Assembly: GCF_003096415.1 (NCBI RefSeq)
Contig: NZ_QEKH01000014.1
Span: forward strand, 62,001 to 126,000
Source: Victivallis vadensis
GTDB lineage: Bacteria; Verrucomicrobiota; Lentisphaeria; Victivallales; Victivallaceae
DNA: 64,000 bases
Reading direction: 5' to 3'
Shown: one piece after another, positions 1 to 64,000 of the stretch
Position numbering within the stretch: position 1 is the stretch's first letter
Layout: every line of letters begins with the position of its first letter
Notes under the pieces: model-generated
What the model was told of the DNA's origin: nothing
Databases searched by the model: none
Seen by the model: only the letters and a program-made list of their open reading frames with translations
Program-made: the position numbers and the translations under genes

Positions 1-1
1 C

Positions 2-496
2 GGTTTCACCGTGATTGAGGAGCTCCGTGCCGCCGGGCTCAAGTTGCCGATCATCGTGCTCAGCGCCAAGGATTCGGTGGAAAGCAAAATCACCGGTTTG
101 GAAAAAGGCGGCGACGACTATCTGGCCAAGCCGTTTTCCATGGCGGAACTGATCGCACGGGTACACGCGCAATTACGCCGCGCCAGCTGCGCCGCGGAAA
201 CGACAGTGCTGACAGTAGAGGACCTGACCCTCGACCTGATCAGCCGCAAGGTGGTCCGGGGCGGTGAACGGATCGAGCTGCAGCCGCTGGAATACCAGCT
301 GCTCGAATATCTGATGCGCAACAAGGGGCGCGTCGTCTCCAAAAACACCATTATGGAACATGTGTGGGAATACCATTTCGACACCCGGACCAATATCGTT
401 GAATCACGGGTCTGCAGGCTGCGCGAAAAAATAGATAAGCCATTTGCACGCAAATTGATCCGTACCGTCCGGGGCTTCGGGTATGTTCTGGAGTGA
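2..496 (+). CDS. OmpR-family response regulator, 3' part (truncated by window edge)
   Basis: This is the C-terminal part of a two-component response regulator, a cytoplasmic DNA-binding transcription factor. The reading frame is open from base 2, so the true start and the phospho-acceptor Asp lie outside the window. What remains is the end of the receiver domain (IIVLSAKDS with the conserved Ser, then the conserved Lys in YLAKPF) and a full winged-helix DNA-binding domain from about residue 75 (LQPLEYQLLEYL, ending VRGFGYVLE). That layout is typical of the OmpR/PhoB class and closest in feel to CusR/QseB-type regulators. Its last 14 bases overlap the start of the histidine kinase downstream, so the two form a translationally coupled pair. 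Confidence 0.93.
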   Translation, partial: GFTVIEELRAAGLKLPIIVLSAKDSVESKITGLEKGGDDYLAKPFSMAELIARVHAQLRRASCAAETTVLTVEDLTLDLISRKVVRGGERIELQPLEYQLLEYLMRNKGRVVSKNTIMEHVWEYHFDTRTNIVESRVCRLREKIDKPFARKLIRTVRGFGYVLE

Positions 497-2123
497 CCGC
501 CCTCCTTTCCGGACGGTGAAGTTCAAAGTCGCCCTCGGCTATGCCCTGCTCTTCGCAGTTTCCACTTGTTTCTGCTTCGCCGCGGTTTATCTCTACCAGC
601 GCAACCACCTTTATAACACCATCGATCAGAAGCTGCTGACTTTCGTTCAGGAATTCGAATATGAATACCTGACCGGCGACGAGTTTGCGGCCGCTTCGGT
701 CGCCCTCAACTTCGACCAGGTGCCGCCGGACGTGTTCGCTGTGGTCGGCCAGAAAATAGCGGGTTGGAAGCCGCTGTTCGCCGCCTACCACGGTTCCCGC
801 AACCACGGCCACTATCTGCTGATCGGCACCGCCGGCAACCGGCTTCAGGAATTCATCGTCCGGTGGCCTTCGCTGACCATAGGGGTCCGGGAACTCACGC
901 TGGTCGACCGGGCCGCGGTTATGAATCATAAATTCAACAGCGAATCTTACGGAGAAGGCATAAACCAGATATTCTTCCTGCTGCTCTCCGAAAACGGCAG
1001 GGTTCTGGCCCGGTCCGACTTCCGGGAGCGGCTGCTGCCTTTTTTTACCGGACAGGACTTTGCGAAATACCGCTGTTCCCGCTGGTTTGCCACTCTCTCC
1101 GGCAAGTGCGCTCCGATCCGCGTGCTGAACCAACGGCTGATCGACGGCAATATCCTGGTCATCGGCTACAGTCTGATGGATATTCAGGAGAATCTGTCCA
1201 GCCTGGTCTTCATCTTCAATTCGATGGTGCTGCTGATGCTGCTGATCGGTTCATGGGCCGGCTGGCTGCTGGCGCGCAAATTCATCAGGGGCGTGGACCG
1301 GGTCACCTGCGCGGCGCGGAAAATCGAAGCCGGAGATTTTTCGCTGCGGGTCGGGCATGGCGATGAGGGCGAAGAGATCGACAATCTGGTCGACGCCTTC
1401 AATAACATGACAGCCAACACCGAAAAATTACTGAAGGAACTGAAAACAATCTCCGACAACATCGCCCATGATCTGCGCACTCCGATCACCCGCATCCGGG
1501 GCAAAGCCGAATTAGCCGTGCTCAATCCCGAAGACAGCTCGGAACTGGCCGGCGATGTAGCCGAAGAGTGTGCCGAAATGCTGACTATGATCAATACCAT
1601 GCTGGAGATTACTCAGACCGAATCCGGCATTGCCCAGGATGACTTTGATGATCTTGACCTGACCGCCCTCACCGCCGCGGTACTGGAACTTTTTTCCACA
1701 GTGGCCGAGGATAAGGGGATTACATTGCATCAGGAGCTTCCGGCACAACCGCTTTCCGCCTGCGGCAACAAAGTGAAATACCAGCGGCTGCTGGCCAATC
1801 TGCTGGACAACGCGATCAAATTCACTCCGTCCGGCGGTACGGTTTCCGTCCGTTTGGAACCCGGCGATTCGGAATTCACGCTCCGCATCAGCGATACCGG
1901 CTGCGGAATACCGCCGGAAGCCCGGTCTCATATTTTCGAACGATTTTACCGTTCCGATTCCAGCCGGAGCCTGCCGGGCAACGGTCTGGGGCTCAGTCTG
2001 GTCAAGGCGATCGTTTCCGTTGCCGGAGGAACCATCGAAGTGGAGAGTGAAGTCAACCGGGGAACGACTTTCCTCGTCACCCTGCCACGGTGGCGGCAAA
2101 AGACGAAGATGACGAAACTTTAA
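483..2123 (+). CDS. Sensor histidine kinase with HAMP domain
   Basis: A 546-residue membrane sensor kinase that would phosphorylate the regulator encoded just upstream. An N-terminal membrane segment (about residues 15-38) is followed by a roughly 200-residue extracytoplasmic sensor region and a second membrane segment (about 237-262). Next come a HAMP linker, a HisKA dimerisation domain with the phospho-acceptor H329 in NIAHDLRTPI, and a HATPase domain with N-box LLDNAIKFTP, G1 DTGCGIP and G2 GNGLGLSLVKAI. All catalytic boxes look intact. The start overlaps the regulator by 14 bases. The sensor region has no motif I recognise, so the stimulus is unknown. By family resemblance of the pair, metal or envelope stress is a guess only. 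Confidence 0.93.
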   Translation: MFWSDRPPFRTVKFKVALGYALLFAVSTCFCFAAVYLYQRNHLYNTIDQKLLTFVQEFEYEYLTGDEFAAASVALNFDQVPPDVFAVVGQKIAGWKPLFAAYHGSRNHGHYLLIGTAGNRLQEFIVRWPSLTIGVRELTLVDRAAVMNHKFNSESYGEGINQIFFLLLSENGRVLARSDFRERLLPFFTGQDFAKYRCSRWFATLSGKCAPIRVLNQRLIDGNILVIGYSLMDIQENLSSLVFIFNSMVLLMLLIGSWAGWLLARKFIRGVDRVTCAARKIEAGDFSLRVGHGDEGEEIDNLVDAFNNMTANTEKLLKELKTISDNIAHDLRTPITRIRGKAELAVLNPEDSSELAGDVAEECAEMLTMINTMLEITQTESGIAQDDFDDLDLTALTAAVLELFSTVAEDKGITLHQELPAQPLSACGNKVKYQRLLANLLDNAIKFTPSGGTVSVRLEPGDSEFTLRISDTGCGIPPEARSHIFERFYRSDSSRSLPGNGLGLSLVKAIVSVAGGTIEVESEVNRGTTFLVTLPRWRQKTKMTKL

Positions 2124-2195
2124 TCAAACGGCCACCTCCTGAATCTTTTTCCATGCTATATTAATGAAATAAACCAACATAGTCAAGGATAACAG

Positions 2196-3884
2196 ATGCT
2201 TTTGAAGATTTTTGATTCCAGACGCCTTCCGGTCACATTGCTGATCTTGTTTTACCTGGCAACCTATATCCTGCCGCTCGGCAGCCGTCAGATGATCCGG
2301 CCGGATGAATTCCGGTATGCGGAAATTCCCCGTGAAATGCTCGCCTCCGGCAACTGGATCACTCCGAAGCTCGTCGATGTCCGCTATTTTGAAAAACCGG
2401 CGCTGGGCTATCAACTCACCGCATTAAGCTTCAAATACTTTGGTGAAAACGCATTCGCGCTGCGCCTGCCCTCCGCGCTGGCCGTCGGCATCACCGCACT
2501 GCTGCTCTTCAGGCTGCTGAAAACAAACAGCTCCGATCCCCGTCTGCCGGTATTGGCGACCGGGATTTATCTGCTTTGCGGCCTTGTCTACGGTGTCGGC
2601 ACCTTCGCCGTGCTCGACAGCCAGCTCACGGCGGCGCTGACGCTGACCATCGGTTTCTTCTATTTCGCCTGGAGCGCGCGAACCCGGCTGGCGACCGCGG
2701 CATGGCTGGCCGCCGTCGGAGCCGCAACCGGAGCCGCTTTCCTGCTCAAGGGGCTGCTGGCTTTCGCGGTTCCGACCGTGGTGATCGTCCCCTTTCTGCT
2801 CTGGCAGAAGGAGTGGAAAAAGATTTTCGTCTATCCGTGGCTTCCTTTCGCCGCGGCCCTGCTGGTCGCATTGCCGTGGGCGCTGGCGATCCACCACCAG
2901 GAACCGGACTTCTGGCGTTACTTCATCGAGGAGGAGCACTTCAACCGTTTCACCGGCAATACCTACGACCGGGACCCGGAACCCTTCTGGTACTTTATCC
3001 CGGTCCTGCTCGGCGGTATGCTGCCGGCCGGCCTCTACTGCACCGCAGCCTGGATGGGCTGGAAACGCGAGCTGTTCCGCCGGCCGCTGTACCGTTTCCT
3101 GCTCTGCTGGGCAGTACTCCCGTTCCTGCTCTTTTCCGCCTCAAGCTGCAAGCTCGGCACCTATATTCTGCCCTGTTTCCCGCCGCTGGCCGCCCTGATC
3201 GCAGCCGGTACGCTCGAAGCCTTCCGGCTGCGCCCCGGCTCCGCCCGGAAAATTCTCGACATCACCTTCAAAAGCCTCGGCCTGCTGCTGGCCGCCCTTG
3301 CCGTGATCGCAACCGTCGGCCTGATCGTCTGGCGGTTCATTCCCGCCCTGCCCGAGCTCTACGGCAAATGGAATCTTTTCCCGTACCTGACGCTGCTGGC
3401 CTTGCTGGCGTGGGGAGTCGCACTGATACGCAGCCGCCGCTGGACGGCGCCGGTGCAGTCCGCCGTCTTTCTCTTCGGCATGGCCCCGGCGATCGTATTC
3501 GGGTTGAATGCCGTTCCGGATATCGCCCTCGGCGACAAAGCGACGGCCGTCGGCATCCGGCAGTGCCTGGAGGAAATACCGGTACGGCGCGGCGACATCA
3601 TCCTGGTTGACCGCGGCACGCTTCAGGCGACGGCCTGGCTTCTGAAACGAACCGATCTCGTGCTGATCGGCAAGCCCGGAGAACTTCAATACGGGCTGAA
3701 CAACTATCCGGAATATGCCTCACGCTGGTATAAGGAAGAGGAAACGGACAAGCTGCTCGCCGCCAGTCATCCCGGAAGCCGCTTGTTCATCACCTTGCGG
3801 AATCTCAAAAAAAAGCCGCTTCCGCCTGATTGGGCAGCCGAACAGGTCGTCACCCGCAACGGCATCAGCGTTATCCGTTTCTGA
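2196..3884 (+). CDS. ArnT/PMT-like membrane glycosyltransferase
   Basis: A 562-residue integral membrane glycosyltransferase of the dolichyl-phosphate-mannose/ArnT (GT39/GT83) type. These enzymes move a sugar from a polyprenyl-phosphate donor onto a lipid or protein on the outer face of the inner membrane. The first loop holds the family signature with the catalytic acidic residue (RPDEFRYAEIPREML and then YFEKPALGY). About eleven hydrophobic segments follow, and a short soluble C-terminal part ends the protein. An AAGGAT Shine-Dalgarno lies 5 bases before the ATG. It is 72 bases downstream of the kinase, so it may be a target of that system (lipid A or cell-envelope modification), but this is inference. 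Confidence 0.88.
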   Translation: MLLKIFDSRRLPVTLLILFYLATYILPLGSRQMIRPDEFRYAEIPREMLASGNWITPKLVDVRYFEKPALGYQLTALSFKYFGENAFALRLPSALAVGITALLLFRLLKTNSSDPRLPVLATGIYLLCGLVYGVGTFAVLDSQLTAALTLTIGFFYFAWSARTRLATAAWLAAVGAATGAAFLLKGLLAFAVPTVVIVPFLLWQKEWKKIFVYPWLPFAAALLVALPWALAIHHQEPDFWRYFIEEEHFNRFTGNTYDRDPEPFWYFIPVLLGGMLPAGLYCTAAWMGWKRELFRRPLYRFLLCWAVLPFLLFSASSCKLGTYILPCFPPLAALIAAGTLEAFRLRPGSARKILDITFKSLGLLLAALAVIATVGLIVWRFIPALPELYGKWNLFPYLTLLALLAWGVALIRSRRWTAPVQSAVFLFGMAPAIVFGLNAVPDIALGDKATAVGIRQCLEEIPVRRGDIILVDRGTLQATAWLLKRTDLVLIGKPGELQYGLNNYPEYASRWYKEEETDKLLAASHPGSRLFITLRNLKKKPLPPDWAAEQVVTRNGISVIRF

Positions 3885-4032
3885 TACGCGAAACGCCCCC
3901 GGTCATTTTGCCCCTTTTACGGATATCAAGTGTTCTGAAATATCTGTTCCGAGGCTGGAATTTCGGAGAAACCGCGTTGTTCTAATCGCATATCCTGCAG
4001 TTTTTTCCGGACGGCTCCGCCGGTCCGCGTTG
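3885..4032. other. Intergenic gap between convergent genes, no gene seen
   Basis: The 148 bases separate the ends of the convergent glycosyltransferase and cation exporter genes. I see no strong hairpin followed by a T-run and no plausible open frame. Confidence 0.5.
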
Positions 4033-5202
4033 TCAGACAAAGGTATTCTCCACCACCGGCGAGACCTTCACTCCGGGATCGCGTTCCCGCAGGATCGTCT
4101 GTATCCGCTCACGCAACTCCCGGTTGCTCAGCGCATAATTGCGCGGCACCAGCAGATTGAAGCGCAGATGCCGGCAATGCGCCGTTTTCGCCATCCGGAA
4201 GTCATAGACCCGGAACCGCGGGTCGATCGATTCTGCGGCGTTCACCGTCGCCAGCCGCCACGACTTGTATTCGGGGTCGTCGCGGTCGAACGGATCGCAA
4301 TGCAAAGTGAGCTGGACCGGCAGCGCCAGCGCCACCTCCCGCTCCGTCCGTTCCAGCGAATCGTGAATCTTCACCGGATCGCAGTCGGAATTCACCTCGG
4401 CGTGGGCAGTTGCAAAATACCGGCCGGGACCGTAGTTGTGCAGGATCAGGTCATGAACGCCGCAGATGTCGGGATTTTCCAGCATCTTGCGCTCCAACTC
4501 CTCGACCAGTTGGCGGTCCGGGCACTCGCCCAGCAGCGGATTGACCGTGTCCCGCACCACCTTGATGCCGCCGAGAATGATCAGCACCGCCACCGCGACA
4601 CCCGCGTAACCGTCCGCCGGGAAGCTGGTGAAACGCGACACCGCCGCCGACGCCAGCACCACGGAGGTGGTCAGAATATCGCTCAGGCTGTCGAACGCCG
4701 TCGCCTGCAGCACGGTGGAGTCGATCTTTTTCCCCAGTTTGCGGTTGAAGAGGAACATCCAGAACTTCACCGGAATCGCCAGCGCGACCGCCAGCATCCC
4801 CCAGTTGGAAACCACCGTTTCAACCGGGTGAAAAATCCGCTCCGCCGCACTCTTGAAGAAGTCGATGCCGACCGCGATGATGATTACCGCGATCACCAGC
4901 CCGGCCACATATTCGAGCCTGCCGTGGCCGAAGGGATGTTCATCGTCGGCCGGTTTGGCCGCCATCCGGAAGCCGATCAGGGCCACCACCGAAGAACCGG
5001 CGTCAGAGAGGTTGTTCACCGCGTCGGCCAGCACCGCAATGCTGCCGGAAATCAGCCCGACCGTCATCTTCGCGGCGAACAGCGCCACATTGCAGGCGAC
5101 ACCGACCATTCCGCCCAGTTCGCCGTATGCCTGGCGCACTTTCAGATTGCCGGTATTCTCCGGTTCTTTCACAAACATCCTGACCAGAAACTCGGTAAAC
5201 AT
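4033..5202 (-). CDS. Cation diffusion facilitator (CDF) family transporter
   Basis: A 389-residue inner-membrane exporter of divalent cations (zinc, cobalt, iron or manganese) driven by proton exchange. The metal-site motifs are visible: NNLSDAGSS in the second membrane helix and DEHPFGHGRLEY after it, then four more hydrophobic helices. A cytoplasmic C-terminal domain of about 100 residues is followed by a further C-terminal extension of roughly 80 residues ending in VSPVVENTFV. I place the start at the ATG at 5202 because GGAGAGAAGAG lies just upstream. A longer reading to 5262 would run through a terminator hairpin. The metal specificity cannot be read from the sequence. Confidence 0.9.
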   Translation of the reverse strand: MFTEFLVRMFVKEPENTGNLKVRQAYGELGGMVGVACNVALFAAKMTVGLISGSIAVLADAVNNLSDAGSSVVALIGFRMAAKPADDEHPFGHGRLEYVAGLVIAVIIIAVGIDFFKSAAERIFHPVETVVSNWGMLAVALAIPVKFWMFLFNRKLGKKIDSTVLQATAFDSLSDILTTSVVLASAAVSRFTSFPADGYAGVAVAVLIILGGIKVVRDTVNPLLGECPDRQLVEELERKMLENPDICGVHDLILHNYGPGRYFATAHAEVNSDCDPVKIHDSLERTEREVALALPVQLTLHCDPFDRDDPEYKSWRLATVNAAESIDPRFRVYDFRMAKTAHCRHLRFNLLVPRNYALSNRELRERIQTILRERDPGVKVSPVVENTFV

Positions 5203-5221
5203 CTCTTCTCTCCGGTTACAC

Positions 5222-5259
5222 AAAAATCCGGCGCGGTTCCCGATGGGGCCTGCGCCGGA
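5222..5259 (-). terminator. Rho-independent terminator after the alcohol dehydrogenase
   Basis: Read on the minus strand, an 8-bp perfect stem TCCGGCGC/GCGCCGGA (5259-5252 and 5234-5227) encloses a 17-base partly paired loop and is followed at once by TTTTT (5226-5222). It lies 25 bases after the dehydrogenase stop codon and just before the start of the CDF gene, so it should separate the two transcripts or allow limited read-through. Confidence 0.8.
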
Positions 5260-5283
5260 CAATGGATCAAAAGACGGATCGCG

Positions 5284-6390
5284 TTATTCGACGACCACCG
5301 CGACCTTGATGCCCTTCATATTCACGTTGACCTCCAGCGCCTCCTGGATGTTCTCCAGCGGGATGTGGTGGGTCACGAGCTTTTCCATCGGCAGGCCGAT
5401 TCCGGCCGCGCGGCGCAGGAACGCGAACGCGATCGGATAATCCTGCGGCGAATAGACCCAAGAACCGACCGCGGTGACCTCCTTGTTGCAGAGGTCGTAG
5501 TGCGGATCGATCGTGCAGGTGCCGCTCGGCAGGAAGAAGCCGACTTCGCAGAGACCGCCGCCGCGGCGGACCATCTTCCACGCATTCGCGGCCGCCGCCG
5601 GAACGCCGGTGCACTGAAACACAAATCCGGCGCCGAGGCCGTCGGTATCCTTCTTCACTTCCTCAAGCATATCCTCGAACTTCGCATATTTGGTGAAGTT
5701 GAAGGTATGGGTCGCGCCCATCTCTCCGGCGAGTTCGAGGCGGTTGTCGTTGCCGTCCACCGCGATGATATTGTCGATGCCCATCGTGCGCAGCACCGCC
5801 AGCACCATCAGTCCGATCGGGCCGCAACCCTGCACCAGAACCTTGGTGTTGAAGTTCAGCAACCCGGTGGTCTTGGCGCGCTCGACCGCATGGACCGCAA
5901 CCGCCGCCGGTTCGATCAGCATGCGCTGGTCGAGGGAAAGACCGTTCACCACGAAGAAAGTCGAATTCGGACGGATTTTCAAATACTCGGCATAGTAGCC
6001 GTTCAGGTGGGTATCGTCGTCCGGGAACAGGCCGTACACGCCGCAATGCTCGCAGAGGTTGGTGCGCGCCGGAGTATTCTGACAGGCGCTGCACTGGCCG
6101 CACGGGATCACGCAGGTCACGATCCGGTCGCCGACCTTGACCGGAAGACCGGCGGAGTCATGGGTGATGTTCTTGCCGAGCACTTCGATCACGCCCGAAC
6201 CTTCATGACCGAGCACCACTGGGCAGAGACCGAAAGGATCGCGTTTGTATTCATGGCCGTCGGTGCCGCAGACGCCGCACCCTTCCACCTTGACCAGCAT
6301 CTCATCGTCGCCGATCGGCGGAATCGGGAATTCCTTGATTTCAAATTTGCCGGGAGCGACCAGCACCGCAGCTTTCGCCATCTTTGCCAT
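5284..6390 (-). CDS. Zinc-dependent alcohol/polyol dehydrogenase
   Basis: A 368-residue cytoplasmic medium-chain dehydrogenase that oxidises an alcohol or polyol with NAD(P)+. The catalytic zinc ligand is C41 in GVCGTDGHE, with the GHEGSG motif after it. A structural-zinc lobe has four cysteines in PCGQCSACQNTPARTNLC, and the Rossmann fold shows GCGPIGLMVLAV. This arrangement fits the sorbitol/threonine/butanediol dehydrogenase group, but the substrate cannot be fixed. An AAGAGGTG ribosome site precedes the ATG. It stands alone between a long AT-richer intergenic region and a strong terminator. Confidence 0.9.
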   Translation of the reverse strand: MAKMAKAAVLVAPGKFEIKEFPIPPIGDDEMLVKVEGCGVCGTDGHEYKRDPFGLCPVVLGHEGSGVIEVLGKNITHDSAGLPVKVGDRIVTCVIPCGQCSACQNTPARTNLCEHCGVYGLFPDDDTHLNGYYAEYLKIRPNSTFFVVNGLSLDQRMLIEPAAVAVHAVERAKTTGLLNFNTKVLVQGCGPIGLMVLAVLRTMGIDNIIAVDGNDNRLELAGEMGATHTFNFTKYAKFEDMLEEVKKDTDGLGAGFVFQCTGVPAAAANAWKMVRRGGGLCEVGFFLPSGTCTIDPHYDLCNKEVTAVGSWVYSPQDYPIAFAFLRRAAGIGLPMEKLVTHHIPLENIQEALEVNVNMKGIKVAVVVE

Positions 6391-6776
6391 GATTACACCT
6401 CTTTACTGATGGGTTGCCCGGATCGGCGGAGCCGTCCGGAAAACTGTAGGATATACGATTAAGATAACGCGATTTTCCCAAAATTCCAGCCCCCGGAACA
6501 AATATTTTAGAAATCCGGAATGAAAATATCTTTTCATCCTCCATCTGTATCTTTTTCTCTGCAATTCCGGCAAAACGGTTACATCCCCCCATTTTCCCGA
6601 TTGGCCTTTTCACTATCCCCGCTGCGAAATCCACCGGTTTCGATACAGTCGCTCCATGAAAAATCAATTTTCCTGGGAATTACCTCTTGCGTTTTGACAT
6701 GAAATATTGTATAATTACATTGTGACTGTGTCAGATTATCACTTTTTGTTTCACCTAACAGGAAAGGATCGGTTTT
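6391..6776. other. Divergent intergenic region with a promoter for the esterase gene
   Basis: These 386 bases separate the dehydrogenase and the SGNH esterase, which point away from each other. I see no convincing gene. The right half is AT-rich and holds the promoter listed at 6687-6715 and the conserved block upstream of it. Confidence 0.6.
6656..6723 (+). promoter_or_regulatory. Promoter with conserved upstream block, esterase gene
   Basis: TTGCGT (6687-6692) and TATAAT (6710-6715) are separated by 17 bases. The 30 bases before the -35 box (GAAAAATCAATTTTCCTGGG...) closely match those before the promoter at 54705-54733, which serves another secreted-protein gene. The match suggests a shared regulator or upstream element. 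Confidence 0.65.
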
Positions 6777-7895
6777 ATGAAACTCAACTGGCTGTTTTCC
6801 CTCGCAATGCTGTCCGGCTGCCTGACGGCGGCGGAACTGAAGGTCCGGAATCTGGATTTCTCCGAAGGGGAAAAACACTGGCGGAATGCCTACCCGGATG
6901 TCGTTCAGACCGGATTGGAGGACGGCAAACTCAAGATGACCGTCCTCAAGGAAAAGGGCTCGCACGGCGCATTCGTCCAGTACTTCGCCGCCGCGCCGCA
7001 CACGAAGCTGGTGTTCAGCGCCGACGTGGAAAGCGATCAGCCCGGCATCGCCTACCTCAACGTCAAGCTGAACAAGGACAAACAGGAGTTCGCCTCGCTG
7101 AATTCTCCGACCGCCCCCGGCGGCAGGCAGCGGCTTGAACTCTTCTTCGACACCGGCGACGCCGATGCGATGGCTGTATTATGCCGGGTTCAGCCGATGG
7201 CCGGAGCCGTCGGCAAAAACGTCGTCTTCAGCAACCTCGCCCTGAAGCCGGACACCACGCGCAAAATTTTCATCGCCGGGGATTCCACGGTCGAAAACTG
7301 GAACCGCTCGGGAGACCGGGCCGGCTGGGGGCAGATGCTTCAGAAATTCTGCCCTCCCGATGTGCGGGTCATCAACCTCGCGGTCGGCGGGCGCAGCACC
7401 AGAAGTTTCGTCGCTGAAAAACGGTGGGAGAAGCTTCTGGCGCAGCTCTCGCCCGGCGATCTCGTGCTGATCCAGTTCGGCCACAACGACCAGAAGAAGG
7501 ATTCCCCCGAACGCTACGCTCCGGCCGACGGCAGCTATCAGGAGTACCTGAAGCGTTTCATCGCCGACGTGCGCGAACGCAGGGGCGAAGTCGTCCTCTG
7601 CACTCCGGTCGCCCGGCGCATCTTCGACGGCGCGAAAGTCCGCAACACCCTCGGCGGCTATCCCGAAGCGGTCCGCAAGGTCGGCGCCGAAACCGGCACT
7701 CCGGTGATCGATCTCTACAACGCCACCGTCGCGGCGCTGGAAAAGTACGGCCCGGAAAAGAGCGCCGAACTCTTCTATGTCACGCCCGAACAGCAGCCCG
7801 ACCGCACCCACTTCAACCGCGCCGGCGCCGAACTCGTCGCCGGAGAAGTCGCCCGCGCGCTCAAGGAGAAGCAGCTCCCCGCTCCCCGGGAATAG
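6777..7895 (+). CDS. Secreted SGNH hydrolase, rhamnogalacturonan-acetylesterase-like
   Basis: A 372-residue exported esterase that would remove acetyl groups from plant or host polysaccharide. The N-terminus is a signal peptide with LSGC at residues 12-15, so it may be a lipoprotein, although cleavage after TAA by signal peptidase I is also possible. Residues about 20-155 form a beta-rich, carbohydrate-binding-like domain. The SGNH domain follows with all four blocks: GDST with nucleophile S170, VGGRS, GHND with N237, and DRTHF with D342 and H345. It matches the CE12 family layout. The gene is monocistronic and its promoter has a near copy at 54.7 kb. Confidence 0.87.
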   Translation: MKLNWLFSLAMLSGCLTAAELKVRNLDFSEGEKHWRNAYPDVVQTGLEDGKLKMTVLKEKGSHGAFVQYFAAAPHTKLVFSADVESDQPGIAYLNVKLNKDKQEFASLNSPTAPGGRQRLELFFDTGDADAMAVLCRVQPMAGAVGKNVVFSNLALKPDTTRKIFIAGDSTVENWNRSGDRAGWGQMLQKFCPPDVRVINLAVGGRSTRSFVAEKRWEKLLAQLSPGDLVLIQFGHNDQKKDSPERYAPADGSYQEYLKRFIADVRERRGEVVLCTPVARRIFDGAKVRNTLGGYPEAVRKVGAETGTPVIDLYNATVAALEKYGPEKSAELFYVTPEQQPDRTHFNRAGAELVAGEVARALKEKQLPAPRE

Positions 7896-7913
7896 GGACG
7901 CCGCTTCGCGAAG

Positions 7914-9722
7914 TCACAGCCGGACCAGCCGGAGTTCCGCCAGCGTCATGGCCAGCGCCTCCCGGTCCGGACAGTCGAGCATCCGCAGCGAAATCTTCCG
8001 CCGCCCGGCTCCGTTCAGGGAGAGCGTGCCGGCCTCCGCGCTTCCGCGTATATAACACCGGTCGGAAGCGGACGGGTCGGGACGGCCGTTCAAGGTGGCG
8101 ACCAGCACGTTCGCGGCGCCTCCGTCGCCGCTGACGGCCAGCTCCACCTTCTGCCCGGTTTTCCACGCCGCGCCGTGAATCCCCGAGACGGTGACCACTT
8201 CGACCCGGTACCGTCCCTCCTCCGGGAAGTACGCTTCCCACTCGATCCGGTCGGCGGGGTTGTGCCACTCCGCCAGATTGCCGGTCCGGTCCAGACAGCA
8301 GTGGCTGACGGCGGGATGACGTTCCCCGGCGGCGCCGAGGCCGCGAAGCTCCGCCGGTTCCACGGCGGCCTCCCGCTGCCCGTGACGGATCGTTCCCCGC
8401 GCGGCAGGCAGCCGCAGGACATGGTCAAGCGGCACGAGGTCCGTACAGACTGCCGGAGCGTTCCGGCACGCCAGCTCCAGCGTCACCACGGGCAAAAGCC
8501 GGGCACGCAGCCATTCCGGCAGGCGGATGGTCAGGCAGCGGCCGCCGGAACACCCGAATTCGACGGGGCATTCCGGCTCCGCCGCAGCCCAGCAGCGGAC
8601 CACCACCTCCTCCAGACCGTACAGCCGGATTTCCGGCCGGAACTCCCGGATGATCAGATGAAGCCGGGTCCGTTTTCCCGGTCTTTGCTCCACGGTCACA
8701 TATCCCCAGTCAAATGAACATTGAAAGGGATTCGCGCCGCAGCCGTAAACCGCGAAGCCGTACCGTTCCAGCCACTTGCCTGTCTCCCGCAATACCCGGA
8801 CGGTCTCCGGCGGAAAGGAGCCGTCCGGCATCGGCCCGACGTTCAGCAGGTAGTTGGTATCCTTCTCCGCCAGCGAAGCCAGCAAGGAGAGCACTTCACC
8901 CGGAGTTTTCCAGTCGTGGTCGTTCCACTTGAATCCCCAGGTGCGGTTCAGCGTTCCGGGCGTCTCCCACATCCCTTCGGGGGGGGCGGCGGGAAGCTGG
9001 TTGTCGCCGTAGCTGCCGTAATCGCCGAAGCCATGCCCGATCCGGGTGTTGATCAGGCAGTCCGGCTGGAGTTTACGGACCAGTTCCACGATCCTGCCGG
9101 ACTCCTCGCGGGAAATCGTCAGCGGGCAGTCGAACCACATGATGCCGACCGGCCCGTAGCCGGTCAGCAGCTCCGTCAACTGCGGAATCGCCTTTCCCTC
9201 GAAATAGCGCCGGAACCGTTTTCCGCGATGCGCGGGATAGTCCCAGTCGTTCCCCCACGACATGCCGTGATTCTTCGGGCTTTCCGGTCCCGGGTCGCCG
9301 CCGTCCGGGTGGTGCCAGTCAAGGTCCTGCGAATAATAGATGCCCAGCTTCAGCCCGTACTTCGGACAGGCGGCGGCCAGCTCCGCCAAGGGATCGCGGC
9401 CGAACGGCGTCGCATCAACCACGTTATAGGAATCCACCCGGCTGCGGTACATCGCGAATCCGTCGTGATGCTTGGCGGAAAAGACCAGATAACGCATACC
9501 GGCGTCACGAGCGGTGCGGCACCACTGCTCCGCGTCGAACCGCTCCGGATTGAAACGCGCCGCCAATGCCCCGTATTCGCGATTGGGAATGCGGAAGCAG
9601 GCCTGAAGCCATTCGCCGATGTACGACATCTCCCTGCCGCGCCAGATGCCGCCGGGGATCGAATACAATCCCCAGTGGATGAACATGCCGAAGCGCGCCT
9701 CGGAAAACCACTGCGCCCTCAT
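7914..9722 (-). CDS. Alpha-L-fucosidase, GH29 family
   Basis: A 602-residue retaining fucosidase. The TIM barrel opens with FGMFIHWGLYSIPGG, continues through YLVFSAKHHDGFAMY and carries the nucleophile D198 in GIMWFDCP. The last 250 residues hold beta-sandwich material. I see no signal peptide, so it probably acts in the cytoplasm on imported oligosaccharide. Its ATG overlaps the stop of the upstream glycosidase gene by 4 bases (ATGA), which points to translational coupling. It is the last gene of a five-gene minus-strand operon starting at 15858. The downstream esterase gene is convergent, only 18 bases away. Confidence 0.92.
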   Translation of the reverse strand: MRAQWFSEARFGMFIHWGLYSIPGGIWRGREMSYIGEWLQACFRIPNREYGALAARFNPERFDAEQWCRTARDAGMRYLVFSAKHHDGFAMYRSRVDSYNVVDATPFGRDPLAELAAACPKYGLKLGIYYSQDLDWHHPDGGDPGPESPKNHGMSWGNDWDYPAHRGKRFRRYFEGKAIPQLTELLTGYGPVGIMWFDCPLTISREESGRIVELVRKLQPDCLINTRIGHGFGDYGSYGDNQLPAAPPEGMWETPGTLNRTWGFKWNDHDWKTPGEVLSLLASLAEKDTNYLLNVGPMPDGSFPPETVRVLRETGKWLERYGFAVYGCGANPFQCSFDWGYVTVEQRPGKRTRLHLIIREFRPEIRLYGLEEVVVRCWAAAEPECPVEFGCSGGRCLTIRLPEWLRARLLPVVTLELACRNAPAVCTDLVPLDHVLRLPAARGTIRHGQREAAVEPAELRGLGAAGERHPAVSHCCLDRTGNLAEWHNPADRIEWEAYFPEEGRYRVEVVTVSGIHGAAWKTGQKVELAVSGDGGAANVLVATLNGRPDPSASDRCYIRGSAEAGTLSLNGAGRRKISLRMLDCPDREALAMTLAELRLVRL

Positions 9723-12700
9723 TGCCCGCGCCGTCCTTTCCCGACCGGGATCATCCCGAACTTCGACGCGTCGCAGAAGTTCCGGGCGGTGCCGAACAGC
9801 ATCAACTGCGCTTTGCGCCCGTCGCGATCGCCGAAAGAGCCGTTGATTCCGGCGTCAAACCCGAACCGTTCCGGCGGATTGCCGTCCGCGCGGACCAGCT
9901 TCCACGGGATGGTCAGGCCGATCCAATACTCCTGCCGATCCTGCGCTGCTCCGCACAACCGCACCGTCTCCGCCGGGAGTTCCGGCAATTGCGGGCACCA
10001 CAATTGCGGTTTCGTTTTTCCCGCCACCGGCGGCAGGATCAGAAACTGAAGGACGTTCCGGCCGTACTGCGCTTTCCCCAGTCCCTCCGCCGGTGTGCGG
10101 AAGTCGAAGAAAAGCTCGACGCAACTGCCGAGCGCCCCCGGCCACACCTCCGGCAGCCTCGGGTGAATATCGCGGACCCGCCCCGCCACAAAAAGCGCCT
10201 CGCGATTCCAGCCGAGCCGGAAACCGCCGGAGAGTTCGGCGGGACCGCCCCAGAAGTGCGCCTCCTGGATGGAAGCCGTGTCGGAGGGGCGGCCGAACAC
10301 CGCTTGCTCAATCCGGTCAAGTTTCAGTTCAGGGGCAAAGCCGTCCAGCGCGTCGCCGGCGGCAAGCACAAAATTTTCCGGCACTTCTCCGGCGGCGCCG
10401 GAGGCTGAAACACCGATCCGGCAGCCCCGGGTCAGTTCCACATTGTTCGGCAGCCGGAGCGTGACCGGCAGCTCAAATACACTCCCTTTGGCTCCGGCCT
10501 CCAGCCGACAGTCGAACTTCACCTTGCGGCGGCGTCCGGGGCGGATTGCCACCTCCTCTTCCCGCGGCGAAACAACAAGCCCCGGAACCGCGCCCGCTTC
10601 AAGCCGGGCATTCCAGACTTCGTCGCCGGTGTTGAGCAGCGTCAGAGCCACGGAACCCGTCCCGCCGACGATGTTCTCAACCTCGACCGCGCTGACCGGC
10701 GAGGAAAGCACCTCCAATTCGCCATCCGCCAGATGCACATACCGCGGCATGGTGGTCAGCGGCAGCAGGAACACGCCCCGCCCGTCCCGTCCGGCCCCCG
10801 GCACGGCGCGGAATATCCGGCGCTCACCGAAGACGTTCACCGTTTCCAGCTCATTTCCCGGAGCGGTCACCAGCACATCCGCCGCAGCATCCGCGGCCCA
10901 CAGCACCGCGACCCGTCCCGCCGCCGCTTTACTGAAAAGCGCGCCGCGCACCTCGCCGGAATCCAGCCAGCGATACGACTTGCCGGGATCGGCGCTCTCA
11001 AACTGCGCGGCCAGCACCGCGACGGCCAGACTGAGCAGGCTCGGAGTGCGTTCACCCGCCGGAGTAGCTGAAAGCAGCGAAAAATCCGGCTCCCTCTCCG
11101 TCCATGGTTTACCGTCTTTCGGCCACTCCGGGTTCCAGCCGAAGAAGATGAACCCCTCCGAACCGGATGCCAGATTGATCACCGCGTTTTTAACGATCGA
11201 AGCCGAAGCCTCCCACTCGTCGTTAACCCGGCCCGGCCATGAAGCCGTGGAGACGAAGCCGGTCCGGCGCTCCTTCGCCGCCAGCGCCACCGTCTCCGGC
11301 GGAATCGGCCGGTCCGCCTCGTAGCGGAGCGCCTGAAGCACGCCGGTCTCGGAGTTGAAACGCCGGATTCCGGCAGGCGCCGCCTCCCGCACCTCCCCGA
11401 GAAAACGGCGCAGGTTCGCCTGATCCGGCTGGCGCGGCGTGGTATAGGTGTGATAGGAGAGCACGTCGAAGTTGCCCGTCGCTCCGGCTGCCAGCGCCCG
11501 CTTCATCCACGGCAGGAAACTGCCGGTGCCGCAGACGCCGTAGATGCGGACGTCGGGATCGACCGCTTTCACAGTACGGTAAACCGTCCGGCAGACCTCG
11601 GCGTAATCCTCCGGATGCTCCGGCATTCCATACGCGTTCGGTTCGTTCTCGATCTCGTAGTGCCGGATCCTGCCGCGATAACGTTCGGCGCTCTCCCGCA
11701 GGAAACGGGCGTACTTTTTCAGGTCCGGGAAGCCGCCGCCCTTCGCGCTCGGCCACTGTTTCATCCCGCGCGGATACTCCCGCTCGCGGTGCCACGCCGA
11801 GTAGGGATAGCTCTGCAACGAAACGAAAAGCTCCCGCCCCGCCATCAGTTCCCAGTCGAGCGCGGCGTTCCAGTTCCACTCCTGCGGAGGCGCGGCCGGA
11901 TCGTGTTCAGGAGCCGTGCTGTGGTCCACGAAAGCCGGTCCCTGCACCCATCCCCAGCGCAAATACTTGTGGGCATACCGCAGCGGCAGCGCGTCGGGCC
12001 AGAAACCGAAGGCTTTCACGTCGCAGTCGTGCAGTCCGAAAAGCCCCGGCCCGGCCGGTTCCGGACGGCGCGCGACATGCAGAAAATTCTTTTTCACCCG
12101 GAACGGGGCCGACAGTCCGTCGATCGAGATCACCAGATGGTACACGTCGCTTTGCAGCAGGGCCGGGGACATCACCGGGACCATCGTGCTGCACCCCGGT
12201 TCCAGAAGCCGTTTCTCCTGCCGGACGTTCCGAATCCGGTTCACCTCCGATTGCAGTTCATAGCGGAGGGTGACCTCCCGCCGTTCTTGCGTACTGTTCA
12301 GCAGTTGAACCAGCGGATAATCGCGTTTTTCCGGGTCGGAACCGATCACATAGGTATCGAAGCCGTGCACGGCGGCCGTAACGCCCCCCTGCCCCGCCGG
12401 GACCAGCCGGCCGGAGTAATCCCGTTCCCAGCCGACCGAAAAGCTCCCGCCGCCGCCTTTGAGCTCAAGCTCATCGACCAGCGATGCGGAACAGCCGAGC
12501 CGCTGCACGGTGAAGTTTTCCGGCAGCTTCACCTCCAGCGTTTCGCCGTTCTCCTGCGTCAGTCCGGCCCGGCCGTTTCCCCACGTCAGAAGCAGTTTAT
12601 GCCACTTGCCCGGCGCCTGCGTCCCCCGGGAGTCGGCCCGGCCTTCGCCGGACTCCAGCCGGAACCTCCGCTCCTGCGACGGGCCGGCGGGGATGACGAC

Positions 12701-13000
12701 TTTCAACTCCCCCGCCGGGCCGCCCAGCGTCAGCACCTCCTTGGCCGGACGGCGCATGCAGTCCTCCACGAACAGCGACACGCTCCCGGCTTCCAGCCCG
12801 GTCAGGTGCGGCGCCAGCTCATAGGTGAAACGGACCATTTCAAACGGCAGCCGGTTTCCCTTCGCGCCCCCGGCAACCGGGGCAACCACCGGCACACGCA
12901 GATTCAACCCGCCCCCGGAAGGGTAGACGGGAAGCTCCGCCGCACCCGACAACAGCGCCGGGCCGCAGCAGAGCGAGGCGAGGATCAGACAGTGTTTCAT
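9719..13000 (-). CDS. Large secreted glycoside hydrolase (clan-A-like) with C-terminal CBM9-like domain
   Basis: A 1093-residue exported protein with a signal peptide ending near LLSGAAEL. About 300 residues of beta-rich sequence lead into a TIM barrel with the classic clan-A pair: acid/base E453 in EIENEPNAYG and likely nucleophile E551 in FNSETGVL. The final 190 residues (from about DGFAPELKLDRI) read like a CBM9-type carbohydrate-binding or dehydrogenase-like sugar-binding domain. GH39, GH5-like or an unassigned family are all possible and the substrate is unknown. Overlaps of 4 bases with both neighbours (13000/12997 and 9722/9719) show a coupled operon with the DNRLRE-like protein and the fucosidase. 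Confidence 0.82.
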   Translation of the reverse strand: MKHCLILASLCCGPALLSGAAELPVYPSGGGLNLRVPVVAPVAGGAKGNRLPFEMVRFTYELAPHLTGLEAGSVSLFVEDCMRRPAKEVLTLGGPAGELKVVIPAGPSQERRFRLESGEGRADSRGTQAPGKWHKLLLTWGNGRAGLTQENGETLEVKLPENFTVQRLGCSASLVDELELKGGGGSFSVGWERDYSGRLVPAGQGGVTAAVHGFDTYVIGSDPEKRDYPLVQLLNSTQERREVTLRYELQSEVNRIRNVRQEKRLLEPGCSTMVPVMSPALLQSDVYHLVISIDGLSAPFRVKKNFLHVARRPEPAGPGLFGLHDCDVKAFGFWPDALPLRYAHKYLRWGWVQGPAFVDHSTAPEHDPAAPPQEWNWNAALDWELMAGRELFVSLQSYPYSAWHREREYPRGMKQWPSAKGGGFPDLKKYARFLRESAERYRGRIRHYEIENEPNAYGMPEHPEDYAEVCRTVYRTVKAVDPDVRIYGVCGTGSFLPWMKRALAAGATGNFDVLSYHTYTTPRQPDQANLRRFLGEVREAAPAGIRRFNSETGVLQALRYEADRPIPPETVALAAKERRTGFVSTASWPGRVNDEWEASASIVKNAVINLASGSEGFIFFGWNPEWPKDGKPWTEREPDFSLLSATPAGERTPSLLSLAVAVLAAQFESADPGKSYRWLDSGEVRGALFSKAAAGRVAVLWAADAAADVLVTAPGNELETVNVFGERRIFRAVPGAGRDGRGVFLLPLTTMPRYVHLADGELEVLSSPVSAVEVENIVGGTGSVALTLLNTGDEVWNARLEAGAVPGLVVSPREEEVAIRPGRRRKVKFDCRLEAGAKGSVFELPVTLRLPNNVELTRGCRIGVSASGAAGEVPENFVLAAGDALDGFAPELKLDRIEQAVFGRPSDTASIQEAHFWGGPAELSGGFRLGWNREALFVAGRVRDIHPRLPEVWPGALGSCVELFFDFRTPAEGLGKAQYGRNVLQFLILPPVAGKTKPQLWCPQLPELPAETVRLCGAAQDRQEYWIGLTIPWKLVRADGNPPERFGFDAGINGSFGDRDGRKAQLMLFGTARNFCDASKFGMIPVGKGRRGQ

Positions 13001-13638
13001 CCCCTTCCTCCCTGCTCCGTCACGATGGTCAGCACCGGCAGCGACGAAGCCGCATAGCGCCGGGCGAATTCGCTCGAACGGATCCGCCAGGCCGCGGCGG
13101 CGTTCTTCTCATCGGCGGCTTCCAGCCGGAAACCGATCCACCCGGCCCCGGCGGCAACCGCCTTTTTCAATTGTTCCGTCACATCGACCACGACCGGCCG
13201 GGAGAGATCCGCCGCCCGGTTCGGCAGGATCACCCCGGCTTTCTCTCCCGCGCCGTCATCGGCCAGACCGATCTTGCCGTCGGCTTCCGTGCCCCAATAG
13301 ACCCACAGCACGGTTTCCGGCCCGGCGATGCCGGGAGTATCCGGGTGGCACCCGGTTCTGCCGTTCAGGGTCACGGTCAAAGTCGCCTTGGCGACCGCCG
13401 ATTTCTCCGGCAGTTTGTATTCAAGCACGCTCCGGTGGATGCCGTTCCCGAGCTTTCCGGTCAACAGCTCCAGCACCGGTTTCTCCTGCGTATGCGTCAG
13501 CACCGATTCGACCACGCCGTCGCCGTTGCGGTCGATCAGCATTCCATCCGCGGCGGACTGAAGTTTCAGCTCCGCGCCGTTCAGCAGCATCGCGCCTCCG
13601 CACGCCAGGGTCAGAAAGAACAGTTTTTTCATCTTCAT
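12997..13638 (-). CDS. Secreted DNRLRE-like beta-sandwich protein
   Basis: A 213-residue protein with a signal peptide (MKMKKLFFLTLACGGAMLLNG). The mature part follows the pattern of DNRLRE domains: an initial ADGMLIDRNGDGV, a conserved LEYKLP strand, a TLTVTLNGRTG strand, VVDVTEQLKKAV, and a closing WIGFRL strand. Such domains are found in surface and cell-wall proteins and probably bind or present carbohydrate. Here it stands alone instead of being part of a large enzyme. It begins 9 bases after the pseudopilin stop and overlaps the glycosidase start by 4 bases, so all are likely made together. Confidence 0.75.
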   Translation of the reverse strand: MKMKKLFFLTLACGGAMLLNGAELKLQSAADGMLIDRNGDGVVESVLTHTQEKPVLELLTGKLGNGIHRSVLEYKLPEKSAVAKATLTVTLNGRTGCHPDTPGIAGPETVLWVYWGTEADGKIGLADDGAGEKAGVILPNRAADLSRPVVVDVTEQLKKAVAAGAGWIGFRLEAADEKNAAAAWRIRSSEFARRYAASSLPVLTIVTEQGGRG

Positions 13639-13647
13639 ACTCCTTTG

Positions 13648-14769
13648 TTATCGTTCCACTTTCCAGTATTCGTTCTCATTGTTGATCAGCGCGGCGGTCG
13701 GCACGCTCTCCACATGGCCGTCCAGCCAGATCGCATTGCTCCGTCCGGAATGCCGCGCATACGGATACGCATCCGCCCATCCCCAACTGATCAACTGCCC
13801 CCAGCCCGTCTCCGCCGTGGAATCCGCCGCCATCAGCGTCCGCGACGGCTGCGAAATCCTCGAAAGTTTCTTCCCGAGCGCAGTATTGCTCGCCCCGGCA
13901 CCGAGATGCATGTAGTTGATCCCGTACATCACCCATGTATGGCGGTTGCTGTATTTCGCATAATATTCCTCGTTCGCAAGACTCCGCACCGGGCAGCGCG
14001 TGATCAGGCCCTTATCCGCCGAATGCGCGCTCCACGCCACGTTGGTATCGTTGTTGAAAAAATAAACCGTGGTAATCTGGATCAGCCAGTTCGGATAGAT
14101 GCCCGCCCCGCTCGGCGACGGGTAAAAGCCATCGTAGTCCCCATGATAGAAAGTCATCAGTCTGGAAATCTGGCTCTGGTTGCTCACGCAGCTGATCGCC
14201 CTCGCCTTGTCCCGCGCCTTGTTGAGAGCCGGCAGCAGCATCGCCGCCAGTATCGCTATGATCGCAATCACCACGAGCAGCTCAATCAGCGTAAAACTGC
14301 AGCGGGATAGTCTCCGACGGAGGATTTCGCTCCAGCCGGAGCGACCAGCGCTTTCGCCGCTGGACCACGACCGGCAAGGTGCCGGTGCCGGGTACGGGGC
14401 GGTGCAGTGCAAAGACGCGGTCGATCGACGGCGGAAAAAAGATCCGCAAAAACGTGAAGTTGTCTTCCCGCTTTTCTGCGGAAAAACAACTTCACGTTTT
14501 TGCTCCGACTTGCCGCCTGCAGAGCATTGGCAGAGGCGTGAGAGCTTGCGGGAAATGAGAGAGATGTTCGGATTGGTTGGTACGGGGAGAGATGCGGCGC
14601 TGGTCGCCGCTTTCTCTCCCCCGAACCCCTCTCTTTTACGCAGAGCGGAAACAAGGGACCGGAAGGTATGAAGTGACGGCACGCATGGAATAATACCGTT
14701 CAGAAATTTGATCAGTGTGTAATAAACCGCTGACCTGCCGCCGGAATGGAAACGCTTCTCTTCGAACAT
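13648..14769 (-). CDS. Type IV pseudopilin (H-X9-DG type) with a 158-residue repeat-encoded leader
   Basis: The C-terminal 215 residues are a normal pseudopilin: [20 protein letters not shown] from F159, a globular domain, and the [14 protein letters not shown] motif (H-X9-DG). The part before F159 is abnormal. The ATG at 14769 has a good CAGGAG site and lies 3 bases after the GntR stop codon, so it looks native. A normal leader would have 5-15 residues, yet here the frame runs through the 278-bp repeat at 14371-14648 for over 150 residues rich in Arg, Ser and Pro. The frame is never broken. Either a very long leader is made and cut off by prepilin peptidase, or the gene is damaged and restarts internally. 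The residue before the cleavage site is Ser, not Gly. Confidence 0.75.
14371..14648 (-). repeat. 278-bp repeat, copy 1, inside a pseudopilin leader
   Basis: This block matches 44250-44527 with no net length change. I count about ten substitutions in the first 146 positions, none in the central 58, and more in the last 74. Both copies have the same orientation relative to the pseudopilin frame and the same frame is open through both. One end carries CCGGCACCTTGCCGG. It sits between the start codon and the FTLIELL codons of the host gene. Confidence 0.9.
14446..14503. repeat. 58-nt palindrome in repeat copy 1
   Basis: Perfect 18-base arms (14446-14463 and 14486-14503) flank a partly paired centre, so a stem of about 26 bp with a short loop is possible. 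The 58 bases are identical, in gene orientation, to 44395-44452. Confidence 0.95.
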
Positions 14770-14772
14770 GGG

Positions 14773-15858
14773 TTACTCCTGATGGTTGATGATGAGTTTC
14801 GAGTCTATTTTGATATAACTTACAAAGCCGCATTCCGAGTCGATATCGATGTTGTCGAAGATCAGCCTGCCGAGCGTCTGCGCCATTTCGACATGCGGCG
14901 GCGCAATCGTGGTCAGGCGGTAACTGTCATATTCGCTGTTGTTGTCGAAACTGATCATCTCCGGCGGACGCTTCGCTCCGCGTTCGGCGAAATAATCGAT
15001 GATGCGGGCGGCAAGCTCGTCGGTGCTGACGATCAGGCCGCAGCCGCTTCCGTTCTCCATGCAGTTGCGGTAAATCTGCTCCAGTCCGACCCACTCCTCC
15101 GGTTTGTTCCGGCCGTCGCTGAGACGGCGCATCGTAAATTCCACGCCCAGCAGGCGTTCCCGGTTGAAGTCCAGATAGTTCTTCGAGGAGATTTCGCGGC
15201 GGCAGTAGGCGATCTTCCGGATTCCCTTTTCCATCAGGTACTTCGCGGCCAGGCTCCCCTCGCCGAAGATATTGACCGTCACCGTGTGGAACGGCCAGTG
15301 CATCCAGCTCATCGCGCCGGACTGGTAGACGAAAATCTTATTGTGATACTGGAAGAAGAGATCGGAATTTTCAATCAGGAATTCGTCCTCTTCCCCGCGG
15401 ACCGACAGAATGAACGCCGCAATTCCCGTCTCCGTGAGCCGCAGCAGCTTCTCCTTGAGTTCCGCCCGGTCCCGCACATCATCCAGATGAACGTCCTCCA
15501 ACGTAAAATCCTCGGCGGCCAGCGCCTGCTGCAGAGTCCGGCGGAACTCCCCGGTCCAGTGCAGATACTCGTAACTGTTCCGGCTGTGGATCACGCAGAT
15601 CCGGCGCGTCATCTCACATTTGAGCTGGCGGAGCAGATTCGGATTCACCGGAGCGGACACCCTTGTTCCCGCGCGTTTGCTGCGGCTGACGATCCCGCGC
15701 CGCTCCAACTGCTTGATGGCCCGGTAGGCGTTCATTCTGGTCGTGGAAAATTTCCGGGCCAGCTCCTGCTCCGACTCGATATGGCTCCCCGGCGACAGTT
15801 GTCCGTCGATCAGCCTCCCGGCCAGGTGCCGATAGATTTCAAATTGCTCTTGATTCAC
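14773..15858 (-). CDS. GntR/LacI-type transcriptional regulator (operon regulator)
   Basis: A 361-residue regulator. Residues 1-70 form a GntR winged helix (QELARKFSTTRMNAYRAIKQLERRGIV), and the rest resembles a LacI-type periplasmic-binding fold (RRICVIHSRNS, then GLIVSTDELAARI and PPEMISFDNNSEYDSYRLTTI). This is the AraR-like architecture that senses a sugar and releases DNA. A near-consensus promoter lies just upstream (15896-15924). It is the first gene of the operon that continues into the pseudopilin, DNRLRE-like, glycosidase and fucosidase genes, so it probably controls itself and the whole set. Confidence 0.9.
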   Translation of the reverse strand: MNQEQFEIYRHLAGRLIDGQLSPGSHIESEQELARKFSTTRMNAYRAIKQLERRGIVSRSKRAGTRVSAPVNPNLLRQLKCEMTRRICVIHSRNSYEYLHWTGEFRRTLQQALAAEDFTLEDVHLDDVRDRAELKEKLLRLTETGIAAFILSVRGEEDEFLIENSDLFFQYHNKIFVYQSGAMSWMHWPFHTVTVNIFGEGSLAAKYLMEKGIRKIAYCRREISSKNYLDFNRERLLGVEFTMRRLSDGRNKPEEWVGLEQIYRNCMENGSGCGLIVSTDELAARIIDYFAERGAKRPPEMISFDNNSEYDSYRLTTIAPPHVEMAQTLGRLIFDNIDIDSECGFVSYIKIDSKLIINHQE

Positions 15859-15895
15859 AGCGTCAACCGGTTTTAATGTTCAATTCTCTTTGAAT

Positions 15896-15924
15896 ATTAT
15901 ACCAAATAATGTTCTTTTTGTCAA
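15896..15924 (-). promoter_or_regulatory. Consensus sigma-70 promoter of the GntR-led operon
   Basis: On the minus strand TTGACA (15924-15919) and TATAAT (15901-15896) are exactly 17 bases apart, a perfect match to consensus. Between the -10 box and the gene is TTCAAAGAGAATTGAA, a 5-bp inverted repeat (TTCAA/TTGAA) that could be an operator for the regulator it drives. The operator role is inferred. Confidence 0.85.
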
Positions 15925-16052
15925 GAGCATAACTGAAAAAAACTGAAAAAAAGGGGAATCCCAGAAGTTGCGCAGCGGCGGAGCACCGCTTGCAAAACCG
16001 TCCGCCGCGCGGTATGTTAACTCCGGTACCCAACCAAGACGGAGTTATCATC

Positions 16053-16799
16053 ATGTACGAAGAACTGAAACAGATGCTGCAGGAATCCAGACGCACCCTC
16101 GCCTTCACCGGAGCCGGCATCTCCACTTTGTCCGGCATCCGGGATTTCCGGGGCAAAAACGGCGTTTACCTTGAACCGTGGCACGGCAAATCCGTCGAAG
16201 AGATTCTGTCGCTCGACTGCTTCCTCGCCGAACCCGCGCTGTTCTACGGCTGGGCCGCCGAATTCCTGTACCGGCTGGAAGAGTTCCATCCCGCCGCCGT
16301 CCACCGCGCCCTTGCCGGGCTTGAACAATCCGGCCTGCTGCGCGGCGTATACACTCAGAATATCGACCTGCTCCACCAGCAAGCGGGCAGCCGCCACGTT
16401 TACGAACTGCACGGCAGCCCCGCCCGGCACCACTGCCTGAAATGCCGGAAGCAGTTCGGTTATGCCGAAATCGCGCCGCTGGTGCTCGCCGGAAAAGTGC
16501 CTCGCTGCGGCTGCGGCGGCCTCGTCAAACCCGATATCGTCTTTTACGGTGAAAACCTCGACGAAGCCCTGCTCAACCAGGCATTCGCCGATATGGAAAA
16601 AGCCGAACTCGTGCTGGTGCTCGGCAGCAGCCTGACCGTCCAGCCCGCCGCCTCGCTGCCGATGGCGGCCAACTACGGCGGCGGCAAAATCGTGATCGTC
16701 AATGCCCAGCCCACGCCGCTCGACCGCTACGCGGCACTGCGCTATGACGACCTGCAAAGCGTCTTTGAAGAGCTTGAAAACTGGCTGGAACACCGGTGA
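16053..16799 (+). CDS. NAD-dependent protein deacylase, Sir2 family
   Basis: A 248-residue cytoplasmic sirtuin that removes acyl groups from lysines using NAD+. The NAD-binding motif GAGISTLSGIRDFRG, the TQNID motif, the catalytic H120 in YELHGS, and a zinc site (CLKC, later CGC) are all present. The start is the ATG at 16053, which has CGGAG upstream; an in-frame start at 15990 would lack this. The gene is divergent from the GntR operon and appears monocistronic. Substrates cannot be told from sequence. Confidence 0.93.
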   Translation: MYEELKQMLQESRRTLAFTGAGISTLSGIRDFRGKNGVYLEPWHGKSVEEILSLDCFLAEPALFYGWAAEFLYRLEEFHPAAVHRALAGLEQSGLLRGVYTQNIDLLHQQAGSRHVYELHGSPARHHCLKCRKQFGYAEIAPLVLAGKVPRCGCGGLVKPDIVFYGENLDEALLNQAFADMEKAELVLVLGSSLTVQPAASLPMAANYGGGKIVIVNAQPTPLDRYAALRYDDLQSVFEELENWLEHR

Positions 16800-16957
16800 C
16801 GCGCGCCATTTTCCCTCGCCGCCGACGGTGACGCCGGCATCCTCGAATTCGCGGACGCCGGCCGTCTTCCCGTGAAAGCGGCACACCCCGGCACGGTGCG
16901 GAAATTACAGTGCAGTGCAGAAATTCCGCCCGCGCCGACGATTGCGATGCGAAGCAC
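16800..16957 (-). pseudogene. Remnant of a Gfo/Idh/MocA-type oxidoreductase
   Basis: On the minus strand a GTG at 16957 begins LRIAIVGAGGISALHCNFRT, the dinucleotide-binding start of a Gfo/Idh/MocA dehydrogenase. After about 30 residues the likeness moves into another frame (GVREFEDAGVTVGGE) and then ends at the Sir2 gene. Only the first 50 or so residues of a protein of about 350 remain, with a frameshift. It is a decayed fragment and no functional product is expected. Confidence 0.6.
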
Positions 16958-17066
16958 GGTCCCGCGCCTCCCCGCCTGGTTGTCCGGCGGTTTTCAATAT
17001 GGTTCCGATTCGCCGCAAATGCAATCCCCGTTCCGGGAAACTTTCCGATTTTTTAGCCGGATACGA

Positions 17067-17096
17067 TTGGCAAAACGGCGGCATGAGTGCTAGAAT
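17067..17096 (+). promoter_or_regulatory. Promoter of the ThuA-like gene
   Basis: TTGGCA (17067-17072) and TAGAAT (17091-17096) are 18 bases apart, 27 bases before the start codon. Confidence 0.55.
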
Positions 17097-17123
17097 ATAC
17101 ACAGTAACAGCTTATTCAACAGG

Positions 17124-17786
17124 ATGGATCAAATGATTATTTTCGTCGCAGACGACCATTACGAATCGTTCCCCGGCCGCAACACCTACGAGGAGATCGC
17201 CGCGGACTACCCCGACATGAAATTCATCGAAAACGACTGGAGCATCTTCACCTCCGTCGACCTTGCCGGAGATTGCGATCTCTTGATCCTCAACATGATC
17301 GCCGACACCTGCAATCTGCCGGTCCCGGATGAGGCCGCCGCCGAAGCGGTGAAGAAGTATTGCGAAGCCGGCAAGAACCTGCTGCTGCTGCACGGCGGCA
17401 GCTCCGCCTTCTGGCCCTATGCGTGGTTCCGCGAGCTCGTCGGCATCCGCTGGGTGCGCGGCAACGATCCGGACGGATTCGTCGCGTCGTTCCATCCGCA
17501 CGAGCCTTACAAGGTGGTGCGCGCCAAGTGCCGCCACCGCCTCGTCAACAAACTCGTCGAGATGGATCTGCCGAAAGACGAGATCTATACCGGGCTCGAA
17601 CAGACCCGGCCCGTCTGGACGCTGATGAACACCACGATCAGCACCGGCACTTTCCCGCAATGCACCGAATCGGCGACGCCGTGGGGCGGCCGCGTGATCA
17701 ACTTCCTGCCCGGTCACGACAAGTCCGTGACCCGCCACCCCGATTTCATCGCCAACGTGAAACTGCTGATCGACGACCTGCGCTGA
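17124..17786 (+). CDS. ThuA-like (glutamine-amidotransferase-fold) domain protein
   Basis: A 220-residue cytoplasmic protein of the ThuA/trehalose-utilisation family, which has the class I amidotransferase fold. Its pattern includes LLILNMIADTC, an EAGKNLLLLHGGSSAFWPY segment where the active-site loop would be, a HPHEPYKVV strand, and GRVINFLPGHD near the end, all typical of ThuA proteins. Members are linked to disaccharide metabolism but the reaction is not firmly known. It heads a set of closely spaced genes with the small membrane protein, the heparinase-like lyase and the LD-carboxypeptidase. Confidence 0.82.
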   Translation: MDQMIIFVADDHYESFPGRNTYEEIAADYPDMKFIENDWSIFTSVDLAGDCDLLILNMIADTCNLPVPDEAAAEAVKKYCEAGKNLLLLHGGSSAFWPYAWFRELVGIRWVRGNDPDGFVASFHPHEPYKVVRAKCRHRLVNKLVEMDLPKDEIYTGLEQTRPVWTLMNTTISTGTFPQCTESATPWGGRVINFLPGHDKSVTRHPDFIANVKLLIDDLR

Positions 17787-17794
17787 CCTTTCGG

Positions 17795-17820
17795 CCCCTT
17801 CCCGGCTTTCCGGGAGGGGG
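17795..17820 (+). terminator. Hairpin after the ThuA-like gene
   Basis: CCCCTTCCCGG and CCGGGAGGGG form a stem of about ten pairs with a short loop, starting 9 bases after the stop codon. No T-run follows, so it may act as a weak or factor-dependent terminator or protect the mRNA end. Confidence 0.4.
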
Positions 17821-17865
17821 ATTCTGCTTCGGGAAACCGGCAATCGAACAAGGGGGAACGCATTC

Positions 17866-18240
17866 ATGAGATTTCGCGGCGAACCGGTCCCGCCTTCGCC
17901 CGGCGGCGAACCGCCGATGACGCAGGAGTTCAACCGCCGGCTCTACGGGTTGGTACTGCCCGCTCTCGGCGGATTATGGGCGCTTTACACCATCTTTTTC
18001 AGCCGCCGTATCCGGCTTCCCTCCCGTTACGGCCGTGGAACCGAGTTTTTCGGCGCCGACGCGGTGCTGATTGCGCTGATCGTGCTGGAGAGCTGCGTTC
18101 TCGCGCACCGCATCCGCTTCTGGTACGAACTTTACCAGTCGCCGCCGCAATTCTGGAAATGGCACGACCAGCTTCTGCTGGGGCTGATCGTGCTGACCGC
18201 GATTGTTTTCAGCCTGAATCTGTATTATAAATTCTTCTGA
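17866..18240 (+). CDS. Small membrane protein of unknown function
   Basis: A 124-residue protein with three hydrophobic segments (about residues 27-45, 65-82 and 103-122) and an N-terminal soluble stretch rich in Pro and Gly. I do not recognise a family. A GGGGGAA site precedes the ATG. It ends 17 bases before the heparinase-like gene, so the two are probably co-transcribed. Confidence 0.7.
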   Translation: MRFRGEPVPPSPGGEPPMTQEFNRRLYGLVLPALGGLWALYTIFFSRRIRLPSRYGRGTEFFGADAVLIALIVLESCVLAHRIRFWYELYQSPPQFWKWHDQLLLGLIVLTAIVFSLNLYYKFF

Positions 18241-18257
18241 CCGGAGAGGTTCGTCAA

Positions 18258-20105
18258 ATGCTCAGTGAAAGATTGATTTTCCCCCTGACTCCTGTACCCG
18301 TATTTCCTCCGCTGCGGGAGCGCGCCGCATGGCGGGCCATGAGTGAAATTCCCCGGAACCGGCGTTTTCTGGGAAACCGGATCCTGCCGCTGGCCCAGAA
18401 CGCGCTCACCGCGCCGATACCGGAGCTTCCCGCCTCGCTTTTCATGGAGTTCGTGCGCATCGGCGACCGCAAGCACTACGAGAAGCCCTATTTCCAGCGG
18501 CGGCAGATGCTGGAAGCCCTGGTTCTGGCCGAGGGTTACGAATACCGGGGCCGCTTCATCGACCGGATCATCGATTATTTGTGGGCAATCATGGGCGAAT
18601 ACACCTGGTCGCTGCCCGCGCATGTGAATTCGGGCGGCGATCCGCTGCCGGAGCTGCCGTTTGAAATGGTGGACCTCTTCTGCGCCGAGACCGGCATGCT
18701 GCTGGCCCAGACCTTGAATTTCATGGAATCGGAGCTGCGGGACGTTTCTTTGAATCTCGTCTCCGGCATCCGCCGCAACCTGCAAAAGCGCATCATCGAA
18801 CCGTGCGAGCGCGAACCGTTTCCCTTCTGGTGGGGGCACGGCTTCAACAACTGGAGTCCGTGGTGCGCCTCCAACGTGCTGGGCGTCGCGCTGACCGTCC
18901 TCTCCGGCCAGCCGGAGCGGCAGGAGAAAATGGTCCGCAGCCTCGCCGCGATCATCGACCGTTATCTGGATCTCTACCCGGCGGACGGCGGCTGCGACGA
19001 GGGGCCGAGCTACTGGGGAGTTTCACCCGCCTCCATGCTGATCTTCCTCGAAGAACTGTATAACGCTTCGGGCGGAAAAATTTCCATTTACGATGAGCCG
19101 CTGGTCCGGCACATGGGCGAATTCTTTGCGGACTGCTATCTTGACGGCGGCTGTTTCACGCCGTTCTCCGACGCGGCGGTCCGGTTCGATCCGCCGGTCC
19201 CGCTCTGCCGGCGCTACGGCGAGCGCACCGGCAGCGAAAAACTGAAGAATTTCACGCTGCGGATGCTGGCCGGCCTGAACGGGGAACCCTATCAGCCGTA
19301 CACCGGATATACCAGCACTTCGTCGCTGTTCCGAATGCCCGCCTTTCTCTTCTGGCTGCCCGCCGAAGAGGTTCCGGCGCCGCCGGCGGCGGACTCGGTC
19401 AGCTATTATCCGGTGGTCCAGCAGCTTTTCGTACATGCGGGCAAACTCGCGTTCGCGGCCAAAGGCGGCCACAACGCCGAAAACCACAACCACAACGACC
19501 TCGGCCAGTTCATGTTTTTCCACAGCGGCGAGCCGATGATCGTCGACCTCGGCCGGTGCGAATACACCCGGCACACCTTTTCGGAACGCCGTTATGAAAA
19601 CTGGGTGCTGAATGCCCTGGGGCACAATCCGCCGCTTTTCGACGGCGTCGGCCAGCACGACGGCAAGGAGCACCGAGCCGCCGATGTGCGTTTCTCGCAG
19701 GAGGGGAACCGCGTTCAACTGGAGATGGAGCTGGCGGGAGCTTTCCCGGCGGAGCTGGAGCTTGTTTCCGTGCGCCGGAGCATCCGCCTCGACATCGGCA
19801 GCGGCGAAATTCAGGTCGAAGACCGCTGGGAGAGCCGCCAGCCGCACACGGTGCAGTGGAATCTCTACACTCCGGCAAAAGTCGCCGTCCGGCCCGGAGA
19901 AACGGAGTTCCGGAACGGTTCCGCCGTGATGCGCCTGACCCTGTCGGGCACGCCGGTTTCGGTTGCCGCCGCCGTGCCGGAAAATCCTGACCCGGAACTG
20001 ACGCACAGTTGGGGCGCGCCGCCGTGCCGGGTCCGCCTGACTGCCGAAGCGGGTTGCTCCGGGGCCGTTACGATGCGGTTCACCTTTCCGGCTTCACGCA
20101 ATTGA
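18258..20105 (+). CDS. Heparinase II/III-like polysaccharide lyase
   Basis: A 615-residue protein of the heparinase II/III family. An alpha/alpha toroid region (about residues 60-360, with GWGHGF-like WWGHGFNNWSPW) is followed by the beta-sandwich half that opens with KGGHNAENHNHNDLGQF, the family hallmark, and a WNLYTPA strand later on. Such enzymes cleave uronic-acid polysaccharides by beta-elimination. There is no signal peptide, so it may act on oligosaccharides in the cytoplasm (oligo-lyase role). Whether the substrate is a glycosaminoglycan, alginate or another polymer is open. Confidence 0.85.
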   Translation: MLSERLIFPLTPVPVFPPLRERAAWRAMSEIPRNRRFLGNRILPLAQNALTAPIPELPASLFMEFVRIGDRKHYEKPYFQRRQMLEALVLAEGYEYRGRFIDRIIDYLWAIMGEYTWSLPAHVNSGGDPLPELPFEMVDLFCAETGMLLAQTLNFMESELRDVSLNLVSGIRRNLQKRIIEPCEREPFPFWWGHGFNNWSPWCASNVLGVALTVLSGQPERQEKMVRSLAAIIDRYLDLYPADGGCDEGPSYWGVSPASMLIFLEELYNASGGKISIYDEPLVRHMGEFFADCYLDGGCFTPFSDAAVRFDPPVPLCRRYGERTGSEKLKNFTLRMLAGLNGEPYQPYTGYTSTSSLFRMPAFLFWLPAEEVPAPPAADSVSYYPVVQQLFVHAGKLAFAAKGGHNAENHNHNDLGQFMFFHSGEPMIVDLGRCEYTRHTFSERRYENWVLNALGHNPPLFDGVGQHDGKEHRAADVRFSQEGNRVQLEMELAGAFPAELELVSVRRSIRLDIGSGEIQVEDRWESRQPHTVQWNLYTPAKVAVRPGETEFRNGSAVMRLTLSGTPVSVAAAVPENPDPELTHSWGAPPCRVRLTAEAGCSGAVTMRFTFPASRN

Positions 20106-20138
20106 ACACCGCGCACGCCGGGAAGTGGAGTCCAGACC

Positions 20139-21029
20139 ATGCTGATACCTGAAACATTCCGCCGGATCGGTGTTTTCGCCCCTGCCGGAAAACTCGCGCC
20201 GGAGCTTTTTCAAAGCGGCGCGGAGCTGCTGGAAGCGGAGGGCAAAAGCGTCCGCGTCGCCCCCCATGTCCGGCAGGAGTATCCGGTCCGCTATCTGGCC
20301 GCCTCCGCCGAAAGCCGGGCGGAAGAGCTGACCCGCCTCTGGCTCGATCCTGAAACCGACCTGCTGCTCGCGGCGCGGGGCGGTTTCGGCTGCGCCCATC
20401 TGCTGCCGCTGCTGGACTGGAAACAACTCGCCACCCGCCCGGAACTTCCGCTGGTCGGTTACAGCGACGTGACCGTACTCCATTACGCGATGCTCAAGAC
20501 CGGCGCGGGAACTCCAGTCATCGGTCCGATGCTCGGCAAGCTCGCGCAGGCCGCCGATGACCCGTACACCGCCGGGCACTTCCGCAAAGCGCTGCTGAAA
20601 ACGCCGCGCGAAGTGGAAGCGCCGCCGGAATTCGGCCCTGTCCACATCCTGAAACCGGGAAACGCGCAGGGGCTGCCCCTGCCCGGCAACCTCGCGGTCG
20701 CAGCCACCCTCGCCGGAACCGGCTTCCTGCCCGATCCGGCGGGGAAAATCCTGTTCTTCGAGGATCTGAACGAGCCGGTCTACAAGCTCGACCGCTACCT
20801 GACGCAGCTGGAACAGGCCGGTTTCCTGCGCAATGCGGCCGGAATCGTGTTCGGCCAGTTCAGCGACTGCGCGCCGCCGGAGGAGCTGGAACGGCTCTTC
20901 GGAGAAGTCGCGGCGCGGTTCGGCGGACCGGTCCGGATGAACTTCCCGTTCGGCCACGTGTTTCCGTTCGCTTCACTGAACTGCCGCCAGTTGGTCGCGC
21001 TTGAAAGCGACCGCATCTGCTGCTGCTGA
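20139..21029 (+). CDS. LD-carboxypeptidase / MccF-like peptidase, family S66
   Basis: A 296-residue serine peptidase of the S66 family. These enzymes either trim murein tetrapeptides during cell-wall recycling or, in the MccF branch, inactivate microcin C. The nucleophile S109 lies in VGYSDVT, the glycine-rich RGGFGCAHLL loop precedes it, the acidic residue is in FFEDLNEP, and the catalytic His is in NFPFGH near the end. No signal peptide is seen, consistent with a cytoplasmic recycling role. It follows the lyase gene by 33 bases. Confidence 0.9.
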   Translation: MLIPETFRRIGVFAPAGKLAPELFQSGAELLEAEGKSVRVAPHVRQEYPVRYLAASAESRAEELTRLWLDPETDLLLAARGGFGCAHLLPLLDWKQLATRPELPLVGYSDVTVLHYAMLKTGAGTPVIGPMLGKLAQAADDPYTAGHFRKALLKTPREVEAPPEFGPVHILKPGNAQGLPLPGNLAVAATLAGTGFLPDPAGKILFFEDLNEPVYKLDRYLTQLEQAGFLRNAAGIVFGQFSDCAPPEELERLFGEVAARFGGPVRMNFPFGHVFPFASLNCRQLVALESDRICCC

Positions 21030-21058
21030 CGAAAGAGCCGCAACCGGCCGGATAATCA

Positions 21059-22405
21059 TCAAAGCACCATTCCCGCTACCCAGCCCGCAGCCAGCAGCGG
21101 CAGGTTGTAGTGCAGAAACGTCGGAATCACCGAATCATAGATATGGTCGTGCTGGCCGTCGGCGTTCAGCCCGGCGGTCGGCCCCAGCACCGATTCGGAG
21201 ACCGGTGAACCCGCGTCCCCTAATGCTCCGGCGGAACCGACGATCGCGATGGTCGCCGCCGCCGACAGCCCCATCGACATGCACAGCGGCACATAGATCG
21301 CCGCAATCAGCGGCACCGTCGAAAACGACGAACCGATTCCCATGGTGATCACCAATCCGATGAACAGCATCAGGAACACCGCCACGCCTTTATAGTCTCC
21401 GGCAAAACCGCCGACCACCTTGACCATCTCATCGACGCCGCCGGTGGCCCGCATCACTTCGGCAAAGCCGGAGGCGGCGATCATCACCAGCCCGATGCCT
21501 CCCATCAGATAGACGCCCTGCGTGAACACATCCTGCGTATCGCGGATGCGGATCACTCCGGCGCACACGAACACCAGCACCGCCAGCACCGACGCGACAA
21601 TCAGCGAATCCATCAGGAACTGCCCCGCCAGCGCCACGGCGATCGCAACCATGCCGACGCCGACATTGAAGAGGCTGATCTTCTTCGGTTCGACCTCCCT
21701 CAGCTCCCGATCCGTGGCGCTTTTGCTGTAGTCCCGCGGCTTCCGGTAGGAAAAAAAGATCGCGATCAGCAATCCGGTCAGCATGCCCGCCGCCGGAATC
21801 AGCATCGCGCCGGGGGCCTGGCTGTTCAACACATCCATGCCGCTCTTGCGGATGCTGCCGAGCACCACTTCATTGATATAGATTTTCCCGAAGCCCACCG
21901 GCAGCACCATGTAGGGAGTGATCAGGCCGAAAGTCAGGATGCAGGCCACCATGCGCCGGTCCAGGCGGATCCGCTCGAATACCGGCAGCAGCGGCGGAAT
22001 CAGCACCGGAATGAATGCGATATGCACCGGAATCAGGTTCTGCGACGAAATCGCGATCAGCGTCAGGATCGCAATCAGCGAATACTTGAAACAGAAGATC
22101 TGTTTTTGCGTGACCTGCCGCCCGATGCAGGCGAACAGCTTCTGCGCGATCAGCTCGGTGACGCCGGAGCGGGAGATCGCGATCGAAAAAGCGCCGAGCA
22201 TCGCGTAGTTCATCGCGATACCCGCGCCGCCGCCGAGGCCGCCGTAAAACGCCTTGACCGCTCCCCCCGTCCCCAGCCCGGCGATCACGCCGCCGAACAC
22301 CGACGCCAGGATCAGCGAAAACACCACATTCAACCGCAACGCGGATAACGCCAGCAACATCACCACCGACAGCAACACCGGGTTGCCCAGCATCGACCAA
22401 TCCAT
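21059..22405 (-). CDS. Na+/H+ antiporter family transporter (NhaC/YuiF-like)
   Basis: A 448-residue inner-membrane transporter with about eleven hydrophobic helices, a long central re-entrant-like stretch (SSQNLIPVHIAFIPVLIPP) and GALGDAGSPVSESVLGPTAG near the end, which is characteristic of the Na+/H+ antiporter superfamily and of the YuiF-type amino-acid carriers. I take the ATG at 22405 as the start, with GGAAAGAG upstream; its ATG overlaps the TGA of the zinc-ribbon gene before it. The substrate (sodium or an amino acid such as histidine) cannot be resolved here. Confidence 0.85.
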   Translation of the reverse strand: MDWSMLGNPVLLSVVMLLALSALRLNVVFSLILASVFGGVIAGLGTGGAVKAFYGGLGGGAGIAMNYAMLGAFSIAISRSGVTELIAQKLFACIGRQVTQKQIFCFKYSLIAILTLIAISSQNLIPVHIAFIPVLIPPLLPVFERIRLDRRMVACILTFGLITPYMVLPVGFGKIYINEVVLGSIRKSGMDVLNSQAPGAMLIPAAGMLTGLLIAIFFSYRKPRDYSKSATDRELREVEPKKISLFNVGVGMVAIAVALAGQFLMDSLIVASVLAVLVFVCAGVIRIRDTQDVFTQGVYLMGGIGLVMIAASGFAEVMRATGGVDEMVKVVGGFAGDYKGVAVFLMLFIGLVITMGIGSSFSTVPLIAAIYVPLCMSMGLSAAATIAIVGSAGALGDAGSPVSESVLGPTAGLNADGQHDHIYDSVIPTFLHYNLPLLAAGWVAGMVL

Positions 22406-22947
22406 CAACTCTTTCCGTTCTTTTTTTCTTTATATCGTATATACGAACCGATCCGTTTGGAAAACATGACCGGACAACCGCACTGCGGACACCGCAACGG
22501 CCCCTTTTCCATGAGCTCATACAATCCGGCCAGCGGGAAAAATTGCCCTACGATCTTCAGCCACCAACCGGCCTTGCGCCTTTCCCGGACTCCCTGCCCC
22601 CGAAAGGAACACTCCGGGCAGAACATAAACTGGTTGACATCAAACGCCAGCAACGTCCCCCAACCGGCCAGAATCACTCCCGCCACTGATAACAGGAACT
22701 CCGCCCATCCCACGATCCGCGCCGTCTGAGTGCTGTAACACCGCCCTGGCAACACGAACATCAGGATTTCAAGACCACCGGCCAACAGCCAACACAAAGC
22801 CCCCTGCCCGATCCGCTTCCATGCACAAACACGAAGCTGCTTGCGGGCCTCAGCCTGCGGCTGCAGCCACTCCCCGCAGAAGCGGCAGCGACGCGAAACG
22901 CCATATTCCGTTTCGCCACAATGCGGACAAGTCCTCGGAGTTCTCAA
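22405..22947 (-). CDS. Zinc-ribbon membrane protein, function unknown
   Basis: A 180-residue protein that starts with a TTG codon. It has an N-terminal zinc ribbon (CPHCG ... CRFCGEWL), two hydrophobic segments (about residues 50-70 and 80-100), and further CPEC and CPQCGCPV pairs, so up to three metal sites. This fits small bacterial zinc-ribbon membrane proteins of unknown role. It lies between the antiporter gene, which it overlaps at its stop codon, and folD, only 4 bases upstream, so the three form one transcription unit. Confidence 0.75.
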   Translation of the reverse strand: MRTPRTCPHCGETEYGVSRRCRFCGEWLQPQAEARKQLRVCAWKRIGQGALCWLLAGGLEILMFVLPGRCYSTQTARIVGWAEFLLSVAGVILAGWGTLLAFDVNQFMFCPECSFRGQGVRERRKAGWWLKIVGQFFPLAGLYELMEKGPLRCPQCGCPVMFSKRIGSYIRYKEKKNGKS

Positions 22948-22951
22948 CGGT

Positions 22952-23830
22952 TCAGCGGCGACGTTCGCAGGCGGTCACGGCGTTGCTCATCAGGATCGCG
23001 ATGGTCATCGGGCCGACGCCGCCCGGCACCGGGGTGATCGCACCGGCGACCTCGACCGCCTCCTGAAAATTCACGTCGCCGACCAGCTTGTTCTTGCCGG
23101 TTTCCGGGTTCGGAATGCGGTTGATGCCGACGTCGATCACGGCGGCGCCCGGCTTGATCATATCGCCGGTCACGAATTCCGGCTTGCCGATCGCGGCGAT
23201 CAGGATATCCGCGTCGCGGGTGTACTTTGCGATATCCGGCGTGCCGGAGTGAACCACGGTCACAGTGGCGTTCGCCCCCTTCGCCTTCTGCATCAGCATC
23301 GCGGCCAGCGGCTTGCCGACGATGTTGGAGCGGCCGATCACCACCGCATGCCTGCCGGCGGGATCGATGCCGGACTTCTCCAGCAGCACCAGCACTCCGT
23401 AGGGCGTACAGGGGCGGAAACCGTCGGTCTTGCCGATCAGCAGCTTGCCGACGTTGCGCTCATGGAAGCAGTCCACGTCCTTATCCGGATCGATCGCGGC
23501 GATCACCTTCTCCTCATCGATCTGCGGCGGCGGAGGCGACTGAACCAGAATGCCGTCGATTTTCGGGTCACGGTTCAATTTGTCGATCAAATCAAGCACG
23601 TCGCTCATGGAGGCGTCGGCAGGCAATACGCGCTTGTCGGAGTAGATGCCGAGCTCCGCGCATTTCTTCGCCTTGGAATTCACATAAACCTGCGAAGCGG
23701 GATCGTCGCCGATCAGCACGACGGCGAGTCCGGGAGTTTTCCCCGCCGCCTTCAACTTCTCCACCCGTGCGAGGGTCTCTTCATTCACCATCCGGGCTAT
23801 CGCCTTGCCGTCAATGATTTTCGCCGCCAT
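22952..23830 (-). CDS. folD: Methylenetetrahydrofolate dehydrogenase / cyclohydrolase
   Basis: A 292-residue cytoplasmic bifunctional enzyme that interconverts 5,10-methylene-THF and 10-formyl-THF using NADP+, feeding purine and formyl-methionine synthesis. Catalytic motifs are complete: YVNSKAK with K53, the VQSPPPPQID loop, the FRPCTPYG segment, GRSNIVGKP in the Rossmann domain, and the C-terminal TPVPGGVGPMTIA signature. The start is the ATG at 23830, preceded by GAGGTGA; the longer frame to 23893 has no such support. Length is normal for the family. Confidence 0.97.
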   Translation of the reverse strand: MAAKIIDGKAIARMVNEETLARVEKLKAAGKTPGLAVVLIGDDPASQVYVNSKAKKCAELGIYSDKRVLPADASMSDVLDLIDKLNRDPKIDGILVQSPPPPQIDEEKVIAAIDPDKDVDCFHERNVGKLLIGKTDGFRPCTPYGVLVLLEKSGIDPAGRHAVVIGRSNIVGKPLAAMLMQKAKGANATVTVVHSGTPDIAKYTRDADILIAAIGKPEFVTGDMIKPGAAVIDVGINRIPNPETGKNKLVGDVNFQEAVEVAGAITPVPGGVGPMTIAILMSNAVTACERRR

Positions 23831-23952
23831 AGTCACCTCATATCTGTAAGAGTGTAAATATTTTAAAATACCACCGCAACGGCGGCTTTTCAAGGCGGCC
23901 GGCCTGCTCTGCAGGAATAAATTCCGGTTCCGCCGCCGTCTTCCGCCCGGGC

Positions 23953-23980
23953 TTGACCTCCCGGACGGCTGTGCTATATT
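23953..23980 (+). promoter_or_regulatory. Promoter of the GH99-like gene
   Basis: TTGACC (23953-23958) and TATATT (23975-23980) are 16 bases apart, 44 bases before the start codon at 24025. Confidence 0.6.
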
Positions 23981-24024
23981 ACATCAGGATCAGTTGAAAC
24001 TTCCAAACCGGAGCGTTTATTGTC

Positions 24025-25902
24025 ATGTCCAGAACTGTTTTCATCCTTCTTTTGCTCCTCTGCCTGCAACTGCCTTCCTTCGCTGCCGCCCGGAGAGCCT
24101 ACACCCATAACTCGGAATACCTCCGCGACCACATTTCGGATCTCATCAGCAACTGGAATGGAGCCAGACTCGAGGCGACCTCAGCGGATTACGCCACGCT
24201 GAATCTGCGCAACGGAACCCGGCCGATCAAATTCGACCAGAAGGAGCTGCGCAAGAGGAACGGCCGCTACCTCTACATGAACATGCGCGTCAAGGAAAAA
24301 GAGAGCCGGTACGGATTCCTGATCCTGCCGGACAACGCCGGATTCATTCGTTTTCCAGTGGTTGCGGACGGCAACTTTCACATCTACAACATCGACCTCG
24401 CCGACGAGAACGGCAGAATCCGCCGGCCGGAATCCATCGTTTTTTCGGACAGCGGCAAATCGCAGACCATCCATCTGCTCGGCTTCAGTCTGGTCGGCAA
24501 TCCGTCCGGCCGCTCCGATGTCCGGATTCTCGACGTCGGGACGGTCAACCACGAACTCTATTCCGGCGTACCCAATCAGCTCTATTTGCTGCTTCACAAC
24601 ACCGGCGGCAAAGTTTCCAACAACCTGGAGCTGGAAAGCCTGAAACTGCCGTTCCGGGTGGAGGAGAGCAACCGCTTCCGCCGGAAACTGCCCGCGATTG
24701 TGCCTCAGGCGAGAAAAACGGTGCTGATCGACATCACGCCCCGCACTCCCGGCTCCGGAAAGCTCTCCGCCGAAGTGGCCGACAAGGAGGGGCTGTCGAA
24801 ATTCCAGCGGACGCTCAAGGCAGTCACCCCTCCGCCCCTTCCCGGCGGCTCCGCTTCCGGGATGCCCGTTCCGTCGCCGCTCCCGACGATCTGTAATGTG
24901 GCGGCCTTTTATACGCCCCGCTACACCACGGCCGACAGCTGGAAAAACGTCAGCGAATACACCCCGGGCCGCCGGCCCGTGCTCGGCTACTACGATGTGT
25001 CCAAGCCGGAAACCATCGACTGGCAGATCAAGCTGCTCACGGAAAACGGCATCAACACGCTGTTCATCGACTGGTATGAAAAGCAGGGAAAACCCGCTCA
25101 TCCCGAATGGTTCGAGGCCTACCGGCAGGCCCGGCACCGCAAGCTGATCCGCTGGGCGATCGCGTGGGACAACAGCAACGCGGTCAACTCCGCCGATGAA
25201 TTCAGGCGGATCGCCGCACTCTGGATCGCCGGCTATTTCCGCCGGGAAGGCTATCTTCACGTCAACGGCAAACCGGTCGTGCTGATCAAGCAGCCGCTGC
25301 GCCTCGACCGGAATCTGAGCGGACAGCTCGGAGCCTGCCTCGCGGAGACCCGGAAACAGGCTCAGGCCGCCGGGCTTCCCGGCATCTGTTTCATCGCGGG
25401 GCTGACTCCGTTCCCGAACCAGAAGAACGTGGACCATGTGCGCGAAATCAAGTTCCTGCTGGCCAACGGTTTTGATTTCGTCACCGACGTGGTGCACACC
25501 TCCGCCGAAAAGCCCGGCGACGTGCCGGGCGTCCTCGACTTCGAGGAGGTGGCGGACCTCAATACCAGAATGTGGGCGCAACGCCGCCGGACCGCCGCCT
25601 CGAACTACATTCCTTTCGTGACGACCGGCTGCAACGACTATCCGCTCCGGCGGGATTCCGCCGAAATCATCGAAAACCGTACCCCTGAGGAGTTCGGCAA
25701 GCTCTGCAAAAGCGCCGCCCGCTTCATCGCCGTGAACAAAGCGCCGTTCTTCCTGATCGGGCACCTGAACGATTTCGATCGCGGCGCTTCCATCGAGCCG
25801 AACTCCGAGGACGGTTTCCGGTACTACGAGGCATTGCGCGACGAAGTGATGACTCCCGGCACCCGCCCGCCGCAGAATTACGGACCGACCGCGCTCAGGT
25901 GA
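24025..25902 (+). CDS. Secreted GH99/WbsX-like glycoside hydrolase
   Basis: A 625-residue exported protein with a signal peptide (to about residue 21). Residues 30-270 are beta-rich. The catalytic-like half begins near AAFYTPRYTT and includes PVLGYYDVSKPETIDWQIKL and NTLFIDWYEKQG, the pattern of GH99-like and WbsX-like barrels that act on mannan-type or surface polysaccharides. The N-terminal part may bind carbohydrate. It has its own promoter and ends convergently with the AraC gene, overlapping it by 8 bases. The substrate is unknown. Confidence 0.78.
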   Translation: MSRTVFILLLLLCLQLPSFAAARRAYTHNSEYLRDHISDLISNWNGARLEATSADYATLNLRNGTRPIKFDQKELRKRNGRYLYMNMRVKEKESRYGFLILPDNAGFIRFPVVADGNFHIYNIDLADENGRIRRPESIVFSDSGKSQTIHLLGFSLVGNPSGRSDVRILDVGTVNHELYSGVPNQLYLLLHNTGGKVSNNLELESLKLPFRVEESNRFRRKLPAIVPQARKTVLIDITPRTPGSGKLSAEVADKEGLSKFQRTLKAVTPPPLPGGSASGMPVPSPLPTICNVAAFYTPRYTTADSWKNVSEYTPGRRPVLGYYDVSKPETIDWQIKLLTENGINTLFIDWYEKQGKPAHPEWFEAYRQARHRKLIRWAIAWDNSNAVNSADEFRRIAALWIAGYFRREGYLHVNGKPVVLIKQPLRLDRNLSGQLGACLAETRKQAQAAGLPGICFIAGLTPFPNQKNVDHVREIKFLLANGFDFVTDVVHTSAEKPGDVPGVLDFEEVADLNTRMWAQRRRTAASNYIPFVTTGCNDYPLRRDSAEIIENRTPEEFGKLCKSAARFIAVNKAPFFLIGHLNDFDRGASIEPNSEDGFRYYEALRDEVMTPGTRPPQNYGPTALR

Positions 25903-26728
25903 CGCCGCCCCCGGAAATCCGGCGGAGAAACTCCCGCGGCGAGCAGCCGGTGTGCTTCCGGAATACCGTACTGAAGTAGTTGCTGTCGGAGAATCCGCAG
26001 CGCCGCCCCACTCCGGCGACCGTATGACGCGACGGCTCCAGCGAAAACAGCAGCTTCGCCTCCCTGATGCGCCGTTCCGTCAGGAGCTCCCGGAAACTCC
26101 TGCCGTTCGAGGCGCGGCGGATCGCACTTCCCAGATGGTTCGGATTCACCCGCAGAATCTCCGCCAGATCGGCGAGCGCCGGTTCCTGATGATATGAACG
26201 GTCGATAAACCGTTCGCACTGTTCCAGATAGTACGCATCGGAACGTTTCTTTCCCCCCGGAGGCCGCCGCTCCCGGCATCCGGCCAGCTCCATCCGGACC
26301 AGTTCGGCAAGCCAGCGCGCGTGAAAACGAATTCCGGCAACCGACTTTTCAGCCAGTTCGGCAGGCTGCCGCCCGACGAACTCCGGCGGCAGTTCTTTTC
26401 CGAAACGGAAATACCCGATATAGGCGATCGCCGCCAGGTAGCCGTCGAGCAGGACCGGCGCGGCGCAATCCCAGATTCCGTTCGGACAGCAACCGCAGAA
26501 GGAACGTCCGCAAGCGGCCAGCAGCTTGCTGCGCGCTTTGTTTTCGGAGCAGACTTTCAGGCCGCCCGGCCGAAGCTTCGCCCACCGGCAGAACTCCCCG
26601 TGATGATAGTACTGGTCGGAAGCCAGCGCCAGTTCCGGGTACTCGACGAATCCCGGATGCAGCACCTCCAGATTCACCACCGCTCCCAGCTCAAGCTCCA
26701 GTCTCCGCATCGCGTCGGACAGCTTCAT
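25895..26728 (-). CDS. AraC-family regulator with PocR-type sensory domain
   Basis: A 277-residue transcription factor. Residues 1-150 resemble a PocR ligand-binding domain with its cysteine cluster (CSENKARSKLLAACGRSFCG and CPNGIWDCAAPVLLDG). The last 100 residues are a double helix-turn-helix AraC domain (LADLAEILRVNPNHLGSAIR, then VAGVGRRCGFSDSNYFSTVF). The ATG at 26728 is preferred because GGAGG lies 5 bases before it. It diverges from the FAD-dependent oxidoreductase gene at 26847, a plausible target, with roughly 118 bases of AT-rich DNA between them. Confidence 0.88.
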   Translation of the reverse strand: MKLSDAMRRLELELGAVVNLEVLHPGFVEYPELALASDQYYHHGEFCRWAKLRPGGLKVCSENKARSKLLAACGRSFCGCCPNGIWDCAAPVLLDGYLAAIAYIGYFRFGKELPPEFVGRQPAELAEKSVAGIRFHARWLAELVRMELAGCRERRPPGGKKRSDAYYLEQCERFIDRSYHQEPALADLAEILRVNPNHLGSAIRRASNGRSFRELLTERRIREAKLLFSLEPSRHTVAGVGRRCGFSDSNYFSTVFRKHTGCSPREFLRRISGGGVT

Positions 26729-26846
26729 ACCTGCCTCCATTTCCGTTTTCTGTGATAATTTAAGATTTTTTCGCGGAAAATTCAAGGTTTATTCTAAAAA
26801 AACGATTATTTTTAAAGTTGCAACCACTAAATATGGAGTGAATCTC

Positions 26847-28154
26847 ATGAAAACTTATCTTGAACCGGCCAGAACCCTTCCCGTCGTCGGAACCTGTGAC
26901 GTGCTTGTCGCCGGAGCCGGTCCCGCCGGAATCGGCGCCGCGCTCGGAGCCGCCCGCTGCGGCGCGTCCGTGTTCCTGCTCGAAGCCGCCAACTGCGTCG
27001 GCGGCATGGCCACTGCGGGCATGATGTCGCACTGGTGCGGCGGCACCGAGTCGCCGCTGCTCGACGAAATCTTCAAGCGCACCAAATCCTCGCCGCTGCT
27101 CCCACCCGCGACCAGCGAACGCGCCAACCCGTGGGCCACCGCGCACGAAGCGCAGAAAACGGCGGTACAGGAGCTGCTGCTCGAAGCCGGCGTGACTCTT
27201 CAGTACCATACCCGCATCGCCGGGGCCGTGGTGGAGGACAATACCGTCAAAGGAGTCATCACCGAAAGCAAATCCGGCCGTGAAGTCATCCTCGCCCACA
27301 CCGTGATCGACGCAACCGGGGACGGCGATGTCGCGGCAGCGGCAGGAGCGGAATTCGTGCTGGGCCGTCCTGAAGACCACGGCTGCCAGCCGGTTACGCT
27401 GATGTTCCGCATCGGCGGGGTCGATCACAGCCGCGCGATCTTCCCCGGCAGTTTTGAAAGTCTGGTCGACGTGCCGAAAGGGGAAATTCAGGCGCTCGGC
27501 CATGAACACCTCCCCTTCCCCGCCGGCCATGTACTGCTCTATCCCGCGCCGCTGCCCGGCGAAGTCTGCGTGAATATGACCAACGTGACCGGTGTGAACG
27601 CGACCGACGTGCGCGAACTGACCCGCGCCGAGCTGACCTGCCGCGAACAGATGGTGAAGATCGTGCAGTTCCTGCGCGAATTTGCACCGGGTTACGAAAA
27701 CTGCTACGCCGTGACCAGCGCCGCCAACGTCGGAGTCCGTGAAACCCGCCACTTCAAGGCTCTTTATCAGCTGAATGAAACCGATATCGTCGAAGCCCGC
27801 ACTTTCGACGACTGGATCGCCACGCGCAACCATTTCAACTTCGACATCCACAACGTGAAAGGGCCGGGGCTGGACGCCAACGGGGCACAGCACAAGTTCC
27901 GCTCCAAAGGGAAGTACACCATCCCGTACCGCAGTTGCGTCCCCGAAAAGCTCGACGGCCTGCTGCTCAGCGGCCGCAACATCGACGGCACCCACAAGGC
28001 GCACTCCAATTTCCGGGTGATGCCGATCTGCCTGAACATCGGCCAGGGCACGGGCGTCGCCGCCGCCCTCGCCGCCCGCAACAACATCCCGGCCCGCGCC
28101 GTAGATGTCAAAGCCGTACAGGCGGAGCTGATGAAAATGGGCATCCGGCCCTGA
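26847..28154 (+). CDS. FAD-dependent oxidoreductase (FAD_oxidored family)
   Basis: A 435-residue flavoprotein. The N-terminal Rossmann motif is VLVAGAGPAGIGAALGAARC with the acidic LLEAA end, a VGGMATAGMMSHW segment follows, and IDATGDGDVAAAAGAEF is the second nucleotide motif. The family oxidises varied small molecules, often near glycan genes, and the substrate is unknown. The ATG at 26847 follows GGAGTGA at a good distance. It faces away from the PocR-AraC gene, which may control it. A repeat block begins 4 bases after its stop codon. Confidence 0.87.
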   Translation: MKTYLEPARTLPVVGTCDVLVAGAGPAGIGAALGAARCGASVFLLEAANCVGGMATAGMMSHWCGGTESPLLDEIFKRTKSSPLLPPATSERANPWATAHEAQKTAVQELLLEAGVTLQYHTRIAGAVVEDNTVKGVITESKSGREVILAHTVIDATGDGDVAAAAGAEFVLGRPEDHGCQPVTLMFRIGGVDHSRAIFPGSFESLVDVPKGEIQALGHEHLPFPAGHVLLYPAPLPGEVCVNMTNVTGVNATDVRELTRAELTCREQMVKIVQFLREFAPGYENCYAVTSAANVGVRETRHFKALYQLNETDIVEARTFDDWIATRNHFNFDIHNVKGPGLDANGAQHKFRSKGKYTIPYRSCVPEKLDGLLLSGRNIDGTHKAHSNFRVMPICLNIGQGTGVAAALAARNNIPARAVDVKAVQAELMKMGIRP

Positions 28155-28158
28155 CACC

Positions 28159-28203
28159 GGCGGCAAGGTGCCGCTGCCGGGGCGGCAAGGTGCCGCTGCC
28201 GGG
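28159..28203 (+). repeat. Two tandem copies of a 22-bp GC-rich unit
   Basis: GGCGGCAAGGTGCCGCTGCC-type units occur at 28159-28180 and 28181-28202. The same unit appears at 44143-44164 and, inverted, near 56303-56327. Each can fold on CGGCA-AGG-TGCCG. Confidence 0.9.
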
Positions 28204-28397
28204 TGCGCACGCCAATGCCCCTCCGGGGGGCGTGCGGGCAACCAGCATAGGCAAAGCATTGGTCGGTCTGCATAACCACTTACACGGCATATAAATAAGG
28301 CCGTAATACCATTTACGCGGCACATAAGTAAGACTACGTCGCCTTATACGCGGCGCACAACAAGCGCGGGTTCGCGCCGCGAACGAATGTGAGGGAA

Positions 28398-28418
28398 TTA
28401 CTTGCCTTTGGCAAGTAA
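28398..28418. repeat. Hairpin with covarying arms, copy 1
   Basis: TTACTTGCC and GGCAAGTAA are 9-base perfect arms around TTT. The matching place in the other copy has different bases that still pair (see 56161-56182). Confidence 0.85.
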
Positions 28419-28650
28419 CGAGGAACGGTAGTGACGAAGCCGAACGTAGTGAGCGAAGCCCCCCTGGCGCAGCCCGCAACGCGGGCGATGAAGGGTTGGC
28501 CGCCGCAGGCGGACAAGTAAGCGGCGAAGCCGCGCCCGCGAGCGGAAGCGCTCTGCAACCGGACTGGCCTCCGCAACCGGCGAGGGGGTCCGGGGGACGT
28601 GCGCGACGTCCCCCGGAGCCATCCGCGGGCCGGAGGTCCGGCGCTCACCA

Positions 28651-28721
28651 CCCTCCGGGCACCCTGCCTGTTCTTGCGCTTAAAAGTTGTTACCCTCCGA
28701 GCGCCCTGCCTGTTCTTGCGG
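28651..28721 (+). repeat. Direct repeat, two 29-bp units 42 bp apart
   Basis: The unit CCCTCCGxGCxCCCTGCCTG plus TTCTTGCG occurs at 28651-28679 and 28693-28721 with a few mismatches. Confidence 0.85.
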
Positions 28722-28849
28722 CAATGCGAAGTTGAATATAAAACTCACGTGCGAATTGAAAGCGAAGATGAATCTCCGCACTCCAAGGACGCTTCGCGTC
28801 GCAGGAGCAAGCCTCCAAGGGGAAATCCCATTTCCGTAAACTTGCATAC

Positions 28850-29213
28850 AATGCAACTATCCGGCGACCTCGCGACCGGCTATCTCGGCGATTCCAAGGC
28901 GGGAGAACAGGTCGGTTTCTGGATCAGGACCACAACCGGAGAAACACTGGTCAGCAATTTTTCCCGGAATCAGAACCTGGTGCAGCAAAGCCAATATGTC
29001 TCCGGCACCGATCATGACCTCGGCTTCGGAGACAACTTTTTCGACGTTCACTGGACACATCCGGACTATCTCAGCAACCTCACCATCGGTGTCGGTGAAA
29101 GAGCCCCTGCACCGCCCACCGGCCAGCCGCTTCCCAACGCCTGGATTACCCTGCCGTTCGGCGGAAGCGCTTGCGCCGCCTGCGTCTGCATCCGCCGCCA
29201 AAGCCGAGCCTGA
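28850..29213 (+). pseudogene. C-terminal remnant of an exported protein with a sorting-type tail
   Basis: The frame from about 28850 reads as a beta-rich domain (LGFGDNFFDVHW, LTIGVGE) and ends with a Pro-rich spacer PAPPTGQPLPN, a hydrophobic stretch and a basic tail RRQSRA. This order resembles PEP-CTERM-like surface-sorting signals. The upstream part of the frame is repeat DNA and there is no signal peptide or ribosome site, so the gene seems to have lost its 5' end to the repeat insertion. The sorting-signal reading is inference. Confidence 0.45.
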
Positions 29214-29228
29214 CCGTTCCTTCGCATA

Positions 29229-29544
29229 CCGCATGGAATTTTCCTGTTGCAATACAGGCCATCCGGTGCTATATTGCAGGAAACTGTTCAGGAGAAAACA
29301 TCATGTATTGTATCCGCTGCGGCCTGCAATTGCCGGATGACGCCAAGAGCTGTTCCCGGTGCGGCACTCCCGTTCCCGGCATGGTTCCGCATGGAATTTT
29401 CCTGTTGCAATACAGGCCATCCGGTGCTATATTGCAGGAAACTGTTCAGGAGAAAACATCATGTATTGTATCCGCTGCGGCCTGCAATTGCCGGATGACG
29501 CCAAGAGCTGTTCCCGGTGCGGCACTCCCGTTCCCGGCATGGCT
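29229..29544 (+). repeat. 158-bp tandem duplication of promoter and gene start
   Basis: Bases 29229-29386 and 29387-29544 are nearly identical. The unit contains a promoter (TTGCAA, 17 bases, TATATT at 29247-29275 and again at 29405-29433), an AGGAG site, and the first 28 codons of the zinc-ribbon gene. As 158 is not a multiple of three, the first copy leaves frame after codon 28 and only the second leads into a full gene. Confidence 0.95.
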
Positions 29545-29632
29545 CCGCCGCAGTCCGGCCTGCCGTGGGCGATCCTTGCCTGCGTCTGCTGCTGTCCCGC
29601 CACCGGGATCGTCGCGATCGTCTACGCCCTGA
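29303..29632 (+). pseudogene. Truncated duplicate of the zinc-ribbon/CD225 gene
   Basis: The ATG at 29303 starts the same 28 residues as the intact gene (CIRCGLQLPDDAKSCSRCG) and then runs into the second promoter copy and continues out of frame to 29632. Its product would be a bare zinc ribbon followed by an unrelated tail. It has its own promoter copy, so a short peptide could be made. Confidence 0.75.
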
Positions 29633-29811
29633 AATCGGCGGAGCTGTTCAAACAGCAGAAGTGGGAGGAAGCCCGGAAAGCCGCCGCGAAATCGGTCCGC
29701 TGGTCCTGGATCTCCGTCCACACCGCTATTGTGCTCACGCTGGCCTACATGGTCTACGGCGTAATCCTGCTCTACCGGCAGCTCGATCAATTCGACCAAC
29801 TGATGAAATGA
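29461..29811 (+). CDS. Zinc-ribbon and CD225/dispanin-like membrane protein
   Basis: A 116-residue protein. Residues 1-26 form a zinc ribbon (CIRC ... CSRCG). From residue 34 a CD225/dispanin-like pattern follows: GLPWAILACVCCCPATGIVA, then a YALKSAELFKQQKWEEARKAA amphipathic segment split by a loop, and a second membrane helix. Such proteins sit in the membrane with both ends in the cytoplasm and their bacterial role is unknown. It has its own promoter at 29405-29433. Its TGA overlaps the next ATG, so it is coupled to the DUF2752 gene. Confidence 0.82.
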   Translation: MYCIRCGLQLPDDAKSCSRCGTPVPGMAPPQSGLPWAILACVCCCPATGIVAIVYALKSAELFKQQKWEEARKAAAKSVRWSWISVHTAIVLTLAYMVYGVILLYRQLDQFDQLMK

Positions 29812-30200
29812 ACATCCGTCAACCGCTTTCACTCAAACATCCGCTGGTTCTGGCCGCGGGAGCAGCCGCGGCGGCGGCCGGAGCCGTGCTGCTTTACTTC
29901 TCGCCGCCCGGCAGGAGCTGGTATCTTCCCCCCTGCCCGCTTCACGAACTGACCGGCCTGTATTGTTCGGGCTGCGGCACCACCCGCTCTTTCTACGCCC
30001 TGCTGCATGGGCGTTTCGCGGAGGCGGCCACCTGGAATCTGCTGTTGTATCCGGCGCTGCTCCTGGTTGCGCTGCTGCTGTTCCGGCCCCGCCTTGCGCT
30101 CAACCGATACCTCTGCGTATCGGTACTGGCCGTCATTCTGATCTACTGGGTGCTGCGGAATTTGCCGTGGTACCCCTTCACCTTATTGGCGCCGCACTGA
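29808..30200 (+). CDS. DUF2752 family membrane protein
   Basis: A 130-residue protein with three hydrophobic segments and the DUF2752 hallmark CPLHELTGLYCSGCGTTR between the first and second. Function is unknown; members often sit next to dispanin/CD225-like genes, as here. The ATG overlaps the upstream stop codon (ATGA), and the next gene starts 2 bases after its stop. Confidence 0.85.
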   Translation: MNIRQPLSLKHPLVLAAGAAAAAAGAVLLYFSPPGRSWYLPPCPLHELTGLYCSGCGTTRSFYALLHGRFAEAATWNLLLYPALLLVALLLFRPRLALNRYLCVSVLAVILIYWVLRNLPWYPFTLLAPH

Positions 30201-30202
30201 AA

Positions 30203-30712
30203 ATGATGCACAGGATTCTGATTATCGGCTGTTGCGGCGCGGGAAAAACCACCCTTGCCCGGGAACTCGGCGCCCGGCTGGGTCTGGAGCCGGTCCATCT
30301 CGACCGGCTCTGGTGGCGGCCGGGCTGGCGGGAACGCGGCCGCGAGGAGTTCGACGCGGAGCTGGCGGAACTCCTCCGCCGCCCGGAGTGGATTCTCGAC
30401 GGCAACTTCCAAAGGACGCTCCCGGAGCGGCTGAAATTCGCCGACACCGTGATCCTGCTGGAATACCCCCGGAGCCGCTGCCTGTGGAACACGTTCAAAC
30501 GTTACTTCCGCTATCGCGGCACTTCGCGGCCCGATGTCGGCGAAGGCTGCCCGGAGCGGCTGAACCTCCCTTTTCTGCGCTACATCTGGAACTACAACCG
30601 CGTCACGCTGCCGCGCGTACAGGCCGCCCTTGAAGCGGCTCCGGCCGGATGCCGGATCATCCGCCTCGCTTCCCCGGCGGCGACGGCGGCGTTTCTGAAA
30701 CGTTTTTCCTGA
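30203..30712 (+). CDS. P-loop nucleotide kinase, FlaR/adenylate-kinase-like
   Basis: A 169-residue cytoplasmic P-loop protein with Walker A GCCGAGKTTLAREL, then HLDRLWWRPGWRERG and WILDGNFQRTLPERL, which are conserved in the FlaR/topology-modulation group of adenylate-kinase-like proteins. The LID-like basic segment follows (RYFRYRGTSRPDVGEGCPERL). The natural phosphate acceptor is unknown. It is the last gene of the CD225-DUF2752-kinase set. Confidence 0.85.
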   Translation: MMHRILIIGCCGAGKTTLARELGARLGLEPVHLDRLWWRPGWRERGREEFDAELAELLRRPEWILDGNFQRTLPERLKFADTVILLEYPRSRCLWNTFKRYFRYRGTSRPDVGEGCPERLNLPFLRYIWNYNRVTLPRVQAALEAAPAGCRIIRLASPAATAAFLKRFS

Positions 30713-30724
30713 ACATGCGGGGCT

Positions 30725-31708
30725 TTACAATGTATTTTCCTGACCCGCAACTGCTTCTGCATCCTGCTGCGGCGATTGAAAGGTCTCGCGGAGCCATTCG
30801 GCAGCCCTGCCGCCGTCGGTCAGCAGCATCCGGCCGACGCTGAATGCCAGCGGTCCCGCCCACAGCAGCGCGACCGCCGCGATCACTCCAACAGCCAGCA
30901 GCGTCCGGCCGCGCCGATATGCGAATTTGCGCAATTCGCGCGGTACTTCAGGAGGACCGCTCGGCGGAAACGGAAAGTAGTCCATTCGCTGCCGTTTATT
31001 CAGGATATCCAGCGCCTGCTCTTTCATCGTACACATCGCCCGGTAAAAACAGGTAAAAGCGATGATGCAGAGGATGAAACCGGCCAGCGGAATCCAGCCG
31101 ACCAGCCACGAACAGCAGAAAATGCAGCAGGCGACCAACGCATTCTGAACGCCGCTTTCCCGCTGCCGCAAGCCGCTTTTGAAGTGGAGTTTCTCCAGTT
31201 TGACCGCCAGCGAATAAATCGCGTTGAACACCCAGAACATGCCGAAAACCGGGATGAACAGCAGCGCCAGCCGGATCACCGGCGGCAGCCGGTTCTGCGA
31301 ATGCGGAATCAGGCTCCAGAAGAATCCGAGCAACGTGATGCTGCTCCAGCTGAGGATCAGCATCACGATTACGGACACGGCGGAATAAATCAGGATTCCA
31401 TTCACACCGAATACCAGCCGGATATTTTCGAGCGCGAAAGAGAGCAGAAACAGCACTCCGCACGCCATCACCGAATGGAAAAACCAGACGAACCGCCTTT
31501 CTATCGCATGTTCCCGGATCGCCCATCGCGCGCAGAGCGTCGGCATCATCGCGCCGAACGGAGTGAACTGCATCATCTCCCAATTCGCGCCGTCCCGGGA
31601 AATCCGGCTCTCTGCCCCGATGATTCCATCCGCCGTCATTTCAGCGACTTCCGCAAACGAATAGCGCCGCTCTCCGAAACCCATGATCAGATAAGAGCCT
31701 TGTTCCAT
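30725..31708 (-). CDS. GYF_2/DUF4339-type membrane protein
   Basis: A 327-residue membrane protein. Residues 1-50 resemble the GYF_2 (DUF4339) fold (YSFAEVAEMTADGIIGAESRI and GANWEMMQF), followed by about seven hydrophobic helices and a cytoplasmic loop rich in Pro before the last helix. Its job is unknown; such proteins often carry RDD or zinc-ribbon partners. It is convergent with the kinase gene. Confidence 0.7.
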   Translation of the reverse strand: MEQGSYLIMGFGERRYSFAEVAEMTADGIIGAESRISRDGANWEMMQFTPFGAMMPTLCARWAIREHAIERRFVWFFHSVMACGVLFLLSFALENIRLVFGVNGILIYSAVSVIVMLILSWSSITLLGFFWSLIPHSQNRLPPVIRLALLFIPVFGMFWVFNAIYSLAVKLEKLHFKSGLRQRESGVQNALVACCIFCCSWLVGWIPLAGFILCIIAFTCFYRAMCTMKEQALDILNKRQRMDYFPFPPSGPPEVPRELRKFAYRRGRTLLAVGVIAAVALLWAGPLAFSVGRMLLTDGGRAAEWLRETFQSPQQDAEAVAGQENTL

Positions 31709-31803
31709 ACCGCCCCCGCTGGTTGTACCATAGTCGGAGTTACTATATCCGTCCGGAGAGCGGCTGTCAACCCGGAATGCGAAGATTTTCCTCCGCTTTC
31801 CCG

Positions 31804-34110
31804 TTACTCCGCAACAGTTCCCTGCCGGCCGAGCAATTCACCGGAGGGCAGTTCGACGGTGTACGCCCTGCCGCCGACCGTGACCGTGATGCTCCTGAGC
31901 TCCCGATTCATCCTGCCGTCGGCAACGGCAAGCTCGACCTTGCCTTCCCGGAACTTCGCCGCCAGCGCGCAGGGGGCGGAGACCGTAACCGCGCCCAAAG
32001 GAGTTTCCAGTCCGGCTGAGGCGTCGTAAAACACCGCTTCGACCGTATTCCCCAGCCGGGCCGCCTGAACCTTCACCGTATTGGAAAGGATCTCCGGCAG
32101 CCGCTCCGGCACCTTGCCGTCGCAGGAGACGAAGTAGGCGTAGGAACCGTCCTTCACCTCGCGGCCATGATCGATCCACATCGAGAAAAGCTCGACCTCA
32201 TTCTCCTCGACGCCTTTATTGGCTTCCGACAGCTTCCGCCAGCCGGTCGTGCGTTTTTCGCTCTTGTGCGCGATTTTTCCGGAGGTCGCCTGCGGCAGCA
32301 CGCCGTACACGAAGCCGTTGTTTTCCACCCACTCGACGCCATGCTTTCGCACCACCGGATTGTTGCCCTTTCTCAGGGGCTGTTCGACCGTGGTGAAGAT
32401 ATTGCCGTCGTATTCGGGGGCGAGGTTTTCGATGCCCGCGCCGAGCGCGAGAAAGAGGTCTCCGAAGAAGAAATACGCTTTGTTCGCCCGGAGTTTCAGA
32501 ATTTCCGGATTCTCCTCACGGCGGGCGGGATTCTCCACAACCGAGTCGTTCACCTTGTCGAAAATGAATCCGGCAGCCGCGTCCTGATCCGGCAGCACCG
32601 CACCGGCGGCGAACTCCCCGCGGGAGCCGTATCCGAGCCAGTTCTCGACCGGCTTGAGTTCTTTCACCTGCCGCTCGGTGGTGCCGGGAAGCATGGTCAG
32701 GATCGCCGCGCCGAGCGCCCTGGAACTTTCGCCGCCTTCGCGTTCAAAAATGGTCTGGCCGTCGCAGGTGAACAAATTGAAGCCGCCGGCTCCGCCGTAA
32801 TAGCTCTCCAGCCCGTTGGTGCGGTTGGAGACCATGTTCACGAACACATAATAAGCCGGATTCTTGCGGATCAGGTCGTCGTTGTTGAAGAAGTACCGGG
32901 TGCCATGATACTGTCCCATCGGGAAATTCAGCATAAAAAGATTCTTCGCTTTCGCCTCCCTGCGGAACTGGTCCAGCTCGGCCCGCTGCTCAGCCGAAAG
33001 TCGGTCGCGGAAATTCCGGTTCAGGTTGTCGGCCAGCGTCAGCGACGGAATCACCCGTTTATCCCCGTAACCGGGCCGGGCGTTGCCGCGCTCCAGCACC
33101 GGCGGAATCGTCCCCTTGTAGAAGTAGAACGAAGAGCCGCGGAAGAAGTTGAAAAGAGCATCCAGCGCCCGTGCGTCCAGCGCCGCCGCCCACGGCGTTC
33201 CCTTCAGCTTCGCGATGATGTTCAGCGAACCGTTGGTGCCGTGGATCGGATATCCCCAGATCAGGCACTGGCGGCCATGCCCCCAGCCCGCGCCGTCGGC
33301 GGTGAAACCCTCGATCCAGAACGCGTCGTCATAGGTGTTCTGCGACACATTCGAGATGCTTTTGTTGACCACCTCGCTCAACACGTCCACCATCTCCGGC
33401 GAATCGTTGACCAAAGCCGCCTCCAGCAGCGGCCGGTAGGCGGTCGCGTTGCCGCCTACCCACCAGACGTGCTTGCGGAAGCGCTGCACATCGACGATCT
33501 TCGCATCCGTCGCGTCGCCGCGCACCGGCTGGCTCCACGCCTGGAACGCGAGCTTTTTCAGCGCGGCGGCAACCTCCGGCCGGCACCCCGACTCCATATC
33601 GCCGATCATCGCCAGATAGATCCACGCCCCCGCTTTCGGCATCGCGAAACAGGAGCCGTGAAAACGGCCGTTGCGAATTTTATTTCCCCGGTCGAATTCG
33701 ATCTTCGCGTAATTCAGCACGCCCCGGTAAAGTTTTTCCTTTGCGGCGGCGCGTTCCTCCTCCGCAAACTTGCCGTCGCGCAGGTCCAACGCGATCCGCA
33801 GCAGCCGGTCGAAAGCGCTGGTGAGCATGTTCAGCACCGGCGTCTGGATCTGCATCGTGTCGAATTTCGGATCACCCCAGTTGTTCTTCCAATACTCCGA
33901 CTCCAGCTTTGCCAGATCCCGGAACGAACCGTTGCCGTCCAGTTGCGCCAGCAGCTCCGCACCGGAACGTTTGTCCGACAGATCCAGCCACGGCGTCGTT
34001 TGGGCCAGCTCCCGTTTCATGTTCAGCACCGCATCCCGCTTCTGCGCGGAATCCGCCCCCGTCAGCAATCCGGCACACAGCGCCAGTCCGATCACACCAA
34101 TCCGTTTCAT
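31804..34110 (-). CDS. Polysaccharide lyase family 8 (hyaluronate/chondroitin lyase-like), copy B
   Basis: A 768-residue exported lyase that would cut uronic-acid-containing glycans by beta-elimination. A signal peptide (to about GLLTGAD) precedes the alpha/alpha toroid with GFTADGAGWGHG and HGTNGSLNIIAKL near the active site. The beta-sandwich half carries TMLPGTTERQ, YFFFGDLFLALGAGI, FTTVEQ and MWIDHG, all as in PL8. The ATG at 34110 is preferred, with AAGGAG 9 bases upstream. It is the last gene of the seven-gene operon and is closely related over its whole length to the protein at 37104-39407. Confidence 0.87.
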   Translation of the reverse strand: MKRIGVIGLALCAGLLTGADSAQKRDAVLNMKRELAQTTPWLDLSDKRSGAELLAQLDGNGSFRDLAKLESEYWKNNWGDPKFDTMQIQTPVLNMLTSAFDRLLRIALDLRDGKFAEEERAAAKEKLYRGVLNYAKIEFDRGNKIRNGRFHGSCFAMPKAGAWIYLAMIGDMESGCRPEVAAALKKLAFQAWSQPVRGDATDAKIVDVQRFRKHVWWVGGNATAYRPLLEAALVNDSPEMVDVLSEVVNKSISNVSQNTYDDAFWIEGFTADGAGWGHGRQCLIWGYPIHGTNGSLNIIAKLKGTPWAAALDARALDALFNFFRGSSFYFYKGTIPPVLERGNARPGYGDKRVIPSLTLADNLNRNFRDRLSAEQRAELDQFRREAKAKNLFMLNFPMGQYHGTRYFFNNDDLIRKNPAYYVFVNMVSNRTNGLESYYGGAGGFNLFTCDGQTIFEREGGESSRALGAAILTMLPGTTERQVKELKPVENWLGYGSRGEFAAGAVLPDQDAAAGFIFDKVNDSVVENPARREENPEILKLRANKAYFFFGDLFLALGAGIENLAPEYDGNIFTTVEQPLRKGNNPVVRKHGVEWVENNGFVYGVLPQATSGKIAHKSEKRTTGWRKLSEANKGVEENEVELFSMWIDHGREVKDGSYAYFVSCDGKVPERLPEILSNTVKVQAARLGNTVEAVFYDASAGLETPLGAVTVSAPCALAAKFREGKVELAVADGRMNRELRSITVTVGGRAYTVELPSGELLGRQGTVAE

Positions 34111-34124
34111 TGCGATATTCTCCT

Positions 34125-35492
34125 TCATTCCACTTCGGGGGCTTTGTAATGGTTCATGCCGCCCAGTTGCTTCCATTTGACATACACGTAAATCAGCACG
34201 GCCGTCGCGATTACCGTGAAGATGAAATCCCACACGAAAATGAACCGGTAGCCGAAGCGGTCGATCGCCAGCCCGCCGCCCCAGTTCGCGACGATCACCA
34301 GCACGCTGTTCACCATCGCGTTGGCGCTGGAGAACTGGCCGTACTTCTCCGGCGGAAACAGCGCGATATACATCGGCACGCTGCTCAGCGTCTGCACCGA
34401 ATAGACGATCACGATCACAATTCCCACCGCGAAGAACGTCGCATAGTCCGTCACGTGGAAGTATCCCCACACATTGATCAGGATCACCAATACGCCGCTC
34501 CACAGGAACACCCGCAACGGATGCAGCTTGTCCATAAGATATCCCATCAACAGGATTACGCCAAGCGAAACCAGCGAGCCGATCCCCATGATCCGGCCGA
34601 ACTGCGCCTCGGTCAGGTGCAGTTCCCTGGTGGCGAACAACAGATTGAACACCGACCGGCACACCGTCGAAACCTGCGTCATCGCCGTCCCCAGGAACAG
34701 CATCGAATAAAACGGACTTCTGTAGCACTGCCGGAAATAGATCGCCACCCAGTTCACCAGCCGCTTCGCAACCGGAACCGTCGCGGCCTGATACTGCGGC
34801 GGAGGCGGATATTCCCCCTCTTTCACGAAAAAGCACATCAACGCGAAGCTGACCGCGTACAGAATGCCGATTCCGGTGTAAATCCACGATGAATATTCGC
34901 GCGCGTACTCCATCAGGAAGTAGTTGAACACAAACCCCGCCGCGGTGAACGACAGATTCAGAAACGCCATGAAGCGCCCGATGAACCGGTGCGGAATCAC
35001 GTCCGCGAAGATGTAATAATAGATCGACCCGATGATCAGGTTGAAGAACTGGAAGAATACCGCGAAAACGCAGACCAGCACGATCCCCAGTGTTGCCGGG
35101 GAGACGCCGGGCAGCACGGTCGTGTGCAGCAGCGCCGCCGCCTCCGGCGTCCAGCCGAGCAGGATCAGGAACAGCGCCACGAACGGGGTCGCGAAAGCGA
35201 GATACGGAATCCGTCTGCCCCATTTCGTGCGCGTCCGGTCGCTGGTCGTGGAGAGGATCGGATTCATCACGAAGTTCATCGCCGCCGGAATGCTGCCGAC
35301 CACCAGCCCGATCAGCGCCCCCGACGCATGGAACGAATCCAGCGTCAGCGGCAGCAGCGTCGGCACCAGCACATAGGCCAGCATGCTGTAGCAGAAACCG
35401 CCCCACAGCATCCAGCCGCACACCGCCAGCACTCCGCCGAGCGTATAGTGCAGCGTACCGACCGAATACGGTTTTTCAAGAGCGGTTTCCAT
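34125..35492 (-). CDS. MFS sugar transporter (GPH/SLC45-like), copy B
   Basis: A 455-residue inner-membrane carrier with twelve helices. NPILSTTSDRTRTKWGRRIPYL between helices 2 and 3 and the helix 8-9 loop GYLMDKLHPLRVF match the glycoside-pentoside-hexuronide and SLC45 types that import disaccharides with protons or sodium. An AGGAGG site precedes the start. It lies 14 bases before the PL8 gene and is a full-length paralogue of the protein at 39419-40825, so lyase and carrier probably act as pairs. Confidence 0.9.
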   Translation of the reverse strand: METALEKPYSVGTLHYTLGGVLAVCGWMLWGGFCYSMLAYVLVPTLLPLTLDSFHASGALIGLVVGSIPAAMNFVMNPILSTTSDRTRTKWGRRIPYLAFATPFVALFLILLGWTPEAAALLHTTVLPGVSPATLGIVLVCVFAVFFQFFNLIIGSIYYYIFADVIPHRFIGRFMAFLNLSFTAAGFVFNYFLMEYAREYSSWIYTGIGILYAVSFALMCFFVKEGEYPPPPQYQAATVPVAKRLVNWVAIYFRQCYRSPFYSMLFLGTAMTQVSTVCRSVFNLLFATRELHLTEAQFGRIMGIGSLVSLGVILLMGYLMDKLHPLRVFLWSGVLVILINVWGYFHVTDYATFFAVGIVIVIVYSVQTLSSVPMYIALFPPEKYGQFSSANAMVNSVLVIVANWGGGLAIDRFGYRFIFVWDFIFTVIATAVLIYVYVKWKQLGGMNHYKAPEVE

Positions 35493-35508
35493 CGCACGTT
35501 TCCTCCTG

Positions 35509-37080
35509 TTACCGGATCGGTTCCGAGCAGTAGATGCGCCCCTCGTCGGCCTTCAGGCTGTAGCGGAGCCTGCCGTCGGAGAGCCGGACCGTTTCATCGC
35601 CGTTGTTCACGTAGAGCCGCGCCGGAGCACCGGGCAGCTCAAGGACGCCGTCGAGCTGTCTGCCGGAGACGTTCGAGAGCATCAGGATGAATTTGCCGTC
35701 CACCGTCCGGCAGCCGTACCAGAGTTCATCGCCGCGTTCGACCTTCGTGTTGGCAGCGAAGCCGTTGAAGTACGGAGCGAACGCCTTGACCTCGCGCATT
35801 ACCTGCGTGAACTCGGCGCGGTTCTTTGTCGGGCTGAACACGGTGTAGATGCCCCAGCGCGGATTCATTCTGCGGTCGCTGTAGAGCCAGTAGATCAGGC
35901 CGTTCGCGCCGGAGAGGATGCTGGTGGTGACCTGGCCGCGCATGCGTTCGATGCTGCCCGGATAAGTCGGGGTCGGCGGACGGTGCGGGTGGTCCGGGTC
36001 GTTCACCAGCGCCAGCGCCCGTTTTTCGGCGTCCTGATACTCCGGCGAATCTTTCGGATAGTCGCCGCGCTTTTTGCCGTTGACCTCCTCGTCGTAGAAG
36101 GAGTTGGGATTCAGCGAGCCGCCGCTTTCACAGCCGAACGCGGAGTCATGGGTGTTCAGGATCGGCAGCGACTGCATGTCGTGCCATTCACCGGCGGCCT
36201 TTTCGGCGTACTCCTTCGCGGTTTTCGCCATGCCGGCGGCGTGACCGTGATACCACTGCGGGATATCGACGTCGACGCTGTCCTGAAACTCCTTCTGATA
36301 CCAGCTCGAACTGACGGTGGTGTGGTAGGGATCGAGCTTGCGCACCATGTCGTTGAAAAAGACCAGCTGTTCGGGATCGACCCCGTAGATGCCCGGCTCG
36401 TCGAAGAGATACCACCAGCAGAGCGCCGGGTGGTTCATGTATCTGACCACGCGCTCCATCACCGGTTTGAAGTTCGATGCGGCGATCTCGGTGTGCTGCA
36501 GGTGGATCATGCCGTAGCAGTTTTCCTTTTGCAGCGTGTCGAGAAATTCCTGCATCGGATAGGCGTCGCCGAGCCGGGTCATCGTGTAGTTATGGAACAC
36601 GTTGAAGCCGAACTTCTTCGCATCTTTGATCTGTTCGATGTCCACCGCGTAGATCGCCAGCGGCGTGAAAGGCTTGCCGTTCAGCAGCGAAATTTTGTTG
36701 GTGTAGTCGCTGACCGTCGGAATCGATTTATGGTGCGATACATACATGGTGTACAGCTTGCCTTTCGCGGCGACGGTCACGGTGTTCAACCCCTCATTCC
36801 AGCCTTTCTGCGGCCGCAGTGAAACGGTCACGCCGTACCGGTGGAACCGGTTCTCCAGGCCGTTGACCGTCACTTTGTCCACGCCGTCGTTGAAAGCGGC
36901 GCGGCTGAAATCCACAAAGGAGTTGGCGCGCGGTGCATGGGCGAAATCGACGGTTTCGCGCAACACGGCGAGCTTTTTCATCGCTTCCGCCGGAGCGGGT
37001 TTCGGTGCGGCCAGCGCCATCGCAACCGGCATTGTGCACAGCAGGGCCAGAACGGCCGGCAGCAGGTGAAGTTTTTTCAT
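35509..37080 (-). CDS. Secreted TIM-barrel glycoside hydrolase-like protein
   Basis: A 523-residue exported protein with signal peptide (to about MALAAPKP). A short beta domain precedes a barrel with FGFNVFHNYTM, LCWWYLFDEPGIYG (E228 is the likely acid/base) and ITSILSGANGLIYWLYSD-like TTSILSGANGLIYWLYSD. The C-terminal 80 residues form a beta domain. It resembles clan-A hydrolases of the GH2/GH5/GH42 type, but I cannot assign a family. It sits between the two MFS-PL8 pairs in one operon and may cut the products of the lyases or a different linkage. Confidence 0.72.
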   Translation of the reverse strand: MKKLHLLPAVLALLCTMPVAMALAAPKPAPAEAMKKLAVLRETVDFAHAPRANSFVDFSRAAFNDGVDKVTVNGLENRFHRYGVTVSLRPQKGWNEGLNTVTVAAKGKLYTMYVSHHKSIPTVSDYTNKISLLNGKPFTPLAIYAVDIEQIKDAKKFGFNVFHNYTMTRLGDAYPMQEFLDTLQKENCYGMIHLQHTEIAASNFKPVMERVVRYMNHPALCWWYLFDEPGIYGVDPEQLVFFNDMVRKLDPYHTTVSSSWYQKEFQDSVDVDIPQWYHGHAAGMAKTAKEYAEKAAGEWHDMQSLPILNTHDSAFGCESGGSLNPNSFYDEEVNGKKRGDYPKDSPEYQDAEKRALALVNDPDHPHRPPTPTYPGSIERMRGQVTTSILSGANGLIYWLYSDRRMNPRWGIYTVFSPTKNRAEFTQVMREVKAFAPYFNGFAANTKVERGDELWYGCRTVDGKFILMLSNVSGRQLDGVLELPGAPARLYVNNGDETVRLSDGRLRYSLKADEGRIYCSEPIR

Positions 37081-37103
37081 GATATCTCCTTGTTTTTATC
37101 AGG

Positions 37104-39407
37104 TTATTGGAGGTTGAAACGTTTCGTGGCAGCCTTGCCGAGCAGCTCGCCGCCGGGCAGTTCCAGCCGGTACGGCTTGCCGTCGACCGTGACGGCAAGC
37201 TCGCGCAGATTCCGGTTCATCAGCCCGTCGGCGGCGGTCAGTTCGACGGAGGCGCCGTCGAATTCGGCGACCAGCGCGCACGGAGCCGACACCGAGATCG
37301 TGCCGTGCGGCGTTTTCAGGCGGACGGAGGCATCGTAGAAGATCGCTTCCACCGTGCCGTCCAGCGCCGCGGCCTGAACTTTTACCGTATTGGCAAGGAT
37401 TTCCGGCAGCCGTTCCGGCGCCTTGCCGTCGCAGGAGACGAAATAGGCGTAGAACCCGTTGTCCACATTGCGGCCGTGATCGATCCACATCGAAAAGAGT
37501 TCGACTTCATTCTCCCCGGCGTTCTTATTGGCTTGCGAAAGTTTCCGCCAGCCGGTCATGCGTTTTTCGCTTTTATGCGCGATTTTCCCGGCGGTCGCCG
37601 GCGGCAGCACGCCGTACACGAAGCCGTTGTTTTCCACCCACTCGACGCCGTGCTTCGACACAACCGGACTGCCGCCCTTTTTCAGGGTCTGCTCGACCGT
37701 GGTGAAGATGTCGCCGCCGTATTCGGGGGCGAGGTTGGTGATTCCGGCACCGAGGGCGAGGAAGAGGTCGCCGAAGAAGAAGTACGCCTTGTTCGCACGG
37801 AGCTTCAGTATCTCGGGATTTTCCTCCTTGCGGGTCGGAGTTTCGACCACCGCGTAGTTGACCTTGTCGAATATGAAACCGGCGGCGGCATCCTGATCCG
37901 GCGCAACCGCTCCGGCGGCGAATGCCCCCTTGCTGCCGTAACCGATCCAGTTCTGAACCGGATTGAGTTGCTTCACCTGCCGCGCAGTGGTGCCGGGCAG
38001 CATGGTCAGCGTCGCCGCGCCGAGGGCTTTGGCGCTTTCGCCGCCCTCGCGTTCGAACAGGGTCTGGCCGTCGCAGGTGAAGAGATTGAAGCCGTTGGCG
38101 CCGCCGTAATAGCTTTCGAGGCCGTTGGTTCGGCTGCTCGCCATATTCACAAAGACATAATAGTCAGGATTCTTGCGGATCAGGTCGTCGTTGTTGAAGA
38201 AGTACCGCGTGCCGTGATACTGCCCCATCGGAAAATTCAGCATGAAGAGATTCTTCTCTCCCGCTTCCCGGCGGAACTGGTCAAGTTCGGCAAGCTGCTC
38301 CTTGTTCATCCGCAGCCGGAAATCCCGGTTCAGGCTGTCGGCCAGCGTCATCGACGGGATCATCCGCTTATTCGCATAGCCGGGATGGGCGTTGCCCCGC
38401 TCCAGCACCGGCGGGATGGTCCCCTTGTAGAAGTAGAACGCCGAACCGCGGAAAAATTCAAAGACCGTCTGCAGCACCTCCGGGCTGAGGCTCGACGCCC
38501 ACGGCGTGCCGTTCAGCCGCGCGATGATGTTCAACGAGCCGTTGGTGCCGTGGATCGGATATCCCCACACCAGGCACTGGCGGCCATGTCCCCAGCCCGC
38601 GCCGTCGGCGGTGAAGCCCTCGATCCAGAACGCGGTATCGTAAGTATTCTGCGACACGCGCGAAATGCTGCGGCGGGCGACCTCGGCGGTCACGTCGACC
38701 ATCTTCACGGAGTTGTTGACCAGCGCGGATTCCAGCAGCGGCCGGTAAGCGGTCGCGTTACCGCCGACCCAGCCGGCATTGCCCCGGAACCGTTCGATCC
38801 GCACCGGGTCGCGGTCGGTCGCGTTGTTGCGCAGCGGCTGGCTCCACGCCTGAAACGCGAGGCGCTGCAACGCTTTCGCCACTTCCGGGTACTCGCCCGA
38901 AGTCATATCTTTGTAGTTCTGGAAGTAGATCGCGACCGCGGCGTGCGGCATAGCGAAACAGGAACCGTGAAAACGTCCGTTCTGCATGCCGTCGCGGCTG
39001 AACTCCATCTTTGCGTAATTCAGAACTCCCTTGTAGAGCCTGCGTTTCACCTCGGCGCGCCCGGCCTCGGGAATCTTGCCGTCGGCGAGATCGCCGGAAA
39101 TGCGCTTGAGCTGCTCGAAGGCGGGGACCAGCAGTCTGTTGAGCACCTTCTGCTGCAACTCCCACTGGTCGAACTTCTTCCGGCCGTAGTTGTTCTTCTT
39201 GAATTCGTTTTCCAGCTCGCGCAGATTGGCGAAGGAACCGTTGTCGTCGAGCAATTCAGCAAGTTCCGCGCCGGACCGGGTTTCAGCGGTATAAAAGCGC
39301 TGGGTGCTCCACTTGTCGCGCAGCTTCCGGAGCGCATCGTTTTTATCGGAGGCGGAGGCGGCCAGCGCGACCAGCAACGCCGCCAATGCGGGAATCCACT
39401 GTTTCAT
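37104..39407 (-). CDS. Polysaccharide lyase family 8 (hyaluronate/chondroitin lyase-like), copy A
   Basis: A 767-residue exported lyase with signal peptide (to about LAASASD). It shares nearly all blocks with the copy at 31804-34110: the same GFTADGAGWGHGRQCL, HGTNGSLNIIARL, NGLESYYGG, TMLPGTTARQ and MWIDHG. Differences gather in the N-terminal 150 residues, so the two may differ in chain-end or substrate preference. The ATG at 39407 has GAGGAG 8 bases upstream. It follows its own MFS gene by 11 bases. Confidence 0.87.
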   Translation of the reverse strand: MKQWIPALAALLVALAASASDKNDALRKLRDKWSTQRFYTAETRSGAELAELLDDNGSFANLRELENEFKKNNYGRKKFDQWELQQKVLNRLLVPAFEQLKRISGDLADGKIPEAGRAEVKRRLYKGVLNYAKMEFSRDGMQNGRFHGSCFAMPHAAVAIYFQNYKDMTSGEYPEVAKALQRLAFQAWSQPLRNNATDRDPVRIERFRGNAGWVGGNATAYRPLLESALVNNSVKMVDVTAEVARRSISRVSQNTYDTAFWIEGFTADGAGWGHGRQCLVWGYPIHGTNGSLNIIARLNGTPWASSLSPEVLQTVFEFFRGSAFYFYKGTIPPVLERGNAHPGYANKRMIPSMTLADSLNRDFRLRMNKEQLAELDQFRREAGEKNLFMLNFPMGQYHGTRYFFNNDDLIRKNPDYYVFVNMASSRTNGLESYYGGANGFNLFTCDGQTLFEREGGESAKALGAATLTMLPGTTARQVKQLNPVQNWIGYGSKGAFAAGAVAPDQDAAAGFIFDKVNYAVVETPTRKEENPEILKLRANKAYFFFGDLFLALGAGITNLAPEYGGDIFTTVEQTLKKGGSPVVSKHGVEWVENNGFVYGVLPPATAGKIAHKSEKRMTGWRKLSQANKNAGENEVELFSMWIDHGRNVDNGFYAYFVSCDGKAPERLPEILANTVKVQAAALDGTVEAIFYDASVRLKTPHGTISVSAPCALVAEFDGASVELTAADGLMNRNLRELAVTVDGKPYRLELPGGELLGKAATKRFNLQ

Positions 39408-39418
39408 GATCATTCTCC

Positions 39419-40825
39419 TCAATCGGTCGGCGGCGGCACGTATCCCTTTGCACCGCCGAGCTGTTTCCATTTGACGTAGACGTAAATCAGCGCCAATGTC
39501 GCGCCGATGGTGAAGATGGTGTCCCACGCGAAGATGAAGCGGTAGCCGAAACGGTCGATCGCCATGCCGCCGAAGTAGTTCGCGAAGATCAGCAGCACGC
39601 AGTTCATCATCGCGTTGGCGCTGCAGAACTGGCCGTACTTGTCCGGCGGGAAGAGATCGACAAAAACCGGCCCGTTGCTGAGGTACTGGATCGCATAGAC
39701 CACCGAAATCGCAATGCCGACCACAAAGAACGACGCATAGTCGGTCACGTAGTAATATCCCCAGATATTCGCGAGGATCACGATGATCCCGCTTCCCAGG
39801 AAGACCCGCAGCGGATGGATCTTATCCATCACATAGCCGACCAGCACGATCACCACCGCCGAGACCACCGAACCGGCTGCCATCACCCGTCCGTACTGGG
39901 CGGCGGTCATATGCAGTTCCTCGGTGGCGAAGAGCAGATTGAAAGTATGACGGCAGACGGTCGACGCGTTGTTCAGCGCGGTTCCGAGAAACAGGAACGT
40001 GAAGAACGGATGGCGGTAGCACTGCCGGAAGTAGATTTTCACCCAGTTCACCAGTCGCTGATACCACGGCAGTTCCGCCTCCTGAAACTGCTTCGGCGGC
40101 GGATACTCCCCTTCTTTCACGAATACGCACATCAGCATGAAACAGACCAGATACAGCAGTCCGATACCGGTGAAGACCATCGGCGCGTAATCGATCGCAT
40201 AGGGCATCACGAAGAGGTTGAACAGCAGTCCGCTGCCGGTTCCGGCGAGATTCATCGCCGCCATGAAACGGCCGATGAACTGGTGCGGGATCACGTCGGC
40301 GAACACATAATAATAGATCGAGCCGACGATCAGGTTGAAGAACTGGAAAATCACCGCGAAAACGCAGATCAGCAGAATACCGAGCGAATTCATCGACATT
40401 CCCGTGATGAAATGCACGTGCAGATAGTTCGTGATCGGCGGCACCCAGCCGATCAGGATCATGAACAGTGCGACGAAAGGAGTCGCCGCAACCAGATACG
40501 GGATGCGCCTGCCCCAGCGGGTGCGGGTCCGGTCACTGGCGGTGGAGAGGATCGGATTCATCACGAAATTCATCGCCGCCGGAATGCTGCCGACCACCAG
40601 CCCGATCAGCGCGCCGGAGGCGCTGAACTGCTTCATGGTCAGCGGCAGCAGCGTCGGAACCAGCGTGCCAAGCATCCCGAAGATATTACCGCCGAGGATC
40701 ACCCACGCCGACACCACGACCACGCCGGCCAGCGAATAACGCAGTGTTCCGACCGCATAGGGACGCCGGGGATCCTCCGGCGCCGGCTCCGGAATCAGTC
40801 CGGCAGATACGGTACTCTCAGCCAT
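39419..40825 (-). CDS. MFS sugar transporter (GPH/SLC45-like), copy A
   Basis: A 468-residue inner-membrane carrier with twelve helices and the same signatures as the one at 34125-35492 (NPILSTASDRTRTRWGRRIPYL; GYVMDKIHPLRVF). The first 30 residues are longer than in the paralogue. The start overlaps the end of the GH95 gene by 8 bases, so it is translationally coupled to it. It probably imports unsaturated disaccharides released by the adjacent PL8 enzyme; this is inference from context. Confidence 0.9.
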   Translation of the reverse strand: MAESTVSAGLIPEPAPEDPRRPYAVGTLRYSLAGVVVVSAWVILGGNIFGMLGTLVPTLLPLTMKQFSASGALIGLVVGSIPAAMNFVMNPILSTASDRTRTRWGRRIPYLVAATPFVALFMILIGWVPPITNYLHVHFITGMSMNSLGILLICVFAVIFQFFNLIVGSIYYYVFADVIPHQFIGRFMAAMNLAGTGSGLLFNLFVMPYAIDYAPMVFTGIGLLYLVCFMLMCVFVKEGEYPPPKQFQEAELPWYQRLVNWVKIYFRQCYRHPFFTFLFLGTALNNASTVCRHTFNLLFATEELHMTAAQYGRVMAAGSVVSAVVIVLVGYVMDKIHPLRVFLGSGIIVILANIWGYYYVTDYASFFVVGIAISVVYAIQYLSNGPVFVDLFPPDKYGQFCSANAMMNCVLLIFANYFGGMAIDRFGYRFIFAWDTIFTIGATLALIYVYVKWKQLGGAKGYVPPPTD

Positions 40826-43007
40826 TGATCACCTCGCGCGGTTCGGAGTGGACGGCAAGCCCCCGGAAGCTGGAGCTTTCGACCGGCCAGCGCCAGGTCA
40901 GCCCCGCTTTCAAGATGATCCGGCGTTCCGGCATTCCGGGAGCGACCAGCCGGATGGTCCGGTCGGCTTCGGAGCGGAGCGCCGCGTGAATCAGCACGCC
41001 GCCGCGCAGCTCCGCCGATACGCGAAGCCCTCCCTCCGCCCGCAGCTCCTCGAAGGAGACCCGCTTCCAGTCGGCGGGCAGCGCCGGGAAGAGGCGCACC
41101 ACCCCGCCGGAAGATTGCAGCAGCATCTCGTGAATCGCCTGCATCGCCGCGAAATTCCCCTCCAGCGTGAACGGACGGTACTTGAGCACGGAGTCGCCGA
41201 GGTCGCGGTAATCCCCATTCAGGTGGAAGCCGTTGGAGCTGACGAAGGCGTCGAGGAAAAGCCGCAGCAGCCGGGCGGCCCGGTCGCCGCGGCGGCAATA
41301 GGCGTTCAACGCCGCCATCCAGCCGAAGCTGTAACCGACCCAATTGCCGGTGCCGAGCCGGTCGATCCGCCGCAGCGAAGCAGCGATCAGCGCCTCATTT
41401 TTAGCCGGATCGAGCAGCCGCAGCGGATAGAGCGCCATCAGATGGGAGTGATGGCGGTGCGACTCCTGCAAAAGCTCATCGGGAGAGAGCATCAGGCCGT
41501 TTTCGGGGTCGATGCTCAGCGGTTCAAGGTGTTCCAGCTCCCCGCGCCAGCGGGCGGCGGCTTCCGCATCGCCCGCCGCCTCCGAGAGTTCGGCGAGATC
41601 CGTAAAAAGCCGCAGCAGCAGTGCCTGATCGTAATTGGAGTTCGGCGTCAGGAAGGCGGCCAGCGTTTCATCGTGGATTTCCGGCGAAGAAGAAACGGGC
41701 AGTTTATAGAATCCTCTTTCATCCCGCTTCATCAGCGCGGTCAGGAATTCGGCGACGCCCGACAGGAAAGGCAGCGCCTTTTCCCGGAGGAATGCTTCAT
41801 CCTGAGTATACCGCCAGTGATCCGCGAACAGCGCCGCCAGCCAGGCGCCGTTGGTCGGTGAAAAGGAGTACTGCGGCCAGCCGCCGAGCGGCTGCCCCGC
41901 CAGCGAAGTGACGCCCGGCACCGCGATTCCGGGGCAGCCGAAGAACCGTTCCGCATGGCGGCGGAACACCGGGATACGCTCCGTAAGATGGTCGAGAAAA
42001 CTTTCGCCGCAGTCGAAATCGCCGCTGGTCAGGTAAGCGATATAGGAAAATTCGGTATTCAGGTCGTGATGGAAATCACCGCGCCACGGCGGCAGCGAAC
42101 CATCGTCCGCGGTCCAGACGCCCTGCAGCGGCATCGGCGGCGCCCCCTTGCGGGAAGCGGAGCCGTAAAAATATCGGCAGAGCTCGTAGAACTGCTGGAA
42201 CCGCGGAACCGGCAGCATGACCCGTGAGCGGTGCCAGAAGGCCTGCCACCAGCGGCGGTGCTCCCGGCGGGCGGCTTCGACCGGAGCGTCGTCCGATACG
42301 GAATAAACCTTGAACAACCCTTCCAGCTCCTCCATCGAACCGGCCCGGAGAATGCGGATCACATACTCCCCGCGCGTCAGCTCGCGCAGCAGAATGCCGT
42401 AATTCAACCCTTCACAGCACGGCTGCAGATATCCCCGAACCGTTCCGGAATCGATTTCGCGCCCCGGAGGATAGCCCAGCGAACCGACGCTGCGGACGCC
42501 CCCCGCCTGCTGCAGCAGCTCCGCCTCGCCCTGATAGTCGGGCGGCACGATCCGGATCGACAGCAGCGGCACACTCACCGAAAGCCGGATTTCCTCACCG
42601 TCCGCGCGGCAGAAGCAGCTTAAGGCCGTTATGCCGGAATCCTCGTCGCGCAGCAGTCCGGCCGCATGGGCCGGGTCCAGCTCATAGACCGCCTCCCTCA
42701 GCGGTTCGGCCAGCGTCAGTTCGAGCCGCCCGACCGGAATTTTCGTCGCCGGAATCGTCTTCGCCAGCTCGCAAAGCCGGTGGCACAGCGTCATATCGCG
42801 GTCACGGGCGGCGTCAACCAGCGCCCGGAAGTTCCAGAGCGGCGAATTTTCCGCCTCGCCGATGCGTTCGTCCCAGAGGTCGCCGCGGTCGAGCGAGAGT
42901 TTTACATTCTGTCCGTCGCCCCACAGCAGCACACCGCAGAGTCCGTTGCCGAGCGGCACGGCCTCATCCCAGCGGTTGACGGGAGCGGAAAGTTTCAGGT
43001 GCTTCAT
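40818..43007 (-). CDS. GH95-like alpha-L-fucosidase/galactosidase
   Basis: A 729-residue protein without signal peptide. The N-terminus (WDEAVPLGNGLCGVLLWGDG and LSLDRGDLWDER) and the middle (LQGVWTADDG, FHHDLNTEFSY, and HRHHSHLMALYPL) match GH95 inverting glycosidases, built from a beta-supersandwich and an alpha/alpha barrel. It would work in the cytoplasm on imported oligosaccharide. It lies 23 bases downstream of the pseudopilin and overlaps the MFS gene, as second gene of the seven-gene operon 43807-31804. Fucose or galactose specificity is not settled. Confidence 0.85.
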   Translation of the reverse strand: MKHLKLSAPVNRWDEAVPLGNGLCGVLLWGDGQNVKLSLDRGDLWDERIGEAENSPLWNFRALVDAARDRDMTLCHRLCELAKTIPATKIPVGRLELTLAEPLREAVYELDPAHAAGLLRDEDSGITALSCFCRADGEEIRLSVSVPLLSIRIVPPDYQGEAELLQQAGGVRSVGSLGYPPGREIDSGTVRGYLQPCCEGLNYGILLRELTRGEYVIRILRAGSMEELEGLFKVYSVSDDAPVEAARREHRRWWQAFWHRSRVMLPVPRFQQFYELCRYFYGSASRKGAPPMPLQGVWTADDGSLPPWRGDFHHDLNTEFSYIAYLTSGDFDCGESFLDHLTERIPVFRRHAERFFGCPGIAVPGVTSLAGQPLGGWPQYSFSPTNGAWLAALFADHWRYTQDEAFLREKALPFLSGVAEFLTALMKRDERGFYKLPVSSSPEIHDETLAAFLTPNSNYDQALLLRLFTDLAELSEAAGDAEAAARWRGELEHLEPLSIDPENGLMLSPDELLQESHRHHSHLMALYPLRLLDPAKNEALIAASLRRIDRLGTGNWVGYSFGWMAALNAYCRRGDRAARLLRLFLDAFVSSNGFHLNGDYRDLGDSVLKYRPFTLEGNFAAMQAIHEMLLQSSGGVVRLFPALPADWKRVSFEELRAEGGLRVSAELRGGVLIHAALRSEADRTIRLVAPGMPERRIILKAGLTWRWPVESSSFRGLAVHSEPREVING

Positions 43008-43030
43008 GTTACAAATTCCGTTTCATCACT

Positions 43031-43807
43031 TCAATTGTCGTTGGTGACCCACTGCAGCTGGTTCTTATGGAAACCACCGCGCATCCGGTAACCGCCGGGC
43101 ATTTCATTTTCATACAGTTTGCCGTCAGTGGAGTAATATGGAATCGTGATTTTAGAACTGACCGCCTGTCCGACCGAGTAACTGGCGGCATGGCCATCGA
43201 GGAACGTGATATTGCCGCTGCGGCCATGGAAAGTGGTAAAGTTGCCGGTCCACTCGCTTTTATCGGTCCGGATCACGTTGTAGGCCCCACCGTTCGGTCC
43301 CCAGCCGGTGCTGAACGCTTCCGCCAGCAGAACCGTGCCGGAAGCCGCCTTTTTCACTTTTTTGAACGGCATCGGGTATCCCTCCGCCGCGACTCCCGAC
43401 TGGGGAATCGCATAGGTGTCTCCGGTTTGCGCATCGGGTTTCGCCACAAGGTAGGAAGGGCAGATCGCGATTTTGCGGGCCAGGGCATTGGCCGCGCTGC
43501 CGTTATCCCCCGGACTGAACCCGGGAACTCCGCCTTTGCTGTAAAGATAGAACCAGCTGTCGCTGACACCGGTGGCCGCGCGGGCGTCGCCGATCACCCC
43601 GCTGCTGTCGTTCATATACTGAATCATGATCAGGCCGAATTGCTTTTGCCTGCTGACGCAACTGATATTCCGCGCCCGCTCGCGGGCATTGTTCAGGGCG
43701 GGCAGCAGCATTGAGGCGAGAATCGCAATGATCGCGATCACCACGAGCAGCTCAATAAGGGTAAAGGTGTTGTGGAGAGGATTCCGGGGGCGATCAGAGT
43801 AACGCAT
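43031..43807 (-). CDS. Type IV pseudopilin (H-X9-DG type), operon leader gene
   Basis: A 258-residue pseudopilin with a 14-residue leader, then [20 protein letters not shown], a globular domain and [14 protein letters not shown] (H-X9-DG). Prepilin peptidase would cut before Phe, but the preceding residue is Thr, not Gly. The start at 43807 has AAAGGA upstream. It is the first gene of the seven-gene glycan operon. The promoter block in front (43851-43896) occurs again as a perfect inverted copy in front of a broken pseudopilin gene. Confidence 0.9.
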
Positions 43808-43850
43808 ACGATCAATTCCTTTCTGCATTCGGTTAGGATCGGGTTGCACT

Positions 43851-44090
43851 GATATTAATTATACCACAACTCGTGTCGAAAAAGAATACACAAAATGCAC
43901 TGTTTTGTATCTATTAGAGACTTTTTGCCGAAATTTCATCCGGGAAAGCAATTCCATCCTGAAAACCGCAGTTCATCGGGGGCCCGTAACTGCGAAACCT
44001 CCGGTTTCATGAAACGGAAAACATTAACAGATACAATATAATTGATTTTGTGTATTCTTTTTCGACACGAGTTGTGGTATAATTAATATC
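43851..44090. repeat. 46-bp perfect inverted repeat carrying divergent promoters
   Basis: Bases 43851-43896 and 44045-44090 are exact reverse complements over all 46 positions, and the likeness continues more weakly inward (TTGTATCT-TTA on both sides). Each arm includes a TATAAT box reading outward (43863-43858 minus, 44078-44083 plus). No good -35 box is present, so an activator may be needed. One arm faces the intact pseudopilin gene, the other the disrupted one. The central 148 bases hold no gene. Confidence 0.95.
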
Positions 44091-44142
44091 GGCGACCAAT
44101 CGGACGACCGTTTCATATAACAGAAGGAATTGAACGTATGGC

Positions 44143-44164
44143 GGCAAGGTGCCGCTGCCGGGTA
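44143..44164 (+). repeat. Single 22-bp GC-rich unit
   Basis: The same GGCAAGGTGCCGCTGCCGGG-type unit as at 28159-28202, placed immediately after the start codon of the disrupted pseudopilin gene. Confidence 0.85.
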
Positions 44165-44249
44165 ACGGGATGTGCGTCGTCACTGCATTCCTCCTACTTA
44201 TCCCGCTGGGGAGCTCTGCTCCCCCGGCCCCTCGTTGCCTCTTCCGCTC

Positions 44250-44527
44250 CCGCTCTGCGTAAAAGAGAGGGGTTCGGGGGAGAGAAAGCGGCGACTTGCG
44301 CCGCGTCTCTCCCCGTACCAACCGATCTGAACATCTCTCTCATTCCCCTCAAGCTCTCACGCCTTGGCCAATGCTCTGCAAGCGGCAAGTCGGAGCAAAA
44401 ACGTGAAGTTGTTTTTCCGCAGAAAAGCGGGAAGACAACTTCACGTTTTTGCGGATCTTCCTTCCCCGCCGGCCGACCGCGCCTCTGCCGATCGACCGTC
44501 CCGTACCCGGCACCGGCACCTTGCCGG
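44250..44527 (+). repeat. 278-bp repeat, copy 2, inside a pseudopilin leader
   Basis: Counterpart of 14371-14648, of exactly the same length and read in the same frame: both translate as [15 protein letters not shown], then [20 protein letters not shown] and later PYPAPAPCR. Substitutions but no net insertions or deletions separate them. Confidence 0.9.
44395..44452. repeat. 58-nt palindrome in repeat copy 2
   Basis: Arms 44395-44412 and 44435-44452 pair perfectly over 18 bases. All 58 bases equal those of copy 1 in gene orientation. Confidence 0.95.
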
Positions 44528-44744
44528 ACGCAGGGGGCGCGGGGGGCGGCGGACACGCCCCCCGCATCCCGCCGCACAAGGCCGATCACCGCAAGATTTA
44601 CGCTGCTTGAGCTGCTCGTGGTAGCTGAAAGCCGCGATCCGCATGGCCGGTTTCGGCCGCGGCGTCAAAGTGACCAACTGACGGAACATCCCGGTGGCGA
44701 CAGAAGCTGCCGGCTGGCTCCCGAAGTTTTATCAGCACTTCCCG

Positions 44745-45533
44745 TCAATGGCGCTCGTGCTTGCGGAATGCCGCCGGAGAAATCTTACGGTATTTCGTGA
44801 AGATGCGGGTGAAGTAGTAACGGTTGCAGAAACCGCACTTCTCCGCGATCGCGGAGATCGACTCGTCGCTCTGAAGCAGATACAAAGCGGCGAGTTCCAG
44901 TTTTTTCTCCAGAATAAAGTGCTGCGGAGTAATCGCGAAACTGCTGTAGAACTTCTTGATGAAGGGGCCGAGGCTCATATGCGCCATCGCCGCGAGCTTG
45001 CGATTGCTGTAATTCAGGGTCGGGTCGCGCTTGATCATCTGCCAGATCGCGAGCATCTGGGACTCGATATTGCGCAGGTCGAGCAGATACTCCTGCGGAA
45101 GCTGTTCGATGACCAGATTGACCGCGGCGCATCCGAGCAGTTTGAGCGCATCGCCCCCCTGCCGCGCCTGCAGCAGTTCGCTGAGTCGGTCGATCACGCC
45201 GTGCAGCGGCGGCGAACCGGCAAGTTCGGCGACGAAATCGGAACAGTCGGCGTACAGCCCGCCGATGGTGAAGTGCAGATAGAATTTCTCAATCAGCCCG
45301 CCGCGGGTGCTGGTGGTGAAAACGGTGTTCGGGGCGATCAGATAAATTTTCCCCGGCATCAGGTGGATGGTCCGGTCCTTGAAATGGATGTATCCGCAGG
45401 CGTTCACCGGCCGGTACAGCCGCCAATACGGCATCTGCAGGTCGATGAGGTTCCACTCCTGGATCACGTCATAACGCATATACAGAATTTCCACAGGGAA
45501 AGGGGCCAGCGAAAATGCCTCATGATTTGCCAT
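44745..45533 (-). CDS. AraC-family transcriptional regulator
   Basis: A 262-residue regulator. The N-terminal half is an AraC-type cupin (GYIHFKDRTIHLMPGKIYLI and FTTSTRGGLIEKFYLHF); the C-terminal half is the double helix-turn-helix (RKLAAMAHMSLGPFIKKFYS, then SISAIAEKCGFCNRYYFTRIF). GGGAGAA precedes the ATG. An AT-rich stretch with TATAAT-like boxes (about 45590-45610) is the likely promoter. It lies downstream of the GH39-like gene in the same direction but 178 bases away, so it is probably a separate unit controlling a nearby glycan operon. Confidence 0.9.
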   Translation of the reverse strand: MANHEAFSLAPFPVEILYMRYDVIQEWNLIDLQMPYWRLYRPVNACGYIHFKDRTIHLMPGKIYLIAPNTVFTTSTRGGLIEKFYLHFTIGGLYADCSDFVAELAGSPPLHGVIDRLSELLQARQGGDALKLLGCAAVNLVIEQLPQEYLLDLRNIESQMLAIWQMIKRDPTLNYSNRKLAAMAHMSLGPFIKKFYSSFAITPQHFILEKKLELAALYLLQSDESISAIAEKCGFCNRYYFTRIFTKYRKISPAAFRKHERH

Positions 45534-45710
45534 GACGTTCTCCCGGAGAGTGCGAAGCCGGACCGGCTCCGCCGTTTGCCGTTTTCTTTTGTTATATAAT
45601 TATATAATGAAAATCCCCGCACTGCAAGTCCGAATCCGCAAAAACATACGAATAGATACAAAAAAAGCCATTCCACATATTTGGCGGTTGCAAAGAGAGA
45701 AAAAGTCCGG

Positions 45711-48386
45711 CTATCTGTTTTTTGCGGCCTCCGGTCTGCCATCAAGTGAAAGCGAATCCAGCAGTTCTTCTGCCGGGAAGTCGCCGGTGAGATAATACAG
45801 CACACGTCCTGATGTCGCTCCGGCAGCATACGGATTTCCCCAGAGATCGGTACGCGCAACTCCGGGCAAACGGCTTCGCAGCAGCCAGCCGGACGCCGTT
45901 TTCCGGGGAATTGCGACCACGGTACTGGTCCGACCGTCGGAAAAACAATATGCGTACACCTGATCCCCGAAGCCCCGGCGCGCCGTGAACTTCTTATCCT
46001 CCAGAAGCCGCGCCATCGCGGCATGGGCCACCAGTTGAGGCGATGGATAGCCGTCCGCCTGCAGCAGCGCCAGAAAATTCGGCTGCCGGGCCAGGCCTTC
46101 GTAGGTATGCGCGGAGTAGAGAAACACCCGGTCGACGCCCGCAGCCAGCAAACTTACGATATAACGGACTTGAAGTTCAGAGAGTTCGAGATTGTCGTCG
46201 CGGTTAGGCCACGGCACGGTATGGCGGTAGATTCCGATATACTCGCCCAGCGCCTCGTTGGCGGCGGACTTGCTGGCCCCCTGCCCCTCGCTCATGTAAA
46301 TCCGATGCCGGAAAACGGAACCGATCGTATCGCGCAGTTCCCGGATTGCGCGTTCCGGAATATCACCGGGATAACCGGTGTAACGGTCGTTGTACAAGTG
46401 AAAGTCGACGATGTCGCAATACCGGCCGGCTCCGAGCTTGGCCAACGCGCGGTTCCAGCGCTCGCCGATCACTCCGGCCACGGTATTGTAACCGGCGATC
46501 CTGACTTCCGGAGCTACGGCGCGAGCCGCCTCAAACGCGGCTTTCTGCAATGTGAAATAAGGCGGCGCATTGTCCGGGAAGGAGATGCGGCTTCCGTTTT
46601 CATCGAAGCCTTTGTAGAAAAAGCCGGACGCCCACGGTTCGTTCCAGACCATGTATTCATCGATTTCTCCGCGATAGCGCCTCACTACGGCAGTCACATA
46701 GGCGGCGAACTCTTCCGGCCGGAGCGGAGCGGCATAATTCAGCCGGTAGCGTTCCAGCCAGGAGAGTTTCTTCTTATCCCACTCTCTTTTCCCGGCCTCG
46801 GTGGCCCATGCGGGAGCAGTTGAAAGCCCGCCGAGGATTTTCAGGTGGTTCCGGCGGTAAAGGCCGATCGCGTCGTCGCGGAAACGCCATTCGCCCCGGC
46901 TCGGTTCAAGGAACGCCCAACCGATGTATTCAGTCCCCGCATCGTGGAGCCGGACATGGTTGACTCCGGCGGCCTTGATGCTCTTCAACACCGGATCATT
47001 GGCCAGAACATGAATGCCGAACGGCGAATCCGGCGCATTCCTGTCCCAGTAGCGCGGACGCGGCAGCCGGGTGACGACCAATTCATTCACCGGCGAGATC
47101 GGCTTCCCGTCCCTGACCGCGGCGACTTCAATCCGGAACTGTCCCGACGCCCCTCCGGCAAACATCCCGAAGTCTATGCTGCCATGCGCGTTGCGAGGCG
47201 TCACCTGAAAACTCTGCTTCCTGCCGTACAGGTCGGCGGCAGTGACGGCCAGAACCGCCCCTTCCCAACTACCCGAAAGCCGATAATCGATGCGGGGGAC
47301 TTCCGTGAGAAACTGAATACGGGAAGCTGCGGCTTCCCCGGGTGGGAGCGCCAGCGCAACTTCACACGGAGCCTGCGGCAGATAGGCGGAATCATTTCCC
47401 GCCGCAACCCGGAAGGCATCGACCGCCAACGTATTCCGGGTACGGAACCGGAACTGGAACGCCTTTGCTTCCGCTTCCGGAATAAATTCAATTCCCAGCC
47501 GCTTCCACACCTCCGCCGCGGGCAGTTTCCGCCAGCGTCCTCCCGCGTAAACCTCGCCCTCCCCCCGGTACGAGAAAGAGAACGTGTGGACTTTCCCCGG
47601 TTCCGCCACCTGAAAGGGTTCGGTCAGCAACGCGCCGTCGCGGAAAACCAGACAAGGCGAACCGGACGGTCCCGGTTCGGCGGATATCCGCCACTGCGGC
47701 GTTTTCTCCCTCCCGAAATTCCAGCCGCTCTGCAATCCGGCGGGAAGCCGGCTGTTCCGGAAAAAGTTCTTCAATTCCGGCGAAGGCCGCCGAATCCCCG
47801 AAGCGGACTTCGCCAGCTCTTCCGGTCCGGCCTCCGTCAGTTTCAGCGAGACGATATCGAACGCCCCGACCGCGTTCAAATACAGAAACAACCCAACCTC
47901 CCCGGCAGGTACACCGGCCTGAGGCCTGAAGATAAACTCCGCCTTTTTCCATTCCGGCGTAATCTCCAGCGGCGCGCTCCACAAAGTCCGGTAGGGAGCG
48001 GCAGTCTCGCGGATCAGAATCTCCGCTTTATTATCCTGGAGGTTGCGATATTGCAGTGAGAGTTTATAATATTTACGGTCAGCCGGACGCGGGACCGGGC
48101 AAGCGAACTGCACCCGCTGCGAATCCATTTTCGTGACCTCGAAGCGCAAAAAGTGCTCCATCCCTTCATTGATCACCCTGCCTGTCGCTTCACAGCCGGT
48201 CCAGCCCGGATAGTCCGGCCGCCAGTTCTCCGGCAGAACGCCGTCGAATCTCCCTTTCGCAACGACCGTGTTCTTTTTCACTCTGGTGAAATCCACATCC
48301 AACGCAAGCGGCGCGGCTTCGGCGGCAACGCTACTGAACGATATCCCGCACAGCAGGCCAATAACCAGGAATCTGATCTTCCACAT
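45711..48386 (-). CDS. Large secreted GH39-like glycoside hydrolase
   Basis: An 891-residue exported protein with signal peptide (to about SSVAAEAAP). Residues 30-190 and 220-420 look like two beta-sandwich, carbohydrate-binding-type domains. The TIM barrel starts near DSPFGIHVLAND and shows GVNHVRLHDAGTEYIGW, the acid/base E583 in YMVWNEPWAS and the likely nucleophile E700 in YMSEGQG, a clan-A layout as in GH39. A short beta domain ends the protein. The start at 48386 has ATGGAG upstream. It is the third gene after the GHL6 and pseudopilin genes. Confidence 0.8.
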   Translation of the reverse strand: MWKIRFLVIGLLCGISFSSVAAEAAPLALDVDFTRVKKNTVVAKGRFDGVLPENWRPDYPGWTGCEATGRVINEGMEHFLRFEVTKMDSQRVQFACPVPRPADRKYYKLSLQYRNLQDNKAEILIRETAAPYRTLWSAPLEITPEWKKAEFIFRPQAGVPAGEVGLFLYLNAVGAFDIVSLKLTEAGPEELAKSASGIRRPSPELKNFFRNSRLPAGLQSGWNFGREKTPQWRISAEPGPSGSPCLVFRDGALLTEPFQVAEPGKVHTFSFSYRGEGEVYAGGRWRKLPAAEVWKRLGIEFIPEAEAKAFQFRFRTRNTLAVDAFRVAAGNDSAYLPQAPCEVALALPPGEAAASRIQFLTEVPRIDYRLSGSWEGAVLAVTAADLYGRKQSFQVTPRNAHGSIDFGMFAGGASGQFRIEVAAVRDGKPISPVNELVVTRLPRPRYWDRNAPDSPFGIHVLANDPVLKSIKAAGVNHVRLHDAGTEYIGWAFLEPSRGEWRFRDDAIGLYRRNHLKILGGLSTAPAWATEAGKREWDKKKLSWLERYRLNYAAPLRPEEFAAYVTAVVRRYRGEIDEYMVWNEPWASGFFYKGFDENGSRISFPDNAPPYFTLQKAAFEAARAVAPEVRIAGYNTVAGVIGERWNRALAKLGAGRYCDIVDFHLYNDRYTGYPGDIPERAIRELRDTIGSVFRHRIYMSEGQGASKSAANEALGEYIGIYRHTVPWPNRDDNLELSELQVRYIVSLLAAGVDRVFLYSAHTYEGLARQPNFLALLQADGYPSPQLVAHAAMARLLEDKKFTARRGFGDQVYAYCFSDGRTSTVVAIPRKTASGWLLRSRLPGVARTDLWGNPYAAGATSGRVLYYLTGDFPAEELLDSLSLDGRPEAAKNR

Positions 48387-48397
48387 GGCAGGCTCCA

Positions 48398-49126
48398 TTA
48401 CTCATTCATCCACATTTTCGGAGAAGACCAACTGTCCCCTTCCAGCGTCTCTTTCGGCATATACCGGGTGACATGTCCGTCCGCCATCAGATAGTTGAAC
48501 TTGTTGGAGTGGGGAGGCGGTATCGGATTTCCGGCGCCGTCCTGATGATTGGTATGCTGCTGGTCCGGATTCATATCGGAAGTGCTGTTGATATAGCCGA
48601 TGAATTTGTTCCGGCTGCTGCGTTCAGTCGCGGCCACCGTCATCGAAGGCCGTCTCACCCGCGTCAGCCGGATGATCGAACTCAAATCCGTCGAATCGGA
48701 AATCTCCGGCGAAAACAGCCGGCGGTTCAGTACATAGGTATTGCGCCGCTCGACATTGGGCAGCCCGTTGGCGATCACCGGACAACGGTAAAGCGACCGG
48801 GTGTCGACGATGCCGCCGAATTCATTGTACTGCGCCTGTGACAGATCAAGGCTCCTCCCGTCGTACCTTCCATACCCCAGCACATCATCCCACGTAAAGC
48901 CCTTGTACAAGCTCGTGCTCCGGCTGTCCGCGGCGAACGGCAGAGAATCACTGTTGTCGCCCGCGTAATTCAGCATCATCAGTCCGAGCTGTTTGAAATT
49001 GTTCACGCATTGCGCCCCCCAGGCATGTTTCCGCGCCTGGTTCAGCGCCGGCAGCAGCATCGCCGCCAATATCGCGATGATCGCAATCACCACCAGCAGC
49101 TCAATAATGGTGAAATTCCGTTTCAT
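48398..49126 (-). CDS. Type IV pseudopilin (H-X9-DG type)
   Basis: A 242-residue pseudopilin with a very short leader: MKRN, then [20 protein letters not shown]. The globular part ends with [17 protein letters not shown] (H-X9-DG). The start at 49126 has GAAGGAG 7 bases upstream and overlaps the stop of the GHL6 gene by 4 bases. The residue before the cleavage site is Asn. This undisturbed leader is the best local reference for what the other pseudopilin leaders looked like before repeat insertion. Confidence 0.92.
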
Positions 49127-51234
49127 TTCCATTCTCCTTCCATAACGATTGAAGTTTGAGGTTCCGATTCCAAACAGGTTGCAGGCATGGTACATTTTTC
49201 AATTTCAAACAGCTCGACGTGTTCCAGACGGCTGATTTCAAACCGCAATTCTCCCTGCGCAAAACAGTACGGGTGATCTTCTCCGTCGGAAACCCGCTTC
49301 ATCGCAGCCGGCATCACTCCCTCCGGCAATCGGATGCTCAACCGGACCTCCCGCAGCGGAATCACCGGCAGCGTCTGCTGGTAATTCACGACTCCGAGCA
49401 GCAGAGTGCGGCCGTCTTCGCTCTCCAGCAGCGTAACCTCCGCATCGGCGGGAAGGTTTTCCGCCTGAAGCAGAAAGCGCGGAAGCAACCGTTTGAACAA
49501 CGCCTCACCGAACGTCTGCTGCGAATACTGCCGTATCGCCAGCACTCCCGAGTACAGATAGGCCACCCGTCCCCTGCCGTATCCATGCTCGATCCAGCCC
49601 GCATACCGGGTAGTCTCTCCGGGTGGATTGGAGTGGATGGAGGCGTAATGTCTTTCATCGTCTGCCGGAAAATCCGGCAGGGCCACCAGTCCTTTCACTT
49701 CGGCAGGGTCCGCCGCCGACACCAGCGGCGCCGGAACACCCCGGCAGGAAAGATATTCGCCCTTGTGCGCGAGGTAGCTGACGGACCCGGCGTCATGCCC
49801 CGTGTAATCAGCATGGAAAAGATCAGCCAACTGAAAATTGCCGGAAGTGCCGCCCGAAGGCGTGAACAGTGAGGTTTTACCGGTGGCGATCAGGGTGCCG
49901 CCGTCGCACACGAACTTACGGAGCCGCCCGCACTCTTCCGGCGTCATGAAAACGGCGTGATTCACGATCAGCGCCTTCAAACCGGAAAAATCCGATGTCA
50001 CATCAGTCACGATCCGGTACGGAATATGCAGCCGGTTCAGGATCTCGGCGCTTCCCAGTATCTCATCGAGCGTCGCATTGCGGCGGATTCCCATATTATT
50101 GGCGGACGCCTCGTGAAGCCGGATCAACGGAACGCCGTTCTTCTCCTCATTCACACAGCTCTCCATTGAAAAGTAGAGGCCGACTTCAGCGCGAAGTTCC
50201 GGCCGCAATTCCGCAATGCGCTTCCGAAAGGGTTCCAGTTGTTCGACAATTTTTCCGAGCCGCCGATAGAATGGCCGGCAGAGTGTTCCATCCGGATTGA
50301 TTGCATCGATAAAGAGATAAGCGCCGCCGTTGGCCAGTGTGGTCGCGGCATGAAGCAACAGTTCCTCATCCGATTTCGAAGAGGTGTGATCGTGCAGGTC
50401 GGTACAGCGGGAGGTCATGAATTCGTACGGTTTCCTGCGACTGTAGGCCGCGAAGATTCTGGCGGCCAACCGTTGCTGCAGAGCGCCCCCATAGAAATCC
50501 CCCGAAGCGTAGTCCGACGACGCCGCGATCGCGGAACTCTGCCCCATATACCAGCCGTGCAGAACAGCGGAGAACTGGTGGGTGACTGCGATTCCGGGGC
50601 GGCATTCGCGGGCGTGCGCAGTCAGCTCCCGGGCAAATTCTGCGAGCGACTCTTCGCGGAACCGCTGAAAAGCGATCCAGCCGGAATCATTCCAGTCCAC
50701 CGTTTCCGGAATCGGTCTGCCGAACTTTTCCCGGCAGGCCGCACAACAGCACACCTGCGGCCAGAAAGTCATGTCGAGAAAAAGCCCTGCGATTTCATAA
50801 GCCGCAATCTCGGCAATCTGCTCCCGGCAGAATTCCCGGTAAGCGGCGTTGTTGGGACAGCAGTAATGATAACGCCCGTGCGATTCGTCACCGGCACGGG
50901 AACGGATCCGCCATTCGGAATGGCGGAACGCCGGTTCATTCTGGTAGACCACGGTATGATACCCCACCGGCACGATTCCGGCTTCAGCCAGCAGTCGGAC
51001 CGTCTCTCCGAAAAGATCCCGCCCGACACAGCCGCCGTGGACATGGCCGATCCGGGAGGGATAGTAGCAGTTGCCGTTGTGGTCGCTGGCATAGACCATC
51101 GCCGCTTCGACCCCGGCCAGCCTGACCATCTCCACATATTCCGCCGGATCGAACTTTCTCATATACTCCGGCTTCAGATCCGTGATGTGATTATCGATCA
51201 GAAGCCGGGAGTAACAATCGAAAAGCGTTTTCAT
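49123..51234 (-). CDS. GHL6-type hypothetical glycoside hydrolase with amidotransferase-like domain
   Basis: A 703-residue protein without signal peptide. The N-terminal barrel has the GHL6 (hypothetical glycosyl hydrolase 6) pattern [34 protein letters not shown] and [17 protein letters not shown] with clustered cysteines. From about residue 385 a flavodoxin-like domain ([18 protein letters not shown], then [11 protein letters not shown]) resembles the beta-galactosidase trimerisation domain. It is related to GH29 and GH42 barrels; activity is unproven. It is the first gene of a three-gene operon and diverges from an AraC gene. Confidence 0.82.
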
Positions 51235-51258
51235 GAATCAGTACCGTTCCGTTGATTT

Positions 51259-51282
51259 TTTTAGCATCTATACTATATTATA
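51259..51282 (+). promoter_or_regulatory. Divergent promoter region, GHL6 and AraC genes
   Basis: On the plus strand TTGATT (51252-51257), 16 bases and TATATT lead to the AraC gene. On the minus strand the same AT-rich stretch reads GGTATAATATAGTATA, offering a -10 box for the GHL6 operon. The two promoters overlap, so one bound regulator could affect both. Confidence 0.55.
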
Positions 51283-51317
51283 CCAAAAGAAAACCGGATT
51301 GCATAGAGGAGAAATCG

Positions 51318-52283
51318 ATTATTATCAGGACAAATCGATACTTGGCAGCCCTGGAACCGCTCCGGCCGCAAAGCCTGGTCTGCTGGCACGGCGAGTGGCC
51401 GGCAGGATGGGTGGAAAAAAACCGGCGGCTCTACGATTATGAACTGGTCTATGTGAGCAGCGGCAAAGGCCGGGTGGCGACCGGGGAGCGAAGCTATTAC
51501 TGCGATGCGGGTTCGCTGGTCATCATTCCGCCGCGGCTGCTGCACTATTCCGATGCCGAGAGCGGCATGGAACGCTGGTGTCTGCATATCGACTGGTTCG
51601 GCAAGTGCCTGGCACAGAAAACAATGGAGATGCCCTACGTGTTTACCGACACCGATGAGACTTTTCGGGAGGAACTCGCCGCGGAGCCGCCGCCGCCGGA
51701 ATGTGCGCTGGAATTTCCGCTTCATCTTCGCCTTGGAGAAGAACAGCGCGAGCCGATGCTCGCCGCACTTAGGGAATTATTCATGTATCCTCCTGAAACC
51801 CTCGCTGCCGCCGCGTACCGGCAATCCGCATTGTGGCGAATTCTCTCATTCGCGCTGGAAACGCCCGGCACACTCGCCCCGGCGTTATGCGACCGGATGA
51901 ATACGATCTTCTTTCAGGCCAAAACCCTATTGGATAAAGAATTCCATAATCCGGAGCTGGAACTTGCCCGAATTGCCCGATCCCTGCGGATCACCCCCAA
52001 CTACCTGCTGAAGCTTTTCCGCCGCGAAATCGGCATGTCCGCACAGGGATATCTGCAGAACCTGCGTCTGACCCACGCCGAGAAACTTCTGGGCTCCACA
52101 CGCCTGTCGATCGCGGAAATCGCCCTGGCTTCCGGTTTCTCCGACGGGAATTACTTCGCCCGCTTTTTCCGCCTCAAGCACGGCGTCTCGCCGCGGCAGT
52201 TCCGGCTTTCACGACAGGCGGAACCGGAAGCCCTTTCCCACGGCGGAATCACCTCTTCGCGGCGGCGGTCAGCAGGCGGTTGA
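51318..52283 (+). CDS. AraC-family transcriptional regulator, possible ATT start
   Basis: A regulator of about 321 residues. A cupin-type N-terminal domain (LVYVSSGKGRVATGE, YYCDAGSLVIIPPRLLHYSD) precedes the double helix-turn-helix (LARIARSLRITPNYLLKLFR, then IAEIALASGFSDGNYFARFF). There is no ATG near the beginning of the likely coding region. AGGAG (51307-51311) lies 6 bases before an ATT (51318), so ATT may be the start; TTG at 51342 or at 51252 are alternatives. It diverges from the GHL6 operon, its likely target. Its end overlaps the YaiI gene on the other strand by 35 bases. Confidence 0.85.
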   Translation: MIIRTNRYLAALEPLRPQSLVCWHGEWPAGWVEKNRRLYDYELVYVSSGKGRVATGERSYYCDAGSLVIIPPRLLHYSDAESGMERWCLHIDWFGKCLAQKTMEMPYVFTDTDETFREELAAEPPPPECALEFPLHLRLGEEQREPMLAALRELFMYPPETLAAAAYRQSALWRILSFALETPGTLAPALCDRMNTIFFQAKTLLDKEFHNPELELARIARSLRITPNYLLKLFRREIGMSAQGYLQNLRLTHAEKLLGSTRLSIAEIALASGFSDGNYFARFFRLKHGVSPRQFRLSRQAEPEALSHGGITSSRRRSAGG

Positions 52284-52734
52284 GCAGATTCAGGAATTTT
52301 TCTCTGTGTTTCGGAGAAAAGGGGGCGGGGCCGCCGGTGACCTCTCCGGCGGCCCGCAGGTCCTGCATCACATCGCGCATCGCCAGCCGGGTCTTGATAT
52401 TCGCGGGCGTAAAAAGCTCGCCGTGCGAATTGAACGCCTGCGCCCCCTTCGCCAATACCCGGTCGGCCAGCGGAATATCCGAGGTAATCACCAGATCGCC
52501 CGCCCGCGCCAGTTCGACGATCCGGTTGTCGGCTGCGTCGAAACCGCTGCCGGTCACTTCAAGCCGCACCAGCGCCGACGCCGGAATGCGCTGAAAGGAA
52601 TTGGCGACCAGCACTGCCGGTATCCGGGTCCGCTCCGCAGCCCGGTAGACTGCCTCCTTCAGCTCACGCGGAATCGCGTCGCCATCGATGTAAATCGTTG
52701 CAGAACGGCGTTCCGGAATCTCCATATTCTCCAT
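52249..52734 (-). CDS. YaiI/YqxD family protein (DUF188)
   Basis: A 161-residue cytoplasmic protein of the YaiI/YqxD family, related to PIN-like nucleases, with IYIDGDAIPRELKEAVYRAA at the start, DLVITSDIPLADRVLAKGA in the centre and a C-terminal KHREKFLNLLNRLL helix. The start is uncertain between 52734 (AAAGG upstream) and 52725; a longer frame to 52818 lies inside the next gene. The biological role is not known. Confidence 0.88.
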   Translation of the reverse strand: MENMEIPERRSATIYIDGDAIPRELKEAVYRAAERTRIPAVLVANSFQRIPASALVRLEVTGSGFDAADNRIVELARAGDLVITSDIPLADRVLAKGAQAFNSHGELFTPANIKTRLAMRDVMQDLRAAGEVTGGPAPFSPKHREKFLNLLNRLLTAAAKR

Positions 52735-52756
52735 ACCTTTCCCAAGCAGCGGAAGT

Positions 52757-53968
52757 TTATTCCGGAATCCAGAATGTGGTCTGCGAGCGCACCGCCTCCG
52801 GCTTGCCCTCCACCTCAAGTTCCACGGTGTAGGGAACTTCGGCCCCCTCCGGCCTGCCGAGAAACAGGCGCGCGCCCTCCTGCCGGAAGGAAACCTCGCC
52901 CCCCTCGGGGAAGAGCCGGGCGCGGCGCACTTCGTTCTTCAGTTCCGCCCAGCAGAATTCGCCGCAGGGATCATTCAGGAAATGCAGGAAAATCCGGCTG
53001 CCGCGCACCGTGACCGGACGGGCGGTGCAGTTCCACGAGAACGGATGCCGTTCGCTCTGCGTGACGGCTTCGCGGTGACGTTCCAGCCACTCGCCCGCTT
53101 CGTCGAGGATGCGCACCGACTCCTCCGGAATCGTCCCATCCTCTTTCGGACCGACGTTCAACAACAGATTGCCACCCTTTTCCGCACAGGTCAGCAGCAG
53201 TTGGATCACCTGCCCCGCGCTCTTCCAATGGAAGTCCCCGGCATGCCACCCCCAGTTGTCGTTCAGCGTCATGCACGCCTCCCAGTCGCGGTCCTCCGCC
53301 GGCGGATTGACGGTCTGCTCGCATACCTTCACGTCGAACGGGTTTCCCAGGCGGTTGTTCAGGATGATCTCCGGCTGCCACTCGCGGATCATCGCAATGG
53401 TTTCATCCCCGTCGATATTGCCGGGAATGCAGCCGTCGAACCAGAGATAGTCGATTTTACCGTACTCAGTCAGCAGCTCCTTCAATTCGGCGCGGTAGTA
53501 TTCGATGAAGCGGCGGCGCGCCTCCTCGCCGGCCCAATCCTTTTCATCCGGCCAGTCGCGGAAATAACCGCCGGGATAGTCCGGGCAGGACCAGTTTGCG
53601 GGCGAATAGTAAAGCCCGACCTTGAGTCCCGCCTTGCGCACGGCCTCCACGTAAGGAGCGACCAGGTCGCGTTTCGGTCCGAGCTTCGCGGCGTTGTACG
53701 GATTGACTTCGGAGTCCCACAGCGCAAAGCCGTCATGGTGCCGGGTGGTGAGCACGGTATAGCCCATGCCCCACTTTTTCGCTTTGGCCGCCCAGTCGGC
53801 GGGATCGTAATGCGAAGCGGTAAAGCGTTGGGCATAGAGCCGCCGGTACTCCTCCGCCGGAATCAACTCCCGGTTCATGATCCATTCGCCGCGTCCGGCG
53901 ACCGAATATGCTCCCCAGTGGATGAACATCCCGTAGCGCGCCCGGTTGAACCACCCGATCTTCTTCAT
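52757..53968 (-). CDS. Alpha-L-fucosidase, GH29 family (short form)
   Basis: A 403-residue retaining fucosidase without signal peptide. ARYGMFIHWGAYSVAGRGEW opens the barrel, YTVLTTRHHDGFALWDS follows, and the nucleophile is D178 in DYLWFDGC. The C-terminal beta domain is short. It is less than half identical by eye to the enzyme at 7914-9722 and lacks that protein's extra C-terminal domains, so the two probably serve different linkages. It is 22 bases upstream of the YaiI gene. Confidence 0.92.
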   Translation of the reverse strand: MKKIGWFNRARYGMFIHWGAYSVAGRGEWIMNRELIPAEEYRRLYAQRFTASHYDPADWAAKAKKWGMGYTVLTTRHHDGFALWDSEVNPYNAAKLGPKRDLVAPYVEAVRKAGLKVGLYYSPANWSCPDYPGGYFRDWPDEKDWAGEEARRRFIEYYRAELKELLTEYGKIDYLWFDGCIPGNIDGDETIAMIREWQPEIILNNRLGNPFDVKVCEQTVNPPAEDRDWEACMTLNDNWGWHAGDFHWKSAGQVIQLLLTCAEKGGNLLLNVGPKEDGTIPEESVRILDEAGEWLERHREAVTQSERHPFSWNCTARPVTVRGSRIFLHFLNDPCGEFCWAELKNEVRRARLFPEGGEVSFRQEGARLFLGRPEGAEVPYTVELEVEGKPEAVRSQTTFWIPE

Positions 53969-54092
53969 GGAAACGATTCCTCTCTTTGAAATATCTTTGC
54001 ATCTTTACGGAAAAGATAGCGTCCCGCCTGCCGGAAGTCAAAGGGCGATCAAAAATAACACGAAAGATTTTCCCCTGCTCTTCCGGGCCAGT

Positions 54093-54533
54093 TCAAGCCG
54101 CCACCGCCTGATGCAGGATGATCCAGACCAGATAGCGCAGGAGTTTTCCCAATGCCATCAGCCCGAAAAAACGGCCGGCCGGATAGCGCATAAAGCCCAG
54201 CGCGATCGCGACGCCGTCCCCCAGCAGCGGCAGGAAACAGAGGAACGCGGCGACTCCGCCGTACCGGCCGATCCGTTTCCGGGCGGTTTCGATCTCTTCG
54301 GCCGACACGCGGCAACAGCTCCGGAGCCATTCCATTTTGCCGCACCTGCCGAGCCAGAACGTCGTACCGCTGCCGAGAACATTCCCCAGAGTCGCAACCG
54401 GCAGACACCAGGCAGCCGGAACACCCGCCGCCAGCGCCGCGCTCAACGCCGCCTCGGAACTCAGCGGCAGAACCGTCGCCGCCAGAAAAGCCGCCCAGAA
54501 CAGAGCGGCCAGAATTGAAACTGTAACCCACAT
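54093..54533 (-). CDS. DedA/YqaA-like small membrane protein
   Basis: A 146-residue inner-membrane protein of the SNARE-associated/VTT type, close to YqaA: LPLSSEAALSAALAAG in the first re-entrant region, GNVLGSGTTFWLGRCG after it, and GRYGGVAAFLCFLPLLGDGVAIALG in the second half. Members flip or exchange phospholipids. It begins a 286-base gap that separates it from the divergent secreted-protein gene. Confidence 0.85.
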   Translation of the reverse strand: MWVTVSILAALFWAAFLAATVLPLSSEAALSAALAAGVPAAWCLPVATLGNVLGSGTTFWLGRCGKMEWLRSCCRVSAEEIETARKRIGRYGGVAAFLCFLPLLGDGVAIALGFMRYPAGRFFGLMALGKLLRYLVWIILHQAVAA

Positions 54534-54704
54534 GATTTTCCCTGCCGTCTTTTTAAAATACAGTTCCCGTCCACTGAAATCAAGCGGACCGACTCAATCC
54601 GTACTGCCGTCCGGCGTCATTCTGAAAATCATCATCAAAACATTACAAATGAGTGCTATCTTTTTAAGATTGCAAAGAAAAATTGATTTTTCCTAGAAAT
54701 ACTC

Positions 54705-54733
54705 TTGCCATTTCGAGAAAAATATCGTATAAT
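54705..54733 (+). promoter_or_regulatory. Promoter with conserved upstream block, secreted-protein operon
   Basis: TTGCCA (54705-54710) and TATAAT (54728-54733) are 17 bases apart. The 30 bases before them (GAAAAATTGATTTTTCCTAG...) closely match those before the promoter at 6687-6715. A hairpin with TTTCCCGCC and GGCGGGGAAA arms lies in the leader at 54776-54797. Confidence 0.7.
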
Positions 54734-54819
54734 ATAAATGTAAAGATAGCTATGTTTTTAAGTGCAGAAACATTCTTTCCCGCCTCCGGCGGGGAAACAA
54801 CCGAAAAGGAATCTGGACC

Positions 54820-55557
54820 ATGAAGCTTTCGACATTCGCTCTCCCGCTCCTGCTGACGTTCTGCGGAATCGCCCTGACCGCCGGAGAAACGATTTTCAAG
54901 GAAACCGTCGGACTCTGTTCAAAGCTCTCCATCCCGATCTCACCGGATTACCTTACCCCGGAAGAACTGAAAAACGGCGAAGTGACACTCTTCGCAACCG
55001 CCTCCAACAAAATCGCCGGCTGGACCATCCACGGCAAATACGACTCCGCCAAAAATGTGAAAAACCTCTACCTGACCGACGGCGAAAATGAAACCGGCCT
55101 CGATCCGCAGCCGACGGCGGATCATTTCGGCGTGATCGGTTCCGGCGTTCCGCTGAAGCTTCATTTCAAACTGCCGCCCAAAGCTGCAGACAACGGCGTG
55201 GAGCTGATCATAAGCAAAGGGATTTTCGGCATGGGCCATGCGCCGGAAGGCCCTTTCACCTTTGAGGTCTGGAAGGGCGTCCGGCTGACTGAACCGAAGG
55301 TCGCCGCCAAGGTCGATAAACTGCGCAATTATGTGGTCACGGTACAGGCCGGCGGCGAAGGCCTGAAATACAAATACGAAGTCGAAAACGGACGCACCTC
55401 CGAAACCACCAGCACCACCTTCCGCGGCCGCATTCCTGCCGGACAGGATAAGGTCAAGCTCAAAGTCACGGTCTCCGCCCCCGACGGCACCTCACAGGTC
55501 AAAGAGGTGGAAGTGCTTGCTCCGCAATCGGAAGAGTCGGAATCCACAGCCAGATAA
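54820..55557 (+). CDS. Secreted protein of unknown function, paralogue of the next gene's N-terminus
   Basis: A 245-residue exported protein with signal peptide (to about ALTAGE). The mature part begins TIFKETVGLCSKLSI and contains ITSKGIFGMGHAPEGPFTFEVWKG-like IISKGIFGMGHAPEG and PFTFEVWKG, both of which recur in the protein at 57024 (GLFSMIAAPEGPFIFEVWKG). The shared 230-residue domain looks beta-rich and could bind carbohydrate or partner proteins. Here it stands alone. It has a strong promoter of its own and originally led directly into a pseudopilin gene 11 bases later. Confidence 0.75.
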   Translation: MKLSTFALPLLLTFCGIALTAGETIFKETVGLCSKLSIPISPDYLTPEELKNGEVTLFATASNKIAGWTIHGKYDSAKNVKNLYLTDGENETGLDPQPTADHFGVIGSGVPLKLHFKLPPKAADNGVELIISKGIFGMGHAPEGPFTFEVWKGVRLTEPKVAAKVDKLRNYVVTVQAGGEGLKYKYEVENGRTSETTSTTFRGRIPAGQDKVKLKVTVSAPDGTSQVKEVEVLAPQSEESESTAR

Positions 55558-55568
55558 CCGGAAGAATC

Positions 55569-55602
55569 ATGAAAAGCCGATTTCACAATGCCCCAGCAGT
55601 TT
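55569..55602 (+). pseudogene. Displaced 5' end of the pseudopilin gene
   Basis: GGAAG lies 7 bases before an ATG at 55569, only 11 bases after the preceding stop codon, where the next operon gene should start. The codons read MKSRFHNAPAV and then enter the inverted repeat at 55603. The frame stops soon after, within the element. The pseudopilin body resumes only at 56353. This looks like the original start, cut off by the insertion. Confidence 0.6.
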
Positions 55603-55979
55603 CGCATAATAGCAGGTATGTTAAGCGACAAGGCGGCTTTTCTGCATTGCAATTCATTAACATTCTTTAGGTTAGGCATTTTGTTCTCCGTTGTAAGTCG
55701 GCTTATGTTCACTTCTATGCCCGTTACAGGCAACAACTCAAAGGTAATGTTTGCTTGTCCGGCCCAATGCCGTCCGGTGTCAACCTTGGAGTGCGGAGCC
55801 CGAAGGGCTTGCCCCCGCTCCGCGGGAGTAAGCTTCAGCTCCGCTTTCAAATCTCGCGTGATCATGCAGTTACTCATAAGTTCAATTCGCCTTTCCATGT
55901 CATTACAGGTCACAAACCGGGTGCCTGTCGTTTGCGGATGGCTCCGGAGGGCCTTTTTCAAGGCCTGCCCGCCTGATCG

Positions 55980-56330
55980 CCCGTCCGGACCTCCCCGCTC
56001 GCCTCGGAACTCCCGTTGACTTGCGAAGCACTTCCATTCGCGGGCGCGGCTTCGCCGCTTACTTGTCCGCCTGCGGCGGCCAACCCTTCAACGTTCGCGG
56101 CGCTCACTACGCCAGGGTGGCTTCGCTCTCTACGTTCGGCTTCGTCACTATCGTTCCTCGTTATTTTGCTGCCGCAAAATAATTCCCTCACATCCGTTCG
56201 CGGCGCTGACCGCGCTTATTGTGCGCCGCATAAGTGGTTATGGAGACCAACCTTCGCTTGCCTGTGCCGTCCGCCGCGCGACCCCGAAGGGCGTAGAGCG
56301 CGCACCCGGCAGCGGCACCTTGCCGCCCGC
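55980..56330 (-). repeat. Long repeat family, copy 2
   Basis: Inverted counterpart of 28159-28600, inside the 750-bp element. Read on the minus strand it has the same landmarks in the same order. Differences cluster in hairpin loops and arms. Confidence 0.8.
56161..56182. repeat. Hairpin with covarying arms, copy 2
   Basis: TTATTTTGC and GCAAAATAA are 9-base perfect arms around TGCC. The aligned hairpin at 28398-28418 has TTACTTGCC and GGCAAGTAA, so several positions changed on both sides and pairing was kept. Confidence 0.85.
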
Positions 56331-56347
56331 TTAACATACCTGCTATT

Positions 56348-56995
56348 ATGCGTCGGAATTTCACTCTGATTGAGCTGCTCATTGTGATAGCGATGATCGC
56401 CATTCTTGCCGCCATGCTGCTTCCCGCCCTGAACAAAGCGCGGGACAGGGCCCATGCCATCCGTTGCGCCTCCAACCTCAAGCAGATCGGTAACGCACAC
56501 ATGATGTATTCCAATGACAATCAGGACTTCGCGGTTCCGGCCACCTGGGGACCGGGAGACGGCACCTCCTGGGACCGCAATCTCGGCACTTATTTCGGCA
56601 GGACCAAAGACACCATGAACTATTCCAGATTCCTCCAGTGCGGCTCCCATGTTCAAGTCAGCGCGCTCACGTCATTCAACAACCGTCGCAGCTACGCCCT
56701 CAACGCCAGTTTGCACTGCATTCACAACAACTGGGAGAATGGAAAACCGCAAAAATACACCATGGTCCGGAATCCGGGCTCCAAATTCGACACCAAGGAT
56801 TATCACCATCCCGAAAACGTCATCAACTCGGGAGCACAGGTCCTGATCGCAGTGACCTGGTACCGCGACAAAGACCTTCAATACGGTTACCCGCATTCCC
56901 ACGGCGGCAATCTTCTGTTCTGTGACGGTCACGTCGGAATACGGTACCGGACACCGGGAGAATTGAAGGAAGAAGAATACAAGCTCGACAAATAA
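56348..56995 (+). CDS. Type IV pseudopilin (H-X9-DG type), start codon supplied by the inverted repeat
   Basis: A 215-residue pseudopilin: MRRN, then [20 protein letters not shown], a globular domain and [17 protein letters not shown] (H-X9-DG). The ATG and the first base of codon 2 onward belong to the 25-bp inverted repeat, and there is no Shine-Dalgarno in front of it. The frame is right and gives a leader of normal length like that at 49126. The native start was probably at 55569. Residue -1 is Asn. It is followed after 28 bases by the large secreted protein. Confidence 0.85.
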
Positions 56996-57023
56996 TAACT
57001 GTAAATATCATAAGGAGAACCAA

Positions 57024-59543
57024 ATGAAAATGATGAATTGCCGAATGATCGCAGTACTGTTATGCCTGCTGCTGTCGTCCGCCCTGACAGCCGACGAGAT
57101 TCTGTTCAAGGAGCAGGTCGGCCTGTGCTCGCCGCTTTCCGTGACCATCCCTCCGTCGGCCATCTCCGAGAAAGATGTCGAATCCGGAGAACTCTCTTTG
57201 TATCTGACCGCCCATAACAAGCGGGCCGGCTGGACGGTCCATTGCGACCCGGAAAGCCTCTATGTCACCGACGGCGAAACCCGTTCCGCCCTGCAGCCGG
57301 AACGTCCGAAAAACTCCCATCTCGGCAGCATTCCCTCCGGCTCGCCGCACAAGCTGACCTTCAAGCTGCCCGCCAGGGCGAAGGACAACGGGCTGTCGCT
57401 GGAGATTCCGCGCGGGCTTTTCAGCATGATCGCCGCACCGGAAGGACCGTTCATATTCGAGGTCTGGAAGGGATTGCGTCCGGTGATCTCCTCCTATGTC
57501 GACAAAATGAACCGGGGCGTGGTCGTCGACGCCACCTCGGTCGGCGATGAAGGCGTGAAATTCACCTATGAGGTTCCCGGCGTTTTCCGGCGGGAGTCCG
57601 GCGCGCCGGTTTGTTTCATCCGTTTTACGGAAAACCAGCAGCCGTTCAAGGTCAAAGTCTCAATCGAAACCCGCAAGGACGGTCTTGTTTCCGCCGAACT
57701 CGGCGTCGCGCCGCGCGCCGAAACCACGCCGATGCCCCGCCCGCAGTCGGAGGTGCTGACCGGCATCTGCTACTACCGCGACGCCTTCGACCAGTATGAC
57801 AAATTCATCGCCGAGGACCTCGGCAACCTCCTCGCCCAATGGTCGGACGACACCAGCGCCGAATTCAAGGAACCGTACCTGAAACGCCTCGGCGAAAAGG
57901 GAATCACCTATATGGGGATCTACCGTTCCGGGCGCGAATCCCGTCAGGATCTCGACCGCTACCGGCAGGCGCTCGGCGGACGCTACCTGACCAACAACAT
58001 CGGAGAATACGCCGGCTACCTCTATCAGGACCGGAAAAGCGCCGACGCGATCAACATGCCGACTGACCAGACCGACATGCGCGACGCCCGCGACCGTTTC
58101 CTCGAATTCATCAACCGCCGGGTGCGCCGCGAGCACAAGGTTTACGATTACATCCTCAGCACCTCCGGTTCGGCGCTGGCCGACTATGAACTGATGGGCG
58201 GCATCGACTTCATGAGCAGCGAACTGTACGCGGTCGGAGCGAACAACATCAACTACGCGATCGCCGAAATGCGCGGCGCGGCCCGCAAGTGGCGGCCGGA
58301 ATACTGGGGCGCATGGCTCGCGGAGGAGTGGCAGACCTTCGGCGTCCCCTATGAATCCTCGCAGAAATACGACATGCTGACGGTCGGCCTGTACGCCAAC
58401 TACATGATGGGAACCAATGTGATCGTGCTGGAGTCCGGCGCCTCCACCACCCAGGCCGAAAAGCATACCCACAACCCGGACGGCAGCGTCGGCTCTCCGA
58501 AGCAGCAGTACGACGGCCATGCCCCCACGCAGTACCGCAGGACCATGCACGACTTCTGGCAGTTCGTGAAAGCCAATCCCCGCGATGAAGGCACGCCCCA
58601 GACCCATATCGCGCTGCTGCGCGGCAACCTCGACTCCTGGGTAGGCGCGTTCCACGGCTGGATTCCGGCCTGGGCGCAGCACCAGACCGCCAGACAGCAG
58701 CCGCAATGGCTGATGGGCGACCCGGAACGCAGCTGGCTCGCGGCGATGGATGTTTTCACCCCGATCTGTTCCGGCGCGCTCAAGCCTTATCCGAATTACT
58801 GGATCGGCGGCATGCCTTACGGCCAGACCGACGTGGTCGGTCTGGACGAGTTCAGCCGCCCGGCGGATATCGGCCGCTACCGGCTGGCGGTGCTCCCCGG
58901 CTGGAATACGATGATTCCGGAACTGATGACAACCCTGAATGAGTATGTCCGCGGAGGCGGCACGCTGGTGATCTCCCTGCCGCAGTTCCTGACCCGCCGC
59001 GACCGCGAAGCCGTCCGGTACGAAATCGCCGACCTGATCGGCGGCGGCGACCTTTCCGGCCTGATCGATGTGAAGATCACCGGTTTCACTGAAACGAGCG
59101 GCACACCGGCCTCCCCCGCGCTCGGCGGCCTCAAAAGCGGAATTTTCCGGAAAGAGCAGATCGCCTCCGCCGAACTCGGCGACGGCGTCGAAGTACTCGC
59201 CACCGTCGCCGGCAAGCCTTACGCGGTAAGGCAGTCGCGCGGCAAAGGCAGGGTCGTGCTGCTGCTCGGCAAGGAGTATCCGGGCAAAGCGGACACTTCG
59301 CTCTTCTACAAAAATCTGCTGCACAAACTCGCCGGAGAAGTGGAACAGCCGGTCACGATCGCCCCGGTGCCGGGCAAGGAGGAGGATGTCCGGGCAGTCA
59401 GCTTCGCGGCCTACCCTTCCAAGGTCTATTTTCTCAATGCGGACTGCGTCTCCAGCCGCACCGTCGCCGCCGTGATCGACGGCCGGAAACAGGAACTCAC
59501 CCTCGCTGCGCATGAGTTCCGGATCATGGAGCGCAAAAAATGA
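57024..59543 (+). CDS. Large secreted protein, putative glycoside hydrolase
   Basis: An 839-residue exported protein with signal peptide (to about SSALTADE). Residues 25-230 match the stand-alone protein at 54820. A barrel-like central part (GICYYRDAFDQYDKFIAEDL, YDYILSTSGSALADYELMGG, YWGAWLAEEWQTFG) follows, and from about residue 600 a flavodoxin-like domain (DIGRYRLAVLPGWNTM, YVRGGGTLVISLPQF) resembles the beta-galactosidase trimerisation region. I cannot assign a GH family. AAGGAG precedes the ATG. It is the third gene of the operon. Confidence 0.72.
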   Translation: MKMMNCRMIAVLLCLLLSSALTADEILFKEQVGLCSPLSVTIPPSAISEKDVESGELSLYLTAHNKRAGWTVHCDPESLYVTDGETRSALQPERPKNSHLGSIPSGSPHKLTFKLPARAKDNGLSLEIPRGLFSMIAAPEGPFIFEVWKGLRPVISSYVDKMNRGVVVDATSVGDEGVKFTYEVPGVFRRESGAPVCFIRFTENQQPFKVKVSIETRKDGLVSAELGVAPRAETTPMPRPQSEVLTGICYYRDAFDQYDKFIAEDLGNLLAQWSDDTSAEFKEPYLKRLGEKGITYMGIYRSGRESRQDLDRYRQALGGRYLTNNIGEYAGYLYQDRKSADAINMPTDQTDMRDARDRFLEFINRRVRREHKVYDYILSTSGSALADYELMGGIDFMSSELYAVGANNINYAIAEMRGAARKWRPEYWGAWLAEEWQTFGVPYESSQKYDMLTVGLYANYMMGTNVIVLESGASTTQAEKHTHNPDGSVGSPKQQYDGHAPTQYRRTMHDFWQFVKANPRDEGTPQTHIALLRGNLDSWVGAFHGWIPAWAQHQTARQQPQWLMGDPERSWLAAMDVFTPICSGALKPYPNYWIGGMPYGQTDVVGLDEFSRPADIGRYRLAVLPGWNTMIPELMTTLNEYVRGGGTLVISLPQFLTRRDREAVRYEIADLIGGGDLSGLIDVKITGFTETSGTPASPALGGLKSGIFRKEQIASAELGDGVEVLATVAGKPYAVRQSRGKGRVVLLLGKEYPGKADTSLFYKNLLHKLAGEVEQPVTIAPVPGKEEDVRAVSFAAYPSKVYFLNADCVSSRTVAAVIDGRKQELTLAAHEFRIMERKK

Positions 59544-59629
59544 GCGCATTTTTTCAACGGAACCTTTTGCATTCCGCCGCCGCGACGGTAAATTATCAGC
59601 AGGATACCCATGCAACGACAGGAACACGA

Positions 59630-60745
59630 ATGAGCAAGAACGGCACGGCATTGCGTTATATGCAGGTCTACCTTGACCTGAAGGATCAGATCGCGGGAGG
59701 AGACTTCCAGCGGGGCACCCAGATTCCGACAGAAAAGGAGCTGATGTCCCATTACGGAATCTCCATTACCACGCTCCGGCGCGCAATCAACATCCTGTGT
59801 CAGGAGGGGCTGCTGACCAAGAAGCAGGGCTCCGGCACCTATGTGAACGGAATTCCCGCCAACACTCCCGCCGTTCCCGCCGCGCCGGAAAAACCGGCGG
59901 CCAACCAGCGGATCGCGGTGATCATGCCCGACGTGTCGCGGATGGCCCCGGAAGGGGACGCCCGCCACTGGCAGCTCAATCTGCGCCGGGTGGACGGCAT
60001 CTACCAGGAGGGCAACCGGACCGGTGCGAACATCCGGCTTTTCGACCTGTCGGAACCGTTCGATCTTGATGAATTCGACGGTGCGATCATCTTCCGGGTG
60101 TTCGAGCTTGAGATGGAGGAGGTCTTCAACCGGCTGGTCGCGCCGCTGAAGCGTGCGGGGAAACCCTATGTGGTCCTCTCCGAATACAACCTGCGCTTCT
60201 GCGACAAATACTGGGTGGTGGAGAACCTCGCGCTGGAATTCCTGAACGCCTACCGCTACCTGAAGGAAAAGGGAATGCGCAAACTGCTGGTGATCGGCCT
60301 CAACCTGACTCCGGAGAATCCGCGGGTCAACGTGCTCCCGCTGGTGATGAAGCCGGACTGCTGCGAGTTTCTGGAAAATCCCCGCAGCGACACCGCCAGC
60401 GCCCGCGCCCGCATGAAGGAGTATCTGGAAGCCCACGGCGGACTCGGCGACATCGACACCATCTTCTGCCTGACCGACCTGCAGGCGGTCGGCGCGATGG
60501 ATGCGCTGCTCGAATACGGCATCCGCATCCCCGAAGATGTAAATCTGATGGGATGCGACAACATCACCGACGGACTCAACGCCCCGGTGCCGCTGACCAC
60601 CTTTCAGTTTTCAGGCCGCGGCGTCGGCCGGACCGCCCTCGAAGTGGTGCTCCGAGCGATCAACGGCGACTATCCGGACGGCGTGATGATCACCAAGCGG
60701 TGCCGGATCGTCGAACGCGACAGCGTCAGAACCATCAAGCGTTAA
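59630..60745 (+). CDS. GntR/LacI-type transcriptional regulator
   Basis: A 371-residue regulator with a GntR winged helix at the start (YLDLKDQIAGGDFQRGTQIP, EKELMSHYGISITTLRRAIN, QGSGTYVNG) and a LacI-like sensor domain from about residue 85 (RIAVIMPDVSRM ... PEDVNLMGCDNITDGLNAPV and a closing TTFQFSGRGVGRTALEVVL). The start at 59630 has AGGAA upstream; the longer frame from 59540 lacks support. It lies inside the operon between the large secreted protein and the GH114-like gene, so it likely controls that operon. Confidence 0.9.
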   Translation: MSKNGTALRYMQVYLDLKDQIAGGDFQRGTQIPTEKELMSHYGISITTLRRAINILCQEGLLTKKQGSGTYVNGIPANTPAVPAAPEKPAANQRIAVIMPDVSRMAPEGDARHWQLNLRRVDGIYQEGNRTGANIRLFDLSEPFDLDEFDGAIIFRVFELEMEEVFNRLVAPLKRAGKPYVVLSEYNLRFCDKYWVVENLALEFLNAYRYLKEKGMRKLLVIGLNLTPENPRVNVLPLVMKPDCCEFLENPRSDTASARARMKEYLEAHGGLGDIDTIFCLTDLQAVGAMDALLEYGIRIPEDVNLMGCDNITDGLNAPVPLTTFQFSGRGVGRTALEVVLRAINGDYPDGVMITKRCRIVERDSVRTIKR

Positions 60746-60761
60746 TCAATTCGGAGCCAAT

Positions 60762-61658
60762 ATGAAATCCCTGTTCAAAAGACCCTTTCTGCCCATTTTC
60801 CTGACCGTGCTGCTGTGTTCCCTGCCGGCGGCCGCCGCACCGAAAAACGACCGGCTCGACCGGGCCCGCAACTATGTGCTGTACTACGGCGGCGCCGGAG
60901 ACGACGAACTCAGGGAGCTGGCCAAATACGATGTGGTAATCATCGATCCGCAGGCGCTCGGCAGCGATGCCAAAGCGAAAATCGCCCGGCTCAAACGCAA
61001 CGGCTGTTTCGTGATCGGCTACCTGAGCTATATGGAAGTCGCTGACTGGCACCGCTACAAAGATCGCGTTCCGCAGGAGTGGATTCTGAAAGTGGACGGC
61101 AAACCCTGGGTGCCGTGGGGAAGCAACCGCGCCGCCGACCTGAACAACCCGGAGTGGCGCAAACTGCTGGTCCGGCTGACGAAATCCGAAGTGATCGACT
61201 ACGGCTGCGACGGCGTATTCATGGACACGCTCGCGGACATCGAACACCCCAAACTCCCCAGGGCCATGCGCGAAAAGCAGCTGGCCGGTCTGGAATCACT
61301 GATGAAGGAGCTGCGGACGGCCTATCCCGGGTTCGCTTTCGTCAGCAACTGGACCATACAGGCCACGCTGCCGGTGATGGCGAAATACGCCGATATCATC
61401 TGCTGGGAAAACTTTCAGGCGAAGTACTTCGACAAGGGCGACGAAGCCAACGCCTTCGCGAACAGGATCCGCAAGGAGCTGGACGCCCAGCGGAAAAAAC
61501 ACCGCTTCAAGGTCTACGCCCTCTGGGCGGCCCCCGCCGGCGGCGAAACTTACCGCGAACGGCAGCGCAGCGCAAAGCTGGCCGAATCATTCGGCTACCT
61601 TTTCTACAGCTGCGTCGGGGATTACCATACCGGCTTCACCGCCGCCGGGAAACATTGA
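60762..61658 (+). CDS. GH114-like endo-alpha-1,4-polygalactosaminidase family protein
   Basis: A 298-residue exported protein with signal peptide (to about LPAAAAPK). The TIM barrel pattern YVLYYGGAGDDEL, VVIIDPQALG, GCFVIGYLSYMEVADWH, GCDGVFMDTLADIEH and ADIICWENF follows the GH114/GHL10-like group that acts on galactosamine-rich polymers. It follows the regulator by 16 bases and precedes the symporter by 13, so it may release the sugar the symporter takes up. Confidence 0.8.
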   Translation: MKSLFKRPFLPIFLTVLLCSLPAAAAPKNDRLDRARNYVLYYGGAGDDELRELAKYDVVIIDPQALGSDAKAKIARLKRNGCFVIGYLSYMEVADWHRYKDRVPQEWILKVDGKPWVPWGSNRAADLNNPEWRKLLVRLTKSEVIDYGCDGVFMDTLADIEHPKLPRAMREKQLAGLESLMKELRTAYPGFAFVSNWTIQATLPVMAKYADIICWENFQAKYFDKGDEANAFANRIRKELDAQRKKHRFKVYALWAAPAGGETYRERQRSAKLAESFGYLFYSCVGDYHTGFTAAGKH

Positions 61659-61671
61659 AAGGAGCACTGTC

Positions 61672-63699
61672 ATGCCGGATCCGGTAATGAATATGAAAGC
61701 ATTGGACTGGGCGATCCTCTGCACACTGATCGCATTTTTAGTCGCGATGCTGGCCTACAGCCAGCGTTTCGTGCGGAACACCTCGCAGTTTCTCGCCGCC
61801 GACCGGTGCGCGGGGCGATATCTGCTGGCTATCTCCAACGGCATCGCCGCCCTCGGCGCGATCACCGTAATCGCACAGTTCGAGCTCAATTACCAGGCCG
61901 GTTTTTCCCCGGTCTGGTGGTCGTTCATCATGGGCTTCGTGTCGCTGGCGCTGACCGCCTCCGGCTGGGTCAGTTACCGGCTGCGGGAGACGCGCGTGCT
62001 GACCATCGCCCAGTTTTTCGAGGAACGCTACAGCCGGAAATTCCGGGTATTCGCCGGTTTCATGGCGTGGCTGGCCGGAGTGCTGAACTACGGCATTTTT
62101 CCGGCGGTATCGGCCCGTTTCTTCATCTACTTCTGCGGATTGCCGCAGCAGTTCGGCCTTTTCGGCTTCACCGTCAGCACCTATGTATTTCTGCTGCTGC
62201 TCTTTCTGTCGCTCGGCGTGATCTTCGCGATCTTCGGCGGACAAGTCGCGATCATGGTCACCGACTTCTGCCAGGGGACCTTCTGCAACATCGCCTTCCT
62301 GATTCTGCTCTTCTATCTGCTGACTGTTTTCGACTGGCGCACGATCGCGGCGACTCTGACCGAACTGAGCATGAAAAATCCGGCTGGCTCGCTGGTGGAC
62401 CCCTTCAAAACCTCCAGTTTGCGCGACTTCAACCTGACCTACTTCCTGATTTCGGTCTTCTTCACGATCATCTACTGGCAGACCTGGCTCGGCACGCAGG
62501 GCTTTCAGGTATCGGCCAAAAGTCCGCATGAATCCAAAATGGCAGGCATGCTCGGCACCTGGCGCGGCATGACCCAGAGCCGGCTGCTGCTCTTCATCCC
62601 GATCTGCGCGATCGTGGTGCTGCAGGGCAACCTCCCCGAATTCGCCACCGTCAGGCAGCAGACCGAAACCGCGCTCGCGGCGGTCGGCAACTCCACGCTG
62701 CACGAACAGTTGCAGGTGTCAGTGGTGCTGGCCAAGCTGCTGCCCGCCGGACTGCTCGGCATGTTTGCGGCGATGATGTTCGCGGCGATGCTCAGCACCG
62801 ACGACTCCTATCTGCACAGCTGGGGCAGCATCCTGATTCAGGACGTGCTGCTGCCGATGCGCCGGAAGCAGACCGCGCTGTCGCCCCGCCAGCACATCAA
62901 CCTGCTGCGGCTGTCGATCCTGCTGGTCGCCGTAATCGCGTTCTTCATCAGCTGGCTGTTCCAGCAGACGCAGGCGATCATGCTCTACTTCACGATTTCC
63001 GGGGCGTTGTATGCGGCCAGCGCGGTGGTGATCGGCGGGTTGTACTGGAAAAAGGGAACCACCACGGCAGCCTGGATTTCCATGATCTCCGGCGCGGCGT
63101 TCGCGATTGCGGGACTGCTGCTCTGTTATTACACGCCGGAGTGGTGGCAGTCGCACTCCGGCGGCGCTCCGCAGTTCTATCCGGACGGGCGGCGCATCCC
63201 GCTGCTGGATGGTCAGCAGGCCGGTTTCTGGGCAGCGGTGATCTCGATCGTCTCCTATATCGTGATTTCCCTGTGCGAACGCCGTCTCCGCCGGATGCCG
63301 GACTTCAACCTCGAACGGATGCTCCACCGCGGCCCTTACGCCCGCCCCGGAGAAGCCAAGCCCGCCACCGGGTTGAAAACCTTCGGCTTCACCGCCGACT
63401 TCACCCGCAGCGACAAATTCATCTACCTGATTACAATCGGCTGGAATCTGCTGTGGTTCGTGATCGGCGGCGCGTTGCTGCTGCTCGAAAAGGCCGGGCT
63501 GATGACCGCCGCGCGCTGGACCGGTTTCTGGATCTGGTTCATGATCATCGGCGTGGTGATCGGCGTCGGCACCACGGTCTGGTTCCTGATCGGCGGCGTG
63601 AGCGATATGCGCGAACTCTTCCATACCCTGAAAACCGCCCGCAGCAACGACAACGACGACGGACGGGTCATCGACGGCCGCAACGCCGGGGATCGCTGA
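61672..63699 (+). CDS. Sodium/solute symporter (SSS family)
   Basis: A 675-residue inner-membrane symporter with about fourteen hydrophobic helices. Family features include SQFLAADRCAGRYLLAISNG near the first helix, the AQFFEERYSRKFRVFAGF loop, and MFAAMMFAAMLSTDDSYLHSW, the conserved sodium-site helix 8. The C-terminal tail beyond helix 12 is longer than in the minimal family. AAGGAG precedes the ATG at 61672. It closes the operon and probably imports a sugar or uronic acid released by the operon's enzymes. Confidence 0.92.
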   Translation: MPDPVMNMKALDWAILCTLIAFLVAMLAYSQRFVRNTSQFLAADRCAGRYLLAISNGIAALGAITVIAQFELNYQAGFSPVWWSFIMGFVSLALTASGWVSYRLRETRVLTIAQFFEERYSRKFRVFAGFMAWLAGVLNYGIFPAVSARFFIYFCGLPQQFGLFGFTVSTYVFLLLLFLSLGVIFAIFGGQVAIMVTDFCQGTFCNIAFLILLFYLLTVFDWRTIAATLTELSMKNPAGSLVDPFKTSSLRDFNLTYFLISVFFTIIYWQTWLGTQGFQVSAKSPHESKMAGMLGTWRGMTQSRLLLFIPICAIVVLQGNLPEFATVRQQTETALAAVGNSTLHEQLQVSVVLAKLLPAGLLGMFAAMMFAAMLSTDDSYLHSWGSILIQDVLLPMRRKQTALSPRQHINLLRLSILLVAVIAFFISWLFQQTQAIMLYFTISGALYAASAVVIGGLYWKKGTTTAAWISMISGAAFAIAGLLLCYYTPEWWQSHSGGAPQFYPDGRRIPLLDGQQAGFWAAVISIVSYIVISLCERRLRRMPDFNLERMLHRGPYARPGEAKPATGLKTFGFTADFTRSDKFIYLITIGWNLLWFVIGGALLLLEKAGLMTAARWTGFWIWFMIIGVVIGVGTTVWFLIGGVSDMRELFHTLKTARSNDNDDGRVIDGRNAGDR

Positions 63700-63964
63700 C
63701 ATATCCGTAAAAAATAAAGAAACTCGTTGATGAACAGATACTTTACACTTATACTGCTGGTGCGGACGGCTCCGTACTACCGGCATAGTTGTCGCCGGTG
63801 CCGTGTTCCACTCCGGCGGCGGCGAGGTCGGTTCAAGAAACTTGCACATGGTGTGAACTTATGCGCTTGCCATTATGAAAATACACCGGTATTCCCCGGC
63901 GGCGGCTTGCAAACCTTCCGAAATGTTATATATTATTTCAATTCAGGAGAACAGGCGTCAAGGA
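63700..63964. other. Intergenic gap with promoter for a gene at the window edge
   Basis: I see no gene in these 265 bases. Near the right end TTGCAA (63907-63912), 16 bases and TATATT (63929-63934) make a good promoter, followed by AGGAG at 63945. Confidence 0.55.
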
Positions 63965-64000
63965 ATGAATTACGGTAACGGCATTTTCACCACATCCGAT
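63965..64000 (+). CDS. Start of an unidentified gene (cut by window edge)
   Basis: An ATG at 63965 opens a frame of twelve codons (MNYGNGIFTTSD) that runs off the window. A promoter lies about 30 bases upstream, but the AGGAG site is 15 bases from the ATG, which is long. Too little is seen to name a product. Confidence 0.4.
   Translation, partial: MNYGNGIFTTSD

Follow-up and report, generated by a model that had tools for sequence, protein, structure and literature searches.

A dispersed multi-helix repeat with covarying stems in Victivallis vadensis and its occurrence in apparent pseudopilin flip-switches

The stretch of Victivallis vadensis DNA analysed here (64,000 nt, hereafter the window) carries two copies of a hairpin-bearing repeat that belongs to a large dispersed family, and selection very probably maintains the pairing of its stems, as judged from paired base changes in this genome and in other genera. 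The explanation that we tentatively favour, at somewhat less than even confidence, is a dispersed repeat, not autonomous, that uses its folded strand when it is copied and travels as a passenger in switches of pseudopilin genes.

Copies of the element in the genome

The initial annotation had proposed that two diverged repeat copies keep a hairpin through paired base changes, and both hairpins were recovered where it had placed them. Hairpin 1 of the first copy lies at 28398-28418 (+) and reads TTACTTGCC-TTT-GGCAAGTAA, and that of the second lies at 56161-56182 and reads TTATTTTGC-TGCC-GCAAAATAA; the repeat runs on the minus strand there, on which the hairpin is TTATTTTGC GGCA GCAAAATAA. In the simplest alignment the two stems differ by the exchange of one C-G pair for T-A, the insertion of a T-A pair and the loss of a C-G pair, in agreement with the claim that several positions differ on both arms, and the loops measure 3 and 4 nt. 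The flanks, GAGGGAATTA and AACGAGGAACG, had been described as nearly unchanged and are in fact identical in both copies. An intrinsic terminator was ruled out, as hairpin 1 is not followed by a T run on the element's strand.

Whole-genome searches of the genome holding the window (5.2 Mb in 87 contigs) recovered at least 55 copies, and every copy examined was intergenic according to a simple codon-usage gene caller. The hairpin 1 stem is unbroken over 8-9 bp in 52 of the 54 listed copies, the exceptions being one decayed (L146) and one truncated (L152); three copies differ solely at the loop-closing pair, which is C-A in L144 and L177 and T-G in L148. Three versions of the hairpin occur in this genome, namely TTACTTGCC-3 nt-GGCAAGTAA, TTACTTGC-4 nt-GCAAGTAA and TTATTTTGC-4 nt-GCAAAATAA. 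Near the truncated L152 (C3:199561), which is composed of hairpin 1 and the core, there is a CRISPR-like array with the repeat GTTTCTAATCCACTACGGTTGGAGGGGAAC, at a distance of about 150 nt.

Two subtypes are distinguished by their 3' tails: 29 copies are T-type and 22 are P-type, while the remaining three are incomplete, either through truncation or because a contig ends within them. The window copy at 28398 is T-type; the whole element occupies 28155-28790 (+), with approximate ends, begins at the stop codon of a FAD-oxidoreductase gene (26838-28154) and has no pseudopilin gene downstream. Its ends were placed at the points, about 265 nt upstream and 400 nt downstream of position 28420, at which other copies cease to give coverage. 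In congeners the orthologues of the FAD-oxidoreductase gene have no such element next to them, although gene order differs there too. The ends of T-type copies are modular, nearly all of these copies are without flanking inverted repeats, and no target-site duplication was recognised by eye at their ends because the modules are mosaic. The genes upstream of T-type copies lie on the same strand in 15 cases and on the opposite strand in 13, which indicates no orientation preference relative to neighbours. Of the 22 P-type copies, by contrast, 19 are followed by a pseudopilin gene on the same strand, and in one further case, the window copy at 56161, the pseudopilin gene lies on the other side, reversed. 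A phage origin of the element was rejected, since a scan of viral contigs with the linker pattern returned 0 matches.

The resemblance of the element to REP, REPIN and BIME sequences lies in its tens of dispersed, intergenic, palindromic copies and their mosaic modules, and mobilisation of a REP/REPIN element by a RAYT (Y1) transposase would account for such dispersal. The initial annotation had suggested a search for a Y1-type, REP-associated transposase, but the Y1_Tnp profile (PF01797) gave 0 matches in this genome, which is 99.5% complete, whereas 5 of 14 control genomes were matched. The element is also far longer than REP, spanning 400-600 nt and containing five or more helices rather than a single short palindromic unit, its linkers are kept and its stems are replaced wholesale between species. 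A REP/RAYT origin is therefore largely refuted and retains very little probability. MITE-like non-autonomous elements are likewise small, devoid of open reading frames, multi-copy and missing at orthologous places in congeners, but T-type copies lack terminal inverted repeats, and neither a target-site duplication nor a partner transposase was found for the element.

Several other repeats were observed in the window. An unrelated 216-nt repeat occurs at 14433-14648 (+) and 44250-44465 (-), 94% alike and with a large hairpin (GCAAAAACGTGAAGTTGT...), each copy upstream of another pseudopilin gene (14295- and 43765-). A module GGCGGCAAGGTGCCGCTGCC is found at 28155-28204, 44140-44163 and 14370-14393, and also in tandem and alone; its variant CCGGCAAGGTGCCGG is again paired on both sides. 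At 29229-29544 there is a tandem pair of 158-nt units with 99% identity, and a long minus-strand coding stretch is present twice, at 31.8-35.4 kb and 37.1-40.7 kb, in diverged versions that are 75-84% alike.

Paired changes across helices and genera

The element consists of a core of about 180 nt within 400-600 nt and contains at least five helices, hairpin 1 being one of them and resting on both sequence and covariation. In the window copy, helix 0 (28350-28380, +) pairs GCGGCGC with GCGCCGC around a variable loop, its columns pairing across copies, with an alternative inner GCGC/GCGC hairpin possible. Helix X (28462-28495, +) joins CCCT (28462-28465) to AGGG (28492-28495), enclosing CCCGC AAC GCGGG at 28473-28485, and appears in other copies as CTCC/GGAG, CTCT/AGAG or CTTC/GAAG. 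Hairpin 2 (28496-28516, +) reads TTG..CCGCC GCA GGCGG..CAA, with CGGGC/GCCCG elsewhere, and hairpin 3 (28521-28533, +) reads GCGGC GAA GCCGC, with GGGGC/GCCCC or GGCCC/GGGCC elsewhere.

An alignment of 25 copies from this genome, almost invariant outside the stems, has 99.1% of the cells of the five helices paired, with double-sided changes in 10 of 26 pairs (75 cells). When the partner was slid by 1-3 columns, at most two such pairs, 12 cells and 48% pairing were obtained, and none of 500 shuffles reached the observed pairing. The covariation test on aligned genomic copies that had been suggested earlier thus places paired changes well above slid and shuffled controls, and across the copies unpaired changes at hairpin 1 were not found as often as paired ones. 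Copies carry the helix versions in free combination, a sign that recombination or gene conversion takes place between copies. Owing to this exchange, the double changes within one genome amount to few independent events, and other species were therefore compared.

A covariance model built from these copies (R1) was searched over 78 genomes of the family and matched 12, including six of the nine genomes of the same genus (this one included) and all five of genus g17; the family genomes without a match, most of the rest, are a natural negative control. A broader model (R2) searched across the class matched 14 of 198 genomes, all in that same family. Matches fall in four genera (g1, g17, g18 and, as one marginal match, g15), with none in other families of the class, and the public records that carry the linker pattern are Lentisphaerae MAGs. 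In these relatives the linkers GCCGCGAACGNATGNGAGGG, CGAG, CGAAGCCGAACGNAGTGAGCGAAGC and GGCG..TGA remain recognisable while hairpin 1 is rebuilt, among others as CTCCTTTGCC/GGCAAAGGAG, TTTGCCGG/CCGGCAAA, TTCTGCAGG/CCTGCAGAA, ATCAGCAGG/CCTGCTGAT and GTCACCGGA/TCCGGTGAC. Twenty-five g17 copies aligned by plain MAFFT, made without structure, have 96.2% of cells paired and double changes in 17 of 28 pairs (105 cells), against at most 47% pairing, five pairs and 13 cells in the slid controls. As pairing is kept in an alignment made without reference to structure, the structure itself is shown.

Such changes could also arise with no selection on the fold, if DNA template switching in quasi-palindromes produced them and gene conversion spread them. 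Template switching is a documented mechanism that can yield paired changes without selection (PMC8794818), and the multi-base paired changes with almost no one-sided intermediates, together with the shuffling of versions among copies, are what it would predict. The arms of helix X, however, are separated by about 25 nt, and although their changes affect isolated pairs, they still match in 49 of 50 copies; one-sided stem changes left unrepaired are rare; and helix positions and linkers persist across genera despite unrelated stems. Template switching may well be how paired changes arise here, but it is insufficient, because it leaves this persistence unexplained, and as a full account it is improbable. 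Covariation is not confined to one helix, and it is found again in other genera whose stems are unrelated in sequence. Selection on the structure is therefore very probable, and passive debris, which the initial annotation had called unlikely from two copies, can be set aside.

Apparently invertible segments beside pseudopilin genes

The P-type window copy at 56161 lies inside a 750-bp segment (55603-56352) bounded by perfect 25-bp inverted repeats, an apparent flip-switch for a pilin-like gene which, from its sequence, we infer to be OFF at present. The left inverted repeat, a putative recombination site, is CGCATAATAGCAGGTATGTTAAGCG at 55603-55627 (+), and its perfect copy on the right (56328-56352, -) holds the ATG of the pseudopilin gene at 56348-56995 (+), which has a weak Pfam DUF1559 match and no ribosome-binding site in the present orientation. 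The interior (55628-56327) reads on the minus strand through the P-type element and then a ribosome-binding site and leader ORF, an OFF arrangement relative to the pseudopilin gene. The start of the leader-peptide ORF (55603-55679, -), with its ATG at 55679 after ACAACGGAGAACAAA, shares the frame of the pseudopilin only once the segment is inverted: in silico inversion joins ACAACGGAG-ATG and a 27-residue leader in frame to the pseudopilin at 56348. Other P-type loci already display this order of ribosome-binding site, leader and pseudopilin, and the repeat encodes the NIPGIM part of the leader. A candidate promoter, TTCACA-17-CATAAT, spans the left inverted repeat at 55582-55610 (+) with 10 of 12 consensus matches. 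A promoter outside the segment and shared by all inverton loci was ruled out, as a good -35 was found at the window locus only.

About 22 copies share the pseudopilin-associated tail, and several of them lie in either orientation within segments bounded by matched inverted repeats. Comparable site pairs were found at several other loci of this genome and at eight in the congener G005, giving 15 listed pairs across the two genomes; in one of these, L180, a true site is coupled with a sequence that matches by chance. In 13 of the 15 the right site precedes FTL (FTLIELL) by 29 nt, which places the crossover inside the leader-coding sequence. The 5-nt spacer is the same within a pair in 12 of the 15 and differs between loci, as expected if recombination requires a matching core. 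Element-bearing segments of G005 measure 463-468 bp; in most of them the pseudopilin is on the reversed side, whereas two show the ON order. ON and OFF loci occur within one genome at different loci, no single locus having been seen in both states, and both orientations occur in the two genomes. Serine and tyrosine recombinase domains gave 6 and 13 match places, respectively, none linked to the inversion sites.

The presence of several copies in such bounded segments beside pseudopilins in two genomes might suggest that the hairpin element forms part of the inversion machinery. Short segments of about 113-125 bp next to pseudopilins (C16:88864 and C17:10951) nevertheless carry the same kind of sites without the element, which is thus not needed for inversion, and the 29 T-type copies and those of genus g17 have neither sites nor a pseudopilin; we consider a role of this kind very unlikely. 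On the passenger explanation favoured above, pseudopilin switches would carry the element along, where it would provide the ON transcript with a long, structured 5' leader, and inversion would take away the ribosome-binding site and leader to give the OFF state, as in the window.

Two side observations concern these sites. The short pairs without the element (L230, C16:88864-88988; L232, C17:10951-11063) are possible minimal invertons. Five contig ends (C8:167821, C16:191, C26:1, C45:140 and C2:272086) lie no more than about 200 nt from an inversion site. Segments present in both orientations may have broken the assembly there, although repeats could cause the same.

Nature of the folded strand and relation to known systems

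Compensatory covariation beyond controls, found both in this genome and in g17, does not separate RNA from single-stranded DNA. A structured noncoding RNA, with T-type copies as small-RNA genes, P-type copies as structured 5' leaders regulating pseudopilin translation and selection on the RNA fold, is the main alternative and carries appreciable weight, though well short of an even chance. It is consistent with a multi-helix architecture whose linkers are kept across genera, with the sense orientation of most P-type copies to their pseudopilin genes and the inverted arrangement of one more, with a fold that beats shuffles (z about -2.7) and with a promoter-like site reading into the invertible segment. 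Against it, both strands of the element fold equally well, no promoter-like site was found at the T-type window copy, and T-type copies follow no orientation rule. G-U accounts for no more than 1.2% and 0.9% of the paired cells in the two alignments, and a share of about 1% is low for an RNA; this is easier to reconcile with DNA, or with both strands, than with a single RNA strand, but is only a hint. The counts of G-T and A-C cells (14 vs 8) involve too few events and single out no strand.

Searches of Rfam likewise speak against a known RNA family, which was ruled out: the window has no match at the gathering threshold, a copy has none at E<=1, and copies in relatives gave weak, chance-level matches only. 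Acido-Lenti-1 (RF01687), reported in Lentisphaerae (PMC2864571), is also a conserved multi-helix element of the same phylum, but it differs from the present element, which is mosaic and of very high copy number; cmscan of copies from this genome and from relatives returned nothing for Acido-Lenti-1 up to an E of 1. That the element is a new structured RNA family serving as 5' leaders of phase-variable pseudopilins, inversion exchanging a folded sense leader, ribosome-binding site and signal peptide for antisense, we regard as rather doubtful; it would couple an RNA regulator to a DNA switch at many loci of a single genome.

According to the tentatively favoured explanation, the element would be a dispersed, non-autonomous repeat of one Victivallis/Lentisphaerae-type family, selection would act on its folded single strand, most likely DNA exposed during copying of the element, and this strand would be recognised by a trans-acting enzyme. 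Several points count against it: no transposase or other enzyme is tied to the element and its ends are modular; single-stranded linkers kept across genera are also expected of a functional RNA; and at pseudopilin loci in the ON state the element always reads in the sense of the gene.

Invertons are invertible promoters, for example those of Bacteroidales (PMC8748976, PMC11892184). The segments described here resemble them in their length of a few hundred bases, short inverted repeats, occurrence in both orientations, adjoining surface-structure gene and identical spacer within a pair. They differ in that the crossover falls within the leader-peptide coding sequence, so that inversion moves the ribosome-binding site, start codon and leader, and in that the segment carries a 400-nt multi-hairpin repeat. 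Searches of open-access PMC papers yielded nothing on phase variation, pseudopilins or inversion of this kind in Lentisphaerae. Invertons and dispersed hairpin repeats are each known; what is new is their combination and a crossover inside a prepilin leader sequence.

If these readings are right, gut bacteria that have received little study possess a large family of structured repeats not described before, together with a set of DNA flip-switches that toggle pilin-like proteins by relocating the reading-frame start. Since a genome has about 55 copies and stems are replaced in pairs across genera, the family would offer a natural test of whether hairpin covariation is produced by selection or by template-switch mutation.

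Follow-up and report, generated by a model that had tools for sequence, protein, structure and literature searches.

Two inverted-repeat structures at the starts of pseudopilin genes are described here from the window, a 64,000-nt stretch of a Victivallis vadensis contig (Table 1). The first is a mirrored promoter between an intact pseudopilin gene and an orphan open reading frame on the opposite strand. The second is a segment of invertible type in front of a pseudopilin body that lacks a start of its own as assembled.

Table 1. Features of the mirrored promoter and of the invertible-type segment (window coordinates).
Feature	Position	Strand	Remarks
Intact pseudopilin, first gene of glycan-degradation operon	43031..43807	-	weak PF07963 match
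RBS and start of left pseudopilin	43805..43821	-	AAGGAATTGATCGTATG, ATG at 43807-43805
Mirror promoter, left arm	43851..43916	-	exact part 43851-43896; TATAAT at 43862-43857
Mirror promoter, middle segment	43917..44024		near-palindrome CCGGTTTCATGAAACGG, spotted by eye
Mirror promoter, right arm	44025..44090	+	exact part 44045-44090; TATAAT at 44078-44083
Mirrored RBS and start of dead right ORF	44124..44140	+	AAGGAATTGAACGTATG, ATG at 44138
Orphan ORF	44138..44800	+	start and leader element, followed by FTLLELLVV; pseudopilin body missing
In-frame repeat element, module 2 and core	44140..44622	+	ends in prepilin codons FTLLELLVV
Second inverted repeat, far arm	55603..55627	+	dif-like site CGCATAA-TAGCAG-GTATGTTAA
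Start cassette	55603..55679	-	GGAG, ATG at 55679-55677, 26-residue leader; directed away from pseudopilin (OFF)
Invertible-type interior	55628..56327		joined in reverse orientation in L155, L163, L167
Second inverted repeat, near arm	56328..56352	-	same dif-like site inverted; overlaps pseudopilin leader codons
Pseudopilin body	56348..56995	+	without start cassette in assembled orientation

The left pseudopilin scores slightly under the PF07963 cut-off and is followed in its operon by GH95, MFS, lyase-8 and further genes. No orthologue of the operon was found within the genus; its GH95 gene is matched in nine of 78 genomes (its own included, E 1e-60) and in no other genome of the genus, and a scan of the named genomes with the left pseudopilin as query was unproductive. 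On the right, an earlier note on this DNA had placed a broken pseudopilin at 44138. The reading frame is indeed dead, but most of it is not a pseudopilin: 44140-44622 is a dispersed repeat element, and FTLLELLVV is the only pseudopilin remnant. The whole frame has no Pfam match, and nothing else in the genome significantly matches the sequence 3' of 44622. The note's statement that the working pseudopilin is confined to one side holds. A gene for an AraC-type regulator (44745-45533) adjoins the locus.

The two 66-nt arms of the mirrored promoter are 91% complementary, and each holds a TATAAT box directed outward. Within them lies the exact inverted copy that had been claimed, identical at 46 of 46 positions across a 148-nt spacer; identity in the flank outside this block is 14/20. 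A 29-nt core of the block is matched twice in the 64-kb window (<=3 mismatches) and not at all in any of 100 dinucleotide shuffles. In the 5.2-Mb genome the block forms a single pair, and it is absent from the 77 other family genomes (78 searched including its own). With two copies only, a dispersed promoter repeat is ruled out, as is an origin from phages or plasmids, since neither viral contigs nor plasmids gave a match. The RBS/start block AAGGAATTGA(T/A)CGTATG is mirrored as well (16/17 bases) and has no match in 39 other pseudopilin loci at <=3 mismatches; this second mirror image is weaker evidence than that of the promoter because the RBS motif core, AAGGAATT, recurs at another pseudopilin (L033). 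Between promoter and RBS the left and right 5'UTRs are dissimilar, 683 of 2000 shuffles aligning equally well, and the identity is therefore concentrated in the promoter.

For comparison, 142 pseudopilin loci were scanned, comprising 39 with element A, 39 with element B, four in the window and a non-random sample of 60 that mostly followed HMM rank. Seven of the 142 have an exact inverted arm of at least 15 nt near the start. None of the 39 element-A loci and none of 58 among the 60 sampled loci has an inverted repeat near the start. The mirror-promoter pair is by far the longest of the seven and represents a type of its own.

On balance, the mirrored promoter is probably a static divergent pair that arose from an inverted duplication and whose right gene was lost. 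The duplication would have placed an inverted copy of the operon's segment from promoter to start beside a second pseudopilin start. Both promoters would be active, the left copy serving the operon and the right copy an orphan frame in which start codon and in-frame leader element precede FTLLELLVV, the stub of the lost pseudopilin. The exactness of the 46 bp may have been kept by recency, by conversion between the arms, or by selection on a common promoter/operator site. A recent duplication or gene conversion, as proposed in the earlier note, fits a perfect block next to diverged flanks and an unalignable 5'UTR, as does selection. The narrower explanation, that the 46 bases are a long common operator under purifying selection and were neither recently copied nor converted, we regard as possible though rather less probable. 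The identity does end sharply at the promoter and a regulator gene is adjacent, but 46 contiguous invariant bases, spacers included, are long for a promoter, and with the right gene dead the constraint on the right arm would be expected to be relaxed.

The further suggestion that 43851-44090 is an invertible switch is not supported by our data. In an invertible promoter the promoter lies between the repeats, whereas here both TATAAT boxes lie inside the arms, so that an inversion would turn the 148-nt middle only and both genes would keep promoter and start in either state. Also, a scan at <=3 mismatches found no dif-like site in the region, which rules out that the 46-bp block bears one. A site-specific switch of another class, in which the flipped middle swaps regulator sites relative to the promoters, is very doubtful. 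Exact arms at this spacing look like inverton repeats, the near-palindrome in the middle segment is a possible operator, and segments of invertible type exist at other pseudopilin starts of the same genome; against this, the arm type has no second copy in the genome and the right gene is dead.

The idea of a switch does hold elsewhere in the genome, where switch-like inverted segments stand at other pseudopilin starts. At 55603-56352, some 12 kb from the mirrored promoter, the arms match at 25 of 25 positions, and the segment is of invertible type, apparently assembled in the OFF orientation. Turning it in silico joins the leader to the pseudopilin body in frame, and in L155, L163 and L167 the interior of the window segment is found joined leader-first to a pseudopilin. 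A promoter scan of the segment returned weak matches only. The interior is partly a dispersed repeat (core ~307 bp), which also occurs away from pseudopilins (L172, L174, L177, L180-L193). A reading of repeat B as a randomly flipped element was dropped once the leader start had been found inside it.

The arms hold a dif-like site, CGCATAA-N6-TATGTTAA, and six family genomes have inverted pairs of such sites where pseudopilins start. Searches were conducted with the pattern CGCATAAT-N5-GTATGTTAA at <=2 mismatches, using the reversed pattern as control. Genomes G000, G068 and G069 yielded 28, 40 and 45 matches (controls 1, 1 and 0), the other six genomes of the genus 1 to 3 each (control matches 2 in G070). 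Across the 78 family genomes most have one or few matches, many of the form CGCATAATGTATGTTATGTTAA, a form taken to be the chromosomal dif; 15 to 50 matches occur in G000, G068, G069, G026 and G028, and a few inverted pairs in several others. In 38 of 38 pairs from three genomes the two sites have the same 6-nt centre (shuffled partners: mean 13.7, maximum 24), and the same holds for all 20 additional pairs, which come from seven genomes outside the genus (11 by computation, 9 by inspection). The total is 58/58 strong pairs; the decayed pairs L317 and L178 differ in their centres. All 76 sites have C..ATAAT and TATGT, most of these bases having been demanded by the search pattern itself, and positions 13, 19 and 21 are variable. 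Judged by sequence, the sites have the organisation of a XerC arm, a 6-bp centre and a XerD arm, which suggests Xer recombination. Several contigs start or end at or near dif-like sites (C8, C16, C26 and C45 of G000; C79, C82, C164, C195, C201 and C216 of G069), as would result from mixed orientations or from repeats among the reads.

Orientation was analyzed in 33 pairs with equal centres and an adjacent prepilin motif (14 from G068, 14 from G069, 5 from G000). In 29 of them the arm lies within the leader, and in one orientation a Shine-Dalgarno (SD)-like start stands 17 codons 5' of the motif (L249: 21; L175 and the window segment: 28). Eight of these 29 leader-type pairs are ON as assembled and 20 are OFF, i.e. 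joined only once turned; the last, L298, shows its leader once turned, but no SD by the rule used. Distant SD-like starts also present in the assembled state of three OFF loci (L287, L289, L307) were taken as chance. At L158, L164, L295 and L297 the RBS and start lie outside the segment, like in a plain invertible promoter, and L311 and L313-L316, several of them at contig ends, have no motif nearby. Outside the genus, six of six sampled loci of G028 are ON (two scored on a TTG start), and G026 has two ON and two OFF (one OFF scored on a GTG start). At L348 (G021) the invertible-type start cassette is flanked by a pseudopilin at each end, and the start codon would therefore go to one or the other. 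At nine loci of G023, G025, G034 and G043 (L339-L347) the dif-like inverted pair adjoins genes without a prepilin motif. Near-identical interiors are inverted in 20 locus pairs and run the same way in 26, with L303 matching L310 and L312 at 1.00. Both orientations are thus seen, in all cases between paralogous loci, and the opposite orientations show past inversion, as distinct from flipping in a living population.

As judged from these arrangements, it is quite likely that inverted dif-like pairs act as genome-wide start switches in Victivallis and its relatives. Recombination, probably by XerCD, would turn a cassette of RBS, start codon and the first codons of the leader toward or away from pseudopilins and thereby produce combinatorial on/off expression, the copy in the window being assembled OFF. 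With centres unlike that of the chromosomal dif, the switches would be insulated from it. An unlikely alternative takes the repeat at 55603-56352 and its relatives as the ends of a transposon-like element, given that interiors are common to different loci at 95-100% and that the interior is in part a dispersed repeat. Such ends do not account well for centres that vary between loci yet match within every strong pair, for the constant spacing of start codon and RBS from the gene, seen in just one orientation, or for identical interiors in opposite orientations. If the start-switch reading is correct, a little-studied gut phylum has converted a type of site for chromosome maintenance into a device for multi-locus phase variation of pilin-like proteins, and the crossover falls inside a coding leader. 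It would also offer a testable reason for the many pseudopilin genes kept in these genomes (here at least 150 scored PF07963 matches, among 308 candidates).

In the Moraxella pilin inversion and the R64 shufflon coding ends are exchanged, whereas in the Victivallis switches the start region would be turned. Common to all is that DNA inversion controls, or in Victivallis would control, pilin-type genes (Moraxella, as cited in PMC11868660; R64, PMC11852207). Invertible promoters and intragenic invertons are described from gut bacteria (Jiang 2019, Chanin 2024, as cited in PMC11868660 and PMC13343947); there, too, expression is set by the orientation of a segment between short inverted repeats, at several loci per genome. 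Compared with the gut invertons as outlined in these two papers, the Victivallis site is dif-like and located inside pseudopilin leader codons, and the segment bears an RBS and a start codon. For Akkermansia, PMC13343947 cites the motif CGGATT..AATCCG. A Xer-type inversion similar to that proposed here is described from Ureaplasma parvum, where XerC binds to the inverted repeats at phase-variable loci and brings about inversion; according to the same account the putative dif is bound by a separate protein, CodV, whereas in Victivallis the switch sites themselves resemble dif (PMC3599477). The dif of E. coli as given in PMC3025954, GGTGCGCATAATGTATATTATGTTAAAT, shares CGCATAA, a 6-bp centre and TTATGTTAA, and in most family genomes, too, there is just one site of this kind. 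The switch sites differ from it in forming inverted pairs with other centres, many with G as the first base of the second arm. Our literature search met no published account of these switches or of the leader element.

The leader element (element A) represents another route by which foreign DNA is tolerated in the leaders of pseudopilins, plausibly since the leader is removed. Some 40 copies per genome stand in frame before the prepilin motif of pseudopilins. Of 86 matching stretches in the genome, 39 loci were examined: the motif follows 3' of the element in all 39 and in the window copy, and at L052 only part of the element is in the frame of the gene. Not a single stop occurs in 38 aligned copies (L052 and L053 omitted), compared with 0.93 per copy expected from simulation; a cautious count of distinct stop changes gives 0 against ~5.5 expected (P 0.004). 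Divergence is even across codon positions (0.149, 0.171, 0.170) and dN/dS is ~0.77, so the frame is kept open and the protein is weakly constrained. The open frame in 38/38 copies rules out an intron, and a known RNA is ruled out by the lack of any Rfam match; the window copy has a strong predicted RNA fold (z -6.2). In phage records the element has no match. Searching the named genomes gave 44 loci: two uncultured Victivallis MAGs account for 43, and another Lentisphaeria bin for the remaining one. The element is in frame with the prepilin motif at 31 of these; nine loci are truncated by a contig end and four are broken.

In many copies FTLIELLV flanks the element on both sides, and upstream and downstream FTLIELLV copies of the same locus resemble each other slightly more than those of different loci (26 loci, permutation p 0.016). 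One orthologous locus free of the insert was found (G068 versus insert-bearing G000), with 23 of 24 bases repeated around the insert. Rickettsia palindromic elements are likewise small, mobile-like and in frame in protein-coding genes (PMC10969869). The Victivallis element resembles them in its in-frame insertion and open frame. It is larger (<=480 bp) and is tied to a single gene class and a single site, immediately 5' of the prepilin motif.

The window holds a second copy of the leader element at 14368-14648, inside the pseudopilin gene 13648-14769 (- strand). At L055/L086 a pseudopilin with leader element from the G005 bin, of another genus, is protein-identical to L042 of G000, by transfer or bin contamination. 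Nested in the leader element at L016, L017, L019, L020 and L025 is a 130-bp module, in tandem in some copies and bounded by the 19-bp direct repeat CCGCTCTGCGNAAAAGAGA.
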